Of a stretch of 64,000 nt of DNA, positions 1 to 64,000 are shown piece by piece. The DNA is taken from positions 31,834-95,833 of the forward strand of contig VGHE01000011.1 of the NCBI GenBank assembly GCA_016868315.1, given 5' to 3'. Origin of the DNA: Betaproteobacteria bacterium. Its GTDB lineage: Bacteria > Bdellovibrionota_B > Oligoflexia > Silvanigrellales > Silvanigrellaceae. The translations under genes and the position numbers were made by a program. Under the pieces are notes generated by a model. That model was not told where the DNA came from. It saw nothing but the letters and a program-made list of their open reading frames with translations, and ran no database searches. How positions within the stretch are numbered: position 1 is the stretch's first letter; each line of letters opens with the position of its first letter.

Positions 1-1558
1 GGCTACCCGACATCTCATGACCGACGAAGTATGAAATAACTTCGGCAGGCAAATTCAGGCCAGTGAAGCGAAAGTCGTTGGTGGATTTCTTATAATCAAT
101 CAGCCCTTTTTGTAGGTCAAATGTAATTGAGGGCTGATTGTATTCATCCAAGCAGAACATATCAGAGCCTGCGAAGGTCATTGCGTGCGAATCAGTCTCA
201 AGCTGCAAAGCGATCTGACAGTCCGGAAGTTCATACTGGCTTTGCTCGAAGCCGGGCACAGAGAATTTCGTTGTGCGGATGTCACCCTGAGCGACAAGAA
301 CGAATCCACGACCCTTTTCTGGTTGAATTTCTCCGCTCACCTTGAGCAGATTCGAATTCATTGTAAAGTTGACAGCCTCTGTTGGGACGGTTAGCCCGCC
401 CATCAATTCCGCAAACGGCATATTTACCATGCGCGCAAAATTGGTATAGGGCATGTTTCCCGTGAGCGAGTACTCGCCCCACGCTTCGAGTTTTGCACCG
501 GTTGGTGTGATGATGTTTGCATTCTGATAGCTAATTTTTTGATCCGAAAAACTCACGTCCGCTGTCGCCGAGTAAATATCGTAACCACTCAACTTCAATG
601 CGTTCCAGCTGACCTGACCGTCAACGCGTGGGTAAAAGTGCTTTGAAGTATCGCTATTTTTTCTGTCTGGCTGAATTCGAACGTTTGCACTGTATCGTCC
701 ACCACCCTCAGTTTGGCTCAACTTGAACCAGGGAGCAGCTTCCGATTCACCTGCAACATTGATGCGGTAATCAGTGAACCGAAGATCAGAGGTCAGGTTT
801 AGAGCTCCCGAAATCTTCCACGAGCCCAAAAGCCCACGGAGTTCGGTGCGCTCAATCACAATATTCTGTCCTGGAAAAAAGCTCGCGCTGAGTGAAACCC
901 CATCAAGAGGAATGAGATGCTGACACGGGGGCTGAAGAGGGAGACAAAATCTCGATCCTCCGAACTCGGACAAAAGTGTCAGGCCATCTCGATTGCTGTC
1001 TGAATTGAATTTCAAAAACAGCGATTCGATTTTAACAGAAGTTTCGGACTGCAGATCTTCCGAGTTTTTTATCTTTGCATTTTTCAATTCAAATTGGTTG
1101 CCAACCACAAGTCGGAGAGTGTCGAGAATTTCAAAAACATCCGCGAGAGGCTTTGATGGCTCTGCCTGATCTGATTTGACGTAGGTCTGTAAATGCAGGT
1201 CGACTTCAACACCATCGACATGCAAAAAACGTGCGCGAGGAACCCAAGAAAGAACTGGATTCCAAGGGTCAAAGCCAAGAGTCAGGGTGTCGACATCGAA
1301 CATATGTTTTGTCGATGACTGTGCGTCGACAATATGGATGTCCTGCACAACAATTTTGGTCTCCAGAAAATTTACCGAAATTGTTCCTACATCAAAAACA
1401 AGCCCGTACTTGCTAAAAAACCGCGAGTTCACTTCACTGCGCATCCAGGCATGGACGTAGGGATTGTTTAATATCACGAAGGCAATTGTATTTGAAGCCA
1501 CAACGAGTGTGACAAAGAGGAAGAGCAGACGTCTAACAATACGCCAAGTTCGCTCCAT
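1..1558 (-). CDS. AsmA/TamB-like membrane-anchored protein (3' end outside window)
   Basis: Translating the minus strand from the ATG at 1558 gives an unbroken frame of about 519 residues to the window edge, so the C-terminus is missing. The N-terminus is basic (MERTWRIVRR) and is followed by one hydrophobic segment (about residues 11-30), then NPYVHAWM and a long beta-rich stretch without cysteine clusters. This signal-anchor plus beta-rich periplasmic layout is typical of the AsmA/TamB/YhdP superfamily, which spans the periplasm and carries lipids or helps outer-membrane assembly. The start lies 2 bases after the TAG of the upstream gene, so the two are probably translated together. Family assignment rests on architecture and local flavour, not on a diagnostic motif; another DUF3971-like protein is possible. 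Confidence 0.6.
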   Translation of the reverse strand, partial: MERTWRIVRRLLFLFVTLVVASNTIAFVILNNPYVHAWMRSEVNSRFFSKYGLVFDVGTISVNFLETKIVVQDIHIVDAQSSTKHMFDVDTLTLGFDPWNPVLSWVPRARFLHVDGVEVDLHLQTYVKSDQAEPSKPLADVFEILDTLRLVVGNQFELKNAKIKNSEDLQSETSVKIESLFLKFNSDSNRDGLTLLSEFGGSRFCLPLQPPCQHLIPLDGVSLSASFFPGQNIVIERTELRGLLGSWKISGALNLTSDLRFTDYRINVAGESEAAPWFKLSQTEGGGRYSANVRIQPDRKNSDTSKHFYPRVDGQVSWNALKLSGYDIYSATADVSFSDQKISYQNANIITPTGAKLEAWGEYSLTGNMPYTNFARMVNMPFAELMGGLTVPTEAVNFTMNSNLLKVSGEIQPEKGRGFVLVAQGDIRTTKFSVPGFEQSQYELPDCQIALQLETDSHAMTFAGSDMFCLDEYNQPSITFDLQKGLIDYKKSTNDFRFTGLNLPAEVISYFVGHEMSGS

Positions 1559-1560
1559 GC

Positions 1561-2400
1561 CTACTTTCCTTCGCGGTTCGAATGAACCAATTCCGGAAAA
1601 AGTCGCTCGAGAATCTCATGTGCACCAGAGCCATCCGGCTTTTCATTGATCATTTTAAGCAACATGATTCCAGCAAGGGTTCTTTCGTCGGCTTTGATCA
1701 TATTCATGCCCACCAGCATGCCAACAAAGGAAACCAGACCAGCGTTGTTCTTGCTGAAGCCAGTCGAAAGATTGCTCCAGTTCCCATCAAATCCGCAGCG
1801 CTCTAGATACTCATTCACCCTGTGCTGCTGCGAGTCATCTGTAGTTTGGGGGATTGCAGCAGGCTTCGGCTCTGGCAATGCAGCGGACTCCTGCTCTTGC
1901 GTTGGAGCTTGCTTTGGCTCTGGCAGTGGGACTCGTTTGAAGAGTGAGAGCTCCAGATCGTCCGGCACCTTTTCCATTTCCGGCTGTTGAGCTGGAACTT
2001 TGGTTGCTGTGTCCACAACGGATGCTTTGAGGTCATCCGGTAGAGGGGTGAGAGCCGAAGCAAGAGTTTGAGTACTCATGAGTTCAGCAATGCGCTGCTC
2101 TGAGGACCAACGTCCTCGCCTTCTAAAAATCTCCTTGGCCATAGCAAGCGCAGGTGGATGTTTGGGCGCAATTGCAAGCGCCACTTCAAGGAGTTTCAAC
2201 GACAGAAGCGGTTGCGCGGTCAGAACCGCTTTCGCACAATTGACGAGGGAGTCAGCCTGTCTTAGCTCGTTTTTATCGGTTCGACATAAAGCAATGAAAC
2301 CGGCAAGCAAGTCAATCCGTTGTGGGTTGCTGCTGATTCCAGCGACAATGTGTTCTAGACTTTCCGGCACCCGAATTTCCCCCCGAAAACATTTTACCAT
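1561..2400 (-). CDS. TPR-like hypothetical protein
   Basis: A 279-residue soluble protein with no signal peptide. The N-terminal half is helical with TPR-like spacing (for example LLSLKLLEVALAIAPKHPPA, about residues 65-85). A Pro/Glu/Gln-rich linker (about 150-190) leads to a second helical domain ending in FPELVHSNREGK. No catalytic motif is visible, so a scaffolding role is the most that can be inferred. The annotated ATG has only a weak ribosome site; a GTG at 2370 follows a GGGGGGAAA run and is an equally good start. The gene is followed after 2 bases by the AsmA/TamB-like gene and is divergent from accD, with the 90-bp gap holding both promoters. Confidence 0.6.
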   Translation of the reverse strand: MVKCFRGEIRVPESLEHIVAGISSNPQRIDLLAGFIALCRTDKNELRQADSLVNCAKAVLTAQPLLSLKLLEVALAIAPKHPPALAMAKEIFRRRGRWSSEQRIAELMSTQTLASALTPLPDDLKASVVDTATKVPAQQPEMEKVPDDLELSLFKRVPLPEPKQAPTQEQESAALPEPKPAAIPQTTDDSQQHRVNEYLERCGFDGNWSNLSTGFSKNNAGLVSFVGMLVGMNMIKADERTLAGIMLLKMINEKPDGSGAHEILERLFPELVHSNREGK

Positions 2401-2434
2401 TTGCTCTCTGAACAGAGCTGCCCAGTGCCAAATT

Positions 2435-2463
2435 TTGACCTCATGCCGGGGGTTTGTTAGAAG
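2435..2463 (+). promoter_or_regulatory. Candidate sigma70 promoter for accD-folC-lptD
   Basis: TTGACC (2435-2440) and TAGAAG (2458-2463) are separated by 17 bases and lie about 28 bases before the accD ATG, in the only gap upstream of the three-gene operon. The -35 matches 5/6 and the -10 4/6 of the sigma70 consensus. Not proven. Confidence 0.4.
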
Positions 2464-2490
2464 ACGCTGTCCAAAGCGGAGGAAAGTGTC

Positions 2491-3357
2491 ATGGGATGGC
2501 TCTCAAGGGAACCTGCTCGCCTTCAGGAATCATCAGAAAAGAAGGCCATCCCGAGTGGTGTCTGGGAGAAATGCCCCTCTTGCAATGAAATTGTGCTCAC
2601 CACCGACTTCGAAGAGAACCATCGGGTTTGTCCTAGCTGTGGCTTTCATTCTCGCCTTCCCGGGGAAGAGCGCGTTGAACTTCTGATTGACCGTGAAACC
2701 TTCTACGAATGGGATCACGACCTCTCCAGCACCGATCCCCTCGAATTCAACGATGGCCGCTCGTATAGCGACCGGCTCAAGGCTCTTTGGAAGAAAACAA
2801 AACGATACGACGCCATCATTACAGGTGCGGGGCTGCTTGAAGGTCGCCCTGTTGGACTGGGTGTACTCGACTTCACATGGATGGGTGGCAGCATGGGAAC
2901 TGTCGTGGGCGAACGCATTCGGCGCCTGTTCGAACGCGCGCGCAATCATCGGATGCCGGTCATCATGGTCAGCAGTAGCGGTGGTGCACGCATGCATGAA
3001 GGGCTGCTGTCTCTCATGCAAATGGCTAAAACATGCGCAGTCGTGGCGAAACACCGCGATGCTGGCTTGCCCTTTATTTCGGTGATGTGTGATCCAACAA
3101 CCGGTGGTGTAGCGGCCAGCTATGCGATGTTGGGCGACATCAACCTCGCCGAACCAAAGGCGACCATTGGTTTTGCGGGTCGTCGCGTTATAGAAACCAC
3201 TATCCGTCAGAAGCTTCCCGACGACTTTCAAACGGCCGAATTTCTTCTCAACCACGGTATGGTTGACCGCATTGTGAAGCGGTCTGAAATGAAGGAAGAG
3301 ATCAATCGAATCCTTGCAGTCTTGTGCGAGCCACGCGATCTCACCCATCCGCAATGA
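2491..3357 (+). CDS. accD: Acetyl-CoA carboxylase carboxyltransferase subunit beta
   Basis: This is the beta subunit of the carboxyltransferase that moves the carboxyl group from biotin to acetyl-CoA, giving malonyl-CoA for fatty acid synthesis; it works with AccA in the cytosol. The 288-residue length is normal. The N-terminal zinc ribbon is intact (C28-P-S-C31 and C47-P-S-C50), followed by the crotonase-type core with MGGSMGTVVGERI and SSSGGARMHEG, whose backbone amides form the oxyanion holes in this family. The start has a strong GGAGGAAA site. The stop overlaps the folC start (ATGA), which couples the two, an arrangement known from many proteobacteria. Confidence 0.97.
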   Translation: MGWLSREPARLQESSEKKAIPSGVWEKCPSCNEIVLTTDFEENHRVCPSCGFHSRLPGEERVELLIDRETFYEWDHDLSSTDPLEFNDGRSYSDRLKALWKKTKRYDAIITGAGLLEGRPVGLGVLDFTWMGGSMGTVVGERIRRLFERARNHRMPVIMVSSSGGARMHEGLLSLMQMAKTCAVVAKHRDAGLPFISVMCDPTTGGVAASYAMLGDINLAEPKATIGFAGRRVIETTIRQKLPDDFQTAEFLLNHGMVDRIVKRSEMKEEINRILAVLCEPRDLTHPQ

Positions 3358-4622
3358 ATCTCGATTTGCCCGACCTCTCTTCATTTGAGGCAACTCTCTC
3401 GGCGCTTTTCTCGAGGGTGAGAGGCCACATAGAACCGGGCGCGCACCGCATGCAGAAACTCGTCGCCAACACCACACTCGAGCGTTTGGCCTGCGTGCCC
3501 ACCATTCTCGTAGCCGGCACTAATGGTAAAGGCACGGTTTGTGCGATTCTGGAGCAATATCTGCGTGAGTGTGGCCTCCGGACGGCGCTTTACACCTCTC
3601 CGCACCTCGTATCGCCAACGGAGCGAATTCGCATGTGTGGTAATCCCATCACCAAAGCTGAATTCCTTGCATCTGCAAGGACGGTCTTTGAAGCTGCGAA
3701 AGTCCGGCTGCCCGATGCAACGTTCTTTGAACTTATGACTGCCTTGGCCTTTGAAGTCATTGATGCCGCACAGCCCGGGGTTTTTGTGTGTGAAGTGGGT
3801 CTAGGGGGCAAACTCGACTCAACCAACGTCCTCAGCCCGCGAGTCTCTGTGCTGACCAGTGTGGGGCTTGATCACACCGAATGGCTTGGATCCACCGAAA
3901 CTGAAATTGCATTCGAAAAGAGCTTTGTATCGAGAAGAAACAGAGCTTTCGTGATCGGGGAAGTGAACGAAAAAGCGAGGCAAGGTCTTGAGAAAGCATT
4001 AGCCATCACGGGAGCGCGGAGTGTCTTTGTAGCTCCTGCATCCGACCCAACGAAGGTTTCAGAAAATCTTGCACGAACAGTTCTCGAAGAATTTGCAAAG
4101 GACGGTGGAACCAAATTCGATGAATCCAGATTTGAGCAGAGTTGCCACAATGCTTTTTGGCCAGGACGCATGGATATTCGGGTTGTCTCGGGCGTGAGAG
4201 TCATGCTGGATGCAGCTCACAACACCCACGGAGTCAGATACCTCGTTGAGCAACTCAAGAGCCGCCCTGCGCTGCGAGAACTGCCTCGCCCTTGGACTCT
4301 CGTCTACGCGACCCTGGCAGACAAAGACTGGCGAGATGCGTTGAAACTGCTGCTGCCTGAAATCAACGCAGTCCACTTCACTCAAACACAAAGCCCGCGT
4401 GCCGTTCCCGTTGAAGAGCTGATACACTGCACTTCAAGTGCACAGCAGCCTACCAACATCCAAGCGCACCATTCCTCTGCCGAGGCACTGTCCGAGGGAT
4501 TGAAATTTGCGCAAAGGAGCAATGGTAGCCTTTTAGTTTTGGGTTCGATCACTCTTTTGGGCGAGGCCATGGAATTTTTTGAACTACCCGTGTTTCCGGG
4601 ACAAGGTGTTTCTGCGCCATGA
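3354..4622 (+). CDS. folC: Bifunctional folylpolyglutamate / dihydrofolate synthase
   Basis: FolC adds glutamate to dihydropteroate or folate with ATP. From the ATG at 3354 the protein has 422 residues, a normal length. The P-loop GTNGKGT (residues 55-61), the TSPHLVSPTERIR segment that follows it, the GGKLDSTNV motif and GLDHTEWLG are all typical of Mur-ligase-type FolC; the C-terminal domain carries DAAHNTHG. An earlier in-frame start at 3324 would overlap accD by 34 bases; the ATG that overlaps the accD stop as ATGA is preferred. The gene in turn overlaps lptD by ATGA, so accD, folC and lptD are very probably one transcript with coupled translation. Confidence 0.93.
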   Translation: MNLDLPDLSSFEATLSALFSRVRGHIEPGAHRMQKLVANTTLERLACVPTILVAGTNGKGTVCAILEQYLRECGLRTALYTSPHLVSPTERIRMCGNPITKAEFLASARTVFEAAKVRLPDATFFELMTALAFEVIDAAQPGVFVCEVGLGGKLDSTNVLSPRVSVLTSVGLDHTEWLGSTETEIAFEKSFVSRRNRAFVIGEVNEKARQGLEKALAITGARSVFVAPASDPTKVSENLARTVLEEFAKDGGTKFDESRFEQSCHNAFWPGRMDIRVVSGVRVMLDAAHNTHGVRYLVEQLKSRPALRELPRPWTLVYATLADKDWRDALKLLLPEINAVHFTQTQSPRAVPVEELIHCTSSAQQPTNIQAHHSSAEALSEGLKFAQRSNGSLLVLGSITLLGEAMEFFELPVFPGQGVSAP

Positions 4623-7603
4623 GAACCAAGCACCGCGTGAAAACACGACTGTTAAAAAATATTCTGGCGTTCTCGGCTCTTACGCCGTTTTTTGCCGCAA
4701 GTCTGTTGGCTCAAGCCCAAGCGCTAAACATCGGAAGCTCAACAGTCTACTACGATGCAGATGAAATAAATCTCGACAAAGAGACCGGTTATTTAAAGGC
4801 CAAAGGCAATGCCTTTTTTCTGCTCGGCAATATTTTTATCAGCGCTGACCATGTCGAGTACAATCAAAAGCAACGCATCGTCATTGCCGAAGGCGGAGTT
4901 CGAATCGTACGCAGCAAGGAACGCATCACGGCCTCACGTGTCCTCATCAACGAGGAAACCAATGAGGCACGCATGGATGATGTCGAAATCTACGCGGATC
5001 CTGCAGACACAGAAGCTCAGGTCAACGAAGAGGTTCTTGGCTTCTCACGCGCGGAATTAGCATTTGAACTGGCACGCCAACAGAGAGCCAATGAAATAAA
5101 ACAGGAAATGATGCAGCTGCGTACTGCATTTGCAAATGCTCGTTTCGCAGATCAAAAATCGGGAGCAACTGAGCGTGCTAAAATGACCCGGCGCTATGCC
5201 ACATTGCTCGAGCGCCTGGTCAGAACTCAATTTCAACCCAGCGATGTCCTCAGGGAACTCCCCGAGGACGTACGAGCACGACTCGAGAACCGCCGAGAAG
5301 CTGTCCGCACCTTTTCCACACGCGATCCTGAATTGGCAAAAAAACTTGCTGGGCTTCAGAAGGTCCCCGGATATTTATCGATGCGCGCGCGAAGAGTATT
5401 TCAAAATTCAAACCAAAATCTGGATGTTGAATCTGCCTCTCTGACCACATGCCGCTGCGATCCGGGCGAGAATCCTGTCTGGGGTCTGAGTGCTGCGCGC
5501 GCTCTTGTTGAGCCAAATGAATATATCACTCTCTATGGCAGCACTCTCGAGGTGGATAGCTTTCCAATCGTCTACAGCCCCTGGTTCAAAATGCCCATCA
5601 AAACCAAGCGGCAATCAGGATTCCTATTACCGTCTTTCTATTTGAGCCGCGCGGGAGACGCTGCATCCATTCCCTACTATTTAACACTTGGTGATTCTGC
5701 AGACTCAACGCTTACACTCACCTATTTCAGCAAAAGGGGTCCACGCGCTGAACTAGAGGTTCGAGCCGCGCTTTCCGAACAAAGCCAGACCAATCTGCGA
5801 GGTGAGATCCTCAACCAAAAGGCGGGAGAGGGTCAACCTGCGCAAAAGCGGTGGGCTTGGTCGGCGCAAAGCAATTTGCCTATCGAGGAACGAACGACCT
5901 TCAAGTTCGATCTGGAAAGGGCAAGCGATCAGCGCTATTTCTCGGACATCACCAAAGAGCCCGGCGCCGCGCAGGATCTCTTCACACCTCAGCTGGTTGT
6001 GAAAAGATTCCTTTGGCAAGAGGCAGCACTCGATCACACGGGTGAGCACTTTGCATTGACTGCGCGCGTGCAGAAGCCTCAAGATGTATTTCTCACGCGC
6101 TCTGAAAACACGACAACACGTATCCCACGCGTTGACTTTACGCTTTATCCGCAGAACCTCGGGGAAACAGCCTTATCCCTTGAGGGAAAGGGAAACTACG
6201 AGAAAATTGAAGAGCGGGTTGCAACACAGGAGAGTGCAACCAAAGGTCCACGATCCGGAGAACGCACCCAATCGCAAGCGCGGCTCGCCTATCCGTTCAC
6301 GCAGAATCGCTTCCTGAATCTGCGTCTGGGGGGAGATTTCGGTCAAATCAAATACCGCACTCGCGACTTCAATGGTGAACTCAATCATCCGGCATTTGAT
6401 CTTACTTCTGATGTGCCTCTGTTTACCGAGTTTCTCAGTCAACAAAATTCATCGAATGAAAGTCGATATAGACACGTCATTACTCCATTTGCATCGATCC
6501 GCTGGATTCCAGTCGTCAACAAATCTTCGAACTATCCAGACATCTACTCGACTTTTTATACCGCGGACAACGTTGCGCGGAGTCAGACACTCGAATTTGG
6601 TTTTCATACCCACCTCAGCTTCCTAAAGGATGAATTCCAAACACAAGACCGCAATGACACGCAGACCACCCGCAGCGGCGGTGAGCTGTCTCCTCCTGGT
6701 CGAGTGGCGGTCATTCTTCGGCAACTCGGAGTTCAACCAACTCCCAACAGCACAGAGCCGAACCAATACCTCTATGAATTGACTTTTCAGAGCCGAAACG
6801 GTCAGTCGGCGTTTTTGAACTGGGCAAAAGAAGAACTGGATGTCTATGAATTCGAACTCACCGAGCGCCGCAAAGACCAGAGCACAGAAATCCTGATGCC
6901 AAGGCCGTCCTCGTGGCGTCGGGTCAATACTATCTCTGCTCAGCCGATCGGATTCACAGCCAGAACAAGCTACAACTTTGAGGCCGAGCGCACTGCACGG
7001 GAACAAAACCAGAATCTCCAACCCGGGCAAAACCCTGTCAGTGCTGATCCGTGGGGCGACGTCAGTGGCACTGTATCTCTGTCGAGTTATCCATGGCTGC
7101 CTTTGAACCTAAACCTCACACGCATATGGAAGCCTTCCTGGAAGCTTTTTCGTGAACAGATCGCGACCCTCGATTACAGCAGTTCAACAGGTGTAAGCAT
7201 CAATCTCATCCGCTCACAGGTGCTTTCAGAATTGGTCGATGCACAGGGCAACAAAACCTTTCCCGCAGAAGATTTGTGGGGAGTCGATGCGGCTTATCAG
7301 CCAAGAGCCTGGGTCAAAATGCAGGCTCAATACAAAAGGAACATCAAGCCACAACCTGCATTGTCAGAAGAGCTCGAATACAGCGCATTGCAAAAGATTA
7401 CATTTTTGGGAATTCAAGACTGCCTCGACATAACCCTGCAGCGCTTCAAAGACCGAGACGTTGCAGAGCGCATGGCAACCTGGACAATCGGACTCAACCT
7501 GAACTTCCTCGGACAACAACGACCGATCGAATCGCTTGGAAAGGTTGTCGACAGAGCTATAAAAAGTCAGCTCAATAAGGGGCGAAATCTCAACTCACAA
7601 TGA
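4619..7603 (+). CDS. lptD: LPS-assembly protein LptD (OstA family)
   Basis: LptD is the outer-membrane barrel that, with LptE, inserts lipopolysaccharide into the outer leaflet. The 994 residues start with a signal peptide ending near LLAQAQA, then an OstA/LptA-like jellyroll (about 38-135: YYDADEINLD, GYLKAKGNAF, ISADHVEYN), and a long barrel domain starting near residue 285 and running to the end. E. coli LptD has about 784 residues. Part of the excess is a charged helical stretch of about 110 residues (about 136-245) between jellyroll and barrel. Only three cysteines are present after the signal peptide: C278 and C280 (TCRC) and C935, so the two-disulfide pattern of E. coli cannot form in full. 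The start overlaps the folC stop; the end overlaps the convergent murA by 14 bases. Confidence 0.9.
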   Translation: MRTKHRVKTRLLKNILAFSALTPFFAASLLAQAQALNIGSSTVYYDADEINLDKETGYLKAKGNAFFLLGNIFISADHVEYNQKQRIVIAEGGVRIVRSKERITASRVLINEETNEARMDDVEIYADPADTEAQVNEEVLGFSRAELAFELARQQRANEIKQEMMQLRTAFANARFADQKSGATERAKMTRRYATLLERLVRTQFQPSDVLRELPEDVRARLENRREAVRTFSTRDPELAKKLAGLQKVPGYLSMRARRVFQNSNQNLDVESASLTTCRCDPGENPVWGLSAARALVEPNEYITLYGSTLEVDSFPIVYSPWFKMPIKTKRQSGFLLPSFYLSRAGDAASIPYYLTLGDSADSTLTLTYFSKRGPRAELEVRAALSEQSQTNLRGEILNQKAGEGQPAQKRWAWSAQSNLPIEERTTFKFDLERASDQRYFSDITKEPGAAQDLFTPQLVVKRFLWQEAALDHTGEHFALTARVQKPQDVFLTRSENTTTRIPRVDFTLYPQNLGETALSLEGKGNYEKIEERVATQESATKGPRSGERTQSQARLAYPFTQNRFLNLRLGGDFGQIKYRTRDFNGELNHPAFDLTSDVPLFTEFLSQQNSSNESRYRHVITPFASIRWIPVVNKSSNYPDIYSTFYTADNVARSQTLEFGFHTHLSFLKDEFQTQDRNDTQTTRSGGELSPPGRVAVILRQLGVQPTPNSTEPNQYLYELTFQSRNGQSAFLNWAKEELDVYEFELTERRKDQSTEILMPRPSSWRRVNTISAQPIGFTARTSYNFEAERTAREQNQNLQPGQNPVSADPWGDVSGTVSLSSYPWLPLNLNLTRIWKPSWKLFREQIATLDYSSSTGVSINLIRSQVLSELVDAQGNKTFPAEDLWGVDAAYQPRAWVKMQAQYKRNIKPQPALSEELEYSALQKITFLGIQDCLDITLQRFKDRDVAERMATWTIGLNLNFLGQQRPIESLGKVVDRAIKSQLNKGRNLNSQ

Positions 7604-8921
7604 GTTCAACGTCGGCTCCCATAGCTTTCAGCTTTGGAACGAGATGGTCGTACTTGCGCTGTAGCTCTTGGATGTTTGAGAGACGTGTTTCTCCCTCGGC
7701 AACCAGCCCAGCAACAACAAGGCACATGCCTGCACGGATATCTGTTGGGAGTCGGAATTCACCTCCCCGCAATGCCGTTGGTCCCTGAATGATTGCTGAG
7801 TGAACGAAATTTCTATTCTTGAATCGACAGGGAGCTTCACCGAGGCAACATGAGAAAAGAGAGATATTTGCACCCATCTGATTGAGGAATGCTGTGTAAC
7901 CAAGGCGATCCTCAAAAATTGTTTCATGCAGCACGCTGGTGCCTTCGGCTTGTGTAAACAAAACCATGAACGGCTGCTGCCAGTCGGTCATGAATCCTGG
8001 ATGCACTTCAACTTCAATATGTGATGCTTTCAGCCGCCCATTTTTGGGAGCAGACACACAGACACCTTCGGAATTAACCCGAAACTCAGCACCCATACGT
8101 TGGATGTAGTTCAAAAAGCTGTAAACCGGATCGTGAGGCATTTTTTCAATCAAAACATCGCCACCGGTAGCGAGTGCAGCGACTGCGAACGACACCGCCT
8201 GATTGCGGTCTGGCATGACGCGCAACTCACACCCGCGTAGCTTTTCAACACCTTGAATGACGAACGTCCGGTTGGCATTCACCACGATGTCCGCACCCAT
8301 CTTCTGCAACATTTTGACAAGTTCGAGGATTTCAGGCTCGATGGCAGCATTCTCAATAATCGTTCTGCCTTTCGCACGTACCGCGCTGATGATGAGATTC
8401 TCTGTGGTCATCACACTCGGAAAAGGCATCACGATGTGCGCGCCGTGGAGACCATCCTCGGCACTCATGTGATACTCGCCGCCGTCTATAACAACCGTGG
8501 CACCCATGTCTTGCAGACCCTTGATGTGGAAATCCACCGGGCGCTTGCCGATTTTGTCACCACCCAGCGCTGCAGCGAGAGTGACCTTTTTAAAACGGTG
8601 CAGCAGCGGACCCGCAGCCAAAATCGCAATGCGGTTGCGTTCGCAAAGTTGGCGCGAAAGATGATTCTTGTCGATGGTGCGCGCAGTTAGACGCACGGTC
8701 TTTTCATCGAGATATTCAACCTGGCCGCCCAATGCAGCGAAAAGATCTTCAACCATGCGGCGCTCGTTGACCTCGGGGGCTCCTTTAATCAGCACAGGCT
8801 CATCTGTGAGCATGGCTGCCATGATACACTTGGTGACCTGGTTCGAGCTTCCTGCGATCGCAACGCGTCCACCGGAGAGTTTGGTGCCGCCTTTGATTCG
8901 AATGATTGGTTCTTTTTGCAC
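7590..8921 (-). CDS. murA: UDP-N-acetylglucosamine 1-carboxyvinyltransferase (MurA), atypical active site
   Basis: MurA moves enolpyruvate from PEP to UDP-GlcNAc, the first committed step of peptidoglycan synthesis. The 443 residues cover the whole EPSP-synthase-like fold: KLSGGRVAIAG at the N-terminus, KRPVDFHIKGLQDMG, the VHPGFMTDWQQP segment with the general-base Asp, and PTDIRAG with the Arg397 equivalent. Two catalytic positions differ from E. coli: Cys115 is Asp (D122, in GGDKIGKRPVD), and Lys22 is Ser (S26, in AGSSNQ where E. coli has GAKN). Cys-to-Asp is known in naturally fosfomycin-resistant MurA (mycobacteria, chlamydiae); loss of the lysine is more surprising. A GTG start at 8921 follows GAGGAG. 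A diverged paralogue with another substrate is the alternative. Confidence 0.82.
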   Translation of the reverse strand: MQKEPIIRIKGGTKLSGGRVAIAGSSNQVTKCIMAAMLTDEPVLIKGAPEVNERRMVEDLFAALGGQVEYLDEKTVRLTARTIDKNHLSRQLCERNRIAILAAGPLLHRFKKVTLAAALGGDKIGKRPVDFHIKGLQDMGATVVIDGGEYHMSAEDGLHGAHIVMPFPSVMTTENLIISAVRAKGRTIIENAAIEPEILELVKMLQKMGADIVVNANRTFVIQGVEKLRGCELRVMPDRNQAVSFAVAALATGGDVLIEKMPHDPVYSFLNYIQRMGAEFRVNSEGVCVSAPKNGRLKASHIEVEVHPGFMTDWQQPFMVLFTQAEGTSVLHETIFEDRLGYTAFLNQMGANISLFSCCLGEAPCRFKNRNFVHSAIIQGPTALRGGEFRLPTDIRAGMCLVVAGLVAEGETRLSNIQELQRKYDHLVPKLKAMGADVELIVS

Positions 8922-8999
8922 GATTTGACTCCTCGCTGCGCCGTATCAGCATAGTGCGAAGGACTGAAAATGAAAAAGGAAATATTTGACACAAAAAAA

Positions 9000-9076
9000 T
9001 GGTGGGTGCTTAGGGACTCGAACCCCAGACCCTCGCCTTGTAAGGGCGACGCTCTAACCAACTGAGCTAAGCACCC
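9000..9076 (-). tRNA. tRNA-Val (anticodon UAC)
   Basis: On the minus strand the cloverleaf is complete: acceptor GGGTGCT/AGCACCC, D arm GCTC-GAGC, anticodon stem TCGCC/GGCGA with loop CTTACAA (anticodon TAC), T arm with TTCGAAC, discriminator A and an encoded CCA. It lies about 80 bases upstream of murA on the same strand. Confidence 0.97.
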
Positions 9077-9093
9077 TGGGGATAGACTCGACA

Positions 9094-9121
9094 ACTATCC
9101 GCAATCGACCTCTCGAGTCAA
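9094..9121 (-). promoter_or_regulatory. Candidate promoter of tRNA-Val
   Basis: Reading the minus strand, TTGACT (9121-9116) and GATAGT (9099-9094) are 16 bases apart and end 17 bases before the mature tRNA 5' end. The -35 matches 5/6 and the -10 4/6 of the sigma70 consensus. Confidence 0.45.
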
Positions 9122-9129
9122 GCCCGAAA

Positions 9130-9783
9130 TCAGACTTCTGCATGGGCATGTGGATTACGCACGAATATCCAGAATAAGGCAAAAAAAGTGAGCAAGATCC
9201 CAAGCCCCTCCCAGCCTTGGAGTTCCAAAAACGTCTGGCTGACCACAAGAGCGAGTGCAAAAGCCAAAATCGATATGAACCAGGTACCCAACAAAACCCA
9301 AACGCAACTGAGAAAACGGCTCAAATCCATCAGAAAAAAACGGGCTGAGGGCGACTCTTTGTAGCGCATCCGGAAGACCCTAAATTTGGCATGCCAAAAG
9401 CGAGCGAAGAGAATGGTTGAGAGTATTTTTCCTGTGGCCAGAAACAACAAAGGCTGAATCAGCTGTTGCTTGGGGATAACTGCATACGAGACCGCCAGAA
9501 TAAGCAGTACCATGGTCTCTGCCAGCCCCGCAGCTCGGGCAGCCTCGGTGAGTTGAAGACATAAAACAGCGAGAATCAGATTCACGAGAAGAAGTAGAAC
9601 AACAGCCGAAAAGAGCAAGAGCGCAAACTTCGCAGGATACGCAAAGGCATCTAACAGGTAGCCCAAATACCAGGTCTCGAGCAGACACATAGCTGCCAAA
9701 CTACACAGCAGCAGAGGAACCACGATGAAAATCAAAACCCATGCACGCCGGATCGGATTCACAAAACGAGCCAAGAATTCCAT
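9130..9783 (-). CDS. Multi-pass inner-membrane protein of unknown function
   Basis: A 217-residue protein with about five or six hydrophobic segments (roughly residues 14-34, 48-72, 86-105, 110-125, 155-180 and 190-207). Short basic loops (RFWHAKFRVFRMRYK) follow the positive-inside rule and suggest a cytoplasmic loop after the fourth segment. No family motif is recognised. It lies upstream of tRNA-Val and downstream of another unknown gene on the same strand; the stop at 9130 falls just upstream of the tRNA promoter. A weak GGGAG lies about 11 bases before the ATG. Confidence 0.6.
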   Translation of the reverse strand: MEFLARFVNPIRRAWVLIFIVVPLLLCSLAAMCLLETWYLGYLLDAFAYPAKFALLLFSAVVLLLLVNLILAVLCLQLTEAARAAGLAETMVLLILAVSYAVIPKQQLIQPLLFLATGKILSTILFARFWHAKFRVFRMRYKESPSARFFLMDLSRFLSCVWVLLGTWFISILAFALALVVSQTFLELQGWEGLGILLTFFALFWIFVRNPHAHAEV

Positions 9784-9844
9784 ACAGAAAAGACTCCCGT
9801 CGCGGATCCCTCATTCAATGGAGAACACGGGTGTAAATTCAATA

Positions 9845-10822
9845 TTACGATTGAACACGAGCTCTCAAAAGGTGATCGCCCCGCGCCAAAGCCTCTAACA
9901 AACGATCCCATGAGCCCCTCCGCAGAACGCGCTCCAGAGATTGCGAACGCTCCGCAGAATGTCTACGAACCCTCCACCGATAGTCCCTGCTCATATCTTG
10001 GCTAAAGGAATCCTCCGAAGAGACATCGTCAAGCAGCGGCTGAGCAGCAATTAAGCACAATCCAGCGCGCGAATCATCCATGCAAGACAGAAATGACTCG
10101 AACCAAGCCAGAGCCTGCGAGTGCTGACCGGTGGGTTTAAGTGCATCCCCCGTGAGACAGAGAACAACAAGAGACGTGTCGCATATGCTGAGTTGCTCGA
10201 AAGTATGAGCAATTGCAATCATCTGCCCACGTTTGTAAAGCTCTTGCAAACTCCGCCTCGTGAGTAACGTGAACACCTCGTTGTTGATCAATTGGTTCAA
10301 CTCCACGAGCCTTATCCACCAACGCAGTGCCTGCCGTTGCTGTGTTTCGAGAGGAAGCTCGACAAACTCCTCAACCCAAGCGGTTTCCTGCCGTGGAGGA
10401 AAACCCATCTTTGCGGCCCAATGCATCCAGCCCAGAATCTGAAGCAGAACTTCGGCACGTTCCGCGGCCAGTGTGAAGGTGCGCTTCTTTGGACGAGCAC
10501 TCTGAGCTGGCAAATTGAATTCACCGGAAAATTCCTCCGCCAATTCGAGCAGTGGCAGCAGAGCTGCCGATTGACCCCGCGCGCAAGGACAAAGCATTGC
10601 GCCCTGAGCCCCAAGGCCGGTCTTCGTGGAAGCAAATGTCCACCCCTGGCATGGTTTGTCGACAGATTTCTGACACGGGAAAAATTGAGGAAGAAGCCGC
10701 CCTGGGGCTGCGCTCACGGCACTGTTCAGTACCTCACCCACCGGGAAATAAGCCGTCAAGGCACGTAATGCTGCCGCAGTGGCAACCATCCAGCGCTCGG
10801 TGTTTGTGTTTTGATCTGACAT
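9845..10822 (-). CDS. Hypothetical protein
   Basis: The frame is open from 11068, but the first 82 residues look non-coding and would overlap the upstream region of the divergent L,D-transpeptidase gene. The ATG at 10822 (MSDQNTNTERW) with AGG upstream is preferred, giving 325 residues. The product is mainly helical, without signal peptide or membrane segment. The N-terminal third has four cysteines within about 40 residues (around FPCQKSVDKPC and MLCPCARG), which could bind metal but do not match a named motif. The C-terminal half is rich in Leu and Arg. No family recognised. Confidence 0.5.
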   Translation of the reverse strand: MSDQNTNTERWMVATAAALRALTAYFPVGEVLNSAVSAAPGRLLPQFFPCQKSVDKPCQGWTFASTKTGLGAQGAMLCPCARGQSAALLPLLELAEEFSGEFNLPAQSARPKKRTFTLAAERAEVLLQILGWMHWAAKMGFPPRQETAWVEEFVELPLETQQRQALRWWIRLVELNQLINNEVFTLLTRRSLQELYKRGQMIAIAHTFEQLSICDTSLVVLCLTGDALKPTGQHSQALAWFESFLSCMDDSRAGLCLIAAQPLLDDVSSEDSFSQDMSRDYRWRVRRHSAERSQSLERVLRRGSWDRLLEALARGDHLLRARVQS

Positions 10823-11043
10823 TACAACCTGCCTACCTCGGCATTGAATTGACGCAGAAGTGCAATCCGTCTTTTGTCTGCCTTGCCAGCCCTTGTTACA
10901 GTCTCCCTGTGGGTCTTCCAAGTGGAGTCGTTTGCTCGCCCGGGTCACGGTAGGGTAATAACACGGCACTGTGGGAGCCAGGCGCACCAAAGTATTTTGT
11001 GCCAAGCGCCGATAGTTGCCGTAGATGGTGGTGGAGCATTGGG

Positions 11044-12504
11044 ATGAATGACCTGAAAAACAACTCAAAAAACCCTCGGGTGCATGAGCGGTGGTCTATT
11101 TGTACCAACAGATTCTGGTACTTAGTGGCTGCAGGCGGGCTTTTTATAATGAGCCCTGCCTACACTCAACCCCAGAATGCTGAAGCCGGGCTTCCCAGGT
11201 CCGCTGAAAAGCCAGTGGAAGAGAGCGGAGTTAAGGCTGGCGTTCGTGCCGAAAAGGGCGACGCAGCCGCTGCCAGCCCGACCGAAACACAAGAGACCTC
11301 CGATATCCCGCAGAAAAATAAACTCGATACAGCGACTGTTAACGAACACTCCCCGACGGCAAACGGCATTTCGGCGAGTGAAAAGACACAAACATCCGCC
11401 ACGCGCTCACCCACGCCCGTCGTGCCGATTGTAGCGGGTCCGGAAAAGCCTATTGGCCACAGCTTGAAAACACCCGAGGCGCAGCGCCGCATTGAAATGA
11501 TGATGGCGAATGCGCAACAAAAGGTGGGTCCACTGGTTGCAGCACCCGCAGCTGCGAAAGGGACAGCACCACTCATCGGCGGGCGCTACGGCTTCTCGGC
11601 AAACGGTGAATTCGTTGGCGTTCCCAAAGCACTGGTGAGCCTTGGAAGCTCATCACCGGCCTACGGAATTGTTGTGGAGAAACTTCATCACCGCATGACC
11701 CTTTTCCGCCTCACAGAAACGGGTTCATACGAAAAAGTGAAAAGCTACCGCGCCATCACCGGCCGCGATCCGGGTGACAAACTGTCTCGCGGAGACCTCA
11801 GAACACCTGAAGGTATTTACTTCGTGACTGGACGCTTGTCGGATGAGGAGCTTCCACCGAAGTACGGACGCATGGCCTATACTCTCGATTATCCAAACAT
11901 CTACGACAAGCGCCAGCGCAAATCGGGCTACGGAATTTGGATTCACGCGACCGATGACGCCAATCGCCTCCAGAAACCTTTCGACACTGAAGGCTGTGTT
12001 GTCATCAGCAACGAGGACATCTCTGACTTGCAGCAGTACATCGCTGCGTTCGAAGTCCCTGTGGTCATCACAAAAGAAATGACCTCGGTCGATGAAACGG
12101 AATTGGTTCCAACTCGTAAGAAAGCGTTGGAAATGGTGGAAGCTTGGCGCAAGGCGTGGGAATCGTCTAGCTTCGAATCCTACATGAGCTACTACTCGAA
12201 GAACTTCAGATCACTCGGCAAGAACAAAGACCAGTGGCAGTCCTTTAAGTCACGTCTCAGCGATGAGCGTGGCACCGACATCCGTGTCAAAATCAGCGAA
12301 CCGAAAATCGTTGCTTTCGAAGACCAACTGCTGGTTGTTTTCCTTCAAGATTACAGTTCGAAACAGCACGCTGATTTTGGAAGAAAGTTCCTTTATCTCC
12401 AATGGGAGGGAGATAGGTACAGAATCATTGCAGAGAAGTGGTATCGGACCCCGCGTTCGGAAACCGCTTTGAGAGCATTGAAAGTTCCTGCGAAGCAATT
12501 GTGA
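11044..12504 (+). CDS. L,D-transpeptidase (YkuD domain) with C-terminal NTF2-like domain
   Basis: L,D-transpeptidases form 3-3 peptidoglycan cross-links or attach proteins to the wall in the periplasm. From the ATG at 11044 (preceded by GGTGGAGC) the protein has 486 residues: a basic N-terminus with a hydrophobic signal or anchor (about 22-38), a low-complexity Ala/Glu/Thr-rich linker to about 155, a YkuD domain with H301 (GIWIHATDD) and the catalytic C318 in DTEGCVVISN, and a C-terminal domain (about 360-486) with the look of an NTF2/SnoaL fold (EAWRKAWESSSFESYMSYYS). The YkuD plus NTF2-like combination is seen in several proteobacterial enzymes. The next gene starts 37 bases downstream and may share the transcript. 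Confidence 0.88.
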   Translation: MNDLKNNSKNPRVHERWSICTNRFWYLVAAGGLFIMSPAYTQPQNAEAGLPRSAEKPVEESGVKAGVRAEKGDAAAASPTETQETSDIPQKNKLDTATVNEHSPTANGISASEKTQTSATRSPTPVVPIVAGPEKPIGHSLKTPEAQRRIEMMMANAQQKVGPLVAAPAAAKGTAPLIGGRYGFSANGEFVGVPKALVSLGSSSPAYGIVVEKLHHRMTLFRLTETGSYEKVKSYRAITGRDPGDKLSRGDLRTPEGIYFVTGRLSDEELPPKYGRMAYTLDYPNIYDKRQRKSGYGIWIHATDDANRLQKPFDTEGCVVISNEDISDLQQYIAAFEVPVVITKEMTSVDETELVPTRKKALEMVEAWRKAWESSSFESYMSYYSKNFRSLGKNKDQWQSFKSRLSDERGTDIRVKISEPKIVAFEDQLLVVFLQDYSSKQHADFGRKFLYLQWEGDRYRIIAEKWYRTPRSETALRALKVPAKQL

Positions 12505-12541
12505 GACGTAGCGCCGATCAAGGATGGGAGGTGCGCTGAGA

Positions 12542-13513
12542 ATGCCAACCACATCTCCAAAAAACTCACGTGACAAACGCCTCCATGTGGTGTTTTTTAC
12601 GGATGCATCCAAGACAAAATCAACTTCAATTAGCGTGCGTAATTTAGCACTGCTCGTTGTTGCATTCGTCTTTTTCTTCTCGGCTGCGGGAGCATCCCTT
12701 TACCTATTCAACACAAATCGCAACCTGCTGACCCAGAAAAATGAGTACATCCGCGAACTCAAGTCTGCGATTGCCGCTTTTGCTGTGACCAACGAAAGAA
12801 CTCAGGCATCACTGACAAGCGAGACGGATCCGCAAGCAGAGTTGACACGCAAAGTGGCCAAAGAAATCGAGGTTCCATCGGATCAAGAAGGCAAACCTTC
12901 GGTCGCAGGCGGAGCCAACACCCTGGCGAGTCTGCAGTCGAGCCTTTCGAGCCTGAGCACGGTGAGTGCGAGCCTGGGTCGCAACGATAAACCCGCCCAA
13001 CCGCAAGTGAATTTCGCAGACAAGAAGGCGAATTCGGAGAGCGGCACGAACAGCGGCTCGGCAAACTCGGAAAAAGCACTTCAAGCAAAAAGCCCTGGGG
13101 TGGTTCCTGTTCCAGAACAGACACCCAAAAATCCGTTGACAGGTGTGCAGGTCGAGCAGCGCCACACGACCGAGTTCAATGGACAGACAACTCTTCACTT
13201 TCAGCTCGTGAACACCTCTCGCAACCGCAGCCAGTCTTGGACGGGTCGAGTTTGTGGGGTGGTGGAACTCAATGGGGCTGCGCCCCAGCAAAAGCCATCG
13301 GCGGCTGGCCTGATTGCTGTTCCAAGTGGTCAACCCGTTCAAAACGCAGAAAACCCTGCTAACTCGTGTGCCGACGGTGAGTTGGTTCGGTTTTCTCGCC
13401 TCAGACCAACCGAACTCGTGGTACCCGCACGTCAAGAAGCCATAAAACGTGTCACCATCTTTTTCGTGGAGTCCGGAAGCAATCGAATCCTTTCCCAACA
13501 GATTGAATTGTAA
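12542..13513 (+). CDS. Single-pass membrane-anchored protein, unknown function
   Basis: From the ATG at 12542 (GGAGG ten bases upstream) the product has 323 residues: a basic cytoplasmic start, one membrane helix (about residues 34-57, LALLVVAFVFFFSAAG), a short helix that could form a coiled coil (RNLLTQKNEYIRELKSAI), a Ser/Ala/Gln-rich linker, and a C-terminal periplasmic domain (about 190-323) with two cysteines (VCGVVEL and SCADGEL) that may pair. An ATG at 12524 is possible but has a weaker site. It follows the L,D-transpeptidase closely, so a cell-wall or envelope role is a fair guess only. Confidence 0.6.
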   Translation: MPTTSPKNSRDKRLHVVFFTDASKTKSTSISVRNLALLVVAFVFFFSAAGASLYLFNTNRNLLTQKNEYIRELKSAIAAFAVTNERTQASLTSETDPQAELTRKVAKEIEVPSDQEGKPSVAGGANTLASLQSSLSSLSTVSASLGRNDKPAQPQVNFADKKANSESGTNSGSANSEKALQAKSPGVVPVPEQTPKNPLTGVQVEQRHTTEFNGQTTLHFQLVNTSRNRSQSWTGRVCGVVELNGAAPQQKPSAAGLIAVPSGQPVQNAENPANSCADGELVRFSRLRPTELVVPARQEAIKRVTIFFVESGSNRILSQQIEL

Positions 13514-13608
13514 GAAAAAATCCAAATCCCCGAAGAATTTCCCCAAGACACTCATATTAAAATCACTTCCTACCGATTCTTTTCCTAGACGAGGCGGGAG
13601 GTCTGCTC

Positions 13609-14439
13609 ATGAAACAGAGAAACCTGATCTTGGCTTACGTGGCGGGAACGTCGGCGGTTTCCACCCTGATGGGCGGATTTGTCGCCTGCGGCGCTCAGTC
13701 CTACCGCATCTCGGTTCACGGCGAGGCCGGCGAGAAGGTGGATCGTCCAAACACGGGCGCCAGTGGAGCGAACGTCCCCTCTGGAAGACTCCCTGGGGTG
13801 CACAGTGCGAGTGGATGGAAGCGCAGCCTACCCGTGCGTTTCCTCACGAGCGAAGACATCGACCCAACCGTCGTTAAGCAACTTCAGACAGCTATGAAGA
13901 GTTGGGAACTGGCTGTGGGCAAACCGTTGTTTCAATACGATGGTGGAGAGAAACGCTCCGGTGGCGACTTCCGGCAACTCTATGAGCCCCTCAACGATGG
14001 CGTCAACGGCAATTACTTTGACAAAAGCTGGTTCAAATCTACAGGCAAATCAAACAGTGTCTTAGCAACGACAATTTGGGAAAACAGTCCAAGAGATGCG
14101 AGCTCGATTGTCAAGGCCGACATTCGCTACAATTCAGAATTCTACATCTTTGGAAACTCGCTCGAGGAATTTAGCGAAGGCAAAAGAACTATCGTTGACA
14201 TGGAAAGTCTTGCGCTCCACGAACTTGGTCATCTTCTTGGTCTAACGCACGTCAATGAAACCGAAGACCGTTTCAGCGTGATGAATCCTTCACTCTTCAT
14301 AGGTGAAGGCATGATCACACGCAGGTTAAGCAAAGGCGACATCACACGAATTCGATCCGTTTATGGTATTGGTGATCCAACCCTCGTGCAGACACTCGAA
14401 ACGGCAGATGAAGCCGACAGCGGCGACAATAAACTTTAA
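13609..14439 (+). CDS. Matrixin-like zinc metalloprotease, probable lipoprotein
   Basis: The 276-residue protein has a signal sequence ending in GGFVAC, a plausible lipobox with C27, so it is probably lipid-anchored. The metzincin signature is complete: HELGHLLGLTH with H204, E205, H208 and H214, followed by the Met-turn SVMNPS. These are the zinc ligands, the general base and the structural methionine of M10-type proteases. An insertion of about 70 residues lies between the start of the domain (PVRFLTSEDIDPT) and the zinc motif. GGGAGG precedes the ATG. Downstream lies the convergent RlmK-like gene after 10 bases. Substrates are unknown. Confidence 0.85.
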   Translation: MKQRNLILAYVAGTSAVSTLMGGFVACGAQSYRISVHGEAGEKVDRPNTGASGANVPSGRLPGVHSASGWKRSLPVRFLTSEDIDPTVVKQLQTAMKSWELAVGKPLFQYDGGEKRSGGDFRQLYEPLNDGVNGNYFDKSWFKSTGKSNSVLATTIWENSPRDASSIVKADIRYNSEFYIFGNSLEEFSEGKRTIVDMESLALHELGHLLGLTHVNETEDRFSVMNPSLFIGEGMITRRLSKGDITRIRSVYGIGDPTLVQTLETADEADSGDNKL

Positions 14440-14449
14440 TAGCAGTGCC

Positions 14450-15379
14450 TCACATGTTCCTTCCGATTATCCAGGCATGATGTATCAACTCATTCCTGAA
14501 ATCAGGGGGAATAGTTTTACGAGAAAAATCTGTGATTGAGTATTTTTCGCGCAGGCTCTCAGCAAGCTTGAAGGTACGCAAGTTGTTTGAGAAGAAAAGC
14601 ACGCCACTCGTTGAGAGCATCTCGATGCAGCGCTCCACCATCCATACATGGTCTTGCTGAACATCAAACACATCCTGCATCTTTTTCGAGTTCGAGAAAG
14701 ATGGCGGATCAAGAAAAATCAAATCAAACTTTTCGTCACTCCCAGGCCTCTTCAACCACTCACATACATCGGCACGAATGAATCGATGCTCCGACCGCAA
14801 AAGGTTGTTTAGGCGAAAGTTATCCTCTGCCCAATCGAGATAGGTCGCACTCATGTCAATCGACGTTACGCTTTTCGCACCCCCACCGGCTGCATGGACA
14901 CTCACTGCTCCGGTATAACAGAAGAGGTTTAAAACTCTCTTGCCTTGTGCATTTTCATGAACCCACCGACGCGAGATCCGATGGTCTAAAAACAAGCCGG
15001 TATCGAGATAATCAGAGAGATTCACAATGAACTTGAACTGCCCTTCACTCACATGGTGAAGAACAGTCTCCTGAGCCACCTTCTCATATTGAGCTAGACC
15101 CTTTTTCCGCTGTCGTTCTTTTACAAAGACATCGGTATCTTCAACCTCAAAAAAGGCCTTCACTGCCGTGATGACCTCAGCAAAGTGGAGTTCATCTCTC
15201 TCAGCGAAGCGCTCGCTAAAGTAGCGGCAGACGACAATTTTACCGTTATAATAATCAACAGTGACCGCGTACTCAGGTATATCCCGGTCGTAAACACGAA
15301 AAGCAGTGCACGGGAATTTCTGCGCCCAGAGACGCAGATGCTTGAAGTTCTTGGTCAGACGATTTGCAAATGCTGTCAT
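14450..15379 (-). CDS. Stand-alone RlmK-type 23S rRNA (guanine-N7)-methyltransferase
   Basis: The 309 residues match the C-terminal half of E. coli RlmKL: NRLTKNFKHLRLWAQK and DIPEYAVTVDYY at the N-terminus, the substrate segment GQFKFIVNLSDYLDTGLFLDHR, SAM motif I LNLFCYTGAVSVHAA, a motif II Asp in VTSIDMS, and the catalytic LDPPSFSNSKKM. In E. coli this half makes m7G2069 while RlmL makes m2G2445; here no RlmL half is attached. No signal peptide; the protein acts on ribosomes in the cytosol. A related RlmI-type m5C enzyme is less likely because the RlmK-like N-terminal motif is clear and no PUA domain is present. Confidence 0.82.
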   Translation of the reverse strand: MTAFANRLTKNFKHLRLWAQKFPCTAFRVYDRDIPEYAVTVDYYNGKIVVCRYFSERFAERDELHFAEVITAVKAFFEVEDTDVFVKERQRKKGLAQYEKVAQETVLHHVSEGQFKFIVNLSDYLDTGLFLDHRISRRWVHENAQGKRVLNLFCYTGAVSVHAAGGGAKSVTSIDMSATYLDWAEDNFRLNNLLRSEHRFIRADVCEWLKRPGSDEKFDLIFLDPPSFSNSKKMQDVFDVQQDHVWMVERCIEMLSTSGVLFFSNNLRTFKLAESLREKYSITDFSRKTIPPDFRNELIHHAWIIGRNM

Positions 15380-15406
15380 AGAAGAAAAACGATCTTCCGG
15401 AATGAA

Positions 15407-15805
15407 TTAGAAACGATTTCCAGTCGAGTACTCCTCGAACAACGACCAGCAGCGGTTGTCTCGACTGTAAAACGCGAGCATCACCCGCTCCCGTTCCCAG
15501 ACCTTATAGACTGCCGAAGAAAATGTGTAGTAGCGCAAATACAGACCCGAGCTCTTGCCCGAGACCATGCTATCGGGTGTCGGCATAAAATCGTCAAGAT
15601 AATAACACTCACCTGGCTCCATGCGCATGAACGGCAGCGTCACCGGATGACTCAACTCCTTGCGACGCTCAGGCATGCTTGCACAGCCGCCCAGAAGCAC
15701 AAGCAGCAGAGCGACGAGAACATTCCTCGCCACTGTACATGGGCTCGAAACCTGCTGACCCAAATGGGCGACAAATCGAGTTGAGTTGTTTACGATGGCT
15801 GCCAT
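15407..15805 (-). CDS. Small lipoprotein of unknown function
   Basis: The frame is open to 16021, but that extension would overlap the divergent gene; the ATG at 15805 gives a convincing 132-residue lipoprotein with hydrophobic segment and lipobox LLGGC. The mature part is about 90 residues, with PGECYYLDDF and DNRCWSLFEEYS, two cysteines that may pair. No family recognised. The neighbouring divergent gene at 15915 also encodes a lipoprotein, so the 110-bp gap holds both control regions. The ribosome site is weak. Confidence 0.6.
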   Translation of the reverse strand: MAAIVNNSTRFVAHLGQQVSSPCTVARNVLVALLLVLLGGCASMPERRKELSHPVTLPFMRMEPGECYYLDDFMPTPDSMVSGKSSGLYLRYYTFSSAVYKVWERERVMLAFYSRDNRCWSLFEEYSTGNRF

Positions 15806-15914
15806 AATATCCAGTGTCACGGCATACTCCCTTCGGCGCTCTCCTGCGCTCTTCGGAGGATCCGCGTGGTGCATGAGGCTTATCGGGGAATCTTTTTCAA
15901 AGCAGGACAGCGCA

Positions 15915-17363
15915 ATGACGGCAGATAGGAAATTTGTACCGCAAATTGGGCGATTCTCCGCGAAGGCATTACGTGCTTTCAGCGTCTTTCTGGTGTCTGG
16001 ATTGCTCCTGCCGGGATGCAAATCGACGTCTCAGCCCGCCCTGGTTCAGCGCACTGCCGAGCAGAAGAATGAACTCAAGGCGATTCTCGGAGTCAAACGA
16101 CTGGTCGACTGCAAGCTGGTCAACCAAGAGTGGTTTATTCCCGGGGATGTCCAACAGGCAGAGATTGTGCGCAGCAAATCGTCACTTGCGCTTGTTTATC
16201 AAGCCCTCCTGAGAACAGGCCCACGCACCGTTTACCAAAGCCTCACCCCGGGACTTGCCTTCGACGGGGATGGCGTCAGTGTGGGTCAAAAGAATGCACC
16301 CAACGTCAGTGACTTCAAAACAGTCGATGACTCAGCAGGGAACATGTGGACGATCAGCAGATTCAAAGCTGCAGACACCGAGATTTACAAAGGACTCGTA
16401 GAGGTCATTGTCAAGAACAAAAGCTGGCGCACTGTGCTGCCTACCGATGGCAATACCTCAGTTCAGCAAATCTGGATTACCTTGCCAGCAGGTAATGGTG
16501 CTGCAAACATTGTCGTGCGCACCACTCCGGTCGAGGAATCGGAGAACAGCAGCGGAGGCGACGAGAGCACCTTCCTTTGGTTCCAGGTCGGGAGCGCCGA
16601 CAACTCTGCTCGACTCATGGGAAGCGTGAAGCTAACAAATACAATCGTTCAGCCCAGTGGGTTTGTCGCGTTGGAGAAGACAGCCGAGCCTATTGCGGTT
16701 GCCATCACACAATCCCGCGGCGACGACGACTCCATCGACAGCCCAACACTGAGCTCCGGTGTGCGTGTTTCTCTGCACCGCATGTTTTCACAGCAACGTC
16801 AGGAAAGAACAATCTTCGAGGGCAAGGGACTAATCTCCAACCTGCATGTTTCAGCGCCGAATGCCTCAGGCATTCACTTGGCTTGGCTTTTTTCGCCACA
16901 GCAGCGCTCTGGTCGGTATTTGCAAACAACCACCCTGAATGTCCGGGTCATTCCGGAGCGCTTCTTTTCCAAAGCGCATGACCTCGAACGCGAACAGCTC
17001 CTCGTAACTGAGTTGAGCTACGAAGGAAACGAGCCAGAAATTCTTTTTACCTTCAATCAGAATCAGACCATCCCTGTGCTGAGCTGGTGGGCGAAGCTTG
17101 AAAATGAAGTCGCTTTGCTCATCCAGCCACTTTTTTCACAATTCAGAACGGGTTCAACAGGCTCCTTGAAATCCTCAGATGGGACACATCTTGGATTATC
17201 TTTCGCGCCGACCCTTGGAATTCTTCCTCCAAAGAACTTTAACCGTGTGATGGCAGTCAAATCAGCACCCACAGCGTCGGAAAAGAATATCGCGGTGTTT
17301 TCTAATCGAAGTGAATCAGCTGAACTTCAGACTGAGTCGATGCTTTATCCATGCACTTTCTGA
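15915..17363 (+). CDS. Large lipoprotein of unknown function
   Basis: From the ATG at 15915 (AGGA eight bases upstream) the product has 482 residues with a signal peptide and lipobox LLPGC (KALRAFSVFLVSGLLLPGC), so it is probably lipid-anchored. The mature part is rich in beta-type sequence (RTVYQSLTPGLAFDGDGVSV, IWITLPAGNGAANIVV) and has no motif I recognise. A frame extension upstream to 15786 overlaps the divergent lipoprotein gene and is rejected as start. The 3' end is followed after 28 bases by the oligoendopeptidase gene on the same strand. Confidence 0.65.
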   Translation: MTADRKFVPQIGRFSAKALRAFSVFLVSGLLLPGCKSTSQPALVQRTAEQKNELKAILGVKRLVDCKLVNQEWFIPGDVQQAEIVRSKSSLALVYQALLRTGPRTVYQSLTPGLAFDGDGVSVGQKNAPNVSDFKTVDDSAGNMWTISRFKAADTEIYKGLVEVIVKNKSWRTVLPTDGNTSVQQIWITLPAGNGAANIVVRTTPVEESENSSGGDESTFLWFQVGSADNSARLMGSVKLTNTIVQPSGFVALEKTAEPIAVAITQSRGDDDSIDSPTLSSGVRVSLHRMFSQQRQERTIFEGKGLISNLHVSAPNASGIHLAWLFSPQQRSGRYLQTTTLNVRVIPERFFSKAHDLEREQLLVTELSYEGNEPEILFTFNQNQTIPVLSWWAKLENEVALLIQPLFSQFRTGSTGSLKSSDGTHLGLSFAPTLGILPPKNFNRVMAVKSAPTASEKNIAVFSNRSESAELQTESMLYPCTF

Positions 17364-17391
17364 GGGCGCATTGTTTCAGGTTCAAAAAATA

Positions 17392-19092
17392 ATGCCTTAC
17401 AGACGCTACCTCAGAGCAGATTTCGATCCTGAGAACGCAACGCATGTGAGCGAGGCTCTTTTGCAGTTGCGCTCGGCTCCTCCCTTTGACTTTGAGAGTG
17501 CCAAAGCCTGGTATGGAACATTCTGCGAAATTTCTGATGCAACGAATGAAATTCAAACCCGACTCGACCTCGAAATGTCTCTCAACACGGACAGCAAAGA
17601 TCTCCCCGAGCGCATCAAACAATTTGAGAGCCACGTGCTTGTGCAACTCATGAATGCGCGAGCACAGCTTATGGACATCTATCTCCAATCACCCTGGCGT
17701 GCCTCAATGCATGCTGATGACCGAGACAAAATCGCAAAAGAACTTTTGCAAAGACGCAAGTACACATCACCAAAATTGGCACAGCTTCAGATCGAAGAGA
17801 ACGCCCTTATCCGTGACTTTAAATCTTTCTCTGCCCATGCAACCTGTTCTTTCTTTGGCCGAAATACTTCACTGGGCGTTGTCATAGGTAAGCTCAATGA
17901 TCCTCGGCCTGAGATTCGCAAAGAAGCCTTTCTTGCCCATTGGAGTAAGATTCGCTCATCACGCGAATGGCTCGAAAATCTATTCACAAATCTACTCAAG
18001 AACAGAATCAAGCAGGCCGCGGTGGCCGGAGCCGACTCCTACACCACGCTCTGCTTTTCTGACTTAGGTCGATTCGACTATTCTCCACAGGATTGCAAAA
18101 CCCTCAGAGACAGCGTTCTCGAAGCTATTGTGCCGCTTGTTTCAGAACTCCACGCCAGGCAACTTAAGAGTCTCAACTGCAGCGTCCTTCGCCCCTGGGA
18201 CACCAACGTCTGGCCTAAATTCCTTCCGTCAGAAAATCCTTGCCAGGGTGACCTCGATGCTCTGCTCGATGCGGGTGGTCGTATCTTTACAAAAATCCAT
18301 CCGGGATTCGGTCGTTTGTTTGATACTCTGCGTGCAAACAAATTCATTGATATTCACCCACGCAGCATGAAGGCGCCCGGAGCTTTCTGCGTTGTCCTAC
18401 CGGAATCACGGACTCCTTTTGTGTTCGGCAATTTCGCCGGAAACTTCCGCGACGCATTCACCCTTCTGCACGAATTTGGACATGCTCTGCATGGCTCTGC
18501 CGCTCTGCAAATTGAAAATCCGCTTGTGCGCCATCCTGGGTTGGAGTTCTGTGAGGTCGCATCGATGGGACTCGAATTCCTCGCTCAACCTTTTCTCAAC
18601 GAATTCTGGCCACGCACAGGTGACGCAAAGAAAGCCTGGGCGCTCCACTGTTTCAACGCTTTACAGTTCTGGCCCTTCATGGCTCTTTTGGATGAATGGC
18701 AACACACCGTTTACGACGAGCGGCTTCTCGATGCGAACGACCGTGCCGCTTTGTGGCGGCAACTCTCGAGGAAATACAGACCCAATATCGATTGGTCGGA
18801 GATAGAAGATTTCGAGGAATTGGGCTGGCTGAGTCGACCCCATCCCATCACTTCGCCCTTCTATTACATTGACTACGGCATCGCGCAGATGGGAGGCGTA
18901 CAGCTGTGGCTCAACAGCAAGGCAAATTACTTACGTGCAGTGGAAGGGCACATCAGAGGTTTGAGCCTTGGCTCTCAGCGAACCCTGCCGGAGCTTTTTG
19001 CCGCGAGTTCGCTGAACTTTGATTTTTCAAAGGCCTGGCTGGAAAAGCTTGGACGTGTCTTGTTCGATGAAATCTCCGCTGCCGAGGCATAA
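17392..19092 (+). CDS. pepF: Oligoendopeptidase F (peptidase family M3B)
   Basis: PepF-type enzymes are cytosolic zinc peptidases that cut short peptides. From the ATG at 17392 the product starts MPYRRYLRADFDPEN, a typical family N-terminus, and has 566 residues. The zinc motif HEFGHALH gives H360, E361 and H364; the third ligand Glu is expected in the LEFCEVASMGLEF segment about 27 residues later. YYIDYGIAQMG matches the conserved substrate-binding Tyr region. No signal peptide. An upstream in-frame start at 17311 would overlap the previous gene by 53 bases and lacks a ribosome site. The gene ends at a bidirectional terminator shared with rpsO. Confidence 0.9.
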   Translation: MPYRRYLRADFDPENATHVSEALLQLRSAPPFDFESAKAWYGTFCEISDATNEIQTRLDLEMSLNTDSKDLPERIKQFESHVLVQLMNARAQLMDIYLQSPWRASMHADDRDKIAKELLQRRKYTSPKLAQLQIEENALIRDFKSFSAHATCSFFGRNTSLGVVIGKLNDPRPEIRKEAFLAHWSKIRSSREWLENLFTNLLKNRIKQAAVAGADSYTTLCFSDLGRFDYSPQDCKTLRDSVLEAIVPLVSELHARQLKSLNCSVLRPWDTNVWPKFLPSENPCQGDLDALLDAGGRIFTKIHPGFGRLFDTLRANKFIDIHPRSMKAPGAFCVVLPESRTPFVFGNFAGNFRDAFTLLHEFGHALHGSAALQIENPLVRHPGLEFCEVASMGLEFLAQPFLNEFWPRTGDAKKAWALHCFNALQFWPFMALLDEWQHTVYDERLLDANDRAALWRQLSRKYRPNIDWSEIEDFEELGWLSRPHPITSPFYYIDYGIAQMGGVQLWLNSKANYLRAVEGHIRGLSLGSQRTLPELFAASSLNFDFSKAWLEKLGRVLFDEISAAEA

Positions 19093-19097
19093 AAAAA

Positions 19098-19120
19098 GGG
19101 AGCCGTAAGGCTCCCTTTTT
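19098..19120. terminator. Bidirectional rho-independent terminator between pepF and rpsO
   Basis: GGGAGCC-GTAA-GGCTCCC forms a 7-bp stem with a tetraloop, flanked by an A run on the left (19091-19097) and a T run on the right (19116-19120), so it can stop transcripts from both converging genes. Confidence 0.9.
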
Positions 19121-19137
19121 GGTCACATCCAGCAGAA

Positions 19138-19407
19138 TTACTTGCGGATGTTGAGCGCTGTAATGAGCTTTGTGTAACGGCCTTCATCAGAGCCACGGAG
19201 GTAGTCCAACAGGCAGCGGCGTTGGCTAACGAGCTTCAAAAGACCACGACGACCAGCGAAGTCCTTCTTGTGGACTTTGAAGTGCTCGGTGAGTGTGTTG
19301 ATGCGCTCAGTCAGGAGTGCAACTTGCACTTCTGTTGAACCGGTGTCGGTGCCGTGAAGACGAAATTTAGAAATGATGGCTTCGCGTTGCTGAGCGGTCT
19401 GTTGCAT
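19138..19407 (-). CDS. rpsO: 30S ribosomal protein S15
   Basis: From the ATG at 19407 the product has 89 residues, exactly the usual S15 length, and starts [49 protein letters not shown] and [10 protein letters not shown] are classic S15 segments. S15 binds 16S rRNA at the central domain junction early in 30S assembly. AGGAGAAG precedes the start. Longer in-frame extension to 19647 is not S15-like. In many bacteria rpsO is followed by pnp; here it is not, and the gene ends at a terminator, so it is monocistronic. Confidence 0.98.
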
Positions 19408-19563
19408 GTTACTTCTCCTGCCATGCTTATTTGCGGATTCATCCGCGATTTTTTTATGGTCAAAACCAGACTGGGGACGGCCGACCAAAGCCAGATCCAC
19501 CATACCAGTCATGACCTCTCCGAAAGGTTGGGCTAGCACCCCATCTAGAGAAAGGCAAGCCAA

Positions 19564-20865
19564 ATGGAATCCTTGCTGCCACCCGGCTTCGGGCTCGGGG
19601 GTCACATCGAAACGACCCTGCGGGGCATATCCCCAGGACAGCTCCATGCAGCGGATTTTCAGGGTATCGTTCCAAATTCTGACAATGATTTTATTTTGCG
19701 GACACTTATCCTCTCAATGAACGGAGTGGGGGAGACCATTCCCAATCCAGCCGTGGGCTGCATCGCGCTTAAAAATGATGAAATTATAGGCTTTGGCGCC
19801 ACGGAAGCCTATGGTGGTCGGCATGCCGAACGGGTCGCGTTTGGCAATCTTAAGGACAACGGCCACTCCACTGAAAACTCGGCCGTTTATGTCACTCTCG
19901 AGCCCTGCTCGCACCATGGCAAGCAGCCACCGTGCTGCGAACTCTTTCAAAATGCGGGAGTCTCTCGAGTCGTCGTAGCGCTCGGTGACCCCAACCCTCT
20001 GGTGAATGGCCGGGGGCTGCGCTACCTCGAAGCTGCAGGCGCTCGAGTGCTCCTCTCTCACGGACAGTCAGCTGCAGCTGCATCCGCATGGCACTTGCCG
20101 TTTCTTGTGCAACAGACGCAGAATCGACCGCTCATTGTGGGAAAGTGGGCTCAAACCCTGGACGGCGTGGTTGCGGATTCGCACCACAACTCAAAATGGA
20201 TCACGGGTCCTGAGGCGCGGGCACATGGCCACTGGCTGCGTTTGAAATACGACATCACGGCCGTCGGGCTGGGAACACTCCTTGCAGACGCTCCGGCACT
20301 CACCGCACGTGACTGTTGGCTCCCCAACTCCCGTCAGCCACATGCATGTGTCATCGACCCCTTGGGTCACAGCATTCCCAGTGACAAACGTTTCCAGGAT
20401 GCACTGGCGAAGCTCGTTGCCGCAGCTGACAACCGCAAAGTTGCAGTGGTTTGTCCGCGCGAGCACGTAAAGGAATTGAAGGGGAAACTGCCCGCAGCGG
20501 TTTCACTGATTGGTTTTCCGCCTCCGAATGAAGCAGGTAGAATCGGTGAAATGCTCAAAAGCGTTTGGCAACAAGATGAGACAATCTCTTGGCTCGGACG
20601 CATGCCCCAAAGCGTTTACATCGAAGGCGGCTCAACGTTACTTTCGCTCATGATCGAAGCAGAAGCTCTCGATGCACTCCACGTTTTCATTGCACCCAAG
20701 CTGCTCGGTGGAGATGCACACCGCGTAGGCAATGGCACACACAAGTCACCACAACTTTCAATGGCAGCACATTTTGACATCCTCTCCACGTCTGTCCTTG
20801 GCGGTGATATGCTCCTCGAGCTGGTGTCAAAGCCGATCAAAGAATCATTTTTCGTCCGAGGTTGA
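19564..20865 (+). CDS. ribD: Bifunctional riboflavin biosynthesis protein RibD
   Basis: RibD deaminates the pyrimidine from GTP cyclohydrolase II and then reduces its ribose. The deaminase zinc site is intact: [10 protein letters not shown] (H, A, E) and [12 protein letters not shown] with both Cys ligands. The reductase half includes [27 protein letters not shown] and the NADPH-binding YIEGGSTLL. The annotated start gives 433 residues with about 40 extra at the N-terminus before NDFILRTL, where other RibD proteins begin; no ATG lies nearer, so a non-ATG start downstream cannot be excluded. The four genes that follow lie almost end to end. Confidence 0.93.
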
Positions 20866-20870
20866 GCGCA

Positions 20871-21953
20871 ATGTCGGAGCTGTCCCAAATATCAGGAACA
20901 AATGATTCAGCTGAGTCGGTCACAACACGCTTCAGAACGGACAAACTTACCCCACTGCTGTTGCGTTTTCTTAACCGACTTAAGCAGACCGGCAAATCAG
21001 GGCACACAATATCCGCGTATAGAAACGACCTTTCCATTTTCTGCCAGTTTCTTGTTGCCGAGAAAATCGATCCACAGGATTTTCAATCTCATTTTCAGGA
21101 GCGGTGGATAGCCTATTTGAGTTCGCGTGGCAGGAAGTCGCAGGCGAGCGTCCGACGCGCACTGATGAGTGTTCGAACATTTCTGCATTTCCTTGTGAAG
21201 GAAAAAATCATCGAGCGCTCACCCATGCTCGAGAGTAAGTCGCCGAGGCAACCCGCGCACGAGTTATTGACCGTGCGCCCGGAGCATTACTTTCGCCTTA
21301 TTCATACGCTGAGCGCGAAAGAAAGAGCTGAGGATCCCAAGGCCATTCGCGACCTGGCTCTCATCCAGTTGCTCGGAGAATGCGGATTAAAGGCAAGCGA
21401 AGTCGCACAAATGCGCTGGTCAGATATTCTGTTCGAAGGAAGTATCAGCGACCCACAAGCAAGCTTGACCCTGCGCGTTGCCGGACAAAACGAACGCATC
21501 GTCAAAGCGCATGCCGACGTTGCAGCGACTCTCTGGAAACTCAAGGAAGCCAGACAGCAGCTCAATCTGCCCGCATCACCCCAAGACAAACTGTTTTTCG
21601 GATTTCTAAACGTCAGCCGCCGTCTCAAGTCAGACGGTCTGCACCGGCACGGTGTAAAGTTCGTTGTTTATGAGGTATGTGAAGAGATTCTTGGGATTCC
21701 CTACAACTCTGAAAGCCTCCGCAACCATGCCATTCTGCGTTGGCTGGAATTGGGTATCAGCACCCAACAGGTTGCACAACTCGCGGGTTACTCTTCATTG
21801 AATTCACTCGAACGGTTCAAAATTAAGGCACGTGGCCAGCGTCGTCCGAAGCGTCAGACGAAAAAACAAAGCTCATCCGATCAGAAGCAGCCACGCACTG
21901 AATCGAAAGCAACCGGCTCCCCCCGCCCTTTGGGAGGAACGTCTAACCCATGA
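20871..21953 (+). CDS. Catalytically degenerate tyrosine recombinase (XerC/D-like fold)
   Basis: The 360 residues follow a Xer-type layout: an N-terminal SAM-like core-binding domain (TLKQTGKSGHTISAYRNDL region, about 25-115) and a catalytic-type domain (about 135-320), then a basic tail. Aligning by motif, almost every catalytic residue is changed: ArgI of GLRVSEL is Lys174 (GLKASEV); the hairpin Lys is in AGQNER rather than GKGNKER; the HxLR box is E281-S-L-R284; the next His is Tyr307 (AGYSSL); and the nucleophilic Tyr is Phe316 (ERFKI). Only ArgII remains. The reading frame is intact and packed in an operon, so it is probably expressed as a DNA-binding, non-recombining protein. The ATG at 20871 is preferred to a TTG at 20862. 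Confidence 0.85.
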   Translation: MSELSQISGTNDSAESVTTRFRTDKLTPLLLRFLNRLKQTGKSGHTISAYRNDLSIFCQFLVAEKIDPQDFQSHFQERWIAYLSSRGRKSQASVRRALMSVRTFLHFLVKEKIIERSPMLESKSPRQPAHELLTVRPEHYFRLIHTLSAKERAEDPKAIRDLALIQLLGECGLKASEVAQMRWSDILFEGSISDPQASLTLRVAGQNERIVKAHADVAATLWKLKEARQQLNLPASPQDKLFFGFLNVSRRLKSDGLHRHGVKFVVYEVCEEILGIPYNSESLRNHAILRWLELGISTQQVAQLAGYSSLNSLERFKIKARGQRRPKRQTKKQSSSDQKQPRTESKATGSPRPLGGTSNP

Positions 21954-22861
21954 TTCCGAACGTTATTGGAAGCTGCGAAATCATGGAATTGGTGGGTTCC
22001 GGCGGACTCGGAGAAGTCTACCGAGCCATCGACAAAAAGAACGGTCAGACAGTCGCCCTGAAGCGGCTTCACGACAAATATCAAAACAATCCAAAGCTGC
22101 TCGGACTCTTCCATAAAGAAATTCTGATGCACGCGCAGGTATCCCACAAGCACTGCGTGAAATTTATTGCTGCAGACCTCACTCCACCGCACGCACACAT
22201 CGTGACCGAATTCATCGAAGGCATAAACTGCCACTATCTGTTAAAGAAAATCGGCCCGATTCCGCCACTTATTGCCTGCTCGATTGTGCTCGACCTGCTG
22301 CAAGGGCTCGACCACATTCACTGTCTTGACATGATCCACTCCGACCTCACCCCAGCCAACATCATTCTTGAGGTGACCGGCCGAACCGTGCTGGCAGACT
22401 TCGGGCTCAGTTGCAAACAGGACATTGAAAACTATGAAGGCATGACGGTTGGTACACCAGGATACCAAGCGCCGGAGCGCCTCACACACGACCCCATGAC
22501 TCGGGCTGCAGACATTTACAATGCAGGCATTATATTGCACGAGATGTTGATTGGAGACAGGCTATTTGCCAATGCAGCTCCGAAAGAAGTGCTGGCAGCC
22601 ATGAAGAATCTTCCCCAACGTTTGCCAAGCACAGGCGACGCGGAGGTGGATGAATATCTCAAGAAAATGCTGAAGACCGCTCTGCACATGAATCCGCAGA
22701 AGCGCTTCCCCTCTGCGCGGGATTTCATGTTTGCGCTCTACCAAGTCCTGAAAGCATACGACATCCGGTACACACGCCGCGCGATTCTACAATGGATGAT
22801 TGACGTAAAGCTCACAACGCTACCACCTGCGGAACCCAAACAAACAATCTATATCCGATGA
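21950..22861 (+). CDS. Serine/threonine protein kinase, soluble
   Basis: A 303-residue Hanks-type kinase with little beyond the kinase domain and no membrane segment. Visible motifs: glycine loop GSGGLGEVY, K38 in VALKRL, E57 in the C-helix, catalytic loop MIHSDLTPAN with D132, ADFGLS with D150, and GTPGYQAPERL. The usual HRD is HSD, so the enzyme lacks the Arg that couples activation-loop phosphorylation to activity and may be active without it. The start overlaps the stop of the recombinase-like gene (ATGA) and the stop overlaps the next start in the same way, which ties the three genes together. Substrates are unknown; the neighbour pseudo-recombinase is one candidate. Confidence 0.92.
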   Translation: MIPNVIGSCEIMELVGSGGLGEVYRAIDKKNGQTVALKRLHDKYQNNPKLLGLFHKEILMHAQVSHKHCVKFIAADLTPPHAHIVTEFIEGINCHYLLKKIGPIPPLIACSIVLDLLQGLDHIHCLDMIHSDLTPANIILEVTGRTVLADFGLSCKQDIENYEGMTVGTPGYQAPERLTHDPMTRAADIYNAGIILHEMLIGDRLFANAAPKEVLAAMKNLPQRLPSTGDAEVDEYLKKMLKTALHMNPQKRFPSARDFMFALYQVLKAYDIRYTRRAILQWMIDVKLTTLPPAEPKQTIYIR

Positions 22862-23655
22862 GCCCTGCAAATAAACCTTTCCGGATTGTTTCGCTTGTAC
22901 CAAGCCTGACAGAGACCCTGTGTCACTTTAGACTCGAGTCTGCGCTTGTGGGCTGCACAAGTTTTTGCGTTGAACCAAAGTCACTGCGCAACACGGTTCC
23001 TTCTGTGGGCGGCACGAAAGATGCAGATCTTGAGCGAATAGTTGCACTCAAGCCAACTCATATTGTGACTAATCGCGAGGAGAATACCGAGGTTCTTCTT
23101 AACTCCCTGCGTGAGAAATCTTCGACGCATGGATTCACACTGATAGAAACGTTCCTTGAATTCCCAGAAGACAATTTTCAGCTTATCGCTCATCTTGGGC
23201 AATGCTTTTCCTTCGAGCTTGAGTCCCAGAAATGGTGCGCAGAACAACGTCAGCGACTCGACACTCTGCGCACTCTCATGACTGCGAAAAATTCTTTCCG
23301 CTTTGCTTATTTCATCTGGATGAAACCCTGGATGTGTGCCGGCCATCAGACCTACATTTCCAGATGCATTGAGCTCATTGGTGGACAAAATTTAATCATG
23401 ACAGGAACCGAACTGAACGAACGCTATCCTGAGCTCAGAGCCACAGATGCACGCCTTCATGAGGCTGATTGCCTGTTCTTTTCATCTGAGCCATTCCCCT
23501 TTAAGAATCGTCACATCGAAGCTTTTCAACAAGAGGCCGGAAGAAAATTCAAATTTCTTAAGGTCGATGGACAGGCACTGAGTTGGTATGGCAGTAGATT
23601 TGCAGTCACTCTCACAGAACTGGAGTCGATGCGTGTTCAAATCGAAAAAGTATAG
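22858..23655 (+). CDS. BtuF/helical-backbone metal receptor-like protein without signal peptide
   Basis: The 265 residues match the two-lobe cobalamin/iron-siderophore binding fold: IVSLVPSLTETLCHF at the N-terminus, VGCTSFC, VPSVGGTKDADLERIVALKPTHIV, and in the second lobe MCAGHQTYISRCIELIGGQN. In transport systems this protein is secreted or lipid-anchored, but here no signal peptide is present, so it should stay in the cytosol. No ABC permease or ATPase is nearby. The function may be metal or cofactor binding linked to the kinase upstream, which it overlaps by ATGA; this is inference. Confidence 0.8.
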   Translation: MSPANKPFRIVSLVPSLTETLCHFRLESALVGCTSFCVEPKSLRNTVPSVGGTKDADLERIVALKPTHIVTNREENTEVLLNSLREKSSTHGFTLIETFLEFPEDNFQLIAHLGQCFSFELESQKWCAEQRQRLDTLRTLMTAKNSFRFAYFIWMKPWMCAGHQTYISRCIELIGGQNLIMTGTELNERYPELRATDARLHEADCLFFSSEPFPFKNRHIEAFQQEAGRKFKFLKVDGQALSWYGSRFAVTLTELESMRVQIEKV

Positions 23656-24238
23656 TTTCCGATCCACTCTTGTCGTAGCAGCCTCAGCCTGCGCTTTGTT
23701 CTCGGCTCAAAAAATCGCAGCCCAGAACTCTGCACCTACCGAGGCGTCGGTCTCGTCTGCGCGCGAGTTGAAGTCAGCCGCTGCAGTTCCAACTTACACA
23801 GTTGTCGCTTGCAACGACGGTGATACCTGTCGGCTAAAAAGTGCAGACAACACCCAAATCAAAGTGCGTCTTGTTGGAATCGATGCACCTGAAATGTCGA
23901 AAAAGCGCGGCAAGAAAAAAGGTGAAGGTCAACCTGGGGGCGAGGAAGCAAAAGCATACCTCAATAATATGGTTGTCGGAAAAACGGTTTCGCTCCGCTC
24001 CTATGGCGTCGACATGTACGGCCGTAACCTCGCAGAGATCATCATCAATAATGAATCTGTTAACATAAAAATGGTGTCCGATGGATGGGCTGAAGTCTAT
24101 CGAGGAAAGAAGTCCGGTGGCTTAGATCTTTCCCCCTTCGAAGCGGCCGAGCACGATGCGCGCAAGTCCAAACGAGGCATCTGGGCGTTGCCGGACTACG
24201 AAAGTCCAAAAGACTGGCGAAAAAAGAACAACAACTAA
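23633..24238 (+). CDS. Secreted thermonuclease-family nuclease (SNase)
   Basis: A GTG at 23633, seven bases after GGAG, gives 201 residues with a clean signal peptide (MFKSKKYSFRSTLVVAASAC, cut near AQN). The staphylococcal nuclease domain has CNDGDTCRL, VRLVGIDAPEMS with catalytic Arg, Asp and Glu, and YGRNLAEII with the second Arg, followed by GWAEVYRG and ARKSKRGIW. It should degrade DNA or RNA in the periplasm or outside the cell. The start overlaps the previous gene by 23 bases; a frame starting at 23588 has no ribosome site. Between NDGDTCRL and the end there is a Lys/Gly-rich insert (KKRGKKKGEGQPGG) typical of the longer members. Confidence 0.9.
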   Translation: MFKSKKYSFRSTLVVAASACALFSAQKIAAQNSAPTEASVSSARELKSAAAVPTYTVVACNDGDTCRLKSADNTQIKVRLVGIDAPEMSKKRGKKKGEGQPGGEEAKAYLNNMVVGKTVSLRSYGVDMYGRNLAEIIINNESVNIKMVSDGWAEVYRGKKSGGLDLSPFEAAEHDARKSKRGIWALPDYESPKDWRKKNNN

Positions 24239-24261
24239 TTCCATTTGGGTGCGCTGGAGCA

Positions 24262-26307
24262 TTATTCAGTCTGCTCTTTTTTACTTTGCGCAAAGAACTC
24301 CACCACTGCAGCAGCTACGCTGCGCGGTACTTCGCCACGGCGCACAAGCTCATCTTCACTTGCCTTGATAATTCCTTCGACACTCCCAAACTCGAGAAGA
24401 AGCTTCTTTCTACGCTTGGGGCCAAGCCCCGGCACTTCGTTGAGAATGCTGCGCAGACTCTTCTTGTCACGCGTCTTACGATGAAAGCTGATAGCAAAGC
24501 GGTGAGCCTCGTTACGAATTTGGGTTACAAGTTGGAACTCGGGCGCTGCTGATGTCAAGAAACGCGTCTCAGGAACCATATCGGGCAATAATTCGCCCGC
24601 CTCATTGCGCTTCGGAATAACAATCCGCTCCGAACTGGCTGTAACCTTCTGAGAACGAAAATTGCGTTCAGTGCGCGATTTCGCAATTCCATACAATGGC
24701 ACAGAATCAAGTCCTAGGCTCTTCAAGAGCCACGCCACTTCTCTTACCTGTGGTTCGCCACCATCAATGAGCAACACATCCGGCACCTCAAAGCGCCTGT
24801 CATTCTTAAAACGGCGACGAATGACTTCACGAAGGCTGGCAAAATCATCCTGTCCGACAACATCTCTGATGATATATTTACGATAATCCTTTTTCGCTGG
24901 CCGCCCATCTCTGAACACAACACCAGAGGCCACAGTGGAGCCTCCCTGAAAAGTAGAGATGTCATAACATTCGATCCAAGTGGGTAACTGCGCCAAACCA
25001 AGAAATTGCTGCAGCGCTGTGACCCTCTTTTGTACTGATTCGTCGGAACTCAAACTGTCTTTCAGCTTTCCGCGCGCATTTTCCAGCACCATGGCGCACA
25101 AACCATCGAACGCATCAATAAACATTTTCTTTTGCGTACCCTTGAGAGTCTTAATTTCAGCCGGCTTGGCTCCAACGAAAATCTGGATCTTTTGAGGTGC
25201 GAGGTTCTGGCGTTTGGATTTGTCTTGTTCGAGCGCGTTCAAGAGTGCGTTTAGGCTTTCAACTCGCGCTGCGTTTAAATATTGCATAGCCGACGGAAAA
25301 AACAGCGACGGAGGAATCTCATGTTGCGCATAAAATTGCCCAACAACCTGGTGAATGAATTCTGCCTGAGAGAAAATCTCCTGGCTTTGTGGATCCTCGC
25401 TTTCAAACTGCAGTTCTGACAGCTTTTCCAAACCATCGCGGATCAAATGTGCATTTGCCCCAACCAACTTTCCGTCGCGGACGATTGCGAAATAAACCGA
25501 TACACTCTGACTACTCCAGGCAAAATCAACAATATCGGCATCAAAGCCAGGAAGAAGTGTTACGCTCTGCTGTTGGGAAAGTTTCTCCAAAGCACGCAGT
25601 TGATCTCGGAGAAGTGCTGCTTTTTCAAAATTCATTACTTGCGCGGCCGAGTTCATATCCAGTTTGATTTTTGCGACGAGCTCAGCCGTCTTTCCAGACA
25701 GAAGAGCCACAACGCGCTCGACCAGATCCTTGTAGTGGCCTTGGTCGACCTCGAGCTTACAGGGGGCAAGGCATTTCTTGATGTGGAAGTAGTTGCAAGG
25801 CCGGGTTACGGTTTTGAACACATTAGGGGTGCACTTCACGAGCGGAAAAAATCTCTGAATCACACTGAGAGTCGACTGAAGCTCGGCCGCATTGGAATAG
25901 GGGCCGAAGTAGATTCCGCCATCGTTGCGCCGTTTCCTGGTCTGAAACACCCGGGGCCAAGCATCTTCAAGGGTCACCTTGAGGTAAGGGTAGGTTTTGT
26001 CGTCCCTCAAAAGGATGTTGTAGGGTGGACGGTGGTGCTTAATCAGGTTGTTTTCGAGAAGAAGCGACTCATTTTCGTTGTCGACAACAATGAACTCGAA
26101 ATCATAGATTCGGGCAACTAGAGCCCTGGTTTTGGGCGCGTGCCTGTCTAAGCCGCTAAAATAACTACGCAATCTATTTTGAAGATTTTTTGCCTTACCG
26201 ACATACAAAACTTTCCCGTCGGCGGATTTGTGGATATACACGCCAGGATGAGTTGGAACCTTTGCAACCTTTTCCCGCAGAGCGGCCAATCTTTCGTTTG
26301 TTGTCAA
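24262..26307 (-). CDS. uvrC: Excinuclease ABC subunit C
   Basis: UvrC makes both incisions around bulky DNA lesions with UvrAB. The 681 residues hold, in order, a GIY-YIG domain (PTHPGVYIHKSADGKVLYVG, residues 18-100), a Cys cluster region (RPCNYFHIKKCLAPC), the UVR motif (about 205-240), an RNase H-like endonuclease half (ECYDISTFQGG, LLIDGGEPQV) and a C-terminal helix-hairpin-helix pair (LNEVPGLGPKRRKKLL). The start appears to be a TTG (MTTNERL) with AGGGG nine bases upstream. It is convergent with the nuclease gene (23-bp gap) and divergent from the R3H gene with only 28 bases between the start codons. Confidence 0.97.
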   Translation of the reverse strand: MTTNERLAALREKVAKVPTHPGVYIHKSADGKVLYVGKAKNLQNRLRSYFSGLDRHAPKTRALVARIYDFEFIVVDNENESLLLENNLIKHHRPPYNILLRDDKTYPYLKVTLEDAWPRVFQTRKRRNDGGIYFGPYSNAAELQSTLSVIQRFFPLVKCTPNVFKTVTRPCNYFHIKKCLAPCKLEVDQGHYKDLVERVVALLSGKTAELVAKIKLDMNSAAQVMNFEKAALLRDQLRALEKLSQQQSVTLLPGFDADIVDFAWSSQSVSVYFAIVRDGKLVGANAHLIRDGLEKLSELQFESEDPQSQEIFSQAEFIHQVVGQFYAQHEIPPSLFFPSAMQYLNAARVESLNALLNALEQDKSKRQNLAPQKIQIFVGAKPAEIKTLKGTQKKMFIDAFDGLCAMVLENARGKLKDSLSSDESVQKRVTALQQFLGLAQLPTWIECYDISTFQGGSTVASGVVFRDGRPAKKDYRKYIIRDVVGQDDFASLREVIRRRFKNDRRFEVPDVLLIDGGEPQVREVAWLLKSLGLDSVPLYGIAKSRTERNFRSQKVTASSERIVIPKRNEAGELLPDMVPETRFLTSAAPEFQLVTQIRNEAHRFAISFHRKTRDKKSLRSILNEVPGLGPKRRKKLLLEFGSVEGIIKASEDELVRRGEVPRSVAAAVVEFFAQSKKEQTE

Positions 26308-26335
26308 CGCTCCATACCCCTAAGGAGAGACTCTG

Positions 26336-27628
26336 GTGAGTTCAAACTCTCAGCTCCATCTGACCAATGACTCATTCCTGTACGCATGCCAATCCGAATT
26401 CGCTGCGAGAACTAAAAAAGACGGAACATTCAAATCGCATATTCGCTTTGAAGCTTTTCTCTTGGGCGATTACAAGCGTCCCGGGCAAGCGACCATGCGT
26501 GATTTCTCCGAACTCGTGAACGCAATCACCGCCCACCATGCTCAGGCAACACCTCAGTTCCGCCGCAACGAATCCCTGAACCTGGACACCGTCTCATACT
26601 TTACCTGCGCCATCGCGACATTATTTGCCGACCTCGAAGAGGCATGCAAGGTCGTATTCGGACTCGGGCTTCCCATTATTCCCTCTGAGCCTCCTGAATA
26701 TTCAGCCGAGGCTCCACTGTCGAATGCTCTCATCCAAAAGCGAAACCAATACCTCTCGAACACACGCACCGCAGAAGCAACAGCAACGGCATACGAAGCA
26801 TTTCCACTGAAGGAAGTGACTGTTGCTGAAGAAGCGCTTCAGTCGAGCATCTGGTCGTGCGAAGTTTGGGACACAATCGCTGATGCAATTCACTCGAAGC
26901 TTGGCCAATATGCCGACACTGCAATGGGCTTTGCTTACTGGAAATATCAAGAAACTCACGCCAAAGCAGAAATCGATTGGCGTGTCCGGCCACCCGTCGG
27001 AGAAGCCTATGCGAAGGCCTTCAAACCGATGCAGCGCTCAGCACGTGGTGAGCGTGGCGACCGCGGCGACCGACATGGTCGCGACGGGCGCGGCGGAGCA
27101 AAAGGACCAGGAGCCGATCGTCGTCCTGCGCACGACAAGCCACGTGCAGAGCGAGGCGAACGCACAGAAAGAGGGGATCGCGGGGAGGTGCGTTCAAGCG
27201 AGCACAGACCTCAGCACACCGAGGCGCAAGCTGATCACCGCAGCCGAGGCGTCGCGACACGTGAGGCTCCACGTGGGGCGCTTGAGAGCGGCGAACGTCA
27301 GCACAGAAGACGCGAAAATTTTGCTCCGGAGGGGGGCGACTCACCACGCAGAGAACACCGCCGCGAGCGAGCCGAACGCCCCTCAGGTCAAGGTTCTGTT
27401 CCCACCAGCAGTGAGGCTCAATTGCAGGACGCACTTCAGGAAGTCCAATCCGCAATTGCTGCTTTAAAGCAAAATCCGGGCAGGGGAGAAGTGGCACTTA
27501 AGCCAAACAACAGCTTCATTCGCAGACAGCAACATTCACTTGCGGTGGAGTTGGGATTCGACACCGAGAGCCGTGGCGAAGGCCGCGAGCGCGGTGTGGT
27601 GATTCGCTCACCTGGGCTGCCTGGCTGA
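26336..27628 (+). CDS. R3H-domain protein with Arg/Gly/Glu-rich disordered region
   Basis: A GTG at 26336 follows AAGGAGAG. The 430 residues have three parts: a folded helical N-terminal region (1-230) with no family I recognise; a low-complexity stretch (about 233-345) packed with RGER/RGDR-type repeats, positively and negatively charged, like RNA-binding disordered regions; and a C-terminal R3H-type motif (about 391-425) with R396-xxx-H400 (FIRRQQHSLAVELGF) followed by TESRGEGRERGVVI, which matches the end of R3H domains that bind single-stranded nucleic acid. No signal peptide. An RNA- or ssDNA-binding role is likely; the partner is unknown. The strand-switch with uvrC leaves almost no promoter room. 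Confidence 0.8.
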   Translation: MSSNSQLHLTNDSFLYACQSEFAARTKKDGTFKSHIRFEAFLLGDYKRPGQATMRDFSELVNAITAHHAQATPQFRRNESLNLDTVSYFTCAIATLFADLEEACKVVFGLGLPIIPSEPPEYSAEAPLSNALIQKRNQYLSNTRTAEATATAYEAFPLKEVTVAEEALQSSIWSCEVWDTIADAIHSKLGQYADTAMGFAYWKYQETHAKAEIDWRVRPPVGEAYAKAFKPMQRSARGERGDRGDRHGRDGRGGAKGPGADRRPAHDKPRAERGERTERGDRGEVRSSEHRPQHTEAQADHRSRGVATREAPRGALESGERQHRRRENFAPEGGDSPRREHRRERAERPSGQGSVPTSSEAQLQDALQEVQSAIAALKQNPGRGEVALKPNNSFIRRQQHSLAVELGFDTESRGEGRERGVVIRSPGLPG

Positions 27629-27711
27629 TTTTTAGGCTATCTTTGTCTTGAATTCATGCAGGTGACTTCAACGCTTGCCGATTTGAACTCGGATCGTCAT
27701 AAACCAACGCT

Positions 27712-28968
27712 ATGCCGACCCGCATTAATCTCCATCCCCCGACCTCAGAACACTTCACGCTTTGGCGACTTCCATGGCAGATGCTTATGGCGTCCGCACC
27801 ACTTGCCATACTCATATTGGCCTTGCTGCTGATTCCCAGATCCCCATCTGGCTCCACGCCGCTTGAGCAATTATCGAACACTGAATTTTTCCGAACCCTT
27901 CGTGCGCAGTGCCTCTCACTCGAATCATCCGTTTCGGTGCATGAACTTAAAGACAACTTCCTCACCAATGAACGCATCAACGACGCAGGACTGCGCCAGA
28001 TCTTTCAAAGCGCAGGACTCTCACATCTCTTGGCACTGTCGGGCAGCCAGACTGGCCCTGTCTCTGCGTTCATGTGTCTTTGTGCCGTCGGATTTCTTGT
28101 GGCATGCCTTTCTGTGTTTCGACCTTTCGCAGAACAAAAAATTCTAACCACCATTCGTCTCTGTGGGTTGCTTTTAGAGCTTATTGTTCTGGCTTGCATG
28201 GTTGGACTCTTCCAATCAACGGGTGCGCTCAACAAAGTCCTTTCCTCAAAAATCACCTCGCTTTTAATACAACCCCTCAAGGTCTCTCGCACAGCACCGG
28301 CGATTCGAGGATTTATTGTCGATTCGAGAATCACTCTCACGCTTCCGTGGCTCATTGCATTTGTCTTGGGTCAAAACCCTGTTCACGACCTATCATTTCT
28401 GCTCTCAACTCTGGGAGCACACACAGCTCAACTTGTTTCAATTTCTGTAGCAATCCTGCGCTCAAACAAAGACATTGTCCAAAGCGAAAAATCGCAATTC
28501 TTGCTCAGTGCCTGCATCAAGTTTGCTGGAACACTCTCACAGTGGATCATCATCACAGCACTCACAAGTACTCTCATGTGCCTCTTCTGCTTCCAACTCT
28601 GGCCCGTAGAGAATGTCTTCGACAAAATTCTTGCCAATTTGGTTGCAGGACCGCTGGTACTTTTTCTTATCACGCCAGCATCTCTGCTGGTTATTACGTG
28701 CATCGCATTGAACTTCGACCTAGGTCTGACAATGGCTAGTTCATGTCTTGAAGTGGGGCTGAGGATGCTCGTTGTTATCGGTGAATCATTTGCCCGCGAG
28801 AGCCCGACGGCAAACCGTCTTGCCACCCCGTTTCTACGCCCGGGAGTCTCGGTAGAGTGGTACATGCACCCCTACATCGGATTGCTTCTCCTTGTCGTTT
28901 TGCTGGCCGGATCCCTCTCATATATCCATAGGTTTCGCTCAATTAGACTCCGAGCAGGGGTCGCCTAA
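27712..28968 (+). CDS. Stand-alone ComEC/Rec2 competence-domain membrane protein
   Basis: The 418 residues form a multi-pass membrane protein whose motif FQSAGLSHLLALSGSQ (about 103-118) is the hallmark of the ComEC_N competence domain, the DNA channel of natural transformation. Full ComEC has about 750 residues with an N-terminal OB-like domain and a C-terminal metallo-beta-lactamase-like domain; here only a short N-terminal part and no lactamase-like domain are present, and neither flank codes for them. Segment GSQ replaces the usual GLH. No clear ribosome site is seen for the ATG; an earlier start near 27658 is out of this frame. Either a split ComEC with the nuclease part elsewhere or a reduced channel. 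Confidence 0.75.
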   Translation: MPTRINLHPPTSEHFTLWRLPWQMLMASAPLAILILALLLIPRSPSGSTPLEQLSNTEFFRTLRAQCLSLESSVSVHELKDNFLTNERINDAGLRQIFQSAGLSHLLALSGSQTGPVSAFMCLCAVGFLVACLSVFRPFAEQKILTTIRLCGLLLELIVLACMVGLFQSTGALNKVLSSKITSLLIQPLKVSRTAPAIRGFIVDSRITLTLPWLIAFVLGQNPVHDLSFLLSTLGAHTAQLVSISVAILRSNKDIVQSEKSQFLLSACIKFAGTLSQWIIITALTSTLMCLFCFQLWPVENVFDKILANLVAGPLVLFLITPASLLVITCIALNFDLGLTMASSCLEVGLRMLVVIGESFARESPTANRLATPFLRPGVSVEWYMHPYIGLLLLVVLLAGSLSYIHRFRSIRLRAGVA

Positions 28969-29049
28969 GCGCCTTCGACGCACTGCAATTCTGACTCACA
29001 ATCTTTCAATTTTTTTGATAAAATTCCGATATGACATAGGGAGGTGTTT

Positions 29050-29349
29050 ATGAAGGCGAAGGTTCTGAGATTGACGATGGTTTTCGCTTTGTTGTTCACT
29101 TCAGCGACGTCATGGAATGCATTTGCGGCTCCCAAGGGAGGTGGCAAAAGCCTTGAGAGTAGCAAAACGGTCAAATACAAGAAAAAGACCGAAGTAAACT
29201 TCGATGACGCAACGATTGAAGGTTCGGTGAGAACACCCTTTGGTGCGGGTTTGGGCTCTCGTGACCAAAACTTCAAAAACAACTTCATCAAAATCCGAAA
29301 GAACTTCCACGACCAGATGCTGATGAGCTCAGGTGGCAACGCACCATGA
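29050..29349 (+). CDS. Small secreted protein, CglF-like flavour
   Basis: The ATG at 29050 follows GGGAGG by five bases. The 99 residues start with a signal peptide (MKAKVLRLTMVFALLFTSA, cleaved near AFAA). The mature part is short and Lys-rich: TEVNFDDATIEGSVRTPFG, then a run ending FIKIRKNFHDQML. The order FDD-IEG, then a basic helix with IxxRxxF, reminds me of small proteins of the Myxococcus gliding complex such as CglF; I cannot confirm this from memory alone. A GTG at 29044 is in the same frame but would overlap the ribosome site. The gene sits alone between the ComEC-like gene and the convergent ligA. Confidence 0.65.
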   Translation: MKAKVLRLTMVFALLFTSATSWNAFAAPKGGGKSLESSKTVKYKKKTEVNFDDATIEGSVRTPFGAGLGSRDQNFKNNFIKIRKNFHDQMLMSSGGNAP

Positions 29350-29368
29350 TTCGGCTGTAAAAAAAGGT

Positions 29369-31378
29369 TCATTCAGTCGGAGCCGAGCTCAGCATTGTGT
29401 TGAGCTCGGCTTCACTCATGACTGGGATACCAAGCTTCTTGGCCTGAACAAATTTCGACGAACCGGATTCCTCGTTGCAAACCAAGTAATGAGTTTTTGA
29501 TGAAACAGACGAAACGACCTTAGCACCCACGGTTTCGAGTTTTCTGACGTAAATTTCACGGGGCTGCGAGAGTGCTCCGGTGATGCAAATATTCTTCTCA
29601 AATAAAGGATGCCCTGCAAACGAGGCACGTTCTTGGAGGCTCGTATCCTCGACAACGCTAACATGTTTGAGCAGTTCATCGATCCAGGGCCGCCGCATCT
29701 GCAAAGACTCTAAAAAGTCTGCAGTGGACTTTTCGGCCCAACCTTTCTCCTGTGACAACTCGTCAGCGGTTGCCGCAAGCACTCGATCGAGAGTCGAAAA
29801 ACGTGCAGCCACCTCGCGGCACTTCACAATCCCACCACGCTTCAATCCCAGCGAGGCCAGAAAAGTTGCCAGTGGAATTTTTTTCTTGGCCTGTATCGCA
29901 GCAACAAGATTCACGGCAGACTTTAGAGCAAAACCCTCGAGCTGAATGACATCCTCTACGCGCAGGGTAAAAAGATCCGCGGGAGTCTTGAGCAACCCCG
30001 TCTCGCGCAGCTTGGTGGTCGTTTTTTCAGACAACCCGATGATTTCAAGCGTCTGCACAAAGTAAAGAAGGCTTTCCTGATCTTTTGGTGCGCAAGAAAT
30101 ACTCTGCGAGCAATACAAATCAGGACCCGAAGCGGTGAGTAGATATCCGCACGGACAGGTTTGCGGAAATTGAAATTCCTTCTCAGCCGGCTTTTCCAGG
30201 CCAATGATGGAGGGAATAACCTCGCCGCTGCGCGTGATACGCACAAGTGCACCCGGTGCATAGCCACCCGTACGAATGAATTCCGCATTGTGCAAAGTTG
30301 CATATGATATGACTGCACCCGAGAGTTGCACGGGTTTCACCTGTGCACGGAAGGTCATTTTACCACTGCGGCCGATGCTCGTTTCAATCTGCAAAATCTC
30401 AGTGATAGCGACTTCACTCTCTTGCTTGAAGGCGAGACTACCGCGCGGATGGTGGCTTGTCGCACCAAGTGCTTCAAAGAGCATCTCATCATTCAGGCGC
30501 AAAACGAGACCATCGATTTGGTGATCGCGATTTTGCTTGAATGCAGCGAGTGCGGTCTCTGCAAGCGCATCCATTTGATGTTGTCCGGAAATGAGTTGAG
30601 TTGTTCCCTCTGGCAAGCCTGTGTCGAATCCAAGCCGCTCCATCCACTTCAGTTTTTCGAAGTAGGTTTTGCCAAGCACTCGTGAAAATTCATCAGCATT
30701 CAGCAAAACATGTTCAGCTGTCACATCATTTTGTTTGCAGAAGGCAAGGACATCGTAGGCACGGAACCTCAACACATTCAAAACATCGATTGCTTCGTCC
30801 ACTTCTTTGCGACCGAAAGTTCCCGGAACTGCATTGCGGTAACTGTCGAAGCGTTCAGAGAAGCGTGGAAACTCACCTGTAGGAAAATACATCTCGCCGC
30901 GCACTTCAAAGCGCACCGATCCAATGAGCTCGAATTGAAGGTGCTTAGGTAAGCTCAAAACATGCATCACATGTCGCGTCACATCCTCACCCAGTTGGCC
31001 ATTTCCACGGGTACTGGCGCGAAACAAACGTCCAGAGAAATCATATTCAAGAGAGAGAGCCATGCCATCAACTTTGTCGCTCAGCACAAGATCTCGGCCT
31101 GCAGCAAAGGTTGCCAGGTCACTCGGCTCATAAGATTTTGCAAGAGAAAGCATCAGCGGGCGATGAAGAACCTTGGCGGCGCTATCTTTGAGTTTGTAGC
31201 CTACAAAACTGAGCGCAGGATGATTCGGATCCAACCTGCGCAGTTGATTTTCGAGTTCATCATAGGCTTCATCGCTGATCGCAGCTCGACCGAGATAATA
31301 TAACTCTTTGTATAACAGGATTTGTGAGGCGAGAGACTCAGTTTTAATTTCTTGGGGAACGGGTTGCTTCGGATTCAT
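29369..31378 (-). CDS. ligA: NAD-dependent DNA ligase LigA, divergent active site
   Basis: LigA seals nicks during replication using NAD. The 669 residues have the Ia domain (SDEAYDELENQL), adenylation domain with the nucleotidyl Lys in DKVDGMAL and STRGNGQLGEDVTRHV, OB fold, zinc finger, helix-hairpin-helix region (VIQLEGFALKSA) and a C-terminal BRCT domain (ITGALSQPREIYVRKLETVG). Two differences from other LigA: the residue two before the Lys is Ser where Glu is usual (LSDK versus CELK), and the first zinc pair is C-P-C rather than C-x2-C, while the second pair CSQSISC is normal. This could be the only ligase of the cell or a second, specialised copy. AGGAG lies upstream but about twelve bases from the ATG. 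Confidence 0.88.
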   Translation of the reverse strand: MNPKQPVPQEIKTESLASQILLYKELYYLGRAAISDEAYDELENQLRRLDPNHPALSFVGYKLKDSAAKVLHRPLMLSLAKSYEPSDLATFAAGRDLVLSDKVDGMALSLEYDFSGRLFRASTRGNGQLGEDVTRHVMHVLSLPKHLQFELIGSVRFEVRGEMYFPTGEFPRFSERFDSYRNAVPGTFGRKEVDEAIDVLNVLRFRAYDVLAFCKQNDVTAEHVLLNADEFSRVLGKTYFEKLKWMERLGFDTGLPEGTTQLISGQHQMDALAETALAAFKQNRDHQIDGLVLRLNDEMLFEALGATSHHPRGSLAFKQESEVAITEILQIETSIGRSGKMTFRAQVKPVQLSGAVISYATLHNAEFIRTGGYAPGALVRITRSGEVIPSIIGLEKPAEKEFQFPQTCPCGYLLTASGPDLYCSQSISCAPKDQESLLYFVQTLEIIGLSEKTTTKLRETGLLKTPADLFTLRVEDVIQLEGFALKSAVNLVAAIQAKKKIPLATFLASLGLKRGGIVKCREVAARFSTLDRVLAATADELSQEKGWAEKSTADFLESLQMRRPWIDELLKHVSVVEDTSLQERASFAGHPLFEKNICITGALSQPREIYVRKLETVGAKVVSSVSSKTHYLVCNEESGSSKFVQAKKLGIPVMSEAELNTMLSSAPTE

Positions 31379-31459
31379 TGCGCGGGTTCACTCCTGGTTG
31401 CCCACAGAGTGAACCGATTTGAGCCATACATCAACTGCCGCAGCGCTTGCTGAGCCTGT

Positions 31460-33517
31460 TCAGTTAGAAGAACCACTGAATTTTTCAGCATTCAGGACAA
31501 TTCGGCGCTTTCTGCCCGCAAGTCCCAGAGTGCCATGATCCCATCCTGCGTATTTGAGGCGTGCCTTGGAGCCGTCTTGCACAAAAATCTCAGCTCTTTT
31601 GTTGAATTTGATTTCAACCTTTCCAGCGTTGTGCGTGCCGGAATAAATTTTCTTGCCGTCTGCCGTGATCTGGATTTCGAGAGGTTCCGACAGAGTTAAA
31701 ACGGCGGCCGTCGATCCAATCATGGCTACAGCACTGGGAGAGGGCGTCTCTGCGGATGCTTCTTGCTCCTGTGCTGCTACAACCGCAGCTTCTTCGCCCT
31801 CAGCCTCTGTTGCGGCGGCAGGTGCAGCGGTCTTGTTTGCATCGGAGCCTGTGACCTGGGCTGGAGCCTGAGGCTGAGGCTGTGGTTGAACCTGTGGTTG
31901 AACCTGGGGCTGAGCCTGACCGGCTGCGGAAGCGGTAAGATCGCCTGCCTGAGTGTTCGCGGCAACCTGGCCCATCGGAGGCTGTTGCGCTTCCGGCACA
32001 GTGTTATTTTCCACCACACTTGCCGCAGAGTTCTCTTGAGGATCGGATGGGCTCGTGGCCTGAACGCTTTCACTGGAACGGGAATCGACGTTTGTTGAAT
32101 CGGTCGCAGGAGTGTCGGGGCGCATGAACACCTGTCCAACAAGCAGCGCAACAACCGAAGCAGCCACCAGTCCCATGGCCCATCGAGTTGTTTGACCCAA
32201 GCCTTTGCTGGATGCGACCTCGGTGGATGTTGCAGTAGGCTCTTGAGGCGCATGGCTTCTCAAGTATTCCTCTGCGGCTGATACACCCGGAGGCGTAGAG
32301 GGCGGTATGTCCATCGCCGAAACAGCGGATTGCTCGAGCACGGTGGTTTCAAGAACGGACGCAATCTCTGGCATCACGGAGCTTGAGGTCTGTGCGGGAG
32401 ACTCAGCTACCGTAATTGCAGACTCGTTCGCTTGCTCCACAACGTGTGTTGGCTCTTCGCCCTTGGCCTCAACCGCGGTGAAAGTCTCTGCAGAAACGGT
32501 GTTTGCAACAGTCTCTGCAACGGGAACCACGACGGTTGCTGCGACCGGAGCGGCGAGTTCCACGGAAGACTTGGCCTGAGTGAATACCTCAGGCAAAACA
32601 AGCGGAATCTCTTCATTCTGAGCGTTCGACTGCGCGTTGCGTGGAGCTTCTTTGTGGTCGTTTTTCCCTTTACCGTGTTTCTTATTCGCTTTCTTGTTGA
32701 GGTGCTCAGTGCTGTGGGTTGACTCAGTGCGCTGCACGACCGGTTCTGCTACAGGAACCTGAGCATCTACCCGCTGAACTGCTGGTTCAACCACCGGAAC
32801 GAGAGGCTCTACGTGCTGAACTGATGGCACTGCCAGCTGAACGGGCTGCTCCATGCGCTGAACCGCTGGTTCGACGACTCGACGAGGCTTAGGAGCCTCC
32901 TCGAAATTTTCTAAAGTGATTCCAAGAATACTCGCAACATCGGGTGTGATGACATCGAGTGGTTCCTCTTCTGGGGTTGACTCAATGTTCTTGTAGCCCA
33001 GCCCGCCAGCGCTCGTTCGTTTTGTCTCGGAAGTGGCTGGCAGATCGCTTGCCCGCGCAGGGCGCTGCGGCGAAACCAAAGTATTTGTGCGTGTCGGTAC
33101 TTCAGTAGCACGTACGGGAGAGGAACCCATCGCCGACACGGTGCGCACCTGAGGCATTTCACGCTCAGCGACGTGATCGCGTTTTGGTGTGACCTGATAG
33201 GGTGCCTGTGCATCCTGCTCTGCAGGCATCACTGAAGGGTTCGCGGCCTGATCCAATTCCGGAACAGAAACCGAGAGCTCACGCGCATAAATACGCACGA
33301 GTCCGCGGCCGTTGAGGCCTGGGGGCAACTCATTCCATTGCCCATCTTCAATAGCAACGAGATAATGCTCTCGCACTTTTATCTTGGCAGACAAAGCCGA
33401 AGTACTTCGACCAATCGATTCACGTGCACGGCGAAGACGATTTCCAACGAGTTGGGCGATGTCTGCCGATACTCCAAGAGCAGTCCGATTGCCTGAGGTT
33501 TCCATCTCCATTCCCAT
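31460..33517 (-). CDS. rodZ: RodZ-like helix-turn-helix membrane protein with long linker
   Basis: RodZ links MreB filaments to the cell-wall machinery. The product has an N-terminal helix-turn-helix domain (about 22-90: VGNRLRRARESIG, LSAKIKVREHYLVAIE, LPPGLNGRGLVRIYAREL), a very long Pro/Val/Glu/Gln/Ala-rich linker to about residue 440, one membrane helix (about 444-464, MGLVAASVVALLVGQVF), a second low-complexity periplasmic linker with QPQVQ repeats, and a C-terminal DUF4115-type domain (PLEIQITADGKKIYSGT to the end). Length is 685 residues against 337 in E. coli; the extra is linker. Several starts are possible: TTG 33538, GTG 33520 or ATG 33517, 33511 and 33505. It follows the TPR lipoprotein and ftsK on the same strand. 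Confidence 0.85.
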   Translation of the reverse strand: MGMEMETSGNRTALGVSADIAQLVGNRLRRARESIGRSTSALSAKIKVREHYLVAIEDGQWNELPPGLNGRGLVRIYARELSVSVPELDQAANPSVMPAEQDAQAPYQVTPKRDHVAEREMPQVRTVSAMGSSPVRATEVPTRTNTLVSPQRPARASDLPATSETKRTSAGGLGYKNIESTPEEEPLDVITPDVASILGITLENFEEAPKPRRVVEPAVQRMEQPVQLAVPSVQHVEPLVPVVEPAVQRVDAQVPVAEPVVQRTESTHSTEHLNKKANKKHGKGKNDHKEAPRNAQSNAQNEEIPLVLPEVFTQAKSSVELAAPVAATVVVPVAETVANTVSAETFTAVEAKGEEPTHVVEQANESAITVAESPAQTSSSVMPEIASVLETTVLEQSAVSAMDIPPSTPPGVSAAEEYLRSHAPQEPTATSTEVASSKGLGQTTRWAMGLVAASVVALLVGQVFMRPDTPATDSTNVDSRSSESVQATSPSDPQENSAASVVENNTVPEAQQPPMGQVAANTQAGDLTASAAGQAQPQVQPQVQPQPQPQAPAQVTGSDANKTAAPAAATEAEGEEAAVVAAQEQEASAETPSPSAVAMIGSTAAVLTLSEPLEIQITADGKKIYSGTHNAGKVEIKFNKRAEIFVQDGSKARLKYAGWDHGTLGLAGRKRRIVLNAEKFSGSSN
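31861..31925 (-). repeat. QPQVQ-type repeat in the periplasmic linker of RodZ
   Basis: An imperfect tandem repeat of about 6-12 bases (GGCTGAG / GGTTGAACCTGT on the plus strand) encodes alternating Gln-Pro and Gln-Val in the RodZ linker. Such tracts can change length by slipped-strand pairing. It is coding, in frame, and not a CRISPR array. Confidence 0.7.
32720..32885 (-). repeat. Degenerate VVEPAVQR repeats in the cytoplasmic linker of RodZ
   Basis: About five to six degenerate copies of a 12-13-residue unit (EPAVQRMEQPVQL, EPLVPVVEPAVQRV, DAQVPVAEPVVQRT) encode a Pro/Val/Glu-rich, probably extended segment between the helix-turn-helix domain and the membrane helix. The DNA copies are related but not identical, which indicates an old expansion. 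Confidence 0.65.
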
Positions 33518-33539
33518 CACTTGGCGTTGACCTTTCAAT

Positions 33540-34289
33540 TCATCGAGCGAGTTGCTGCCTGAGTGCGAGCGCCCGCTGTTCTATAGCCTCACTAGGCTTT
33601 GACCTGAAAAGATTTTCGAGTTGAGCCAAAGCTTTGTTTTTCTCACCAAGACGCGCAGAGACCAAGGCCAGCTCGAGCAGGGGCTCAGAACAACCCGGAC
33701 AAAAATCCACGGCTCTCTGAAACGATGCCTGTGCTTCACGAAGACGTCCAGCGCTTGTATGACATTTTCCTAGGTTGAAATAAGGTGCCGAATAGGTCGG
33801 ATCGATCTCGAGTGCCGTGTCGAAGGAGGGTATCGCCTTCGAACAGTTTTTCTCTTGAAGGTAGCTCAACCCTATATTCAGATGCACTTTTTCCATGCTC
33901 AGATACTTTTTGCGCTTGACGATCTCTTCAAGCGCAGCGCGCGATTCCTTCAAACGTCCAAGAAGAATGAGGGTGTAGCCCACATTCAAGCGTGCATCAT
34001 CGTCGTCACCATCAACTTTTAAAGCCGTCTGGAAGCTTTTCAGTGCCACGTTCGGATTGTTAAGTCCCAGAAATGAGATTCCCAAAAGTGAGTGAACTTC
34101 CGAGGTCGCATCTTCCTGCCGTGAGCGTGGCAGAAGGAAATGGACGGCACGTTGATATTCGCCCTGACCTACCAGCTGTCGCGCCAACTCAAGGCTGGCT
34201 GTTTGATTGCGCGATTGTGGAGTGTCCTTCGGAGTGCTGGTGCACGCCGCCGACAAGAATGCCAATACAGCGAAGAAACCTGCTTTCAA
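33540..34289 (-). CDS. TPR lipoprotein, PilF/Tol-Pal type
   Basis: The 249 residues begin with a lipoprotein signal (MKAGFFAVLAFLSAAC, lipobox LSAAC) and then about five or six tetratricopeptide repeats, for example LLGISFLGLNNPNVALKSFQ and YFNLGKCHTSAGRLREAQAS, with the usual W/Y-G-A-P spacing. TPR lipoproteins such as PilF/PilW assemble outer-membrane complexes; here, lying between ftsK and rodZ, a role in division or wall growth is plausible but not shown. The stop codon lies one base before the earliest rodZ start, so these are one transcript. It lies 19 bases downstream of ftsK. Confidence 0.85.
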   Translation of the reverse strand: MKAGFFAVLAFLSAACTSTPKDTPQSRNQTASLELARQLVGQGEYQRAVHFLLPRSRQEDATSEVHSLLGISFLGLNNPNVALKSFQTALKVDGDDDDARLNVGYTLILLGRLKESRAALEEIVKRKKYLSMEKVHLNIGLSYLQEKNCSKAIPSFDTALEIDPTYSAPYFNLGKCHTSAGRLREAQASFQRAVDFCPGCSEPLLELALVSARLGEKNKALAQLENLFRSKPSEAIEQRALALRQQLAR

Positions 34290-34308
34290 GATCGTCTCCA
34301 GTCATCGA

Positions 34309-36747
34309 CTAGGAATGCATTCCACGTTCACCCGAGAGCACCTGGCGCGGCTTTCCGGCCACGTCACTCGGTCCCACAAGACCATCTTTGACCATTCTGT
34401 CCATCAAACGTGCAGCGCGGTTGTAGCCAATCCTGAAATTACGCTGCAGGCTAGACGTACTGACGGTTCCCGAGCTGACCGCAAAATCGACGGCGCGGTC
34501 GTAGAGATCATTTTCATCCAACTGGTTTCCATCAACACCCAACTCGTCAATTTTATCGCCTTTGGCTCCGTCATTTTTTTGGCTGATTTGCTGTGCGTTT
34601 CTTTGAACCGCAGCCATTGTTTCGTTGTCATAGCGGGTCGGATACAACTGCCGCAGACGCTCACTCAGCTGGTTGATCTCACGGTCACCGATATAGGCAC
34701 CATGCCCACGAACAATTCGATTGGTTCCCGGAGGCAGGAACAGCATGTCGCCCCGTCCGAGCAGTTTCTCAGCCCCCACACTCTCAATGATTGTGCGGCT
34801 GTCATGCTTGGAGGCCACTTGGAATGAAATGCGGCAAGGGAGATTGGCCTTAATGACACCTGTGATGACGTCCACGCTTGGCCGCTGGGTTGCAAGAATT
34901 AAATGGATGCCAGCAGCGCGAGCCTTCTGTGCCAGGCGTTGGATGGAGTCTTCGATGTCTTTAGGTGCAGTCATCATGAGATCACAAAGCTCATCGATCA
35001 CCACCACAATGTAGGGCAACGCTGCTGGAGTTTCGCCTTCGAGTTGCTCAACGGTCAGACGGTTAGCCTGCACCTCAGTATTGAAAGCGGCAATATTGCG
35101 CACGGCAGCCTTGCGCATGAGTTGATAACGACGTTCCATTTCATCAATAGCCCAGCGCAACGCACCTGCAGCTTTGGATGGATCGGTGACCACCGGCATG
35201 AGCAAATGACCGATACCGTCGTAATTGGAGAGTTCAAGCATCTTGGGGTCGACAAGAATAAAACGCACCTGCTCGGGTGTGCGCGCCATCATCAGGCTGA
35301 GGAGAGTCACATTTATCCCCACTGACTTTCCAGAGCCTGTCGCACCAGCAATCAAAAGGTGTGGCATCGTGCTCAAGTCAGCGACCAAAGCGGAGCCATC
35401 GACATTTTTTCCAAGAGCCATCGGCAACGGCGAAGCAAGCTCCCGCAAGGAGCTGTTCTCCATAACATCGCGCAACGCAACCGTCTCACGGATGGGGGCA
35501 GGAACCTCGATACCGATGGTGCTTTTGCCGGGCTGCGGAGCCATAAGCACACTTTGAGCCTTCAGTCCAAGCGCAAGATCATCTTGCAGCGAAAGAACTT
35601 TGGTTACCTTAATTCCCTCTGCCGGCTCAAACTCATGCACATTGACCACTGGACCCGGCTGACTCTTCACAACACGTCCTGTCACACCGAAAGTTCCCAG
35701 CTTGGTGGCGAGCAAATGAGCCTGGCTTTCGAGGCTCTTATGAACTGCCATGGGATCACCCTGTGCCGATTGCCCCGCGGGAAGCATTCCAAGCAGCTCG
35801 GAATATGTTTCTTTTGAGACCGCATCGGGAGCTGCGGCCAGACCCGTTGAACGCTGAGGCATGCGGGATGCTGCAGATGGTTGTGTTGGGGTGGGGGATG
35901 CGTGAGCGGCCTTTTCGCTGACCACTGCATTTTTCAGTGGCTGGCTCTGCACACTGCGCATCGCAATCGGCTCATGCGGTCCGCGCTTATCCTCAATCGG
36001 AGTTTCGCGAGCAAATCCAGGCGCAGTAAGCACAGATGCATCATCGTCATCGGCTGCAACCACAAATCGGTTCGGCTCGGAGCGCGCAGGCTCTTGGGCA
36101 ATTTCTTTCTTGCCTTTTTCTTCAACAGCGGCAGCGATCTCTCGCAGTCTGCTCCAAGGCATACGCCCCACCATCCACACAACAGACGTCACTGGATTCA
36201 CGCCCAAGCAGAGTGGAAGGCTCGCAAACAGACCAAGACCGAGAATAATGCGGACACCCGAGGCTCCAAAGGTCGTGGTCATCATCCCAACTACTGTTTG
36301 TCCGACCCAACCACCCACAGGGAATCCGACCTGCATCAAAGCAAACTCTTCTCGGAATGCGGCCAGAAAACCCAAAAGACACGCAACCAACTGTGGATAT
36401 CCAAGAAGACGCATTTTCCAGCGGGACCGGGGGCGTGGGCGCTGAAAAAGCTGCAATGCATGCACAAGCGCAACCGTGCTGAAAATGTAGGCTCCGACGC
36501 CAAGCAGTTGAATGAGCCACTCAGCGAGATTCGCACCAAATCCGCCCAATAGATTTTTAAACGTTGAGCCGCTGGGCATGAATGACGTCAAAACAAAATG
36601 GAACGACGATGCATCCTGTGGGTTGAAGGAAAACACCGACAGGCAAACAATCAGCGCAACAGAGAGTGCAACGAGAGAAAAATAATCACTCACGTACACC
36701 GAGTTCTTTTTTGAATCAGAATTCCAATCTAAACTGAAACGACCCAT
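34309..36747 (-). CDS. ftsK: DNA translocase FtsK
   Basis: FtsK pumps the chromosome through the closing septum and helps dimer resolution. The 812 residues have four to five membrane helices in the first 190, a variable Pro/Ala/Glu linker (about 200-320), the alpha/beta motor with Walker A GATGSGKSVG, Walker B PYIVVVIDELCDLMM, and ATQRPSVDVITG, and a C-terminal winged helix (gamma domain, DLYDRAVDFAVSSGTVSTSSLQRNFRIGYNRAARLMDRM without the last few residues shown) that reads KOPS sites. AGGGG precedes the ATG. It is divergent from the EI24-like gene with only 33 bases between starts, and is followed by the TPR lipoprotein and rodZ. Confidence 0.96.
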   Translation of the reverse strand: MGRFSLDWNSDSKKNSVYVSDYFSLVALSVALIVCLSVFSFNPQDASSFHFVLTSFMPSGSTFKNLLGGFGANLAEWLIQLLGVGAYIFSTVALVHALQLFQRPRPRSRWKMRLLGYPQLVACLLGFLAAFREEFALMQVGFPVGGWVGQTVVGMMTTTFGASGVRIILGLGLFASLPLCLGVNPVTSVVWMVGRMPWSRLREIAAAVEEKGKKEIAQEPARSEPNRFVVAADDDDASVLTAPGFARETPIEDKRGPHEPIAMRSVQSQPLKNAVVSEKAAHASPTPTQPSAASRMPQRSTGLAAAPDAVSKETYSELLGMLPAGQSAQGDPMAVHKSLESQAHLLATKLGTFGVTGRVVKSQPGPVVNVHEFEPAEGIKVTKVLSLQDDLALGLKAQSVLMAPQPGKSTIGIEVPAPIRETVALRDVMENSSLRELASPLPMALGKNVDGSALVADLSTMPHLLIAGATGSGKSVGINVTLLSLMMARTPEQVRFILVDPKMLELSNYDGIGHLLMPVVTDPSKAAGALRWAIDEMERRYQLMRKAAVRNIAAFNTEVQANRLTVEQLEGETPAALPYIVVVIDELCDLMMTAPKDIEDSIQRLAQKARAAGIHLILATQRPSVDVITGVIKANLPCRISFQVASKHDSRTIIESVGAEKLLGRGDMLFLPPGTNRIVRGHGAYIGDREINQLSERLRQLYPTRYDNETMAAVQRNAQQISQKNDGAKGDKIDELGVDGNQLDENDLYDRAVDFAVSSGTVSTSSLQRNFRIGYNRAARLMDRMVKDGLVGPSDVAGKPRQVLSGERGMHS

Positions 36748-36780
36748 GGAACCCCTTAACCTCCACGCACAGAGGAAAAC

Positions 36781-37503
36781 ATGGACCAGTTAACTCATGG
36801 CCCACAGGCAATCCTCGCCAACGCAATGGTTGGCTTGTTGTCCCCGCTGGATTCTCTCAGATTCATGCGCTCCAAAAAAACACTGTTGGTCATGGGACTG
36901 GCGCCATACCTAGTTGCCATCACCCTGTATGGTGTGCTTGTGGGTCGAGTCGCACTGCCCATGCTGATGGTTTTTCTCACCGAAAAGAACCTGCTCCCCG
37001 AATCATTCGTCTTCGGACAGGTTATCCTCAGCAGCATGATATGGTTGCTCTCTTTGATGATTTTTGCACTCCTTGGGCCAGCCATCATCAACACCCTGGC
37101 GAGCCCTCTGTACGACCACATCGCATCGCACACCTACGAAAGTTTCGGACAATCCAAGATGCCCAGGCAAGGGTTCGAACAACTCTTTCGGAGCTTCGTC
37201 GGTGAATGCTCTAAACTGGCCATTTGGGTCACCTTCACGGTCATTCTCGCAGCCACACCTTTTGCCGCTTTTCTGGGCGGCCCACTGGCGCTCTGGTTTA
37301 TGGGCTGGACCCACATCGACCGCACACTGAATCTCAAGTCCATGCATCTCAAAGAGCGTCTCGTCTTCGGTCTGCACAATGCGCCAGCGTGCATTGCTCT
37401 CGGGTTATGGGCGCTCATCCCCGGGCTGAACGCTATTTTTATCTTTCTGATGGCTTCAGCGGGAGCCGTTGTTGTTGCAAAAGCCGAACAACGCGCTAAT
37501 TAA
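36781..37503 (+). CDS. EI24/CysZ-like multi-pass membrane protein
   Basis: A 240-residue inner-membrane protein with about four to six hydrophobic segments; the centre LASPLYDHIASHTYE and FLGGPLALWFMGWTHIDRTLN match the EI24/CysZ family, whose best-known member takes up sulfate in E. coli. The start has GAGGAAAAC just upstream. No sulfur-assimilation gene is nearby, so the substrate is not clear. The UbiA-type gene follows closely on the same strand. Confidence 0.78.
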   Translation: MDQLTHGPQAILANAMVGLLSPLDSLRFMRSKKTLLVMGLAPYLVAITLYGVLVGRVALPMLMVFLTEKNLLPESFVFGQVILSSMIWLLSLMIFALLGPAIINTLASPLYDHIASHTYESFGQSKMPRQGFEQLFRSFVGECSKLAIWVTFTVILAATPFAAFLGGPLALWFMGWTHIDRTLNLKSMHLKERLVFGLHNAPACIALGLWALIPGLNAIFIFLMASAGAVVVAKAEQRAN

Positions 37504-37559
37504 AAGTGCAAACCATAGGCGGCTGTCTTCCTGTTAAAGCAGCCGAAAGGACAAAAGAC

Positions 37560-38423
37560 TTGCCCAATCTCCAGAGATTTTTCGAGGCTATAAAATTCAG
37601 TCACACCGTTTTTGCTATGCCATTTGCGCTTTTGGCTGCGGTCTTAGCGTTCCGCGGTGCAACCTTCAATGGCACACAACTCGTCTGGATCGTCCTCGCC
37701 ATGGTCGGAGCGCGGACTTGGGCTATGGCTATCAACCGCGTCGTCGATGCTCACTTTGATGCACTTAATCCGCGCACTTCTGCGCGTGCCGTCGCCGATG
37801 GTTCAATCTCGAAAGCCAAAATGATGAGCTTTGGAGCGCTCGGAGCAGCCCTTTTCGTGGTGTCGGCGTTCGCACTCTCAAAGGTAGCCTTCCTCTGCTC
37901 GTTTCCTGTTCTACTCATCCTCGCAAGCTACAGCTACACCAAGCGCTTCACATACCTCTGCCACTTCTGGCTCGGGCTGTGTCTCAGCCTCGCTCCGTTG
38001 GGCGCCTGGGTTGCTCTCAGAGGCTCCTTTCCTTGGGAAATGCTCTTCCTCATGGGCGGGATTACGACCTGGGTGGGTGGATTCGATATCATTTACGCTA
38101 TGCAAGATGCCTCTTTTGATGCTCAACAGGGTCTGCACAGCATCCCGAGCCGGTTCGGAATTGCACGGGCGCTCTGGGTTGCGCGCGCCAGCCATATTTT
38201 GGCTGCTTTGTTTTTTGCGGCCTTCGGAGTGTTGTATGTTCTCGGGGCCATCTACTTTGCCGGTCTGACTGCCGCTGCGCTTCTTATGGTTCAACAGCAT
38301 CTGGTCGTCCGACAGGGCAAATTAGACAACATCAATTTTGCTTTTTTCAACCTGAATGGATGGATTGCGGTTCTACTCTTTTTGGCAGCCACGCTGTCCG
38401 TTTGGCTCGAACCGGTCACCTGA
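37560..38423 (+). CDS. UbiA-family prenyltransferase (UbiA/MqnP type)
   Basis: The protein is a UbiA-type membrane prenyltransferase that attaches a polyprenyl tail to an aromatic quinone precursor. About eight membrane segments surround two Asp-rich, Mg-diphosphate motifs, NRVVDAHFDALNPRT and YAMQDASFDAQQG. The N-terminus RFFEAIKFSHTVFAMPFAL is typical of the delta-proteobacterial group that includes MqnP of the futalosine menaquinone pathway; UbiA of ubiquinone synthesis cannot be ruled out. The TTG at 37560 lies nine bases after GAAAGG and gives 287 residues; a GTG at 37506 would add 18 residues but has no ribosome site. No other quinone gene is in the window. Confidence 0.85.
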   Translation: MPNLQRFFEAIKFSHTVFAMPFALLAAVLAFRGATFNGTQLVWIVLAMVGARTWAMAINRVVDAHFDALNPRTSARAVADGSISKAKMMSFGALGAALFVVSAFALSKVAFLCSFPVLLILASYSYTKRFTYLCHFWLGLCLSLAPLGAWVALRGSFPWEMLFLMGGITTWVGGFDIIYAMQDASFDAQQGLHSIPSRFGIARALWVARASHILAALFFAAFGVLYVLGAIYFAGLTAAALLMVQQHLVVRQGKLDNINFAFFNLNGWIAVLLFLAATLSVWLEPVT

Positions 38424-38461
38424 GAAATGCATTACAACTCTGAACGAGGAGCCTGCTTGTC

Positions 38462-40903
38462 ATGACCTACCAACACAACAACATCGAACCCAAGTGGCAA
38501 AAATGCTGGGCTCAACACTCCCTGTTCAAGACCACAGAGACTCAGGGAAAACCAAAGTACTACGTGCTCGACATGTTCCCTTATCCCAGTGCTGCTGGTC
38601 TACACGTCGGACATGTGCTCGGATACACGGCCACCGATATCGTTGCGCGATACTACCGTATGAAGGGCTACAATGTGTTGCACCCCATGGGCTGGGATGC
38701 GTTCGGATTGCCTGCCGAGCAACATGCAATCGATACGGGTGAACATCCTGCAAAACTCACCTACCGCAACATCGATAACTTCCGTCGTCAGCTCTCTGCG
38801 CTGGGTTTTTCGTACGACTGGAAAAGAGAGATCGCCACCTGCGACCCGTCCTATTACCATTGGACACAAAAGATATTCCAAGTTCTTTTTGAGAAGGGGC
38901 TTGCATACCAGGCAGAAATGCTTGTGAACTGGTGCCCTGCTTTAAAGACAGTCCTTGCCAATGAAGAAGTCATCGATGGCAAAAGCGAACGCGGCGGACA
39001 TCCGGTCATGCGCATGCCGATGCGTCAATGGATGCTCAAAATTACTGCCTATGCTGAACGTCTTTTGGCCGACCTCGACACACTCGATTGGCCCGAGAAT
39101 GTCAAAGACATTCAGCGCAATTGGATTGGAAAATCCGTAGGTGCAAAAGTTCGCTTCAGCCTCGTCGAACAAGCACAAGAAAAAATTGAAGTGTTTACGA
39201 CACGCCCGGACACACTCTTCGGTGCTACCTATCTTGTTCTGGCGCCTGAGCATCCACTTGTGACTAAAATCACAACTGAAGCACAAAAGAATGAAGTCAA
39301 AACTTATCAGCACACAGCATCGCTGAAATCTGACCTTGACCGCACCGAGCTGAACAAAGAAAAGACCGGTGCATTCACGGGTGCTTTTGCACTGCATCCG
39401 GTCACAGGAAAAAAGATTCCCGTTTGGATCAGCGATTACGTGATGATGACCTATGGCACAGGCGCAATCATGGCTGTTCCTGGCCACGATGAACGTGACC
39501 ACGAATTTGCACGAGCCTTCAAATTGCCTATCGTGCAGGTGGTTGCACCCGGCGAAGGTTCACATGACATTCAAGCGCAGGCATACACAGGCGCGGGAAC
39601 TCTTGTGAACTCTGAATTCCTTAATGGCATGAGCGTTGGTGATGCCAAAAACGCCATGATCGAATTCCTCAGCAAGAAGGAGCTCGGCGAGGCAAGCACG
39701 ACCTACAAGTTCCGCGACTGGTTGTTTTCACGCCAGCGCTATTGGGGCGAGCCCATCCCGGTTCTGAAAGATGCGCAGGGCAATGTGTTGCGCGCCATGA
39801 AAGACGACGAGCTTCCGCTCACTCTTCCTGAAGTCACAAGCTATGAACCCACAGGCGACGGCAAATCTCCACTCGCCAACATCGCATCCTGGGTTCAGCG
39901 CGGAAATCACTTTGTTGAGACCGACACAATGCCTGGAAGTGCTGGCTCAAGCTGGTATTTCCTGCGCTTCTGCGACCCTCTCAATACCAATGCTCCTTTC
40001 GCATTCGATAAGGCCAAATTCTGGATGCCCGTTGACCTCTATGTCGGCGGACAGGAACATGCTGTTGGACACCTCCTGTATTCTCGTTTTTGGACGAAGG
40101 TTCTTTTCGATGCAGGTATTTGCCCAGTCAACGAACCTTTCAAGAAACTCGTGAACCAGGGAATGATTTGTCGCAACGGCGCCAAAATGTCTAAGTCCAA
40201 GGGAAATGGTGTCAATCCCGACGAAGTGCTTGAGAAGTACGGCGCCGATGCACTGCGCGTTTATGAAATGTTTATGGGACCACTGACGCAAACAAAAGAA
40301 TGGGAAGACTCAAACCTTGCAGGCATCTATCGGTTCCTCGCACGGATCGAAAGACAGATTGTCGACGAAAACGGAACCAGCCTTCTGAATGACACTGCAC
40401 CCACGCGCGATGATCTGCGACTGTTGCACAAGACCATCAAAAAAATCAGCTCAGACATTGAGACCTTGTCATTCAACACTTCGATTTCGCAGATGATGAT
40501 CTTCCTCAATGGGATGGCGGAAAGCAGTTGCCGTTCGAGGGAAGTTTGGAGCAAGTTCATCCCTCTGCTAGCACCCTTTGCGCCACACCTTGCAGAGGAG
40601 CTTTGGCAGGTCTGCTTCCACGTTAAAGAATCGCCCGAACATGACGGATATCCGTTCGTCAGCATGTGTGCCTGGCCAATGTTCGATGAATCCCTAGCAC
40701 GCGATGATGAAGTCAAGATTGGAGTGCAGATCAACGGCAAATCCAGAGCTGAAGTCACACTGCCACTCGACTGCGATCAGGACACTGCTGTGCGGATTGC
40801 GCATGAGGAGAAATCCCTTGCCGCAGCACTTGCAACACTCGAAATCAAGAAAGTGGTGTTCGTGAAGAACCGTATTCTGAATTTTGTAGGTGCGCCGAAG
40901 TAA
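38462..40903 (+). CDS. leuS: Leucyl-tRNA synthetase
   Basis: Class I synthetase that charges tRNA-Leu. The 813 residues have the HIGH signature as HVGH (PYPSAAGLHVGHVLGY), the CP1 editing domain (TRPDTLFGATYLV and GTGAIMAVPGHDERDHEFA, with the conserved editing Thr/Asp region), SSWYFLRFCDP, and the KMSKS loop GAKMSKSKGNGVNPDE, then an anticodon-binding helical domain ending ILNFVGAPK. The length is normal. GAGGAG lies ten bases before the ATG. It ends at a bidirectional terminator shared with maeB. Confidence 0.98.
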   Translation: MTYQHNNIEPKWQKCWAQHSLFKTTETQGKPKYYVLDMFPYPSAAGLHVGHVLGYTATDIVARYYRMKGYNVLHPMGWDAFGLPAEQHAIDTGEHPAKLTYRNIDNFRRQLSALGFSYDWKREIATCDPSYYHWTQKIFQVLFEKGLAYQAEMLVNWCPALKTVLANEEVIDGKSERGGHPVMRMPMRQWMLKITAYAERLLADLDTLDWPENVKDIQRNWIGKSVGAKVRFSLVEQAQEKIEVFTTRPDTLFGATYLVLAPEHPLVTKITTEAQKNEVKTYQHTASLKSDLDRTELNKEKTGAFTGAFALHPVTGKKIPVWISDYVMMTYGTGAIMAVPGHDERDHEFARAFKLPIVQVVAPGEGSHDIQAQAYTGAGTLVNSEFLNGMSVGDAKNAMIEFLSKKELGEASTTYKFRDWLFSRQRYWGEPIPVLKDAQGNVLRAMKDDELPLTLPEVTSYEPTGDGKSPLANIASWVQRGNHFVETDTMPGSAGSSWYFLRFCDPLNTNAPFAFDKAKFWMPVDLYVGGQEHAVGHLLYSRFWTKVLFDAGICPVNEPFKKLVNQGMICRNGAKMSKSKGNGVNPDEVLEKYGADALRVYEMFMGPLTQTKEWEDSNLAGIYRFLARIERQIVDENGTSLLNDTAPTRDDLRLLHKTIKKISSDIETLSFNTSISQMMIFLNGMAESSCRSREVWSKFIPLLAPFAPHLAEELWQVCFHVKESPEHDGYPFVSMCAWPMFDESLARDDEVKIGVQINGKSRAEVTLPLDCDQDTAVRIAHEEKSLAAALATLEIKKVVFVKNRILNFVGAPK

Positions 40904-40935
40904 GGTGTGTGCTGCAGATCGATAGACGAAAAAAA

Positions 40936-40962
40936 GGGTCAGCGGCTGCGCTGACCCTTTTT
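40936..40962. terminator. Bidirectional terminator between leuS and maeB
   Basis: GGGTCAGCG-GCTG-CGCTGACCC gives a 9-bp perfect stem with a tetraloop, followed by TTTTT on the plus side and preceded by a run of As that serves the minus side. Confidence 0.92.
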
Positions 40963-40965
40963 CCT

Positions 40966-43236
40966 TTAGAGGCCGTTCTGAGAACGGTGAACTGTGAACG
41001 CTACTAGGTTAACAATTTCTTCCACATCGCTGTTGCGCTGCAGAACGTTCACGGGCTTACGCATACCAATGAGCAGCGGGCCAATAAGCGTTGCACCACC
41101 CAACTTATTGAGAAGCTTGTATGCAATATTTCCGGAGGTGAGGTCTGGAAAGACCAACACATTCGCTGGTTCCTTGAGCGTCGAAAAATTGAAGCTGCGT
41201 GAGAGAATATCTGCACTCACAGCTGCATCTGCCTGAAGCTCACCATCAACCTCAATGTCCGGGCGCATCTTCTTCACGAGCTGTGTGGCATTGATCACTT
41301 TTTCGACCAGCGGATGTTTATTGCTCCCGAAGTTACTGAAGCTCAGCATGGCGACACGTGGCATCTCGTTAAGATAAAGCTTCGCTGTGTCATGGGCCTG
41401 AATCGCAATTTGTGCCAGCTGAGCCTCATCGGGCTCGATGTTCACAGTTGCGTCAGAAATGAAGATGCTCTTGTCGCGCCAGACCAACATATACACACCC
41501 GCAAGCACTTTGTCGGGTTGTGTGCCGATGACCTGCAGTGCCGGACGGATGGCATCAGGATAGTTGTGGTGAACTCCAGAAAGATAGGTCTCAGCATCCC
41601 CGCGTTCGACCATCATCGCAGCATAATACTGATTTTCTTGCATCAGTTCTTGTGCTGACATGCGGGTCACACCTTTACGCGAGCGCTTCTCAAGGAGAAC
41701 CTGCGCATACTCGCCCGTTTTAGGCGAGGTCGTGGGGTCGATGATGGCAACCTCATAGAGGCCGTCGAGTTTCTGCTCGCGGATAAGGGCGCGAATGCGC
41801 TCTGCGTTGCCCAACAAAATAGGATCGCAGATTCCTTCCTCAATCAACTGCTCGGCAGCACGAAGCACGGGCAAACTTGCTCCCTCGGGAAACACAACGC
41901 GTGTGCGCACGCCGCGCGAGCGATTGGTTTCAACCACCATGCGCTTAAGCTTTCGGGTGACAAGTGCGGCAACACCCAAACGACCTTCGAGATGGTCTTT
42001 GTAGTACTCCAAATCTAAAGTCTTGCGGGCAACACCACCCTCAATCGCCGCTTTGGCCACTGCCGGAGCAACCCACGTGAGAAGGCGTGGGTCAAAGGGT
42101 TTCGGAATCAAATAATCGCGACCGAAAGTGTAGTCGTGTCTCGCATACGAACGGCTCACACTTTCTGGAACATCTTCCTTGGCCAGCTTTGCAAGAGCAT
42201 AAACAGCTGCCATTTTCATGTCTTCGGTGATTTGCTTCGCCTGCACGTCGAGCGCACCACGGAAGATGTACGGATATCCGAGAACGTTGTTGACCTGGTT
42301 GGGATAATCCGAGCGTCCCGTTGCAATGATCGCATCGGTGCGCACTGCAAGAATCTCCTCTGGACGAACTTCAGGATCGGGGTTAGCCATGGCGAAGATG
42401 ATCGGATCGGCGGCCATCGACTTGACCATGTCCTGATTCACCGCACCAGCAACGGAACAACCACAAAAAACATCGGCTCCATCGAGACAATCAGCCAAGG
42501 TGCGCTTGCTTGTGTCGTTGGCAAAGCGCTCTTTGTATTTGTTCATACCCTCGGTTCGACCGCGATAAACGACACCTTTACTGTCGCACATGAACAAATT
42601 TTCGCGCCGCACGCCCAGGTTCAGATACATCTGCGCACAAGCGATTGCAGCTGCACCAGCGCCATTAACGACGACTTTAATTTCCTGAATTTTCTTGCCG
42701 ATTATCTCGAGTGCATTGAGAAGAGCTGCGCCGCTGACAATCGCGGTGCCATGCTGGTCATCGTGAAAAACTGGAATGTTGAGAATTTCCCGGAGACGCT
42801 CCTCGATTTCGAAACACTCGGGCGCCTTGATGTCTTCCAGGTTGATGCCGCCAAATGTGGGCTCCAGCATTTTGCACGCCGAAATCACGTCCTCAACTGC
42901 AGGTGCATTGAGCTCAATGTCAAAACAGTCGATGTCCGCAAAGCGTTTGAAAAGAACTGCTTTACCTTCCATGACCGGCTTAGCCGCCAGAGGGCCGATG
43001 CTGCCCAGACCGAGAACAGCCGTTCCATTCGACACTACGGCAACCAAGTTGCCGCGTGCTGTGTATTCAAAAACGCTGTCTGGGTTTTTTGCAATCTCTT
43101 TACACGGCTCAGCAACGCCCGGCGAGTATGCAAGGGTGATATCCTGCTGGGTTTTGCACTCTTTGGTAACTGCAATTTCAATCTTACCTTTTCGCCCTTT
43201 TCGATGATATTCCAGAGCGTCTTCACGAATCCCCAT
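40966..43236 (-). CDS. maeB: NADP-dependent malic enzyme with phosphotransacetylase-like domain
   Basis: MaeB decarboxylates malate to pyruvate with NADP reduction. The 756 residues have the malic enzyme half (about 1-425) with [27 protein letters not shown], the Lys region [28 protein letters not shown] and the dinucleotide fold [11 protein letters not shown], then a phosphotransacetylase-type half (about 430-756) with [13 protein letters not shown] and [17 protein letters not shown], which is non-catalytic and regulatory in E. coli MaeB. AGGGAGACACC precedes the ATG. The gene is divergent from the HTH gene with about 190 bases between. Confidence 0.97.
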
Positions 43237-43428
43237 GGTGTCTCCCTGTCTTTAATTAAGAAAACAGGCGTGAATCTAGCTTTCTCTCCTGCAGATGACA
43301 ACGTTCGCCACTGACTCTGGCACAAGGATAGGCAAGACGCAGGTCAAAGTTTTGTCCTCGAAAGACCTTGCCTACCGGCCTCCAGCAATCCCCACTAGGC
43401 TGAAAATACTGCCTAAGGAGTGGTTGCC

Positions 43429-43842
43429 ATGGATAATGCTCAGACCAAGGGACGCTGGTGCAAGCTAACCGATGCCGCCCAACTTTTGGGGGTTTCGGAA
43501 ATCACCGTCCGGCGCAAGGCCAAGTCCGGTCAGCTCAAAACAATCCTGCGCAACGGAAAGTATATGGTGTTTCTGGAAGAGAACACCGAACTTGGGCTCT
43601 TTATGGGCTCCAGCGACCAGCCGGTTTCACCCACACTCTCCATGAGCAGCGAACGACGTGCACAGTTCTCGAGTCTGAACCGTGCCACAGAGCTGAAGCC
43701 GCAGATACAAAAACCGAACGAAGAAGTGATTCAATCGCTCAAACGGACGATTGAGGATCAGCAGACTTTGATTGCATCGCTTGAGGATTCAATTGCAAGG
43801 ATGCGTGCGAAGCTCTTGGGCGAAAAAAATTCCAGTAGATGA
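43429..43842 (+). CDS. Helix-turn-helix protein with C-terminal coiled coil
   Basis: The ATG at 43429 lies eight bases after AAGGAG; a GTG at 43420 overlaps that site. The 137 residues start with a MerR/excisionase-type winged helix (LTDAAQLLGVSEITVRRKAK, GQLKTILRNGKYMVFLEE), then a Ser-rich hinge, and a helical heptad segment (VIQSLKRTIEDQQTLIASL) that should dimerise. A small DNA-binding protein of unknown target. Its last 104 bases overlap the 3' end of the convergent membrane-protein gene, and it is divergent from maeB. Confidence 0.75.
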   Translation: MDNAQTKGRWCKLTDAAQLLGVSEITVRRKAKSGQLKTILRNGKYMVFLEENTELGLFMGSSDQPVSPTLSMSSERRAQFSSLNRATELKPQIQKPNEEVIQSLKRTIEDQQTLIASLEDSIARMRAKLLGEKNSSR

Positions 43843-44299
43843 CCTGGTAGAGCAAGAAGGCAAACAGCACTACCACCTGCCCGCCCAAAACCATTGCAGC
43901 TACAGAGCCCTCTTGTAGCCCAAACCCGAAAAGCGCTGGGCTATCCCGAACGACCCAAAAGAAGCCGGTTGAAACAAATGTCAACGGATGACAGATGAAC
44001 AGAAGTGCATGCAACCATTGTTCAAAGGCATCACACTCGCGTGCATGAATCCACTCATCCTTCGTCACGAAAAGGCACGACAGCAAAGCAAGCAGGACGT
44101 AAACCCCAAGGTGCGTGACCGAAAAAACGGAAAAAAATGCGACTGCATTGACCACCAGAACAGAAAGTGTGTCTAGCGGATGTCCCAAGCGCTCCCAACG
44201 CGGCAGACCGCGGCGCATATGGCAGAAAAATTCATCCACGGCCAAGGCAAGCGCCTGAACCATGTACGGGATCAGCGCAAGGAACATCCAAGAGAACAT
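43739..44299 (-). CDS. Small multi-pass membrane protein downstream of the type III PKS
   Basis: The 186 residues have about four hydrophobic segments and charged, conserved-looking loops: AVDEFFCHMRRGLPRWERLGHP (shown in part), KDEWIHARECDAFEQWLHALLF and HPLTF. His, Glu and Asp between helices could form a membrane active site, but no named family is recognised. It is not an isoprenylcysteine methyltransferase, the usual partner of bacterial type III PKS genes. It begins four bases after the PKS stop and is surely in the same transcript. Its last 34 codons overlap the convergent HTH gene. Confidence 0.7.
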   Translation of the reverse strand: MFSWMFLALIPYMVQALALAVDEFFCHMRRGLPRWERLGHPLDTLSVLVVNAVAFFSVFSVTHLGVYVLLALLSCLFVTKDEWIHARECDAFEQWLHALLFICHPLTFVSTGFFWVVRDSPALFGFGLQEGSVAAMVLGGQVVVLFAFLLYQVIYWNFFRPRASHASLQLNPQAMQSKSADPQSSV

Positions 44300-44302
44300 G
44301 GA

Positions 44303-45475
44303 TTACCTCACAACTTCGAACAGAGCACCCGCAATAGTTAGCCCAGGACCAAAGGCAAGGCTGAGTACCTTTGTTCCACAGGGATACTGCACAGGATTGC
44401 TCAGAATCTCCTGCCAAACGTGTGGCAAGGTGGCTGAAGACATGTTGCCATAGTTCTTTAGAGTGTTTCTACTTGCCTGAACTTTATCATCAGCTATTTC
44501 AAGCAGCGTCTGGACATGATCGATTATTTTTGGTCCACCCGGATGAACTGCATACACTAGGTTCGGAAGGACATCCTGGGGCTGAAAACCTGCCTCATCG
44601 AAAAGATCGCCGACAAAGCCCTTCAGAGCACCCGCGATAAGATTCGGAACATCGCGCGAAAGGGTCATAGCCATCGAGATAGCCATGGGAATCCAAGTCA
44701 TGGCCTGAGCAGAAGCAGGGATCTGAATCTCATTCATAGCCAAAATCCTGAAACCGCTTTCCCCTGGTTGTAAAGCAGTGGTGGCGCGATAGCGCACGAA
44801 ACCATCAGCGAAAAGACTCTGCACAACCAACTGCTCAGGCGAATGCTCCAGCGGATTGAAATGCAGCGTACAAAGCTCCGTGTGCACGATATCGACACTT
44901 CCCACATCAGGACGAGTCCGGGCATCCAACTGGCGCAAAGCAAGTGCTGCAGCCGTGCGACTCGCCGGCAGGGCGGCGTAGCAACCCATGTGATAGGCAT
45001 GTGTTACGCGGGTTTTAGAGGCAAAACCACGCTCGACAACAAATCTCTGAAGTGGACTCGGTGACACGTAACCTGTGCAACTCACATGAATGAGGTCTGA
45101 GGAGAACTGCTGCTCAGACGAGAAAAGTTCCTCACACTTGGCAAAGACAAGCTCATCGAAAATACGCTGACGCACTTCCATGCTGAGCCCAGGCGCCTGC
45201 TCGTGCAAGCGAAAAATCTCCATCTTGCTCCAGTCGGTATGAGTGAAGTCAGCAAGCTCGTGTCCACGACGCGCAATCCGATCTGGTGAACACCCAAAGC
45301 GGTTCAGAAGCTTACGCAGAAAATCAGCGCTGAGATCTTCTCGTCCCGACGGTCGACCGGCAAAAACCTCTGCGGCTGCATGTGCATGAGCCAACCAGGC
45401 GAGCGCATCCTCCTGCGACTTCTCATAGCGTGGACGCACAATATTGAAATCGGATAGGTAGACAGCAGTGTGCAT
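44303..45475 (-). CDS. Type III polyketide synthase (chalcone/stilbene synthase family)
   Basis: The 390 residues carry the full thiolase-fold catalytic triad: C165 in HMGCYAALPASR, H311 in YAVHPGGPKIID and N344 in LKNYGNMSSATL, plus the C-terminal AFGPGLT loop. Enzymes of this family extend an acyl-CoA or acyl-ACP starter with malonyl-CoA to make alkylpyrones or alkylresorcinols, which in other bacteria are membrane lipids. Starter and chain length cannot be read from the sequence. GAGG precedes the ATG. It lies 36 bases downstream of the glycosyltransferase in a six-gene row with envelope genes and is followed by a small membrane protein. Confidence 0.92.
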   Translation of the reverse strand: MHTAVYLSDFNIVRPRYEKSQEDALAWLAHAHAAAEVFAGRPSGREDLSADFLRKLLNRFGCSPDRIARRGHELADFTHTDWSKMEIFRLHEQAPGLSMEVRQRIFDELVFAKCEELFSSEQQFSSDLIHVSCTGYVSPSPLQRFVVERGFASKTRVTHAYHMGCYAALPASRTAAALALRQLDARTRPDVGSVDIVHTELCTLHFNPLEHSPEQLVVQSLFADGFVRYRATTALQPGESGFRILAMNEIQIPASAQAMTWIPMAISMAMTLSRDVPNLIAGALKGFVGDLFDEAGFQPQDVLPNLVYAVHPGGPKIIDHVQTLLEIADDKVQASRNTLKNYGNMSSATLPHVWQEILSNPVQYPCGTKVLSLAFGPGLTIAGALFEVVR

Positions 45476-45511
45476 GGGCAGCCTCGCAGCGGCAAGAGTG
45501 GCTCTTTTTCT

Positions 45512-46576
45512 TCAAGGTGCGATGGAGTCTAGCATGCGATCAGCGATGGCGTCAGGCTGCAGATCCGCCAAACATCTGTGATGTGACAGAGGGCATTTCC
45601 TGTGGCCGTGCTTCGAACATGGCTGACAGGGTAGCGCAGCCCCGCGGATCAATGTGTGGTCAATGACCAATGCATCCTCCCGGGCTGGGCCAAATCCTGT
45701 CACCGCAGAAGTGGGGCCAAAAAAGGCAAAAACTTTGGTTTTGGTCGCGCTTGCAATATGCAAGGGTGCAGAATCTGGTGTTAAAACAAACTCTGCCCGC
45801 CGCGTCAGTTCAACGAGCTCTGGGAGAGGCAAGCAAGAGCGGGCATCAACAATCCGCCCCAAGGCAAGCAGATCTGGCGCGCGCAAACGCAATTCTCCAA
45901 GCACTTCATCCATCGCAGCAAAATCCGATGGACCACCCGAAAGTACGCACGTCAAGGCGCGCCGCTGCGACATAAGCTGCACGAGCAAATGTGCCTGAAG
46001 CGCAGACGGATAGCGTTTTGTGTACCAAACTGAACCAGGTGAGCAGATAAAAAATCTCTGTCCGATGCGCTCGAAAAAATCCGGAAAACGACCCAGGAAT
46101 GTTTGCAACCTCAAATCACCAACCAAATTGAACTCAGCGCGCACCAGGCTGGGCTCGTCCACGAGCGCACAGGCCAACTGCGCATACCGGTCGGACTCAT
46201 GAAGATGTGTAGACACCTTCACCCGTTCACTCCAGGCCTGAGAAAATGAAGCGTCCGAAAAAGAAAAGACTCGCGGAACTCCACTACGGAGCGCGACAAT
46301 CCCGGACGTAAATGACTTGTGCGCCAGCAGCAACACATCGAGCGATTCTCTCCGAATCTGACGAGCAATTGAAAAAACAGCGCGCGCCTTTCGCAGGCCC
46401 TTTTGCTTCTTTATTGTTACTCGCTTGGCAATACGCGAATCGTACTCGTACAGAGCACAACCTGGGGCATTCGAAAATAAAACAACTTCATGTCCACCCA
46501 GGTGCAGAGCATCAATGAGCTTCCCCATCAGAGCCAGGTCACCGACAAAGGCCGTATTGAACACTCCTACTTTCAA
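45512..46576 (-). CDS. Glycosyltransferase family 9 (ADP-heptose:LPS heptosyltransferase-like)
   Basis: The 354 residues match WaaF/WaaC-type GT-B enzymes: MKVGVFNTAFVGDLALM at the N-terminus, CSPGSVWYTKRYP, LTPDSAPLHIASATKTKVFAFFG (shown in part) and a terminal Cys-rich segment CQPCSKHGHRKCPLSHHRC typical of GT9 members. It probably adds heptose to the lipopolysaccharide core on the cytosolic face of the inner membrane. The start overlaps the stop of the GNAT gene (ATGA). The type III PKS follows after 36 bases. Confidence 0.85.
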   Translation of the reverse strand: MKVGVFNTAFVGDLALMGKLIDALHLGGHEVVLFSNAPGCALYEYDSRIAKRVTIKKQKGLRKARAVFSIARQIRRESLDVLLLAHKSFTSGIVALRSGVPRVFSFSDASFSQAWSERVKVSTHLHESDRYAQLACALVDEPSLVRAEFNLVGDLRLQTFLGRFPDFFERIGQRFFICSPGSVWYTKRYPSALQAHLLVQLMSQRRALTCVLSGGPSDFAAMDEVLGELRLRAPDLLALGRIVDARSCLPLPELVELTRRAEFVLTPDSAPLHIASATKTKVFAFFGPTSAVTGFGPAREDALVIDHTLIRGAALPCQPCSKHGHRKCPLSHHRCLADLQPDAIADRMLDSIAP

Positions 46577-47070
46577 ATGCTTTTCTCCATAATGGCAGCA
46601 TCCTCACCATTCCTGTAATACCTCTTTCTCACCGAAAGAGAATTGAAGCCAAATGATTGATACAAAGCAAGAGCAGCTGTATTTTGTGTGCTCACCTCAA
46701 GCACAATGCGATGGACTCCTTTTTGTCTTAACTGCGCCAACGAGGCGTCGAGAATAAATTTGCCATAGCCTTTTCCTCTCTGATTTTCATCAATCAAAAT
46801 AAAGTCGAGGTCTGCGTCGGATCCATAGAAACGAAATTGTGCAAAGCCACACAAAATCCCTTCAGTGGTCAAAGCAAGTGCGAAAAGCTTTTGCTCGCCA
46901 TCAAGTGAGAGAGACGATTGGCAATCTATAAGAAACTTCTCAACTGACTCTGCGGTCGGTGCATATGCGCTCTGCGGCAAAAGCAATCGAAGCCGTTTGA
47001 GGATGCATTCCAGCCCAGCTTCACTCCCCGCAACGCCTGGTAGAAAATGAATCTCGACACCACAAGTCAT
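46573..47070 (-). CDS. GNAT-family N-acetyltransferase
   Basis: From the ATG at 47070, which overlaps the stop of the previous gene as ATGA, the protein has 165 residues. The acetyl-CoA loop RGKGYGKFIL and the RimI-like LEVSTQNTAALALYQSFGF, followed by RKRYYRNGEDAAIM, are clear GNAT features and resemble RimI (ribosomal S18 acetyltransferase) although the genomic place suggests another substrate. Stop and next start again overlap as ATGA. Confidence 0.88.
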   Translation of the reverse strand: MTCGVEIHFLPGVAGSEAGLECILKRLRLLLPQSAYAPTAESVEKFLIDCQSSLSLDGEQKLFALALTTEGILCGFAQFRFYGSDADLDFILIDENQRGKGYGKFILDASLAQLRQKGVHRIVLEVSTQNTAALALYQSFGFNSLSVRKRYYRNGEDAAIMEKSI

Positions 47071-47735
47071 TGCGGCTTGCTTTCTCTTGCATCTAATTTG
47101 TGCCAGTACCAACCGACGTTGAAGAGAGTTCTATTTCTCTCCAAAGCACCGCGCACTCGGAAAAAAGTTCTCGCACGAATAACCATCTCTACCCATCTGC
47201 GTTTTGTCTTCTCTGAGGCACCCAGAATTTCCGCAGCCAGAGCTGGCTCCACACCTGCAAGTAAAACATCCTTTTTCGCCGCGAATGAAGCCAGCAGAGG
47301 TTTAATCTCCTGCTCCGAAGGAATGAACAAGTTCAACTTTTGCACATCGACCCAAACCAAAGCAATTTTAAAAAACGCCTTAACATCCTCAGGCCAGATA
47401 GAATTCATTAACTGAATATCAGGCTGAACCAGATCCTGCAGCGTGAATCCGGCGAGCCATTTCGTGTCAATATCCACCGGCTTATCTGAAGCTGAGCGAG
47501 TTAAATTCCACAGTGAAAGTAGAGCAACGGCGTCTGCCGCCGAGAAAATTTCACGCCCAACAGTCAGCACAGAACGGTTAATGCGCATTGAGCTCTGTGT
47601 TGCGTCGGAAGATGACTGCGATGCCTTAGCATCAGCATTTGCTTGCGCGCATGGAGCCGCAGAAAAGATTCCAAACAACATTGAAATCGAAACAGCATTA
47701 GAGATGAAGGGTTGAGTTGCGCGCTCAGATCTCAT
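47067..47735 (-). CDS. Secreted protein of unknown function, possibly SurA-N-like
   Basis: The ATG at 47735 overlaps the stop of the upstream gene; the product has 222 residues with a signal peptide (ISNAVSISMLFGIFSAAPCAQA). The mature part is helical, starting INRSVLTVGREIFSAADAVALL, which resembles the first helix-strand pair of SurA/PpiC N-terminal domains, but no parvulin domain follows. A chaperone-like role is only a guess. It is in the six-gene envelope row. Confidence 0.6.
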   Translation of the reverse strand: MRSERATQPFISNAVSISMLFGIFSAAPCAQANADAKASQSSSDATQSSMRINRSVLTVGREIFSAADAVALLSLWNLTRSASDKPVDIDTKWLAGFTLQDLVQPDIQLMNSIWPEDVKAFFKIALVWVDVQKLNLFIPSEQEIKPLLASFAAKKDVLLAGVEPALAAEILGASEKTKRRWVEMVIRARTFFRVRGALERNRTLFNVGWYWHKLDARESKPQ

Positions 47736-48421
47736 GGTTTTCCTCCCCAACTTCCCCAAACAATCGAGCCACCCCAGGATGGAAACCTATTCTGCGACAG
47801 CCGGGCACTCTGAAAATATCGAAATTCAACTGAAAGCAGTATTTCGTCCGCGATTCGCCATGCCACGGAAGTTCCAAAGTATGCTGCTGGCTCGGAGACC
47901 TCATAGCGAAAAGTCGGAATCAAATTGTAGCGTACCTGAGAGTTTTCCCAGCGCGAGCCAAAACCGAGCCCGAAAAACAGATAGGGTCGCAAAACACGAA
48001 ATACAGCATGGTCGAAAAGGCCTGCAGGTACGAGTTCGCGTTGAAGGTCGGAGCCGAGAAAACTCCAAACGTAGCCGCCTGTTTCGGGACTCGTCCGCGC
48101 CACAAAGAATCCAACCCTCCCCTGCCAAGACTCACGCAACACCTTGCCGAGTTGCAGACCGAACGCATGACGCAGCTGACGGTAGAGCTCAATATCTTCG
48201 GGTTGAGTCAGTTGCACCCTTTGAGGAAGATTGAGCCAGGTCAATGAGAGAGAGTTATCTTGGGCAAAATCACTTTCCCAAGCGATCGGCTTGAATGATT
48301 GTGCATCACGAATTTCAGCCCACGCCTGAGGCTTTGCAGATAAAGAGAACAACACGAGTGATAATGCCCAAAGAATTTGCCGCAGAGGAAATCTAAATTT
48401 CACCTGTGACTCTTTGTGCAT
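47732..48421 (-). CDS. Putative outer-membrane beta-barrel-like protein
   Basis: From the ATG at 48421 (GGGAG six bases upstream) the product has 229 residues: a signal peptide (FPLRQILWALSLVLFSLSA, cut near AWA), then alternating beta strands rich in aromatic residues, such as YLFFGLGFGSRWENSQVRYN and EILLSVEFRYFQSARL. It ends with GKP rather than the Phe that many barrels have. First gene of a six-gene row on the minus strand; divergent from rnhA with 47 bases between. Confidence 0.6.
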   Translation of the reverse strand: MHKESQVKFRFPLRQILWALSLVLFSLSAKPQAWAEIRDAQSFKPIAWESDFAQDNSLSLTWLNLPQRVQLTQPEDIELYRQLRHAFGLQLGKVLRESWQGRVGFFVARTSPETGGYVWSFLGSDLQRELVPAGLFDHAVFRVLRPYLFFGLGFGSRWENSQVRYNLIPTFRYEVSEPAAYFGTSVAWRIADEILLSVEFRYFQSARLSQNRFPSWGGSIVWGSWGGKP

Positions 48422-48468
48422 CGGCAACTCCCGCTGTATAGATGTGGCACCCATGAGGATCCAAGACC

Positions 48469-48954
48469 ATGTCAACAGTGCATCTTTACACGGACGGAGC
48501 GTGTTCGGGAAATCCTGGACCGGGCGGATGGGCAGCGGTTCTCGTGGCCAGTGAACAAGTCCGCCTCATGTCGGGCTTTGACCCCGCAACAACGAACAAC
48601 CGCATGGAGCTCCTTGGCGTCATTCATGGCCTCGAGGCTCTGAAACGACCCACCCAGGTACATGTGGTCACCGACAGTACCTACGTGAAGAACGCATTCA
48701 CCGAAGGGTGGCTCGAGGGATGGCAGCGCAACGGATGGAAGACAAGCTCGAAGGAACCCGTGAAAAATCAGGATCTCTGGCTCAAGCTGTGCCATCTGCG
48801 TCGGGTGCACCAACTGACCTGGGAATGGATCAAAGGTCATTCTGGTCACACCATGAATGAACTCTGCGACACTCTCGCGCGCACTGCTATTCGCGAGTCA
48901 CAAGGCGTCGATCAAAGAACCACTCTCCTCGATTTGCTAAAGCAGAACTCCTAG
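48469..48954 (+). CDS. rnhA: Ribonuclease HI
   Basis: RNase HI cuts RNA in RNA-DNA hybrids. The 161 residues have all four acidic residues of the active site: YTDGACSGNPGPGG (Asp), NNRMELLGVI (Glu), VTDSTYVKN (Asp) and NELCDTLAR (Asp), with the GWKTSSKEPVKNQDLW handle region and WIKGHSGH His loop. Normal length. The last 18 bases overlap the 3' end of the convergent gene. Confidence 0.97.
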   Translation: MSTVHLYTDGACSGNPGPGGWAAVLVASEQVRLMSGFDPATTNNRMELLGVIHGLEALKRPTQVHVVTDSTYVKNAFTEGWLEGWQRNGWKTSSKEPVKNQDLWLKLCHLRRVHQLTWEWIKGHSGHTMNELCDTLARTAIRESQGVDQRTTLLDLLKQNS

Positions 48955-49557
48955 GTTGATTTGAACCCGCGGTGCGACATCGGCAGACTTTTGGTTCAAC
49001 CAACGCTGCGCCGTGGCGCTGTCACTGCTCCACAGAGCCTGTGACAGTGTCGTTCTCAAACCGTAAGCGGCACTTCCGGTCAGTCGGTCACTCAAGCGCA
49101 CACGCCAGCCCAAATCCCCCGCCAAACGAACATGAGCAACACTCGCAGACTGTGCGCTGCGCCGAGCCGAGGCATCTTCTTCAACCTTCGAAAGCGCAAG
49201 ATCAGACTCAGCCCGTAAAAACAGACCATTTAAACTAATAGACTGTGGGTAGTACTGCAGACTCAATCCGGCTGCGATATTCTTTTCTTCGAATTGTGAT
49301 TGGCGAAGGCTATCTTGAACCTCACCCACCAATGAGAAAGACAAACTGTCCAGAATCAAATTCTCGTGGGCGAAGCGATAACGCCCCCACACCAGGTCTG
49401 CCGGATTGAATTCAAGCAGAGAAACTGCAGCGCCTGTAGCATCGTCACGGCTTTGTGAGCCTCCAAGGACTTGAGCTGGAACGTGCCTCGGGAACGCAAA
49501 ACCAAGTGCGGTCAGTAGCAAGCAAAAAGGCGCTCTACTGCGACAATTTGAGAACAT
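48937..49557 (-). CDS. Secreted, beta-rich envelope protein of unknown function
   Basis: The ATG at 49557 lies seven bases after GGAG. The 206 residues start with a signal peptide (CRSRAPFCLLLTALGFAF, cut near PAQ) and are rich in barrel-like strands (LSLQYYPQSISLNGLFLRAE, GWRVRLSDRLTGSAAYGLRT), ending in INLGVLL. Probably an outer-membrane or periplasmic protein; no family recognised. It follows the 788-residue envelope protein after 47 bases. Confidence 0.6.
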   Translation of the reverse strand: MFSNCRSRAPFCLLLTALGFAFPRHVPAQVLGGSQSRDDATGAAVSLLEFNPADLVWGRYRFAHENLILDSLSFSLVGEVQDSLRQSQFEEKNIAAGLSLQYYPQSISLNGLFLRAESDLALSKVEEDASARRSAQSASVAHVRLAGDLGWRVRLSDRLTGSAAYGLRTTLSQALWSSDSATAQRWLNQKSADVAPRVQINLGVLL

Positions 49558-49604
49558 CTGAACACTCCAATCCAAAGCAACTGACTGGAGTTTAATGCAA
49601 TTGT

Positions 49605-51971
49605 TTAAAACTTGGGATCGAAAACCGTCACGGTTTGAACGTCACCGGGGCGGATACGCACGACATCTGACCAAAGCAAAGCGCCCTCTCTTGTTTCCAA
49701 GATGAGAGCATATTGGCCTGGCTTAGCCGCACAAACAGAGCGGATGAAACGTGTCGATTTGATTTCATTGGAGCCGCGGAGGGGGATGACTTGGCACACG
49801 TCTTTGCCAGTCCAAGTGTCGCGCACGCTGACAATTAAATCCTCTGCACGTGCGTTCAGACCCGAGGGGTTGATCGACATGTAGAGTCCGCCCGTTGCGT
49901 TGCCACCGAGCCGGGGAATGTCTGGGTTCTGAGCTGCAAGCTCATCCCAAGCATCAACATCAAGTGCAGCGACCGACATGGGCTCATCTCTGTCCTGATA
50001 AACACGACTTCTCAGGCTTTCCACCTGCTTGAGAATGGTGTTTGTCATAAGGTCGTCGCGTGAAAGCAGGATGCGCGACCACACAGACCCAGGAACGTCA
50101 GCAGCAAATCGCAATTCAACAAACTCTTGGCCGCCAGGAAAAAACTGAACGTCTTCAACGTTAGGGCGAACCACCGAGTAAGCAGGATCGGACTGAAGAA
50201 GATATCGACTAACGCGTGTCCAGACCGGCACATCAGTGCCCAGCAGCCAATCACGCAAACGGCGATCACCAAAGTCAGGCTGTACGCCCTGCGTGGAGAG
50301 TTCAAAGACCTGCTGTGTATCGAGAGGCTCCATGAGGGACACCCTGCGATAGATAGACTCAACTAAATCGAACACAAGATCATGCTCGAAAGTCGAAGGT
50401 TCAACATGAACAACAAACTGTCTGCGCGCGCCGTTGACCAACATAATCTTAACATCAACGAGCGACTCATCGACGTTGAACACGCAGAAGCGACCGTCGG
50501 AACTCAATTCACTCAGAGAGGCCGAAGGCAGCCCACTTTCGGAGAAGAAGTGTGACTGAAGATTTTTGCGTCCGGTGGTGACGAGCACCCGACCACCAAT
50601 CAACACATCTGGGCTTTGACCTTCGACGCGGGCACAGAACCCGCCCTGGTTCATGTGCTGCAGCAATCCAAAACTGCCCGCCAGTGCGTCGACATCAGCG
50701 ACCTTCTGGAGCGCAATTTCGAGGGTTTTTTCACGTCCCGAAGCGGTGACTGGAACCAGCCGACGCGTCAGACTGCCTTCCAAGTGCCAAACCAGCAACT
50801 CAAAGCGAGTTCCACGCGGCACATCTCTCAGCTCGAAAGAACCCGAGGCATCGGTTTGAACTTGAAAGGGCGTGCCCGCCATGCGCAACACGACTTTATC
50901 ACGCGCAAATCCTTCAGGCACATTCACTCGCCCTTGAATTGTGACCCGCTGAGACTCGGCAGAAACCGCATCTAATGCCGCAGAACTCTGGCTCGACAGA
51001 ACTTGCGACATGCCTTTAGAGATCTCGTCACGGGGCAGCTCCAACGCGGCTGCCGTTTGGGGTTGCGACGCACTTGCTTGCGGAGCTGGAGCTACTTCCG
51101 AGGTCGGCTGCGGCTCGCTCCGTGCAGGAGAGCCAACCGGCTCAGCCACTGCGACGGTATCCGCCGAGCGCGCTGTCGCGCGGCTCACCGGGGCGGGAGT
51201 CACGGCACGGATTCGGCCATTAACGACCGTGTAAGTTTTGAAGGGATCGAGTGCACTCGCCTCAGCATCCACTTCCTGACCCAGTGCAAATCCATCGTCG
51301 GTGACACTTTCGTCGAGGAGAGTTGTCTCAAGTTCAGCCAACTTCTCGCTGCTAATGGGCCCGCCATCCGCAAGGCTTCCGAGAAACTGACCCGACAACA
51401 GACGTGGCTCCTGGCGCATCGATTCCTGAACCATGCCATGGAATGTGCGGCTCACTCGTAGGATTTCACTCGTTGGAACATCCTCAGGAAACTGAATTGC
51501 TGAACCCTCGGACGCTGGTCTTTCGCTTTTATCAGCGACATCTTCCTCAGCATTTGAATCTGCGGGCTCCGCGACAACCACGGCTGGTTTCTCAGAACTG
51601 GCGTCAGACGACTCTTCTTGCTCTGCCGCCGCAATCGGGAATTTCAAACCATCGAGAAGCACGGTCGATGTTGTGATTGTGTCAACCGCAGCAACTTCAG
51701 CGGGCATACCGCTGATACTCTTGGCAGCGGGTGCGTCGCTCAAATCGATTTCAACAAGTTTCCTTGGAGAGTCATTTGTACGCGGAGCGTGTAGGTCTAC
51801 AGACTCCCCAATTTCACTCCAGACCGATTCAACGTCGACGCTGAAATCCGCAGTCGCCAAAACCGAATGCATGACAGCTGCCGCGAGGATACCTCGCCAA
51901 AACCACATGTTGCGCCGCAAACGCGAGCGCTGTGATTGGGTCGATTCTGATTTCATTTGGAACTGAGACAC
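49605..51971 (-). CDS. Large exported protein with carboxypeptidase-regulatory-like domain
   Basis: A GTG start at 51971 is supported by GAGGA eight bases upstream; an ATG at 51956 is also in frame. The 788 residues have a basic N-terminus and a hydrophobic stretch (WFWRGILAAAVMHSVL), a long Ala/Ser/Glu/Pro-rich low-complexity part to about residue 330, a beta-sandwich of the carboxypeptidase-regulatory type (VTIQGRVNVPEGFARDKVVL to about 420), then a C-terminal region with FCARVEG, EFVELRFAADV and VCAAKPGQYALILE. Extracellular or periplasmic; function unknown. It lies about 105 bases downstream of ppx and is followed by a beta-rich secreted protein. Confidence 0.6.
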   Translation of the reverse strand: MSQFQMKSESTQSQRSRLRRNMWFWRGILAAAVMHSVLATADFSVDVESVWSEIGESVDLHAPRTNDSPRKLVEIDLSDAPAAKSISGMPAEVAAVDTITTSTVLLDGLKFPIAAAEQEESSDASSEKPAVVVAEPADSNAEEDVADKSERPASEGSAIQFPEDVPTSEILRVSRTFHGMVQESMRQEPRLLSGQFLGSLADGGPISSEKLAELETTLLDESVTDDGFALGQEVDAEASALDPFKTYTVVNGRIRAVTPAPVSRATARSADTVAVAEPVGSPARSEPQPTSEVAPAPQASASQPQTAAALELPRDEISKGMSQVLSSQSSAALDAVSAESQRVTIQGRVNVPEGFARDKVVLRMAGTPFQVQTDASGSFELRDVPRGTRFELLVWHLEGSLTRRLVPVTASGREKTLEIALQKVADVDALAGSFGLLQHMNQGGFCARVEGQSPDVLIGGRVLVTTGRKNLQSHFFSESGLPSASLSELSSDGRFCVFNVDESLVDVKIMLVNGARRQFVVHVEPSTFEHDLVFDLVESIYRRVSLMEPLDTQQVFELSTQGVQPDFGDRRLRDWLLGTDVPVWTRVSRYLLQSDPAYSVVRPNVEDVQFFPGGQEFVELRFAADVPGSVWSRILLSRDDLMTNTILKQVESLRSRVYQDRDEPMSVAALDVDAWDELAAQNPDIPRLGGNATGGLYMSINPSGLNARAEDLIVSVRDTWTGKDVCQVIPLRGSNEIKSTRFIRSVCAAKPGQYALILETREGALLWSDVVRIRPGDVQTVTVFDPKF

Positions 51972-52075
51972 AACTCAATCCTCACATACACATCCACACT
52001 GGGACATCGGTCATATTCTCTTCCTCTCAAGCCCAAGAAGCCACAGACATTTTTTCTGACTCCGTCAAGCTGTTG

Positions 52076-53662
52076 TCAGGCAGAAACTTCCGCAAGACAG
52101 ACCTCGAGAACAGTCGCAAAAGCCTTCTCAAATGGCGCCTTCTCACACTCCAAGTCATACAGCTCGACACTCGGGTCGCTGTCCGAGGCAACACTGACCG
52201 CGAGGATCATTTTACCCGCACGGGGTGAGCTGAGTTTAACCTTTCGGATTCTTCCAATCCGCCCTCTGTCCAGACTCACAGCCAGCCTTAACACGCTTGA
52301 CAGACGCGTGACCCAGACCTGATCAGACTTTTCAAGGTTTTCAAACACGTCTTCATCCGGACGAGGTGCGCGCTTCCGATGAAATCGCACAAGCGCCGCA
52401 ACGATTTCAAGCTCTCTTTGGCTGAAACCGAGTAAACTGCTGTTCTTGATTAAATACTGTGCATGTTTATGAAAACCAGAAATATTTATGAACTTTCCGG
52501 ATTCATGCAGATAGGCAGCGCAGCGCAACAACTCGCGCCAACGCGCAGCATCTTCCCCCTGCAGCGGAAGCGCATCAAAAAGCGACATCGTCAGCGTCGC
52601 CATATGGAACGCATGTGGTTCATCGATCCGCAGCTTTTGGCCAAATTCCCGCACACTCTGCCAGCGAACATCCTTCGAGTCGCCCTGCAACCACTGCGCC
52701 TCACGCGCCATCGTATCAAAGAGGATCCCCTCTCGGAGGGCGCTTGTCGAAATCGTATAGCCCGTGACTCCGGCAACCTCGGCCAGAACCCGCAGAACCA
52801 TTGCACCAGCGACGATAATGTCAGCCCGTTTGACGTCCATACCGGGAAGCATTCGGCGCTCCTGAACCGAACGATTCTTAAAGAGCACTGAAGCAACAGA
52901 ATCAAGTTCCTCGCGAGATAGACTCGAGCCATGGAACGAACTGGGCTGTGCAACCCCAGCGATACCGATTGCAAGAGCCTTCAAAGCCTTGATCGTACCG
53001 GATGACCCGACAGCAAGGTCAAACCCAAATCGTTTGAGCTCGTGCGCGAGCGGCTCTAGGCGGCTGCGCACATAACTCTCGAGCTCACGCAGCGCTGCCT
53101 CGGTAAAAGGATCGGTCATCAAAAACTTCTGGGTCAACCTGACTGCACCCAGTTTCAAGGACGTTGCAAACCGCACTTCGTTCCACTGACACAAAACAAT
53201 TTCAGCAGAACCGCCTCCAACATCGACAATCAGGCTGGACTTGTCGTTGATAGACAAGCCAGCCCGAACACCCAATGAAACCAGGCGAGCTTCCTCCTGC
53301 CCAGACACAATCTCGACAGGAATTCCAACACGCGAAGAAAGTCTGTTCGCAAATTCCACACCATTGCGCGCTTCACGGAGCGGATGAGTTGCGATGCAGC
53401 GGATGACAGCCCCATGTCGCTGCGCCATTTCCTTCATGCGTCTGAGAACTGCTGCCATCTTAGAAAGCGCATTTGCATCAAGCATAAGACGATCGTCGAT
53501 GTCTGCGGCTAACCGCGTCTGCTCCTTCTGGTTCTCGAGCATTCGATAGGTGCCTTGCGACGCCATCTCGACAACAAGCATGTGAGTGCTGTTTGAACCA
53601 ACGTCAATCGCTGCCAAACGCAGCGGCTCGCCAAAAGTGCGCTTGTCAGAGACTCCCGTCAT
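52076..53662 (-). CDS. ppx: Exopolyphosphatase / GppA-type phosphatase
   Basis: Ppx/GppA enzymes remove phosphate from polyphosphate or pppGpp. The 528 residues have the ASKHA phosphate loop AAIDVGSNSTHMLVVE, EIVSGQEEARL, LIVDVGGGSAEIVL, and a C-terminal HD-type domain (RCAAYLHESGKFINISGFHKHAQYL, shown in part). The start overlaps the ppk1 stop as ATGA, so the two opposing enzymes of polyphosphate metabolism are made together, as in E. coli. Ppx and GppA cannot be told apart here. Confidence 0.93.
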   Translation of the reverse strand: MTGVSDKRTFGEPLRLAAIDVGSNSTHMLVVEMASQGTYRMLENQKEQTRLAADIDDRLMLDANALSKMAAVLRRMKEMAQRHGAVIRCIATHPLREARNGVEFANRLSSRVGIPVEIVSGQEEARLVSLGVRAGLSINDKSSLIVDVGGGSAEIVLCQWNEVRFATSLKLGAVRLTQKFLMTDPFTEAALRELESYVRSRLEPLAHELKRFGFDLAVGSSGTIKALKALAIGIAGVAQPSSFHGSSLSREELDSVASVLFKNRSVQERRMLPGMDVKRADIIVAGAMVLRVLAEVAGVTGYTISTSALREGILFDTMAREAQWLQGDSKDVRWQSVREFGQKLRIDEPHAFHMATLTMSLFDALPLQGEDAARWRELLRCAAYLHESGKFINISGFHKHAQYLIKNSSLLGFSQRELEIVAALVRFHRKRAPRPDEDVFENLEKSDQVWVTRLSSVLRLAVSLDRGRIGRIRKVKLSSPRAGKMILAVSVASDSDPSVELYDLECEKAPFEKAFATVLEVCLAEVSA

Positions 53663-55914
53663 TTGCCTGCTCGAATCTGTATGGTGTTATGTGGCTCGCC
53701 CATCTGCGTCACTGACTCCAGATGTCTCAAGGCATCACGCAAGCGCAGAACCCGGGTCTTCTCAGCTTTGACGAGCTCAATTAATTGTTCCTGCGAGCGG
53801 CACGCCTTCTGCTTTCCGCTCTGAGCCTGGATGTAAGTTCCATCACTGCGCATGGCGTACGATTTGATGTTGTCGCCAAGATTGAAGGCAAGAATCTCAA
53901 TCACCTTAGCCTTGAGCGGTTCTGCATCAACAGGCCAGACAATCTCAACGCGTCTGTCCATATTTCGCGGCATGAAATCACAACTACCCAGGTAAACTTT
54001 AGGTTGTCCTGCATTTCGGAAATAGAAAATCCGTGAGTGCTCGAGGAATCTATCGATAATGGAAATGACCCGAATATTTTCGGAGACTCCTTTCAAACCA
54101 GGACGCAAAATACACACTCCGCGAACAATAAGATCAATCCGAACACCCGAACAACTGGCTGAATACAAAGCCTGTATTAACCCTAAATCGGTCAACGAAT
54201 TCATCTTCAGGACCACATGACCGTGACCGTGCGCGCGATGATCTTCGACCTCTTGCTCAAGATTGCGGATGAAAAAATCTCGAACTCCAAAAGGTGAAAC
54301 CTGAATTGACTCGAAATCTGGACCGCCATTAAGACGCGCGAGTTGACTCTCCGAGCTCAGCAGGTTGAAGCCTGTCAGTAAATTGAAGAGCTTTGCCAGA
54401 TCACTGGTCAGCACGTCGTTTGCTGTCAGCATTCCCACATCGGTGTAAAGTCGAGCCGTACTGATATTGTAGTTGCCCGTTGAGATGTGTGCGTATCTCT
54501 GAAGGTGATCACCCTCTCTCCGAATCACGAGCGCACACTTCGCGTGTGTCTTCAAACCGACGAAACCGAAAACAACATGTGCCCCTGCTCGCTCAAGTCG
54601 GCGTGCCCAGGCAATGTTGTTATGTTCATCGAAGCGTGCCTTGAGCTCAACCACGGCAGTCACCTGCTTACCCTTCTCTGCCGCACGAACCAAAGCCTCA
54701 ATGACAGGTGAGTCACCACCGATGCGGTAGAGCGTTTGCTTGATGGCCAGAACGTTGGGGTCATCTGCAGCGCGCCCCAAAAACTCAAGAACGCTTGAAA
54801 AGCTCTCATAAGGGTGATGCAAAAGAACGTCCCGCTCGCGAATCACATCGAAAATATCACGATCATGACTCAAGCGCGCACTCGTCTTCGGGTTGAAGAC
54901 ACTGTCACGCAGAGCTGGTTTGACCTCAAGCTTTGAGAGAAACATCAGGTCGCGCAGATTCAAATAACTCGAGCTCTCGTAGACATCCCCAATATCAAGT
55001 TCAAGCTGACTGCGTAGGCGAGATCGCAATCGCTCAGGCATGTCCTTCTCAACCTCAAGCCTCACAACAAATCGTTGGGCTCTGTCTTTGAGCTCAAGCT
55101 CAATGGACTTCATCAGGTCTTTTACTTCACCCTCGAGCAGCTGATAATCGAGGTTTCTTGTCACTCGAAAGACATATGCATCGTCAACTTCGTTCCATGG
55201 AAAAAGTTTTGCCAGATGCCTTCGAATCAAATCCTCAATTACAACAAAACGATGTTCGCGCGCGCGTGATGGAACAGAAATAAATCGCGACAACTTGGCA
55301 GGTATTTCCACAAACGCAAGAAGTGGCTCACCGTTCTCGCCCGACTCCTTAAAGCTCACAGCAATGTAGAGTGAGAGATTGGCCAAGTAGGGAAATGGAT
55401 GCGCTTGGTCGATCGCGAGCGGCGTCAGAATTGGAAAAATTTGATTCTCGAAAAAATCATCAAGCTTCTCGAGTTCCTGACGACTCAACTGGCTCGTCGA
55501 AAGAATGGAAATTCCTTCACTTGCAAGTGCAGGAAGAAGCCCTGCCTGAAATGTTGCCGATGCACGGCGCAGTTGTCTTCTGATGTATAGCGAAACCTCA
55601 TCGAGTGTCTCTTCGGGATCCATGTCGCCCGAGGTTTGCGGAGTAACCGCAACGCCAGATTCACTGCTTTCCAATAATTTAAACAAACCAGACAGACGAA
55701 CCATGAAGAATTCATCGAGGTTCGAACCAAATATGGAAAGAAATTTCAGACGCTCAAGCAGAGGTGTGTTGCGATTTTCCGCCTCCTTCAGCACGCGATC
55801 ATTGAAAGATAACCAAGCCAATTCGCGGTTCAAATAAAGCTCGGGATCTTCCAATCGCTTGAGCATGGATTTCTGTCTTGCGGCGGACTGAACCTTCTTC
55901 AAACGAGCGGTCAT
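53659..55914 (-). CDS. ppk1: Polyphosphate kinase 1
   Basis: PPK1 makes long-chain polyphosphate from ATP at the membrane. From the ATG at 55914 (GAGGAG six to seven bases upstream) the protein has 751 residues; a GTG at 55947 is also in frame but has no such site. Typical segments: LYLNRELAWLSFNDRVLKEA, GSNLDEFFMVRLSG, ARFDEHNNIAWARRLERAG, the first catalytic His region VGLKTHAKCALV, AHISTGNYN, and the second His in FLEHSRIFYFRNAG. The stop overlaps ppx. The upstream gene sixA lies 84 bases away. Confidence 0.96.
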   Translation of the reverse strand: MTARLKKVQSAARQKSMLKRLEDPELYLNRELAWLSFNDRVLKEAENRNTPLLERLKFLSIFGSNLDEFFMVRLSGLFKLLESSESGVAVTPQTSGDMDPEETLDEVSLYIRRQLRRASATFQAGLLPALASEGISILSTSQLSRQELEKLDDFFENQIFPILTPLAIDQAHPFPYLANLSLYIAVSFKESGENGEPLLAFVEIPAKLSRFISVPSRAREHRFVVIEDLIRRHLAKLFPWNEVDDAYVFRVTRNLDYQLLEGEVKDLMKSIELELKDRAQRFVVRLEVEKDMPERLRSRLRSQLELDIGDVYESSSYLNLRDLMFLSKLEVKPALRDSVFNPKTSARLSHDRDIFDVIRERDVLLHHPYESFSSVLEFLGRAADDPNVLAIKQTLYRIGGDSPVIEALVRAAEKGKQVTAVVELKARFDEHNNIAWARRLERAGAHVVFGFVGLKTHAKCALVIRREGDHLQRYAHISTGNYNISTARLYTDVGMLTANDVLTSDLAKLFNLLTGFNLLSSESQLARLNGGPDFESIQVSPFGVRDFFIRNLEQEVEDHRAHGHGHVVLKMNSLTDLGLIQALYSASCSGVRIDLIVRGVCILRPGLKGVSENIRVISIIDRFLEHSRIFYFRNAGQPKVYLGSCDFMPRNMDRRVEIVWPVDAEPLKAKVIEILAFNLGDNIKSYAMRSDGTYIQAQSGKQKACRSQEQLIELVKAEKTRVLRLRDALRHLESVTQMGEPHNTIQIRAGK

Positions 55915-55998
55915 TGCACTCTCCTCAGGCGTCTGAGACACCGTCACAGAGAGCGTAAAACACGAAGGTTACTCATTGATTTGATGATTTTTACCGGG

Positions 55999-56538
55999 TC
56001 AGAAATCCAACTGGGCACTCTTATCCCGAGCATCGTGCGGGCGCGGAACATAGGCCAGCAGCTGCACGTCTGGTTTGTGGCCTTCCTCGGAGGAGACTCG
56101 CAACCAGGCAAGAGATGCCTTGCGAAAGGGTTGAACTGCTGAACCCACGACAGGAGACAAAAGGCTGATCATCCGCTCAATGTTGGGGTTGTGCCCAAAA
56201 ATCCAAACGCACCCCTGACCCGCAGGAAATTGATGCGTCACGGTCTTCGTAATCAATTTCCATGCCGATTCGACAGAACCCTCGGGTGAAAATGCATGAT
56301 CGCGAATAACATCGACAACCTGCCCCTCAAGAACCCTTTCTAGAGTCTGCTCTGCGCGGTCGTATCCGCTCGTGAAAACCAGCTGCGGGAGCGGAAGATT
56401 GAGTAACTTCCGCGTGCGTCCAACCGCAGCTGCGTCCCTTTCGCCACGCGGTGTCAGTCGACGATCGCTGTCTGCAGTTGCATAAGTTCCATCCACAGCC
56501 TGCGCATGTCGAACAATCACAAGGTCGATTTCAGTCAT
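55999..56538 (-). CDS. sixA: SixA-type phosphohistidine phosphatase
   Basis: The 179-residue histidine phosphatase has the RHG-type nucleophile motif as VRHAQAVDG and the second His in IFGHNPNIERM, with SGYDRAEQT between. SixA removes phosphate from phosphohistidine, for instance in HPt domains or the PTS. ATG at 56538, four bases downstream of the ribF stop. It lies in the row ending in ppk1-ppx, which suggests a link to phosphate metabolism. Confidence 0.9.
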   Translation of the reverse strand: MTEIDLVIVRHAQAVDGTYATADSDRRLTPRGERDAAAVGRTRKLLNLPLPQLVFTSGYDRAEQTLERVLEGQVVDVIRDHAFSPEGSVESAWKLITKTVTHQFPAGQGCVWIFGHNPNIERMISLLSPVVGSAVQPFRKASLAWLRVSSEEGHKPDVQLLAYVPRPHDARDKSAQLDF

Positions 56539-56542
56539 GGAC

Positions 56543-57487
56543 TCACACTCCGAAGTATTGACGAGCCTGATTCACATCACTCTGAATTTGCGCCTTGAGA
56601 TTATCAAGACCAGAGAATTTCATTTCAGTACGAATGAACTTCCTGAGCCCAAAGGCAATCTCGCTGCCATACAAATCACCCGAATAATCAAGAATGTGTG
56701 CTTCAATTTGGAGTTTAAGCCCGTCTGCAATGGTCGGGCGCACTCCACAGTTCATGACTCCAGGCTTGGATGTGTTCTCGCGCGGCAGAAGTACTTCGAC
56801 CGCGTAAACACCAAAGGGAGGAATCAGACAATTCTCATCAAACAAACCAAGGTTTGCCGTAGGAAACCCAATCTGACGTCCACGTTGGTCACCTTTCACC
56901 ACAACACCATTGAGGCAAAAATCTCGCCCCAACATTCTCCGTGCCGAATCAAATTCTTTGGACAAGATGGCCGCACGAATGCGGCTCGATGAGACCGGAG
57001 CGCCGTCAATGACAAGCGGATCAGCCTGTCTAGCTGCGAAACCACGTCTTCTTGAAAACGCCTCGAAATGTTCCCAGTTGCCAGACCGATTTGCACCATA
57101 GCAAAAATCAAAACCGATCATGGCAGCCTGAACATTGAAACTCTTGAGCAGGTATTCATCAACAAATTCATCAGCGCTGAGTTGAGCGAATGAAAAAGAG
57201 AACTTCTGCACCACAACAGCATCAACACCAGCAGCAAGCAGGAGATCAACGCGCTTTGACAGTGGGACAAGAGACGGCTTTGCCACCTGGGGAGAGAGTA
57301 CAACGGTCGGGTGCGGATCGAAGGTCAGTGCAACAATAGGCAGGTCTTTTTTAAAGTCGCGCAGCATCTTGAGCACGTGCAGATGCCCCAGGTGAACTCC
57401 ATCAAAATTTCCAATTGTCAGAGCAACGGGCTGTCGCTCAGCAATTAAACCGGTTCGCCCAAAGACACTGAATCCCCACTCAACCAT
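56543..57487 (-). CDS. ribF: Bifunctional riboflavin kinase / FAD synthetase
   Basis: RibF turns riboflavin into FMN and FAD. The ATG at 57487 overlaps the glyQS stop by 8 bases and gives 314 residues; a TTG three codons upstream is also possible. The FAD synthetase half has GNFDGVHLGH, the adenylyl-transfer motif, and SSSRIRAAI; the kinase half has GRDFCLNGVVVKGDQRGRQIGFPTANLG (shown in part), in which the PTAN motif binds Mg-ATP, and the catalytic Glu region LQIEAHILDYSGDLYG. Normal length and layout. Confidence 0.95.
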   Translation of the reverse strand: MVEWGFSVFGRTGLIAERQPVALTIGNFDGVHLGHLHVLKMLRDFKKDLPIVALTFDPHPTVVLSPQVAKPSLVPLSKRVDLLLAAGVDAVVVQKFSFSFAQLSADEFVDEYLLKSFNVQAAMIGFDFCYGANRSGNWEHFEAFSRRRGFAARQADPLVIDGAPVSSSRIRAAILSKEFDSARRMLGRDFCLNGVVVKGDQRGRQIGFPTANLGLFDENCLIPPFGVYAVEVLLPRENTSKPGVMNCGVRPTIADGLKLQIEAHILDYSGDLYGSEIAFGLRKFIRTEMKFSGLDNLKAQIQSDVNQARQYFGV

Positions 57488-60400
57488 GCCCTGCAACCTG
57501 TACTAAGGAAAAATCGGCAACGTTGTCATAAAGCCTTCGGACACGCAGAAGAAGAGCCAAACGGTTCTGCTTGATCTTGAAGTCCTGCGCATTCACGAGA
57601 ACTCTATCAAAAAAATTTGCCATCGGATGTCTCAACTCTGCGAGAAGGCCGAGATAGGAATCACAATCATTGTTCTGCAGAAGATCATGTCCTTTTGTTT
57701 CAGCGGCCTGCAGCTCCTCAAAGAGAGCTCTTTCCTCGGCCTCCACAAAGTGATCGACCTCAATGGAAGGACTGTCGCCATTTTTCAACATGTCTTCAGT
57801 CAGTGTTCTACACCGCTTGTAGGGCACCATGGCGAGTGCAAGCGGTGCGGGCTCATTCCCTTGGCGCAACAACGCGCGGCTTGTCGCGCGCACCCAGTCC
57901 AAAGAGGCCGCAACGTTCTGGTTCGTCAGACGCGCACTCACTGCCTCAACAGCACCGGAATCATAGCTTGTCTTCCAAAGCGCTTTGAGCCGTCCGAGAA
58001 TAAACGCAAATACTTTTTCCTCTGTCTCTGCTTGCAAAGTCATGCCGTGGCGACGGCAATTCTCGGCCGCCATGGCAAGACAGGCACTCAAACTCTGTTC
58101 AACTGCAGCGACTTCACCATCGGAGCCCAAGAGGCGGAGTATTGCGAGAGACATACGCCGCAGGCCAAAGGGGTCTTTGTTTCCCTTCACATCCGTTCCA
58201 TGGCCAATCAAAGCGACCAAAGAATCGAGCTTATCGGCAAGGCTCAGAATCTTGCCCAATTGTGTTCGTGGCAAAGCGGCAGCGGCACCTGCGGGTGAAT
58301 AATGTTCGGCAATCGCATCGGCCACGAGCTCACACTGCTCTCCGAAAAGCTTCTGTTCACGCACAAGAATGCCGCCCATTAAACCCTGCATCTCGTCGGG
58401 AAATTCCTGAACACAGCCTGATTTGAGGTCAGCTTTGCAGTAAAGTCCTGCCGTCTCGGCAGCCTGAAGCAAGCCCGCATGAGTGTCCTTGGTCTTTTGT
58501 GCAAGCTCGCGCGCCAAAGCCGCCGTGCGCTTCGATTTATCGCGCAGGGTACCCATGCCAGCCTGAAACAGCTGACTCTCCAGCTTCTCAAAGAGCTGAT
58601 GCAGCGGAGTTTTGAGGTCGCCATCGTAGTAGAAAGCACCATCATCAAGACGACCACACACCACCGTTGCTGTGGCATCGATCATGCCCTCAACATTGGA
58701 GCAAGGATATCCCGCAACGCCAACGTAGTAAGGCAGTGCAACGCCCGTCTGCGGATGAACCACCGACAAATAGTTCATGTGCTCTCTGAGAACGCTGGTA
58801 ATGAGACGCTCGGGCAGGCGCAGATACTTCTCCGGAAAACGACCGAGAAAGAGCTGTGGACTTTCAGAAAGTCCTGCCACTTTTTCCACGAGACTCTCGA
58901 TGCCTGCTGGCAGCGCACCTCCAACCGATTGCGCCAATTTCTGAGCCTGCTGGGTGATAAAGTGGATTCGTGTTGTGCGCGAGGGTTCTACATCGAGTGA
59001 ACGGATTCTTTCTCGGTAGTCATTCGCATGCGAGATATGAATAGCATGCGGATGAAGAATGCGCTGACCATAAGTCAGGTTCGCCGACTCAAGCCCAAAC
59101 GCGCTCACAGGAATAATTTTGTCGTCTGCGAGTGCGCAGATCCAGCGCACAGGGCGTACAAATGGCGTTGCGCCTTCCTCAACAATCCACTTCATTTTCA
59201 GTCCGGATTCAATGCTCTGGCACCATTGCACAAAGTCACGCGCCAACAAACGAGGAAGGTCGCCTCCTTGTTCCTCTTTCTGAGTGTAAAGAAACACACC
59301 ATCAGAGCGCTCTTTCCACTCCAGCGCCGAAGCATCCACGCCTGCCTTCTTAGCAAAGCCAAGAGCCGCAGGAGTTAAAGAGCCATCCGCTGCGCGCGCA
59401 ATGCGTTGCGCGGGTCCCCAGAACTCGCGCCTGACCGTTGGTTCTGATTGAGGCAGTCCCTGACACAAAAGCACCAGGCGACGTGCAGACACCAGAATCT
59501 CACTTCCGAGTTTCTCAATAGCGGCCACAAACTCTGGTGCAGAGGAGAACCTCTCCTGACTAGCAGCTTTCCACTTCGTAAAACTCTCTTCCAGCTGCTG
59601 CGCAGCCGCAGTCTGAAATGCGGGGGGCATTTCTTCAACACCCAACTCAACACAGAAACTCACGTGCTTCGGAGCTTCAGTTGCAGCCGCACTCGCATGC
59701 ACTGGTTGATTAGAACCTGAGTCAATCTTCACCGCAGGCTTTTGAATAAACGGAAGGCGCGGATCTGACGGCAGCCGCTGCATCATAGGAAAGCCTAATT
59801 TCTCGCGCTCTGCCCGATATGTCGCAGCACAAAGACGCGCACATTCACGCACGCGCCCGATATAACGCTGCCTTTCACTGACCGAGATTGCCCCTCGTGC
59901 ATCAAGCAGGTTGAATGCATGTGATGCTTGCAGAACGTAGTCGTAGGCTGGCAAGACCAGATTTAACTCACACAGCTCTCTGACCTTCGTCTCCGACAAA
60001 GCAAAAGTCGAAAACAGAGAATCAACATCCGCATTCTTGAAATTGAAATGCGAGAATTCAAACTCGTTCTGCTTAAAGATATCCCCATAGGTAAAGTGAT
60101 CATTGTAGGGAATGTCCAATGCGCTCTTCATACCTGTTGCGTACATGTAGAGGCGCTCAAGACCGTAGGTGATCTCGCCAGAAATCACGTCGAGATCCAC
60201 ACCGCCCAACTGCTGAAAATAAGTAAACTGTGTGACCTCCTGCCCGTTGGCACGGACTTCCCAACCCAAACCCCAAGCTCCCAGCGTCGGTCCCTTCCAG
60301 TCGTCTTCCAGCAACGAAATATCGTTTTCCTGCAAACGGATGCCAATGTGCTCAAGCGACCGCAAAAACACATCGACGATATCCGCAGGTGCGGGCTTCA

Positions 60401-60644
60401 AGAACACCTGGAGTTGATAGTAGTGCTGAAAGCGATATGGACTTTCGCCGTAACGCCCATCCACAGGCCGCCGACAGGGTTGCACGTAGACACTTCTCCA
60501 AGGCTCTGGCCCCAAACCCTTCAGAAATGTGTGGGGGTGAAAGGTGCCCGCGCCCATCGCGGCGTCGTAAGGCTGGGTCCAAAGGCATCCAAAGCGCCCC
60601 CAGTACTCGATCAGGCTAAAGACAAAACTTTGAAAATTCTGCAT
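57480..60644 (-). CDS. glyQS: Fused glycyl-tRNA synthetase alpha-beta (GlyQS)
   Basis: A single 1054-residue chain holds both subunits of the bacterial alpha2beta2 enzyme. Residues 1-295 are the catalytic alpha subunit: SLIEYWGRFGCLWTQPYD, GAGTFHPHTFLKGLGPEPW (shown in part), YVQPCRRPVDGRYG, YRFQHYYQLQV, GWEVRANGQEVTQFTYFQQ (shown in part). A linker (about 296-326, Pro/Ala/Ser-rich) leads to the beta subunit from FCVELGVEEMPPAF, with the HD-domain part and anticodon-binding C-terminus (LDSLVALIGHG, KGNKDPFGLRR). Fusions are known in chlamydiae and a few others; most bacteria have glyQ and glyS as separate genes. AGGTGAT lies just before the ATG. The stop overlaps ribF by 8 bases. Confidence 0.95.
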   Translation of the reverse strand: MQNFQSFVFSLIEYWGRFGCLWTQPYDAAMGAGTFHPHTFLKGLGPEPWRSVYVQPCRRPVDGRYGESPYRFQHYYQLQVFLKPAPADIVDVFLRSLEHIGIRLQENDISLLEDDWKGPTLGAWGLGWEVRANGQEVTQFTYFQQLGGVDLDVISGEITYGLERLYMYATGMKSALDIPYNDHFTYGDIFKQNEFEFSHFNFKNADVDSLFSTFALSETKVRELCELNLVLPAYDYVLQASHAFNLLDARGAISVSERQRYIGRVRECARLCAATYRAEREKLGFPMMQRLPSDPRLPFIQKPAVKIDSGSNQPVHASAAATEAPKHVSFCVELGVEEMPPAFQTAAAQQLEESFTKWKAASQERFSSAPEFVAAIEKLGSEILVSARRLVLLCQGLPQSEPTVRREFWGPAQRIARAADGSLTPAALGFAKKAGVDASALEWKERSDGVFLYTQKEEQGGDLPRLLARDFVQWCQSIESGLKMKWIVEEGATPFVRPVRWICALADDKIIPVSAFGLESANLTYGQRILHPHAIHISHANDYRERIRSLDVEPSRTTRIHFITQQAQKLAQSVGGALPAGIESLVEKVAGLSESPQLFLGRFPEKYLRLPERLITSVLREHMNYLSVVHPQTGVALPYYVGVAGYPCSNVEGMIDATATVVCGRLDDGAFYYDGDLKTPLHQLFEKLESQLFQAGMGTLRDKSKRTAALARELAQKTKDTHAGLLQAAETAGLYCKADLKSGCVQEFPDEMQGLMGGILVREQKLFGEQCELVADAIAEHYSPAGAAAALPRTQLGKILSLADKLDSLVALIGHGTDVKGNKDPFGLRRMSLAILRLLGSDGEVAAVEQSLSACLAMAAENCRRHGMTLQAETEEKVFAFILGRLKALWKTSYDSGAVEAVSARLTNQNVAASLDWVRATSRALLRQGNEPAPLALAMVPYKRCRTLTEDMLKNGDSPSIEVDHFVEAEERALFEELQAAETKGHDLLQNNDCDSYLGLLAELRHPMANFFDRVLVNAQDFKIKQNRLALLLRVRRLYDNVADFSLVQVAGHG

Positions 60645-60809
60645 AGATCACCTTTGTTTAGAGCCAAACCCTGCTCGAGGCCTAAGCCTCCATTTTAGGA
60701 CAGACAACGTTCGGTCGCCTGTCAGGCGAGTCAATCCTTCGACGCAAAAACACAAATCATTCAAAACCAAACCCGCGCCAACCGATTACCGCCACAAGAG
60801 GTCGTGCAC

Positions 60810-61115
60810 ATGTTCAGAGTCCTACTGCTGACAAGCATCGCGCTAGCCACATTAAAGCCGAATACGTCGACAGCACATGGCTTTAATGCCAATTTTGTCG
60901 ATATCGTAAAAACATTCGGTGGGAAATACCGGGTCATCATCAAATACACGCATGTCGAGCTCGGCGAATACCGCGAGGCCTTCATTGACTTCGACAAGAA
61001 GGCCGATGCGATAAAAGCCTTCGAGGATCTCGCACGCGGCGCAGATTTTTTCCTTGGCGACATAAAGAAATCTATTCACTTCCACACGCCGCCCGAAAAA
61101 CAAAACCCCTATTAA
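60810..61115 (+). CDS. Small secreted protein of unknown function
   Basis: The ATG at 60810 follows AGAGG by eight bases. The 101 residues have a signal peptide (MFRVLLLTSIALATLK, cut near AHG) and a small mature domain: FVDIVKTFGGKYRVIIKYTHVE, FIDFDKKADAIKAFEDLARGAD and HFHTPPEKQ. It reads like an alpha-beta domain with a two-strand hairpin and a helix. No family recognised. It is convergent with rplS across a terminator. Confidence 0.6.
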   Translation: MFRVLLLTSIALATLKPNTSTAHGFNANFVDIVKTFGGKYRVIIKYTHVELGEYREAFIDFDKKADAIKAFEDLARGADFFLGDIKKSIHFHTPPEKQNPY

Positions 61116-61158
61116 GGGGTCAATTAGACCCACTGCTCGAGCTTCAGCCAACAAAAAA

Positions 61159-61176
61159 GCCCGGCATTCGCCGGGC
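61159..61176 (-). terminator. Terminator downstream of rplS
   Basis: GCCCGGC-ATTC-GCCGGGC forms a 7-bp GC-rich stem; on the minus strand it is followed by TTTTTT (61158-61153), so it ends the rpmI-rplT-rplS transcript. On the plus strand only TTT follows, so termination of the convergent small gene is weaker. Confidence 0.85.
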
Positions 61177-61232
61177 TTTCTCAACTCACAAACAGCCAGA
61201 TTAAGCGGCTTGTGAACGTATGCCGCAGATGA

Positions 61233-61628
61233 TTAATCTGCGCTCGCTGCTCCACCGAGGTAACGGCTCGAAATACGCGCAGCCTTACCCTTAAGCTTCT
61301 TGATGTAGTAAATGCGAGACTTGCGGACTTTACCGCGCGCCTTCACGTCTACCCGATCAATCAGCGGTGAGTGAGCGAAGAAAGTTCTGTCGACGCCGAT
61401 ACCACCCGCAGAAATCTTGCGAACCATGAACGTGCTGTTCGTTGTGCCTTTACGGTAACGAATTACAGTTCCTTCGAAAGCCTGCAGACGGAACTTTGCA
61501 GAACCGTCTTTGTTGGTACCTTCCGAAATTTTTACCATCACAGAGACCGTGTCACCTGCACGGAACTCAGGAAGGGGATTCTTGCGGAGAAACTTCGATT
61601 CAAAATGAGCCAAATCTGGATGCTTCAT
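61233..61628 (-). CDS. rplS: 50S ribosomal protein L19
   Basis: The 131 residues match L19: FRAGDTVSVMVKISEGTNKDG (shown in part), RLQAFEGTVIRYRKG, FMVRKISAGGIGVDRTFF and KVRKSRIYYIKKLKGKAARI. L19 lies at the 30S-50S interface. In many bacteria it is in an operon with rpsP, rimM and trmD; here it follows tRNA-Pro and rplT, and the others are not nearby. The C-terminus is extended slightly (SSRYLGGAASAD). Confidence 0.97.
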   Translation of the reverse strand: MKHPDLAHFESKFLRKNPLPEFRAGDTVSVMVKISEGTNKDGSAKFRLQAFEGTVIRYRKGTTNSTFMVRKISAGGIGVDRTFFAHSPLIDRVDVKARGKVRKSRIYYIKKLKGKAARISSRYLGGAASAD

Positions 61629-61691
61629 AATAAAACCCTACCCACGAGAGAGGAACCTTAAGGGATTTCTCGGTGTCTCAGTGAGAGAAAA

Positions 61692-61769
61692 TGGTCGGGG
61701 CGACAGGATTTGAACCTGCGACCTCTTGCACCCCAAGCAAGTGCGCTAGCCAAGCTGCGCTACGCCCCG
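61692..61769 (-). tRNA. tRNA-Pro (anticodon GGG)
   Basis: On the minus strand: acceptor CGGGGCG/CGCCCCG, D stem GCGC/GCGC, anticodon stem CTTGC/GCAAG with loop TTGGGGT (anticodon GGG), T arm GCAGG-TTCAAAT-CCTGT, discriminator A and encoded CCA, 78 nt. It lies between rplT and rplS on the same strand, an unusual place for a tRNA. Confidence 0.97.
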
Positions 61770-61800
61770 ACGAAGTGAAACACTAACTAAACCAATCAAC

Positions 61801-62160
61801 TTACTTTGCAAGAACCGACTTAACTTTTTCCACCACAGCTGTGAACGCAGCTGCATCATGAATAGCAAGCTCAGAGAGCTGCTTACGGTTCAGGCTAACC
61901 TGAGCCTTTTTGATGCCGTTCATGAACTTGCTGTAGGGAATTCCGTGTGAGCGGGATGCTGCGTTAAGACGCGCAATCCACAGCGAACGGAACTCACGCT
62001 TCTTAACCTTGCGGTCGCGGTATGCATATTCAAGACCTTTACGAACGATCTTGACCGCAACGCGGTAGGTTTTGGAGCGGGATCCACGGTAGCCCTTGGC
62101 GAGCTTGAGGATCTTCTTGTGACGACGACGAAGTTTAAAACCACGTTTGGCGCGAGCCAT
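61801..62160 (-). CDS. rplT: 50S ribosomal protein L20
   Basis: The ATG at 62160 follows GGAAAGGAAGG and gives 119 residues, normal for L20: [55 protein letters not shown] and SYSKFMNG-type [13 protein letters not shown]. In E. coli L20 also represses its own operon by binding the leader mRNA. It follows rpmI by 77 bases. A longer in-frame start at 62196 is not supported. Confidence 0.98.
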
Positions 62161-62237
62161 TTGTACCTTCCTTTCCTCGATAACCGGAGCCCCCAAATGA
62201 GGGACTTAAAATCCGGGATACCGGTTGAGACGCTTTT

Positions 62238-62504
62238 TTAGAGACCGCTGTTGGGAAGGCAACGCTTCACCAGCAACATGTTTTCAGCACGCATGATCTT
62301 AGCCTTTTTCAGGCGGTTCTTGCGTGAACGGGACTTCTGACCAGTCAAGTGCTGCTTACCCTGGTGAGGAACTTTTACCTTGCCCGTACCTGTGACTTTG
62401 TAGCGCTTGGCAGCTGCGCGCTTGGTCTTGATTTTCTTGCTGGACGGTGCCTTTTTTCCACCGGCAGCACGGATCTTAATTGTCCGTTTCTTTGGCTTAG
62501 CCAT
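62238..62504 (-). CDS. rpmI: 50S ribosomal protein L35 with basic N-terminal extension
   Basis: The typical L35 core KTKRAAAKRYKVTGTGKVKV and LTGQKSRSRKNRLKKA, ending VKRCLPNSGL, is preceded by about 22 extra basic residues (MAKPKKRTIKIRAAGGKKAP and on), so the ATG at 62504 gives 88 residues where about 65 is usual. AAAGGG lies ahead of the ATG. rpmI-rplT is a standard pair, but infC, which normally precedes it, is absent; a promoter and tRNA-Lys lie there instead. Confidence 0.95.
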   Translation of the reverse strand: MAKPKKRTIKIRAAGGKKAPSSKKIKTKRAAAKRYKVTGTGKVKVPHQGKQHLTGQKSRSRKNRLKKAKIMRAENMLLVKRCLPNSGL

Positions 62505-62547
62505 ATGGTTGCCCTTTACTCGACATACACGGTTAAACAGAGCCGCC

Positions 62548-62575
62548 CTTATAGCACGCAATCTGGCGCTTGCAA
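62548..62575 (-). promoter_or_regulatory. Promoter of rpmI-rplT
   Basis: Minus-strand TTGCAA (62575-62570) and TATAAG (62553-62548), 16 bases apart, end 43 bases before the rpmI ATG. The -10 matches 5/6 and the -35 4/6. It lies just downstream of the tRNA-Lys terminator, so rpmI-rplT has its own start. Confidence 0.6.
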
Positions 62576-62605
62576 GGGGTTTCAACCCCTCTCTCTGCAA
62601 CAAAA

Positions 62606-62628
62606 AAAGAGGCTTGGAAAGCCTCTTT
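62606..62628 (-). terminator. Terminator of tRNA-Lys
   Basis: AAAAGAGGCTT-GGA-AAGCCTCTTTT forms a long stem whose T run on the minus strand lies at its downstream edge. It separates the tRNA-Lys transcript from rpmI; on the plus strand it is also symmetrical but no gene ends here. Confidence 0.82.
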
Positions 62629-62692
62629 TTCTTCTTGCCTTGGTGATAACTGCCTGTTGGCGGTTAATCTTCCAAAGCCGACAAAATTTAGA

Positions 62693-62768
62693 TGGTGAGC
62701 CCGCCCGGACTCGAACCGGGGACCAAAAGATTAAAAGTCTTTTGCTCTACCAACTGAGCTACGAGCCC
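62693..62768 (-). tRNA. tRNA-Lys (anticodon UUU)
   Basis: On the minus strand: acceptor GGGCTCG with partner CGGGCTC (two G-U pairs), D stem GCTC/GAGC, anticodon stem AAAGA/TCTTT with loop CTTTTAA (anticodon TTT), T arm CCCGG-TTCGAGT-CCGGG, discriminator A, encoded CCA; 76 nt. Monocistronic between its own promoter and terminator. Confidence 0.97.
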
Positions 62769-62780
62769 CATCTGCAGCCG

Positions 62781-62809
62781 TAACTAATATCGCCCCGCGC
62801 TGCTGTCAA
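62781..62809 (-). promoter_or_regulatory. Candidate promoter of tRNA-Lys
   Basis: A perfect minus-strand TTGACA (62809-62804) is followed after 17 bases by TAGTTA (62786-62781) or after 14 by TATTAG. The distance to the mature tRNA 5' end (62768) fits. The -10 choice is uncertain. Confidence 0.5.
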
Positions 62810-62901
62810 CAGGACTTTGGAGGGTTCTACAACAATCCAAATTGGCTTGTGCGACAGCACTAAAATGCGCACACTTTAGCCAACTGCGAGGAACCTCGGA
62901 A

Positions 62902-63159
62902 ATGTGGATAACAAATAAAATCAGAAAGTTGCACGACGCCACCTTGCGCAGTGAATTATCCCGTCCACAGCGGCAATTCAAAGGCCTTCTTTTTACAGCA
63001 GGACTGCTCGGAGCGCTCTTTGGATGGCAGGCAGAAGAAGCTGTCGGCAAGTGCTTGCTCCTAAGCAGTGGGCTCGCACTCGGCCTCGCAGCAGAGAAAT
63101 TTGCACAATCACAAATAAAGCGAGTTACAAATTCGAAAAACAAATGCGACCAATCGTGA
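62902..63159 (+). CDS. Small hypothetical membrane-associated protein
   Basis: An ATG at 62902 gives 85 residues, preceded by GAGGAAC and CGGAA: a basic start (MWITNKIRKLHDATLRSEL), one or two hydrophobic segments (GLLFTAGLLGALFGW and CLLLSSGLALGLA), and a Lys-rich end. It resembles short membrane proteins of unknown role. It is on the opposite strand to the translation genes. Expression is not certain because the ribosome site is modest. Confidence 0.45.
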   Translation: MWITNKIRKLHDATLRSELSRPQRQFKGLLFTAGLLGALFGWQAEEAVGKCLLLSSGLALGLAAEKFAQSQIKRVTNSKNKCDQS

Positions 63160-63505
63160 AAGGTAAATCTACCTTCAGTAGAAGACTCATATTTGAGTTT
63201 TCGTCAGAATCACTTCTGCTCAAGTACCGATTTCAGATCCCACAGAGCTGCCATCACAGCCACATTATTTGCGTTATTTTCGCCATGAATTTTTATCTTA
63301 TTTTCTATTTCCGCATATGATTTTGCATGACCAATTTCCTTTCCATATTTTTCGTGATTCGCAATTTGTATTTCATGTGCGGCTATTAATTGCTGTTACT
63401 TTTTGATTTGATTTTGTTGGTCGCAGATCTCTTACACAACACGCCTAAGAATTTTTTTCTGCTTCAGCCTAATCATTCTTCCTTCAAACCGTTCTCGGAT
63501 CAGCG
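63160..63505. other. AT-rich gap without a recognisable gene
   Basis: About 345 bases, richer in A and T than the rest of the window, with T runs and no frame, tRNA, promoter pair or hairpin I can defend. Together with the damaged cyclase frame that follows, it looks like decaying DNA beside the rRNA operon rather than a regulatory region. Confidence 0.5.
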
Positions 63506-63840
63506 ATGAAGACAAATCGCTCCCTGCATGAGCTGCAGAGTGCAAGCCATCCAAGTGAGGGGGCGAAAGACGAGATTGGTGCTGCCAATCACATGAACAA
63601 AGACACCCTGAAAGAAGCTGTCAAGCTCGTAAAGAAGGGGAAATCCGCTCCGCTGGGAATCGAGGGAATCCCACCTCTCGTCGGCCAAGGTGTAATTGTT
63701 GACATGGTGAAACACTACGGCAAAGCCATGGAAGCAGCACAAGGCATCACCGTTGAAGATGTTGATGCCGCACTCGACCTCCACGAGTACGACCTCACTA
63801 CAAAATCAAATCCTCAGGGCGTCCGGATTCTTGGCAAAAA
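63506..63840 (+). pseudogene. Internally deleted cyclase-family gene remnant
   Basis: From the ATG at 63506 the frame stays open to the window end, but only the first ~97 codons look biological. They join two parts of the cyclase family (kynurenine formamidase-like, PF04199): the N-terminal segment EGAKDEIGAANHMNKDTLKE with KLVKKGKSAPLG, and directly after it the mid-protein segment GIEGIPPLVGQGVIVDMVKH with GITVEDVDAAL. In intact family members about 90-100 residues lie between, including the HxGTHxD metal-binding motif, which is missing here. After about 63798 the frame reads into the 5S terminator and the antisense of 5S rRNA. So an internal deletion plus loss of the C-terminus; no function expected. 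Confidence 0.72.
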
Positions 63841-63871
63841 AAATCCCCGAAGGATTACTCCCTCGGGGATT
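63836..63871 (-). terminator. Rho-independent terminator of the rRNA operon
   Basis: On the minus strand, AATCCCCGA, a loop of about 11 bases and TCGGGGATT form a stem, followed by a run of eight Ts, 12 bases after the 5S 3' end. It ends the rRNA operon, whose 23S and 16S genes should lie to the right, outside the window. Confidence 0.9.
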
Positions 63872-63882
63872 CGGAATAAAAA

Positions 63883-63996
63883 GGCTGCACCGAGCTACTC
63901 TCCCACAGTTAAAACTGCAGTACCATTGCCGCAGGCGGGCTTGACTTCGGAGTTCGGAATGGGATCCGGTATTTCCCCGCCGCTATCAGCACAGCC
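63883..63996 (-). rRNA. rrf: 5S ribosomal RNA
   Basis: The minus strand reads GGCTGTGC at the 5' end and GTGCAGCC at the 3' end, which pair perfectly as helix I (with two G-U pairs), enclosing conserved 5S segments CCCATTCCGAACTCCGAAGT and GGGAGAGTAG. The 114-nt span is close to the usual 115-120; a few terminal bases (CTTT) may belong to it. Confidence 0.95.
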
Positions 63997-64000
63997 AAAG

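Follow-up and report, generated by a model that had tools for sequence, protein, structure and literature searches.

A catalytically dead Xer-like tyrosine recombinase conserved across the class Oligoflexia

The window analysed here, a 64,000-nucleotide stretch of contig VGHE01000011.1 from a member of the Silvanigrellaceae, carries a gene whose product resembles the Xer recombinases but appears to have replaced nearly every residue needed for recombination. The gene overlaps a Ser/Thr kinase gene, which in turn overlaps a gene for a BtuF-like receptor. A sequence-only reading of this locus proposed that the combination may be a regulatory module and not a mobile element. The locus therefore raises the question of what a recombinase that cannot recombine is kept for, and whether its immediate neighbours are part of the answer.

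The 360-residue frame is open, as that reading had claimed, and its product (pseudo-Xer) matches two Pfam domains above their cut-offs, Phage_int_SAM_1 (PF02899, 45 bits) and Phage_integrase (PF00589, 34.9 bits). The best NCBIfam families are XerD (TIGR02225, 91.6 bits) and XerC (TIGR02224, 84.8 bits). These scores are far below the curated cut-offs of 329.6 bits for XerD and 335.15 bits for XerC, and the protein is an equivalog of neither. The kinase gene is identified by a Pkinase match of 158.5 bits and the BtuF-like gene by a Peripla_BP_2 match of 51.6 bits; the latter product also scores 127 bits against the TroA-like receptor model NF038402 (cut-off 30). The BtuF-like protein had been described as signal-less, and no signal sequence is evident at its N-terminus, so it is probably a cytoplasmic copy of a periplasmic-binding fold. 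Both ATGA overlaps are present in the window (Table 1), where the thermonuclease gene is followed by uvrC on the opposite strand.

Table 1. Positions in the window of the pseudo-Xer gene, its key codons and nearby genes
Feature	Position	Strand	Remarks
ribD, upstream of pseudo-Xer	19714..20865	+	order ribD - pseudo-Xer in most Silvanigrellales loci
Pseudo-Xer, 360 aa, dead tyrosine-recombinase fold	20871..21953	+	open frame; Pfam, alignment, model, tree
ArgI-position codon, K174 (XerD R148)	21390..21392	+	Lys in 29/29 orthologues
R259-H260 codons (XerD R220-Q221, recognition helix)	21645..21650	+	invariant 29/29; first residues of the signature RHG[LVI]KFxxY[EQ]
E281-S-L-R284 codons, former HxxR box	21711..21722	+	H to E in 27/29; ArgII retained in 29/29
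Y307 codon, second His position (XerD H270)	21789..21791	+	His in 0/29 orthologues
F316 codon, nucleophile position (XerD Y279)	21816..21818	+	Phe 13, His 14, Leu 1, Tyr 1 (n = 29)
C-terminal tail, basic, predicted disordered	21819..21950	+	13 K/R and 2 D/E in 44 residues; replaces exchange helix
Ser/Thr kinase domain protein, cytoplasmic	21950..22861	+	start overlaps pseudo-Xer stop by ATGA
TroA/BtuF-like helical backbone metal receptor	22858..23655	+	start overlaps kinase stop by ATGA
Thermonuclease (SNase), downstream	23588..24238	+	syntenic in every Silvanigrellales locus reaching that far
FtsK, 812 aa, clear gamma domain	34309-36747	-	about 12 kb away from pseudo-Xer

The state of the active site was established by aligning the window protein with Escherichia coli XerD and XerC (from NC_000913). 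XerD residues R148, K172, H244, H270 and Y279 correspond to K174, A204, E281, Y307 and F316, respectively, and R247 is retained as R284. All of the substitutions named in the sequence-only reading agree with this alignment. Of the seven-residue core of tyrosine recombinases (R, D/E, K, H, R, H/W, Y), the window protein retains just E177 and R284. The alignment itself is sound, as shown by 16 further Xer-like proteins of this bacterial family, each of which retains the full set at the six catalytic positions.

Loss of the catalytic residues recurs in all 29 aligned orthologues (13 from Silvanigrellales and 16 others), and the substitutions are of the same kind throughout, so the pattern is not a matter of chance. 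No orthologue carries a complete R-K-H-R-H/W-Y set, and none qualifies as an active tyrosine recombinase. The ArgI column is invariably Lys and the HisII column is Glu in all but two sequences; the HisIII column holds Leu or Tyr, and the hairpin Lys survives in 2/29. All 13 Silvanigrellales proteins have Phe at the nucleophile position, which in the 16 others is occupied by His (14), Leu (1) or Tyr (1). Together with ArgII, the Glu equivalent to XerD E151 is retained in every orthologue. Thus, K174, E177, E281 and R284 form fixed non-catalytic columns, while the remaining active-site columns drift. A compensating set of catalytic residues elsewhere in the chain is not apparent from the alignment or from structural superposition. 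Rebuilding of the active site around Y267 or Y50 was considered and is thought unlikely, since the nearly invariant Y267 lies in the recognition helix and Y50, in the N-terminal domain, is also present in XerC, XerD and all other aligned Xer-like proteins.

Conservation extends to positions concerned with DNA recognition. The pair R259-H260 is Arg-His in every orthologue and falls at the start of the helix that holds R220 and Q221 in XerD, two determinants of site binding. In total, 21 columns are invariant over 31 orthologue sequences.

Pseudo-Xer also retains the recombinase fold. The AlphaFold2 model, for which 31 orthologues served as input, has a mean pLDDT of 83.8, and most of residues 21-318 reach at least 85. 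From about residue 20 to residue 322 this model superposes on the Cre-lox and XerH-difH complexes (VIA Z 18-20), with an rmsd of about 3.5-4.4 over about 260-282 residues. Superposition on XerA gives a Z of 20.5, the domains being arranged differently (rmsd 14). Pfam matches and model both place the protein among the tyrosine recombinases, with a SAM-like N-terminal domain and the catalytic-domain fold.

In recombinases, the helix that follows the nucleophilic tyrosine is swapped between subunits to make cyclic inter-subunit contacts. The pseudo-Xer family lacks this exchange helix of the active enzymes. The chain stops 1-6 residues past the Tyr column in 8 of the 16 orthologues from outside Silvanigrellales, and the other 8 have differing tails. 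In Silvanigrellales, both model and sequence place a Lys/Arg-rich, low-confidence tail where the exchange helix would be. With this helix lost or replaced, assembly of the usual synaptic tetramer is unlikely.

Pseudo-Xer is not a peculiarity of the window. Profile searches find an orthologue, usually a single strong match in each case, in 53 of the 58 genomes of the phylum-level group and in 38 of the 39 good assemblies (completeness at least 90%, contamination at most 5%). Scanning 84,980 species for the signature RHG[LVI]KFxxY[EQ] yields 34 confirmed loci, a search that depends on this motif and that motif-less relatives elsewhere would escape. Loci with informative names belong to Silvanigrella, Fluviispira, Spirobacillus, Oligoflexales, Oligoflexus and Pseudobacteriovorax. 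A few come from metagenome-assembled genomes labelled Myxococcota, Zetaproteobacteria or Bdellovibrio, some of which (L082 and L086, for example) are contigs that the phylum search places in the window's own class. No viral relatives were found among IMG/VR contigs at the sensitivity used, and a phage origin with living viral relatives was set aside on this ground. The main text of genome papers on the group or phylum (PMC12321486, PMC11656739) is silent on Xer proteins and recombinases.

The dead proteins share a single origin in a maximum likelihood tree that also includes XerC, XerD, further Xer proteins and the remaining tyrosine recombinases encoded by these genomes. All 35 fall on one side of a branch with an SH-aLRT of 99, and they group with neither XerC nor XerD. 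Their clade has two main branches, consisting of Silvanigrellales and the remaining orthologues. As K174 and E281 are common to the two branches, the pattern is most simply read as a single ancestral loss that was then inherited vertically. Values of dN/dS range from 0.008 to 0.028 for the pairs from genus g5 with unsaturated dS; in pairs from the window's own genus, synonymous sites are saturated. Pseudo-Xer thus behaves as a vertically inherited core gene of the class Oligoflexia under strong purifying selection, and not as a mobile one, in agreement with the sequence-only reading, which had also proposed that conserved loss in many species with low dN/dS would support a functional pseudo-recombinase. 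The catalytic losses by themselves would fit a decaying or neutral Xer relic without function, but low dN/dS, retention in nearly all good genomes and the invariant columns rule out a relic gene almost entirely.

The kinase and the BtuF-like protein have a much narrower distribution. Silvanigrellales loci share the order rpsO (opposite strand), ribD, pseudo-Xer, thermonuclease and uvrC (opposite strand), with the kinase gene and then the BtuF-like gene sometimes present after pseudo-Xer. In genus g5 an insertion separates ribD from pseudo-Xer; it spans about 1-2 kb at L036, L038 and L041, and some of these genomes carry a further stretch between the thermonuclease gene and uvrC. The kinase gene adjoins pseudo-Xer at six of the 13 loci (the window, G001-G004 and G014), and none of the eight g5 genomes, seven of them well assembled, contains a match to it. 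The BtuF-like gene adjoins at 8 of 12 loci, the contig of the thirteenth ending first, and is missing at G004, G009, G010 and G014. Outside Silvanigrellales, neither gene lies beside pseudo-Xer at any of loci L072-L098.

It is quite improbable, then, that kinase, BtuF-like protein and dead Xer constitute one signalling module. The ATGA overlaps in the window, the identical gene order in G002 and G003 and the recurring kinase adjacency within Silvanigrellales favor this proposal. However, g5 genomes lack the kinase, four loci lack the BtuF-like gene and orthologues elsewhere lack both as neighbours. This comparison of gene order rules out the module as a defining feature: the combination is a lineage-specific arrangement, a local accretion around a much older, class-wide protein. 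What survives of the proposed regulatory module is a dead Xer with its recognition residues kept, and not the two partners that were to define it.

In the other orders, pseudo-Xer is flanked by a divergent ntrY/ntrX cluster on one side and followed by tadA on the other. At L073-L098 the divergent cluster encodes a 255-residue protein without a Pfam match, NtrY, NtrX, a DUF4388 protein and a SpoU-type methyltransferase. Seven loci (L076, L077, L080, L085, L088, L089 and L097) show a possible ATGA-type overlap between the pseudo-Xer stop and the tadA start, an arrangement that suggests translational coupling to this tRNA adenosine deaminase gene. Since the operon partner differs between orders, genomic context does not name a regulon.

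Other clues to function may be sought in the recombination systems of the same genomes. A XerD above the curated cut-off is found in 0 of 56 genomes, the best match outside the pseudo-Xer family scoring 177 bits. Many genomes encode other tyrosine recombinases, which are scattered and long-branched in the tree. Assembly-wide searches (E 0.01 or better) of G019, G027 and G030 detect no Phage_integrase domain besides the dead one, which is again the sole such domain in G042 (87% complete). G057 has one weak extra match, and G037 and G040 have only integrase fragments in addition. A full-length intact tyrosine recombinase is lacking in G030 as well as in G037, G039 and G040, which belong to the same genus. 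As these assemblies are 87-97% complete, a single genome proves little; the genus-mates of G030 agree with it, however. Silvanigrellaceae, for their part, have two or more intact Xer-like proteins of 330-400 residues (L044, L046-L050, L053-L060, L188-L196). These form a tree cluster of their own, separate from XerC and XerD, and may be the enzymes that resolve chromosome dimers in this family.

One explanation for this pattern is that XerCD-dif recombination was lost and that the dead Xer binds a diverged dif-like site as a non-catalytic terminus factor, aiding FtsK in positioning or decatenation. The lack of XerD matches above cut-off would fit, as would the presence of FtsK with a gamma domain in 44 of the 56 genomes, including G030 with its lack of an active tyrosine recombinase. 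A dif site has been reported in Bdellovibrio, which belongs to another class of the phylum (PMC2731167), so that Oligoflexia may plausibly have lost the canonical system. Against this, most f5 genomes and both f8 genomes lack the gamma domain yet keep the dead Xer. XerD contacts FtsKγ through I127, E184, Y187, W188 and H257 (PMC5052618), and these residues are mostly not conserved in pseudo-Xer; just E184 is found in a bare majority (16/29). FtsKγ was rejected as a partner for these two reasons. Matches to one canonical-type degenerate dif pattern with at most one mismatch, a search that would miss diverged sites and carries little weight, do not exceed a reversed control in the 56 genomes. 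A terminus factor of this kind is unlikely. The broader version, in which the whole class has lost canonical XerCD-dif, handles chromosome dimers in some other way and keeps the dead Xer as a non-cutting DNA-binding factor at the terminus, appears improbable as well.

Alternatively, pseudo-Xer could serve as the dead subunit of a heterotetramer with an active Xer, controlling when its partner cuts. Silvanigrellaceae do have intact Xer-like proteins that could fill the partner's place, but an active tyrosine recombinase is absent from the G019, G027 and G030 assemblies, those found elsewhere in the class are scattered and long-branched, and the exchange helix, on which cyclic contacts between subunits depend, has been lost. 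We regard such a partnership as very unlikely.

Several characterized proteins offer parallels. MrpR (YopR), the master repressor of the Bacillus prophage SPbeta, has a recombinase fold without recombinase activity and has been shown experimentally to bind DNA (PMC10516654); SroF (PDB 9rd5) is a related phage repressor. Pseudo-Xer likewise combines a recombinase fold with loss of catalytic residues, and its DNA binding is predicted. However, MrpR is phage-borne and retains the Tyr and 3/7 core residues, whereas pseudo-Xer is a chromosomal family, found class-wide in Oligoflexia and left with 2/7 (Glu and ArgII). In structure, too, MrpR matches less well (Z 13-14, rmsd about 17) than Cre and XerH do. 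Because pseudo-Xer is not phage-borne and is structurally nearer to Cre and Xer, it is not classed as a member of the MrpR family, and its origin is probably independent.

Catalytic loss with long-term conservation is also seen in eukaryotes. The crypton-derived DUF3504 proteins (KCTD1, ZMYM, QRICH1) and yeast Gcr1 and Cbf2/Ndc10 are domesticated tyrosine recombinases without catalytic residues (PMC3212892). These proteins differ from pseudo-Xer in being transposon-derived, in often being fused to other domains and in having lost ArgII, which is invariant here. In Pseudomonas aeruginosa, the effects of deleting xerC are largely absent in a Tyr-to-Phe mutant, hinting at a non-catalytic regulatory role (PMC8609362), although, unlike pseudo-Xer, this XerC is an ordinary recombinase with its activity intact. 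Similarity to E. coli XerC and XerD themselves consists of the best curated sequence match, the two-domain fold, the retained Glu and ArgII and the equivalence of R259 with XerD R220. Pseudo-Xer departs from them in its lack of ArgI, Lys, both His residues, Tyr, the exchange helix and the conserved FtsKγ contacts.

The explanation that we favor, and consider probable, is that a Xer protein was domesticated once, long ago, as a sequence-specific DNA-binding protein that does not recombine and is probably regulatory, acting in the manner of MrpR but with a separate origin. A Xer-type recombinase would have undergone this change in a single ancestor and then descended vertically in Oligoflexia. 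To judge from its fold and conserved residues, pseudo-Xer would bind DNA as a monomer or dimer, clamping around a specific site in the way of single Xer and Cre subunits, with neither DNA cutting nor assembly of a recombining tetramer. Its effect would come from occupying the site, transcription regulation being the most likely role and an architectural or chromosome-segregation role less likely. Two search results count against this account: a conserved inverted repeat occurs upstream of pseudo-Xer at 2 of 23 loci outside Silvanigrellales, compared with 2.8 expected from shuffles, and the canonical dif-like pattern does not exceed its control. In Silvanigrellales, where the basic tail stands in for the exchange helix, the translationally coupled Ser/Thr kinase of some genera might conceivably modulate the protein.

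A class-wide, strongly conserved and catalytically dead Xer is a larger finding than the kinase/BtuF arrangement that first drew attention to the locus. Automatic annotation is expected to label these genes as tyrosine-type recombinases from the family models that they match, a label that hides the case. Several Oligoflexia genomes apparently lack a working tyrosine recombinase, which raises the question of how their chromosome dimers are resolved. The known dead tyrosine recombinases with a DNA-binding role come from one phage group and from domesticated transposons of eukaryotes. If the favored explanation is true, the Xer fold has been recruited here as a core cellular DNA-binding protein, chromosomal, near-universal and single-copy, that marks an entire bacterial class.
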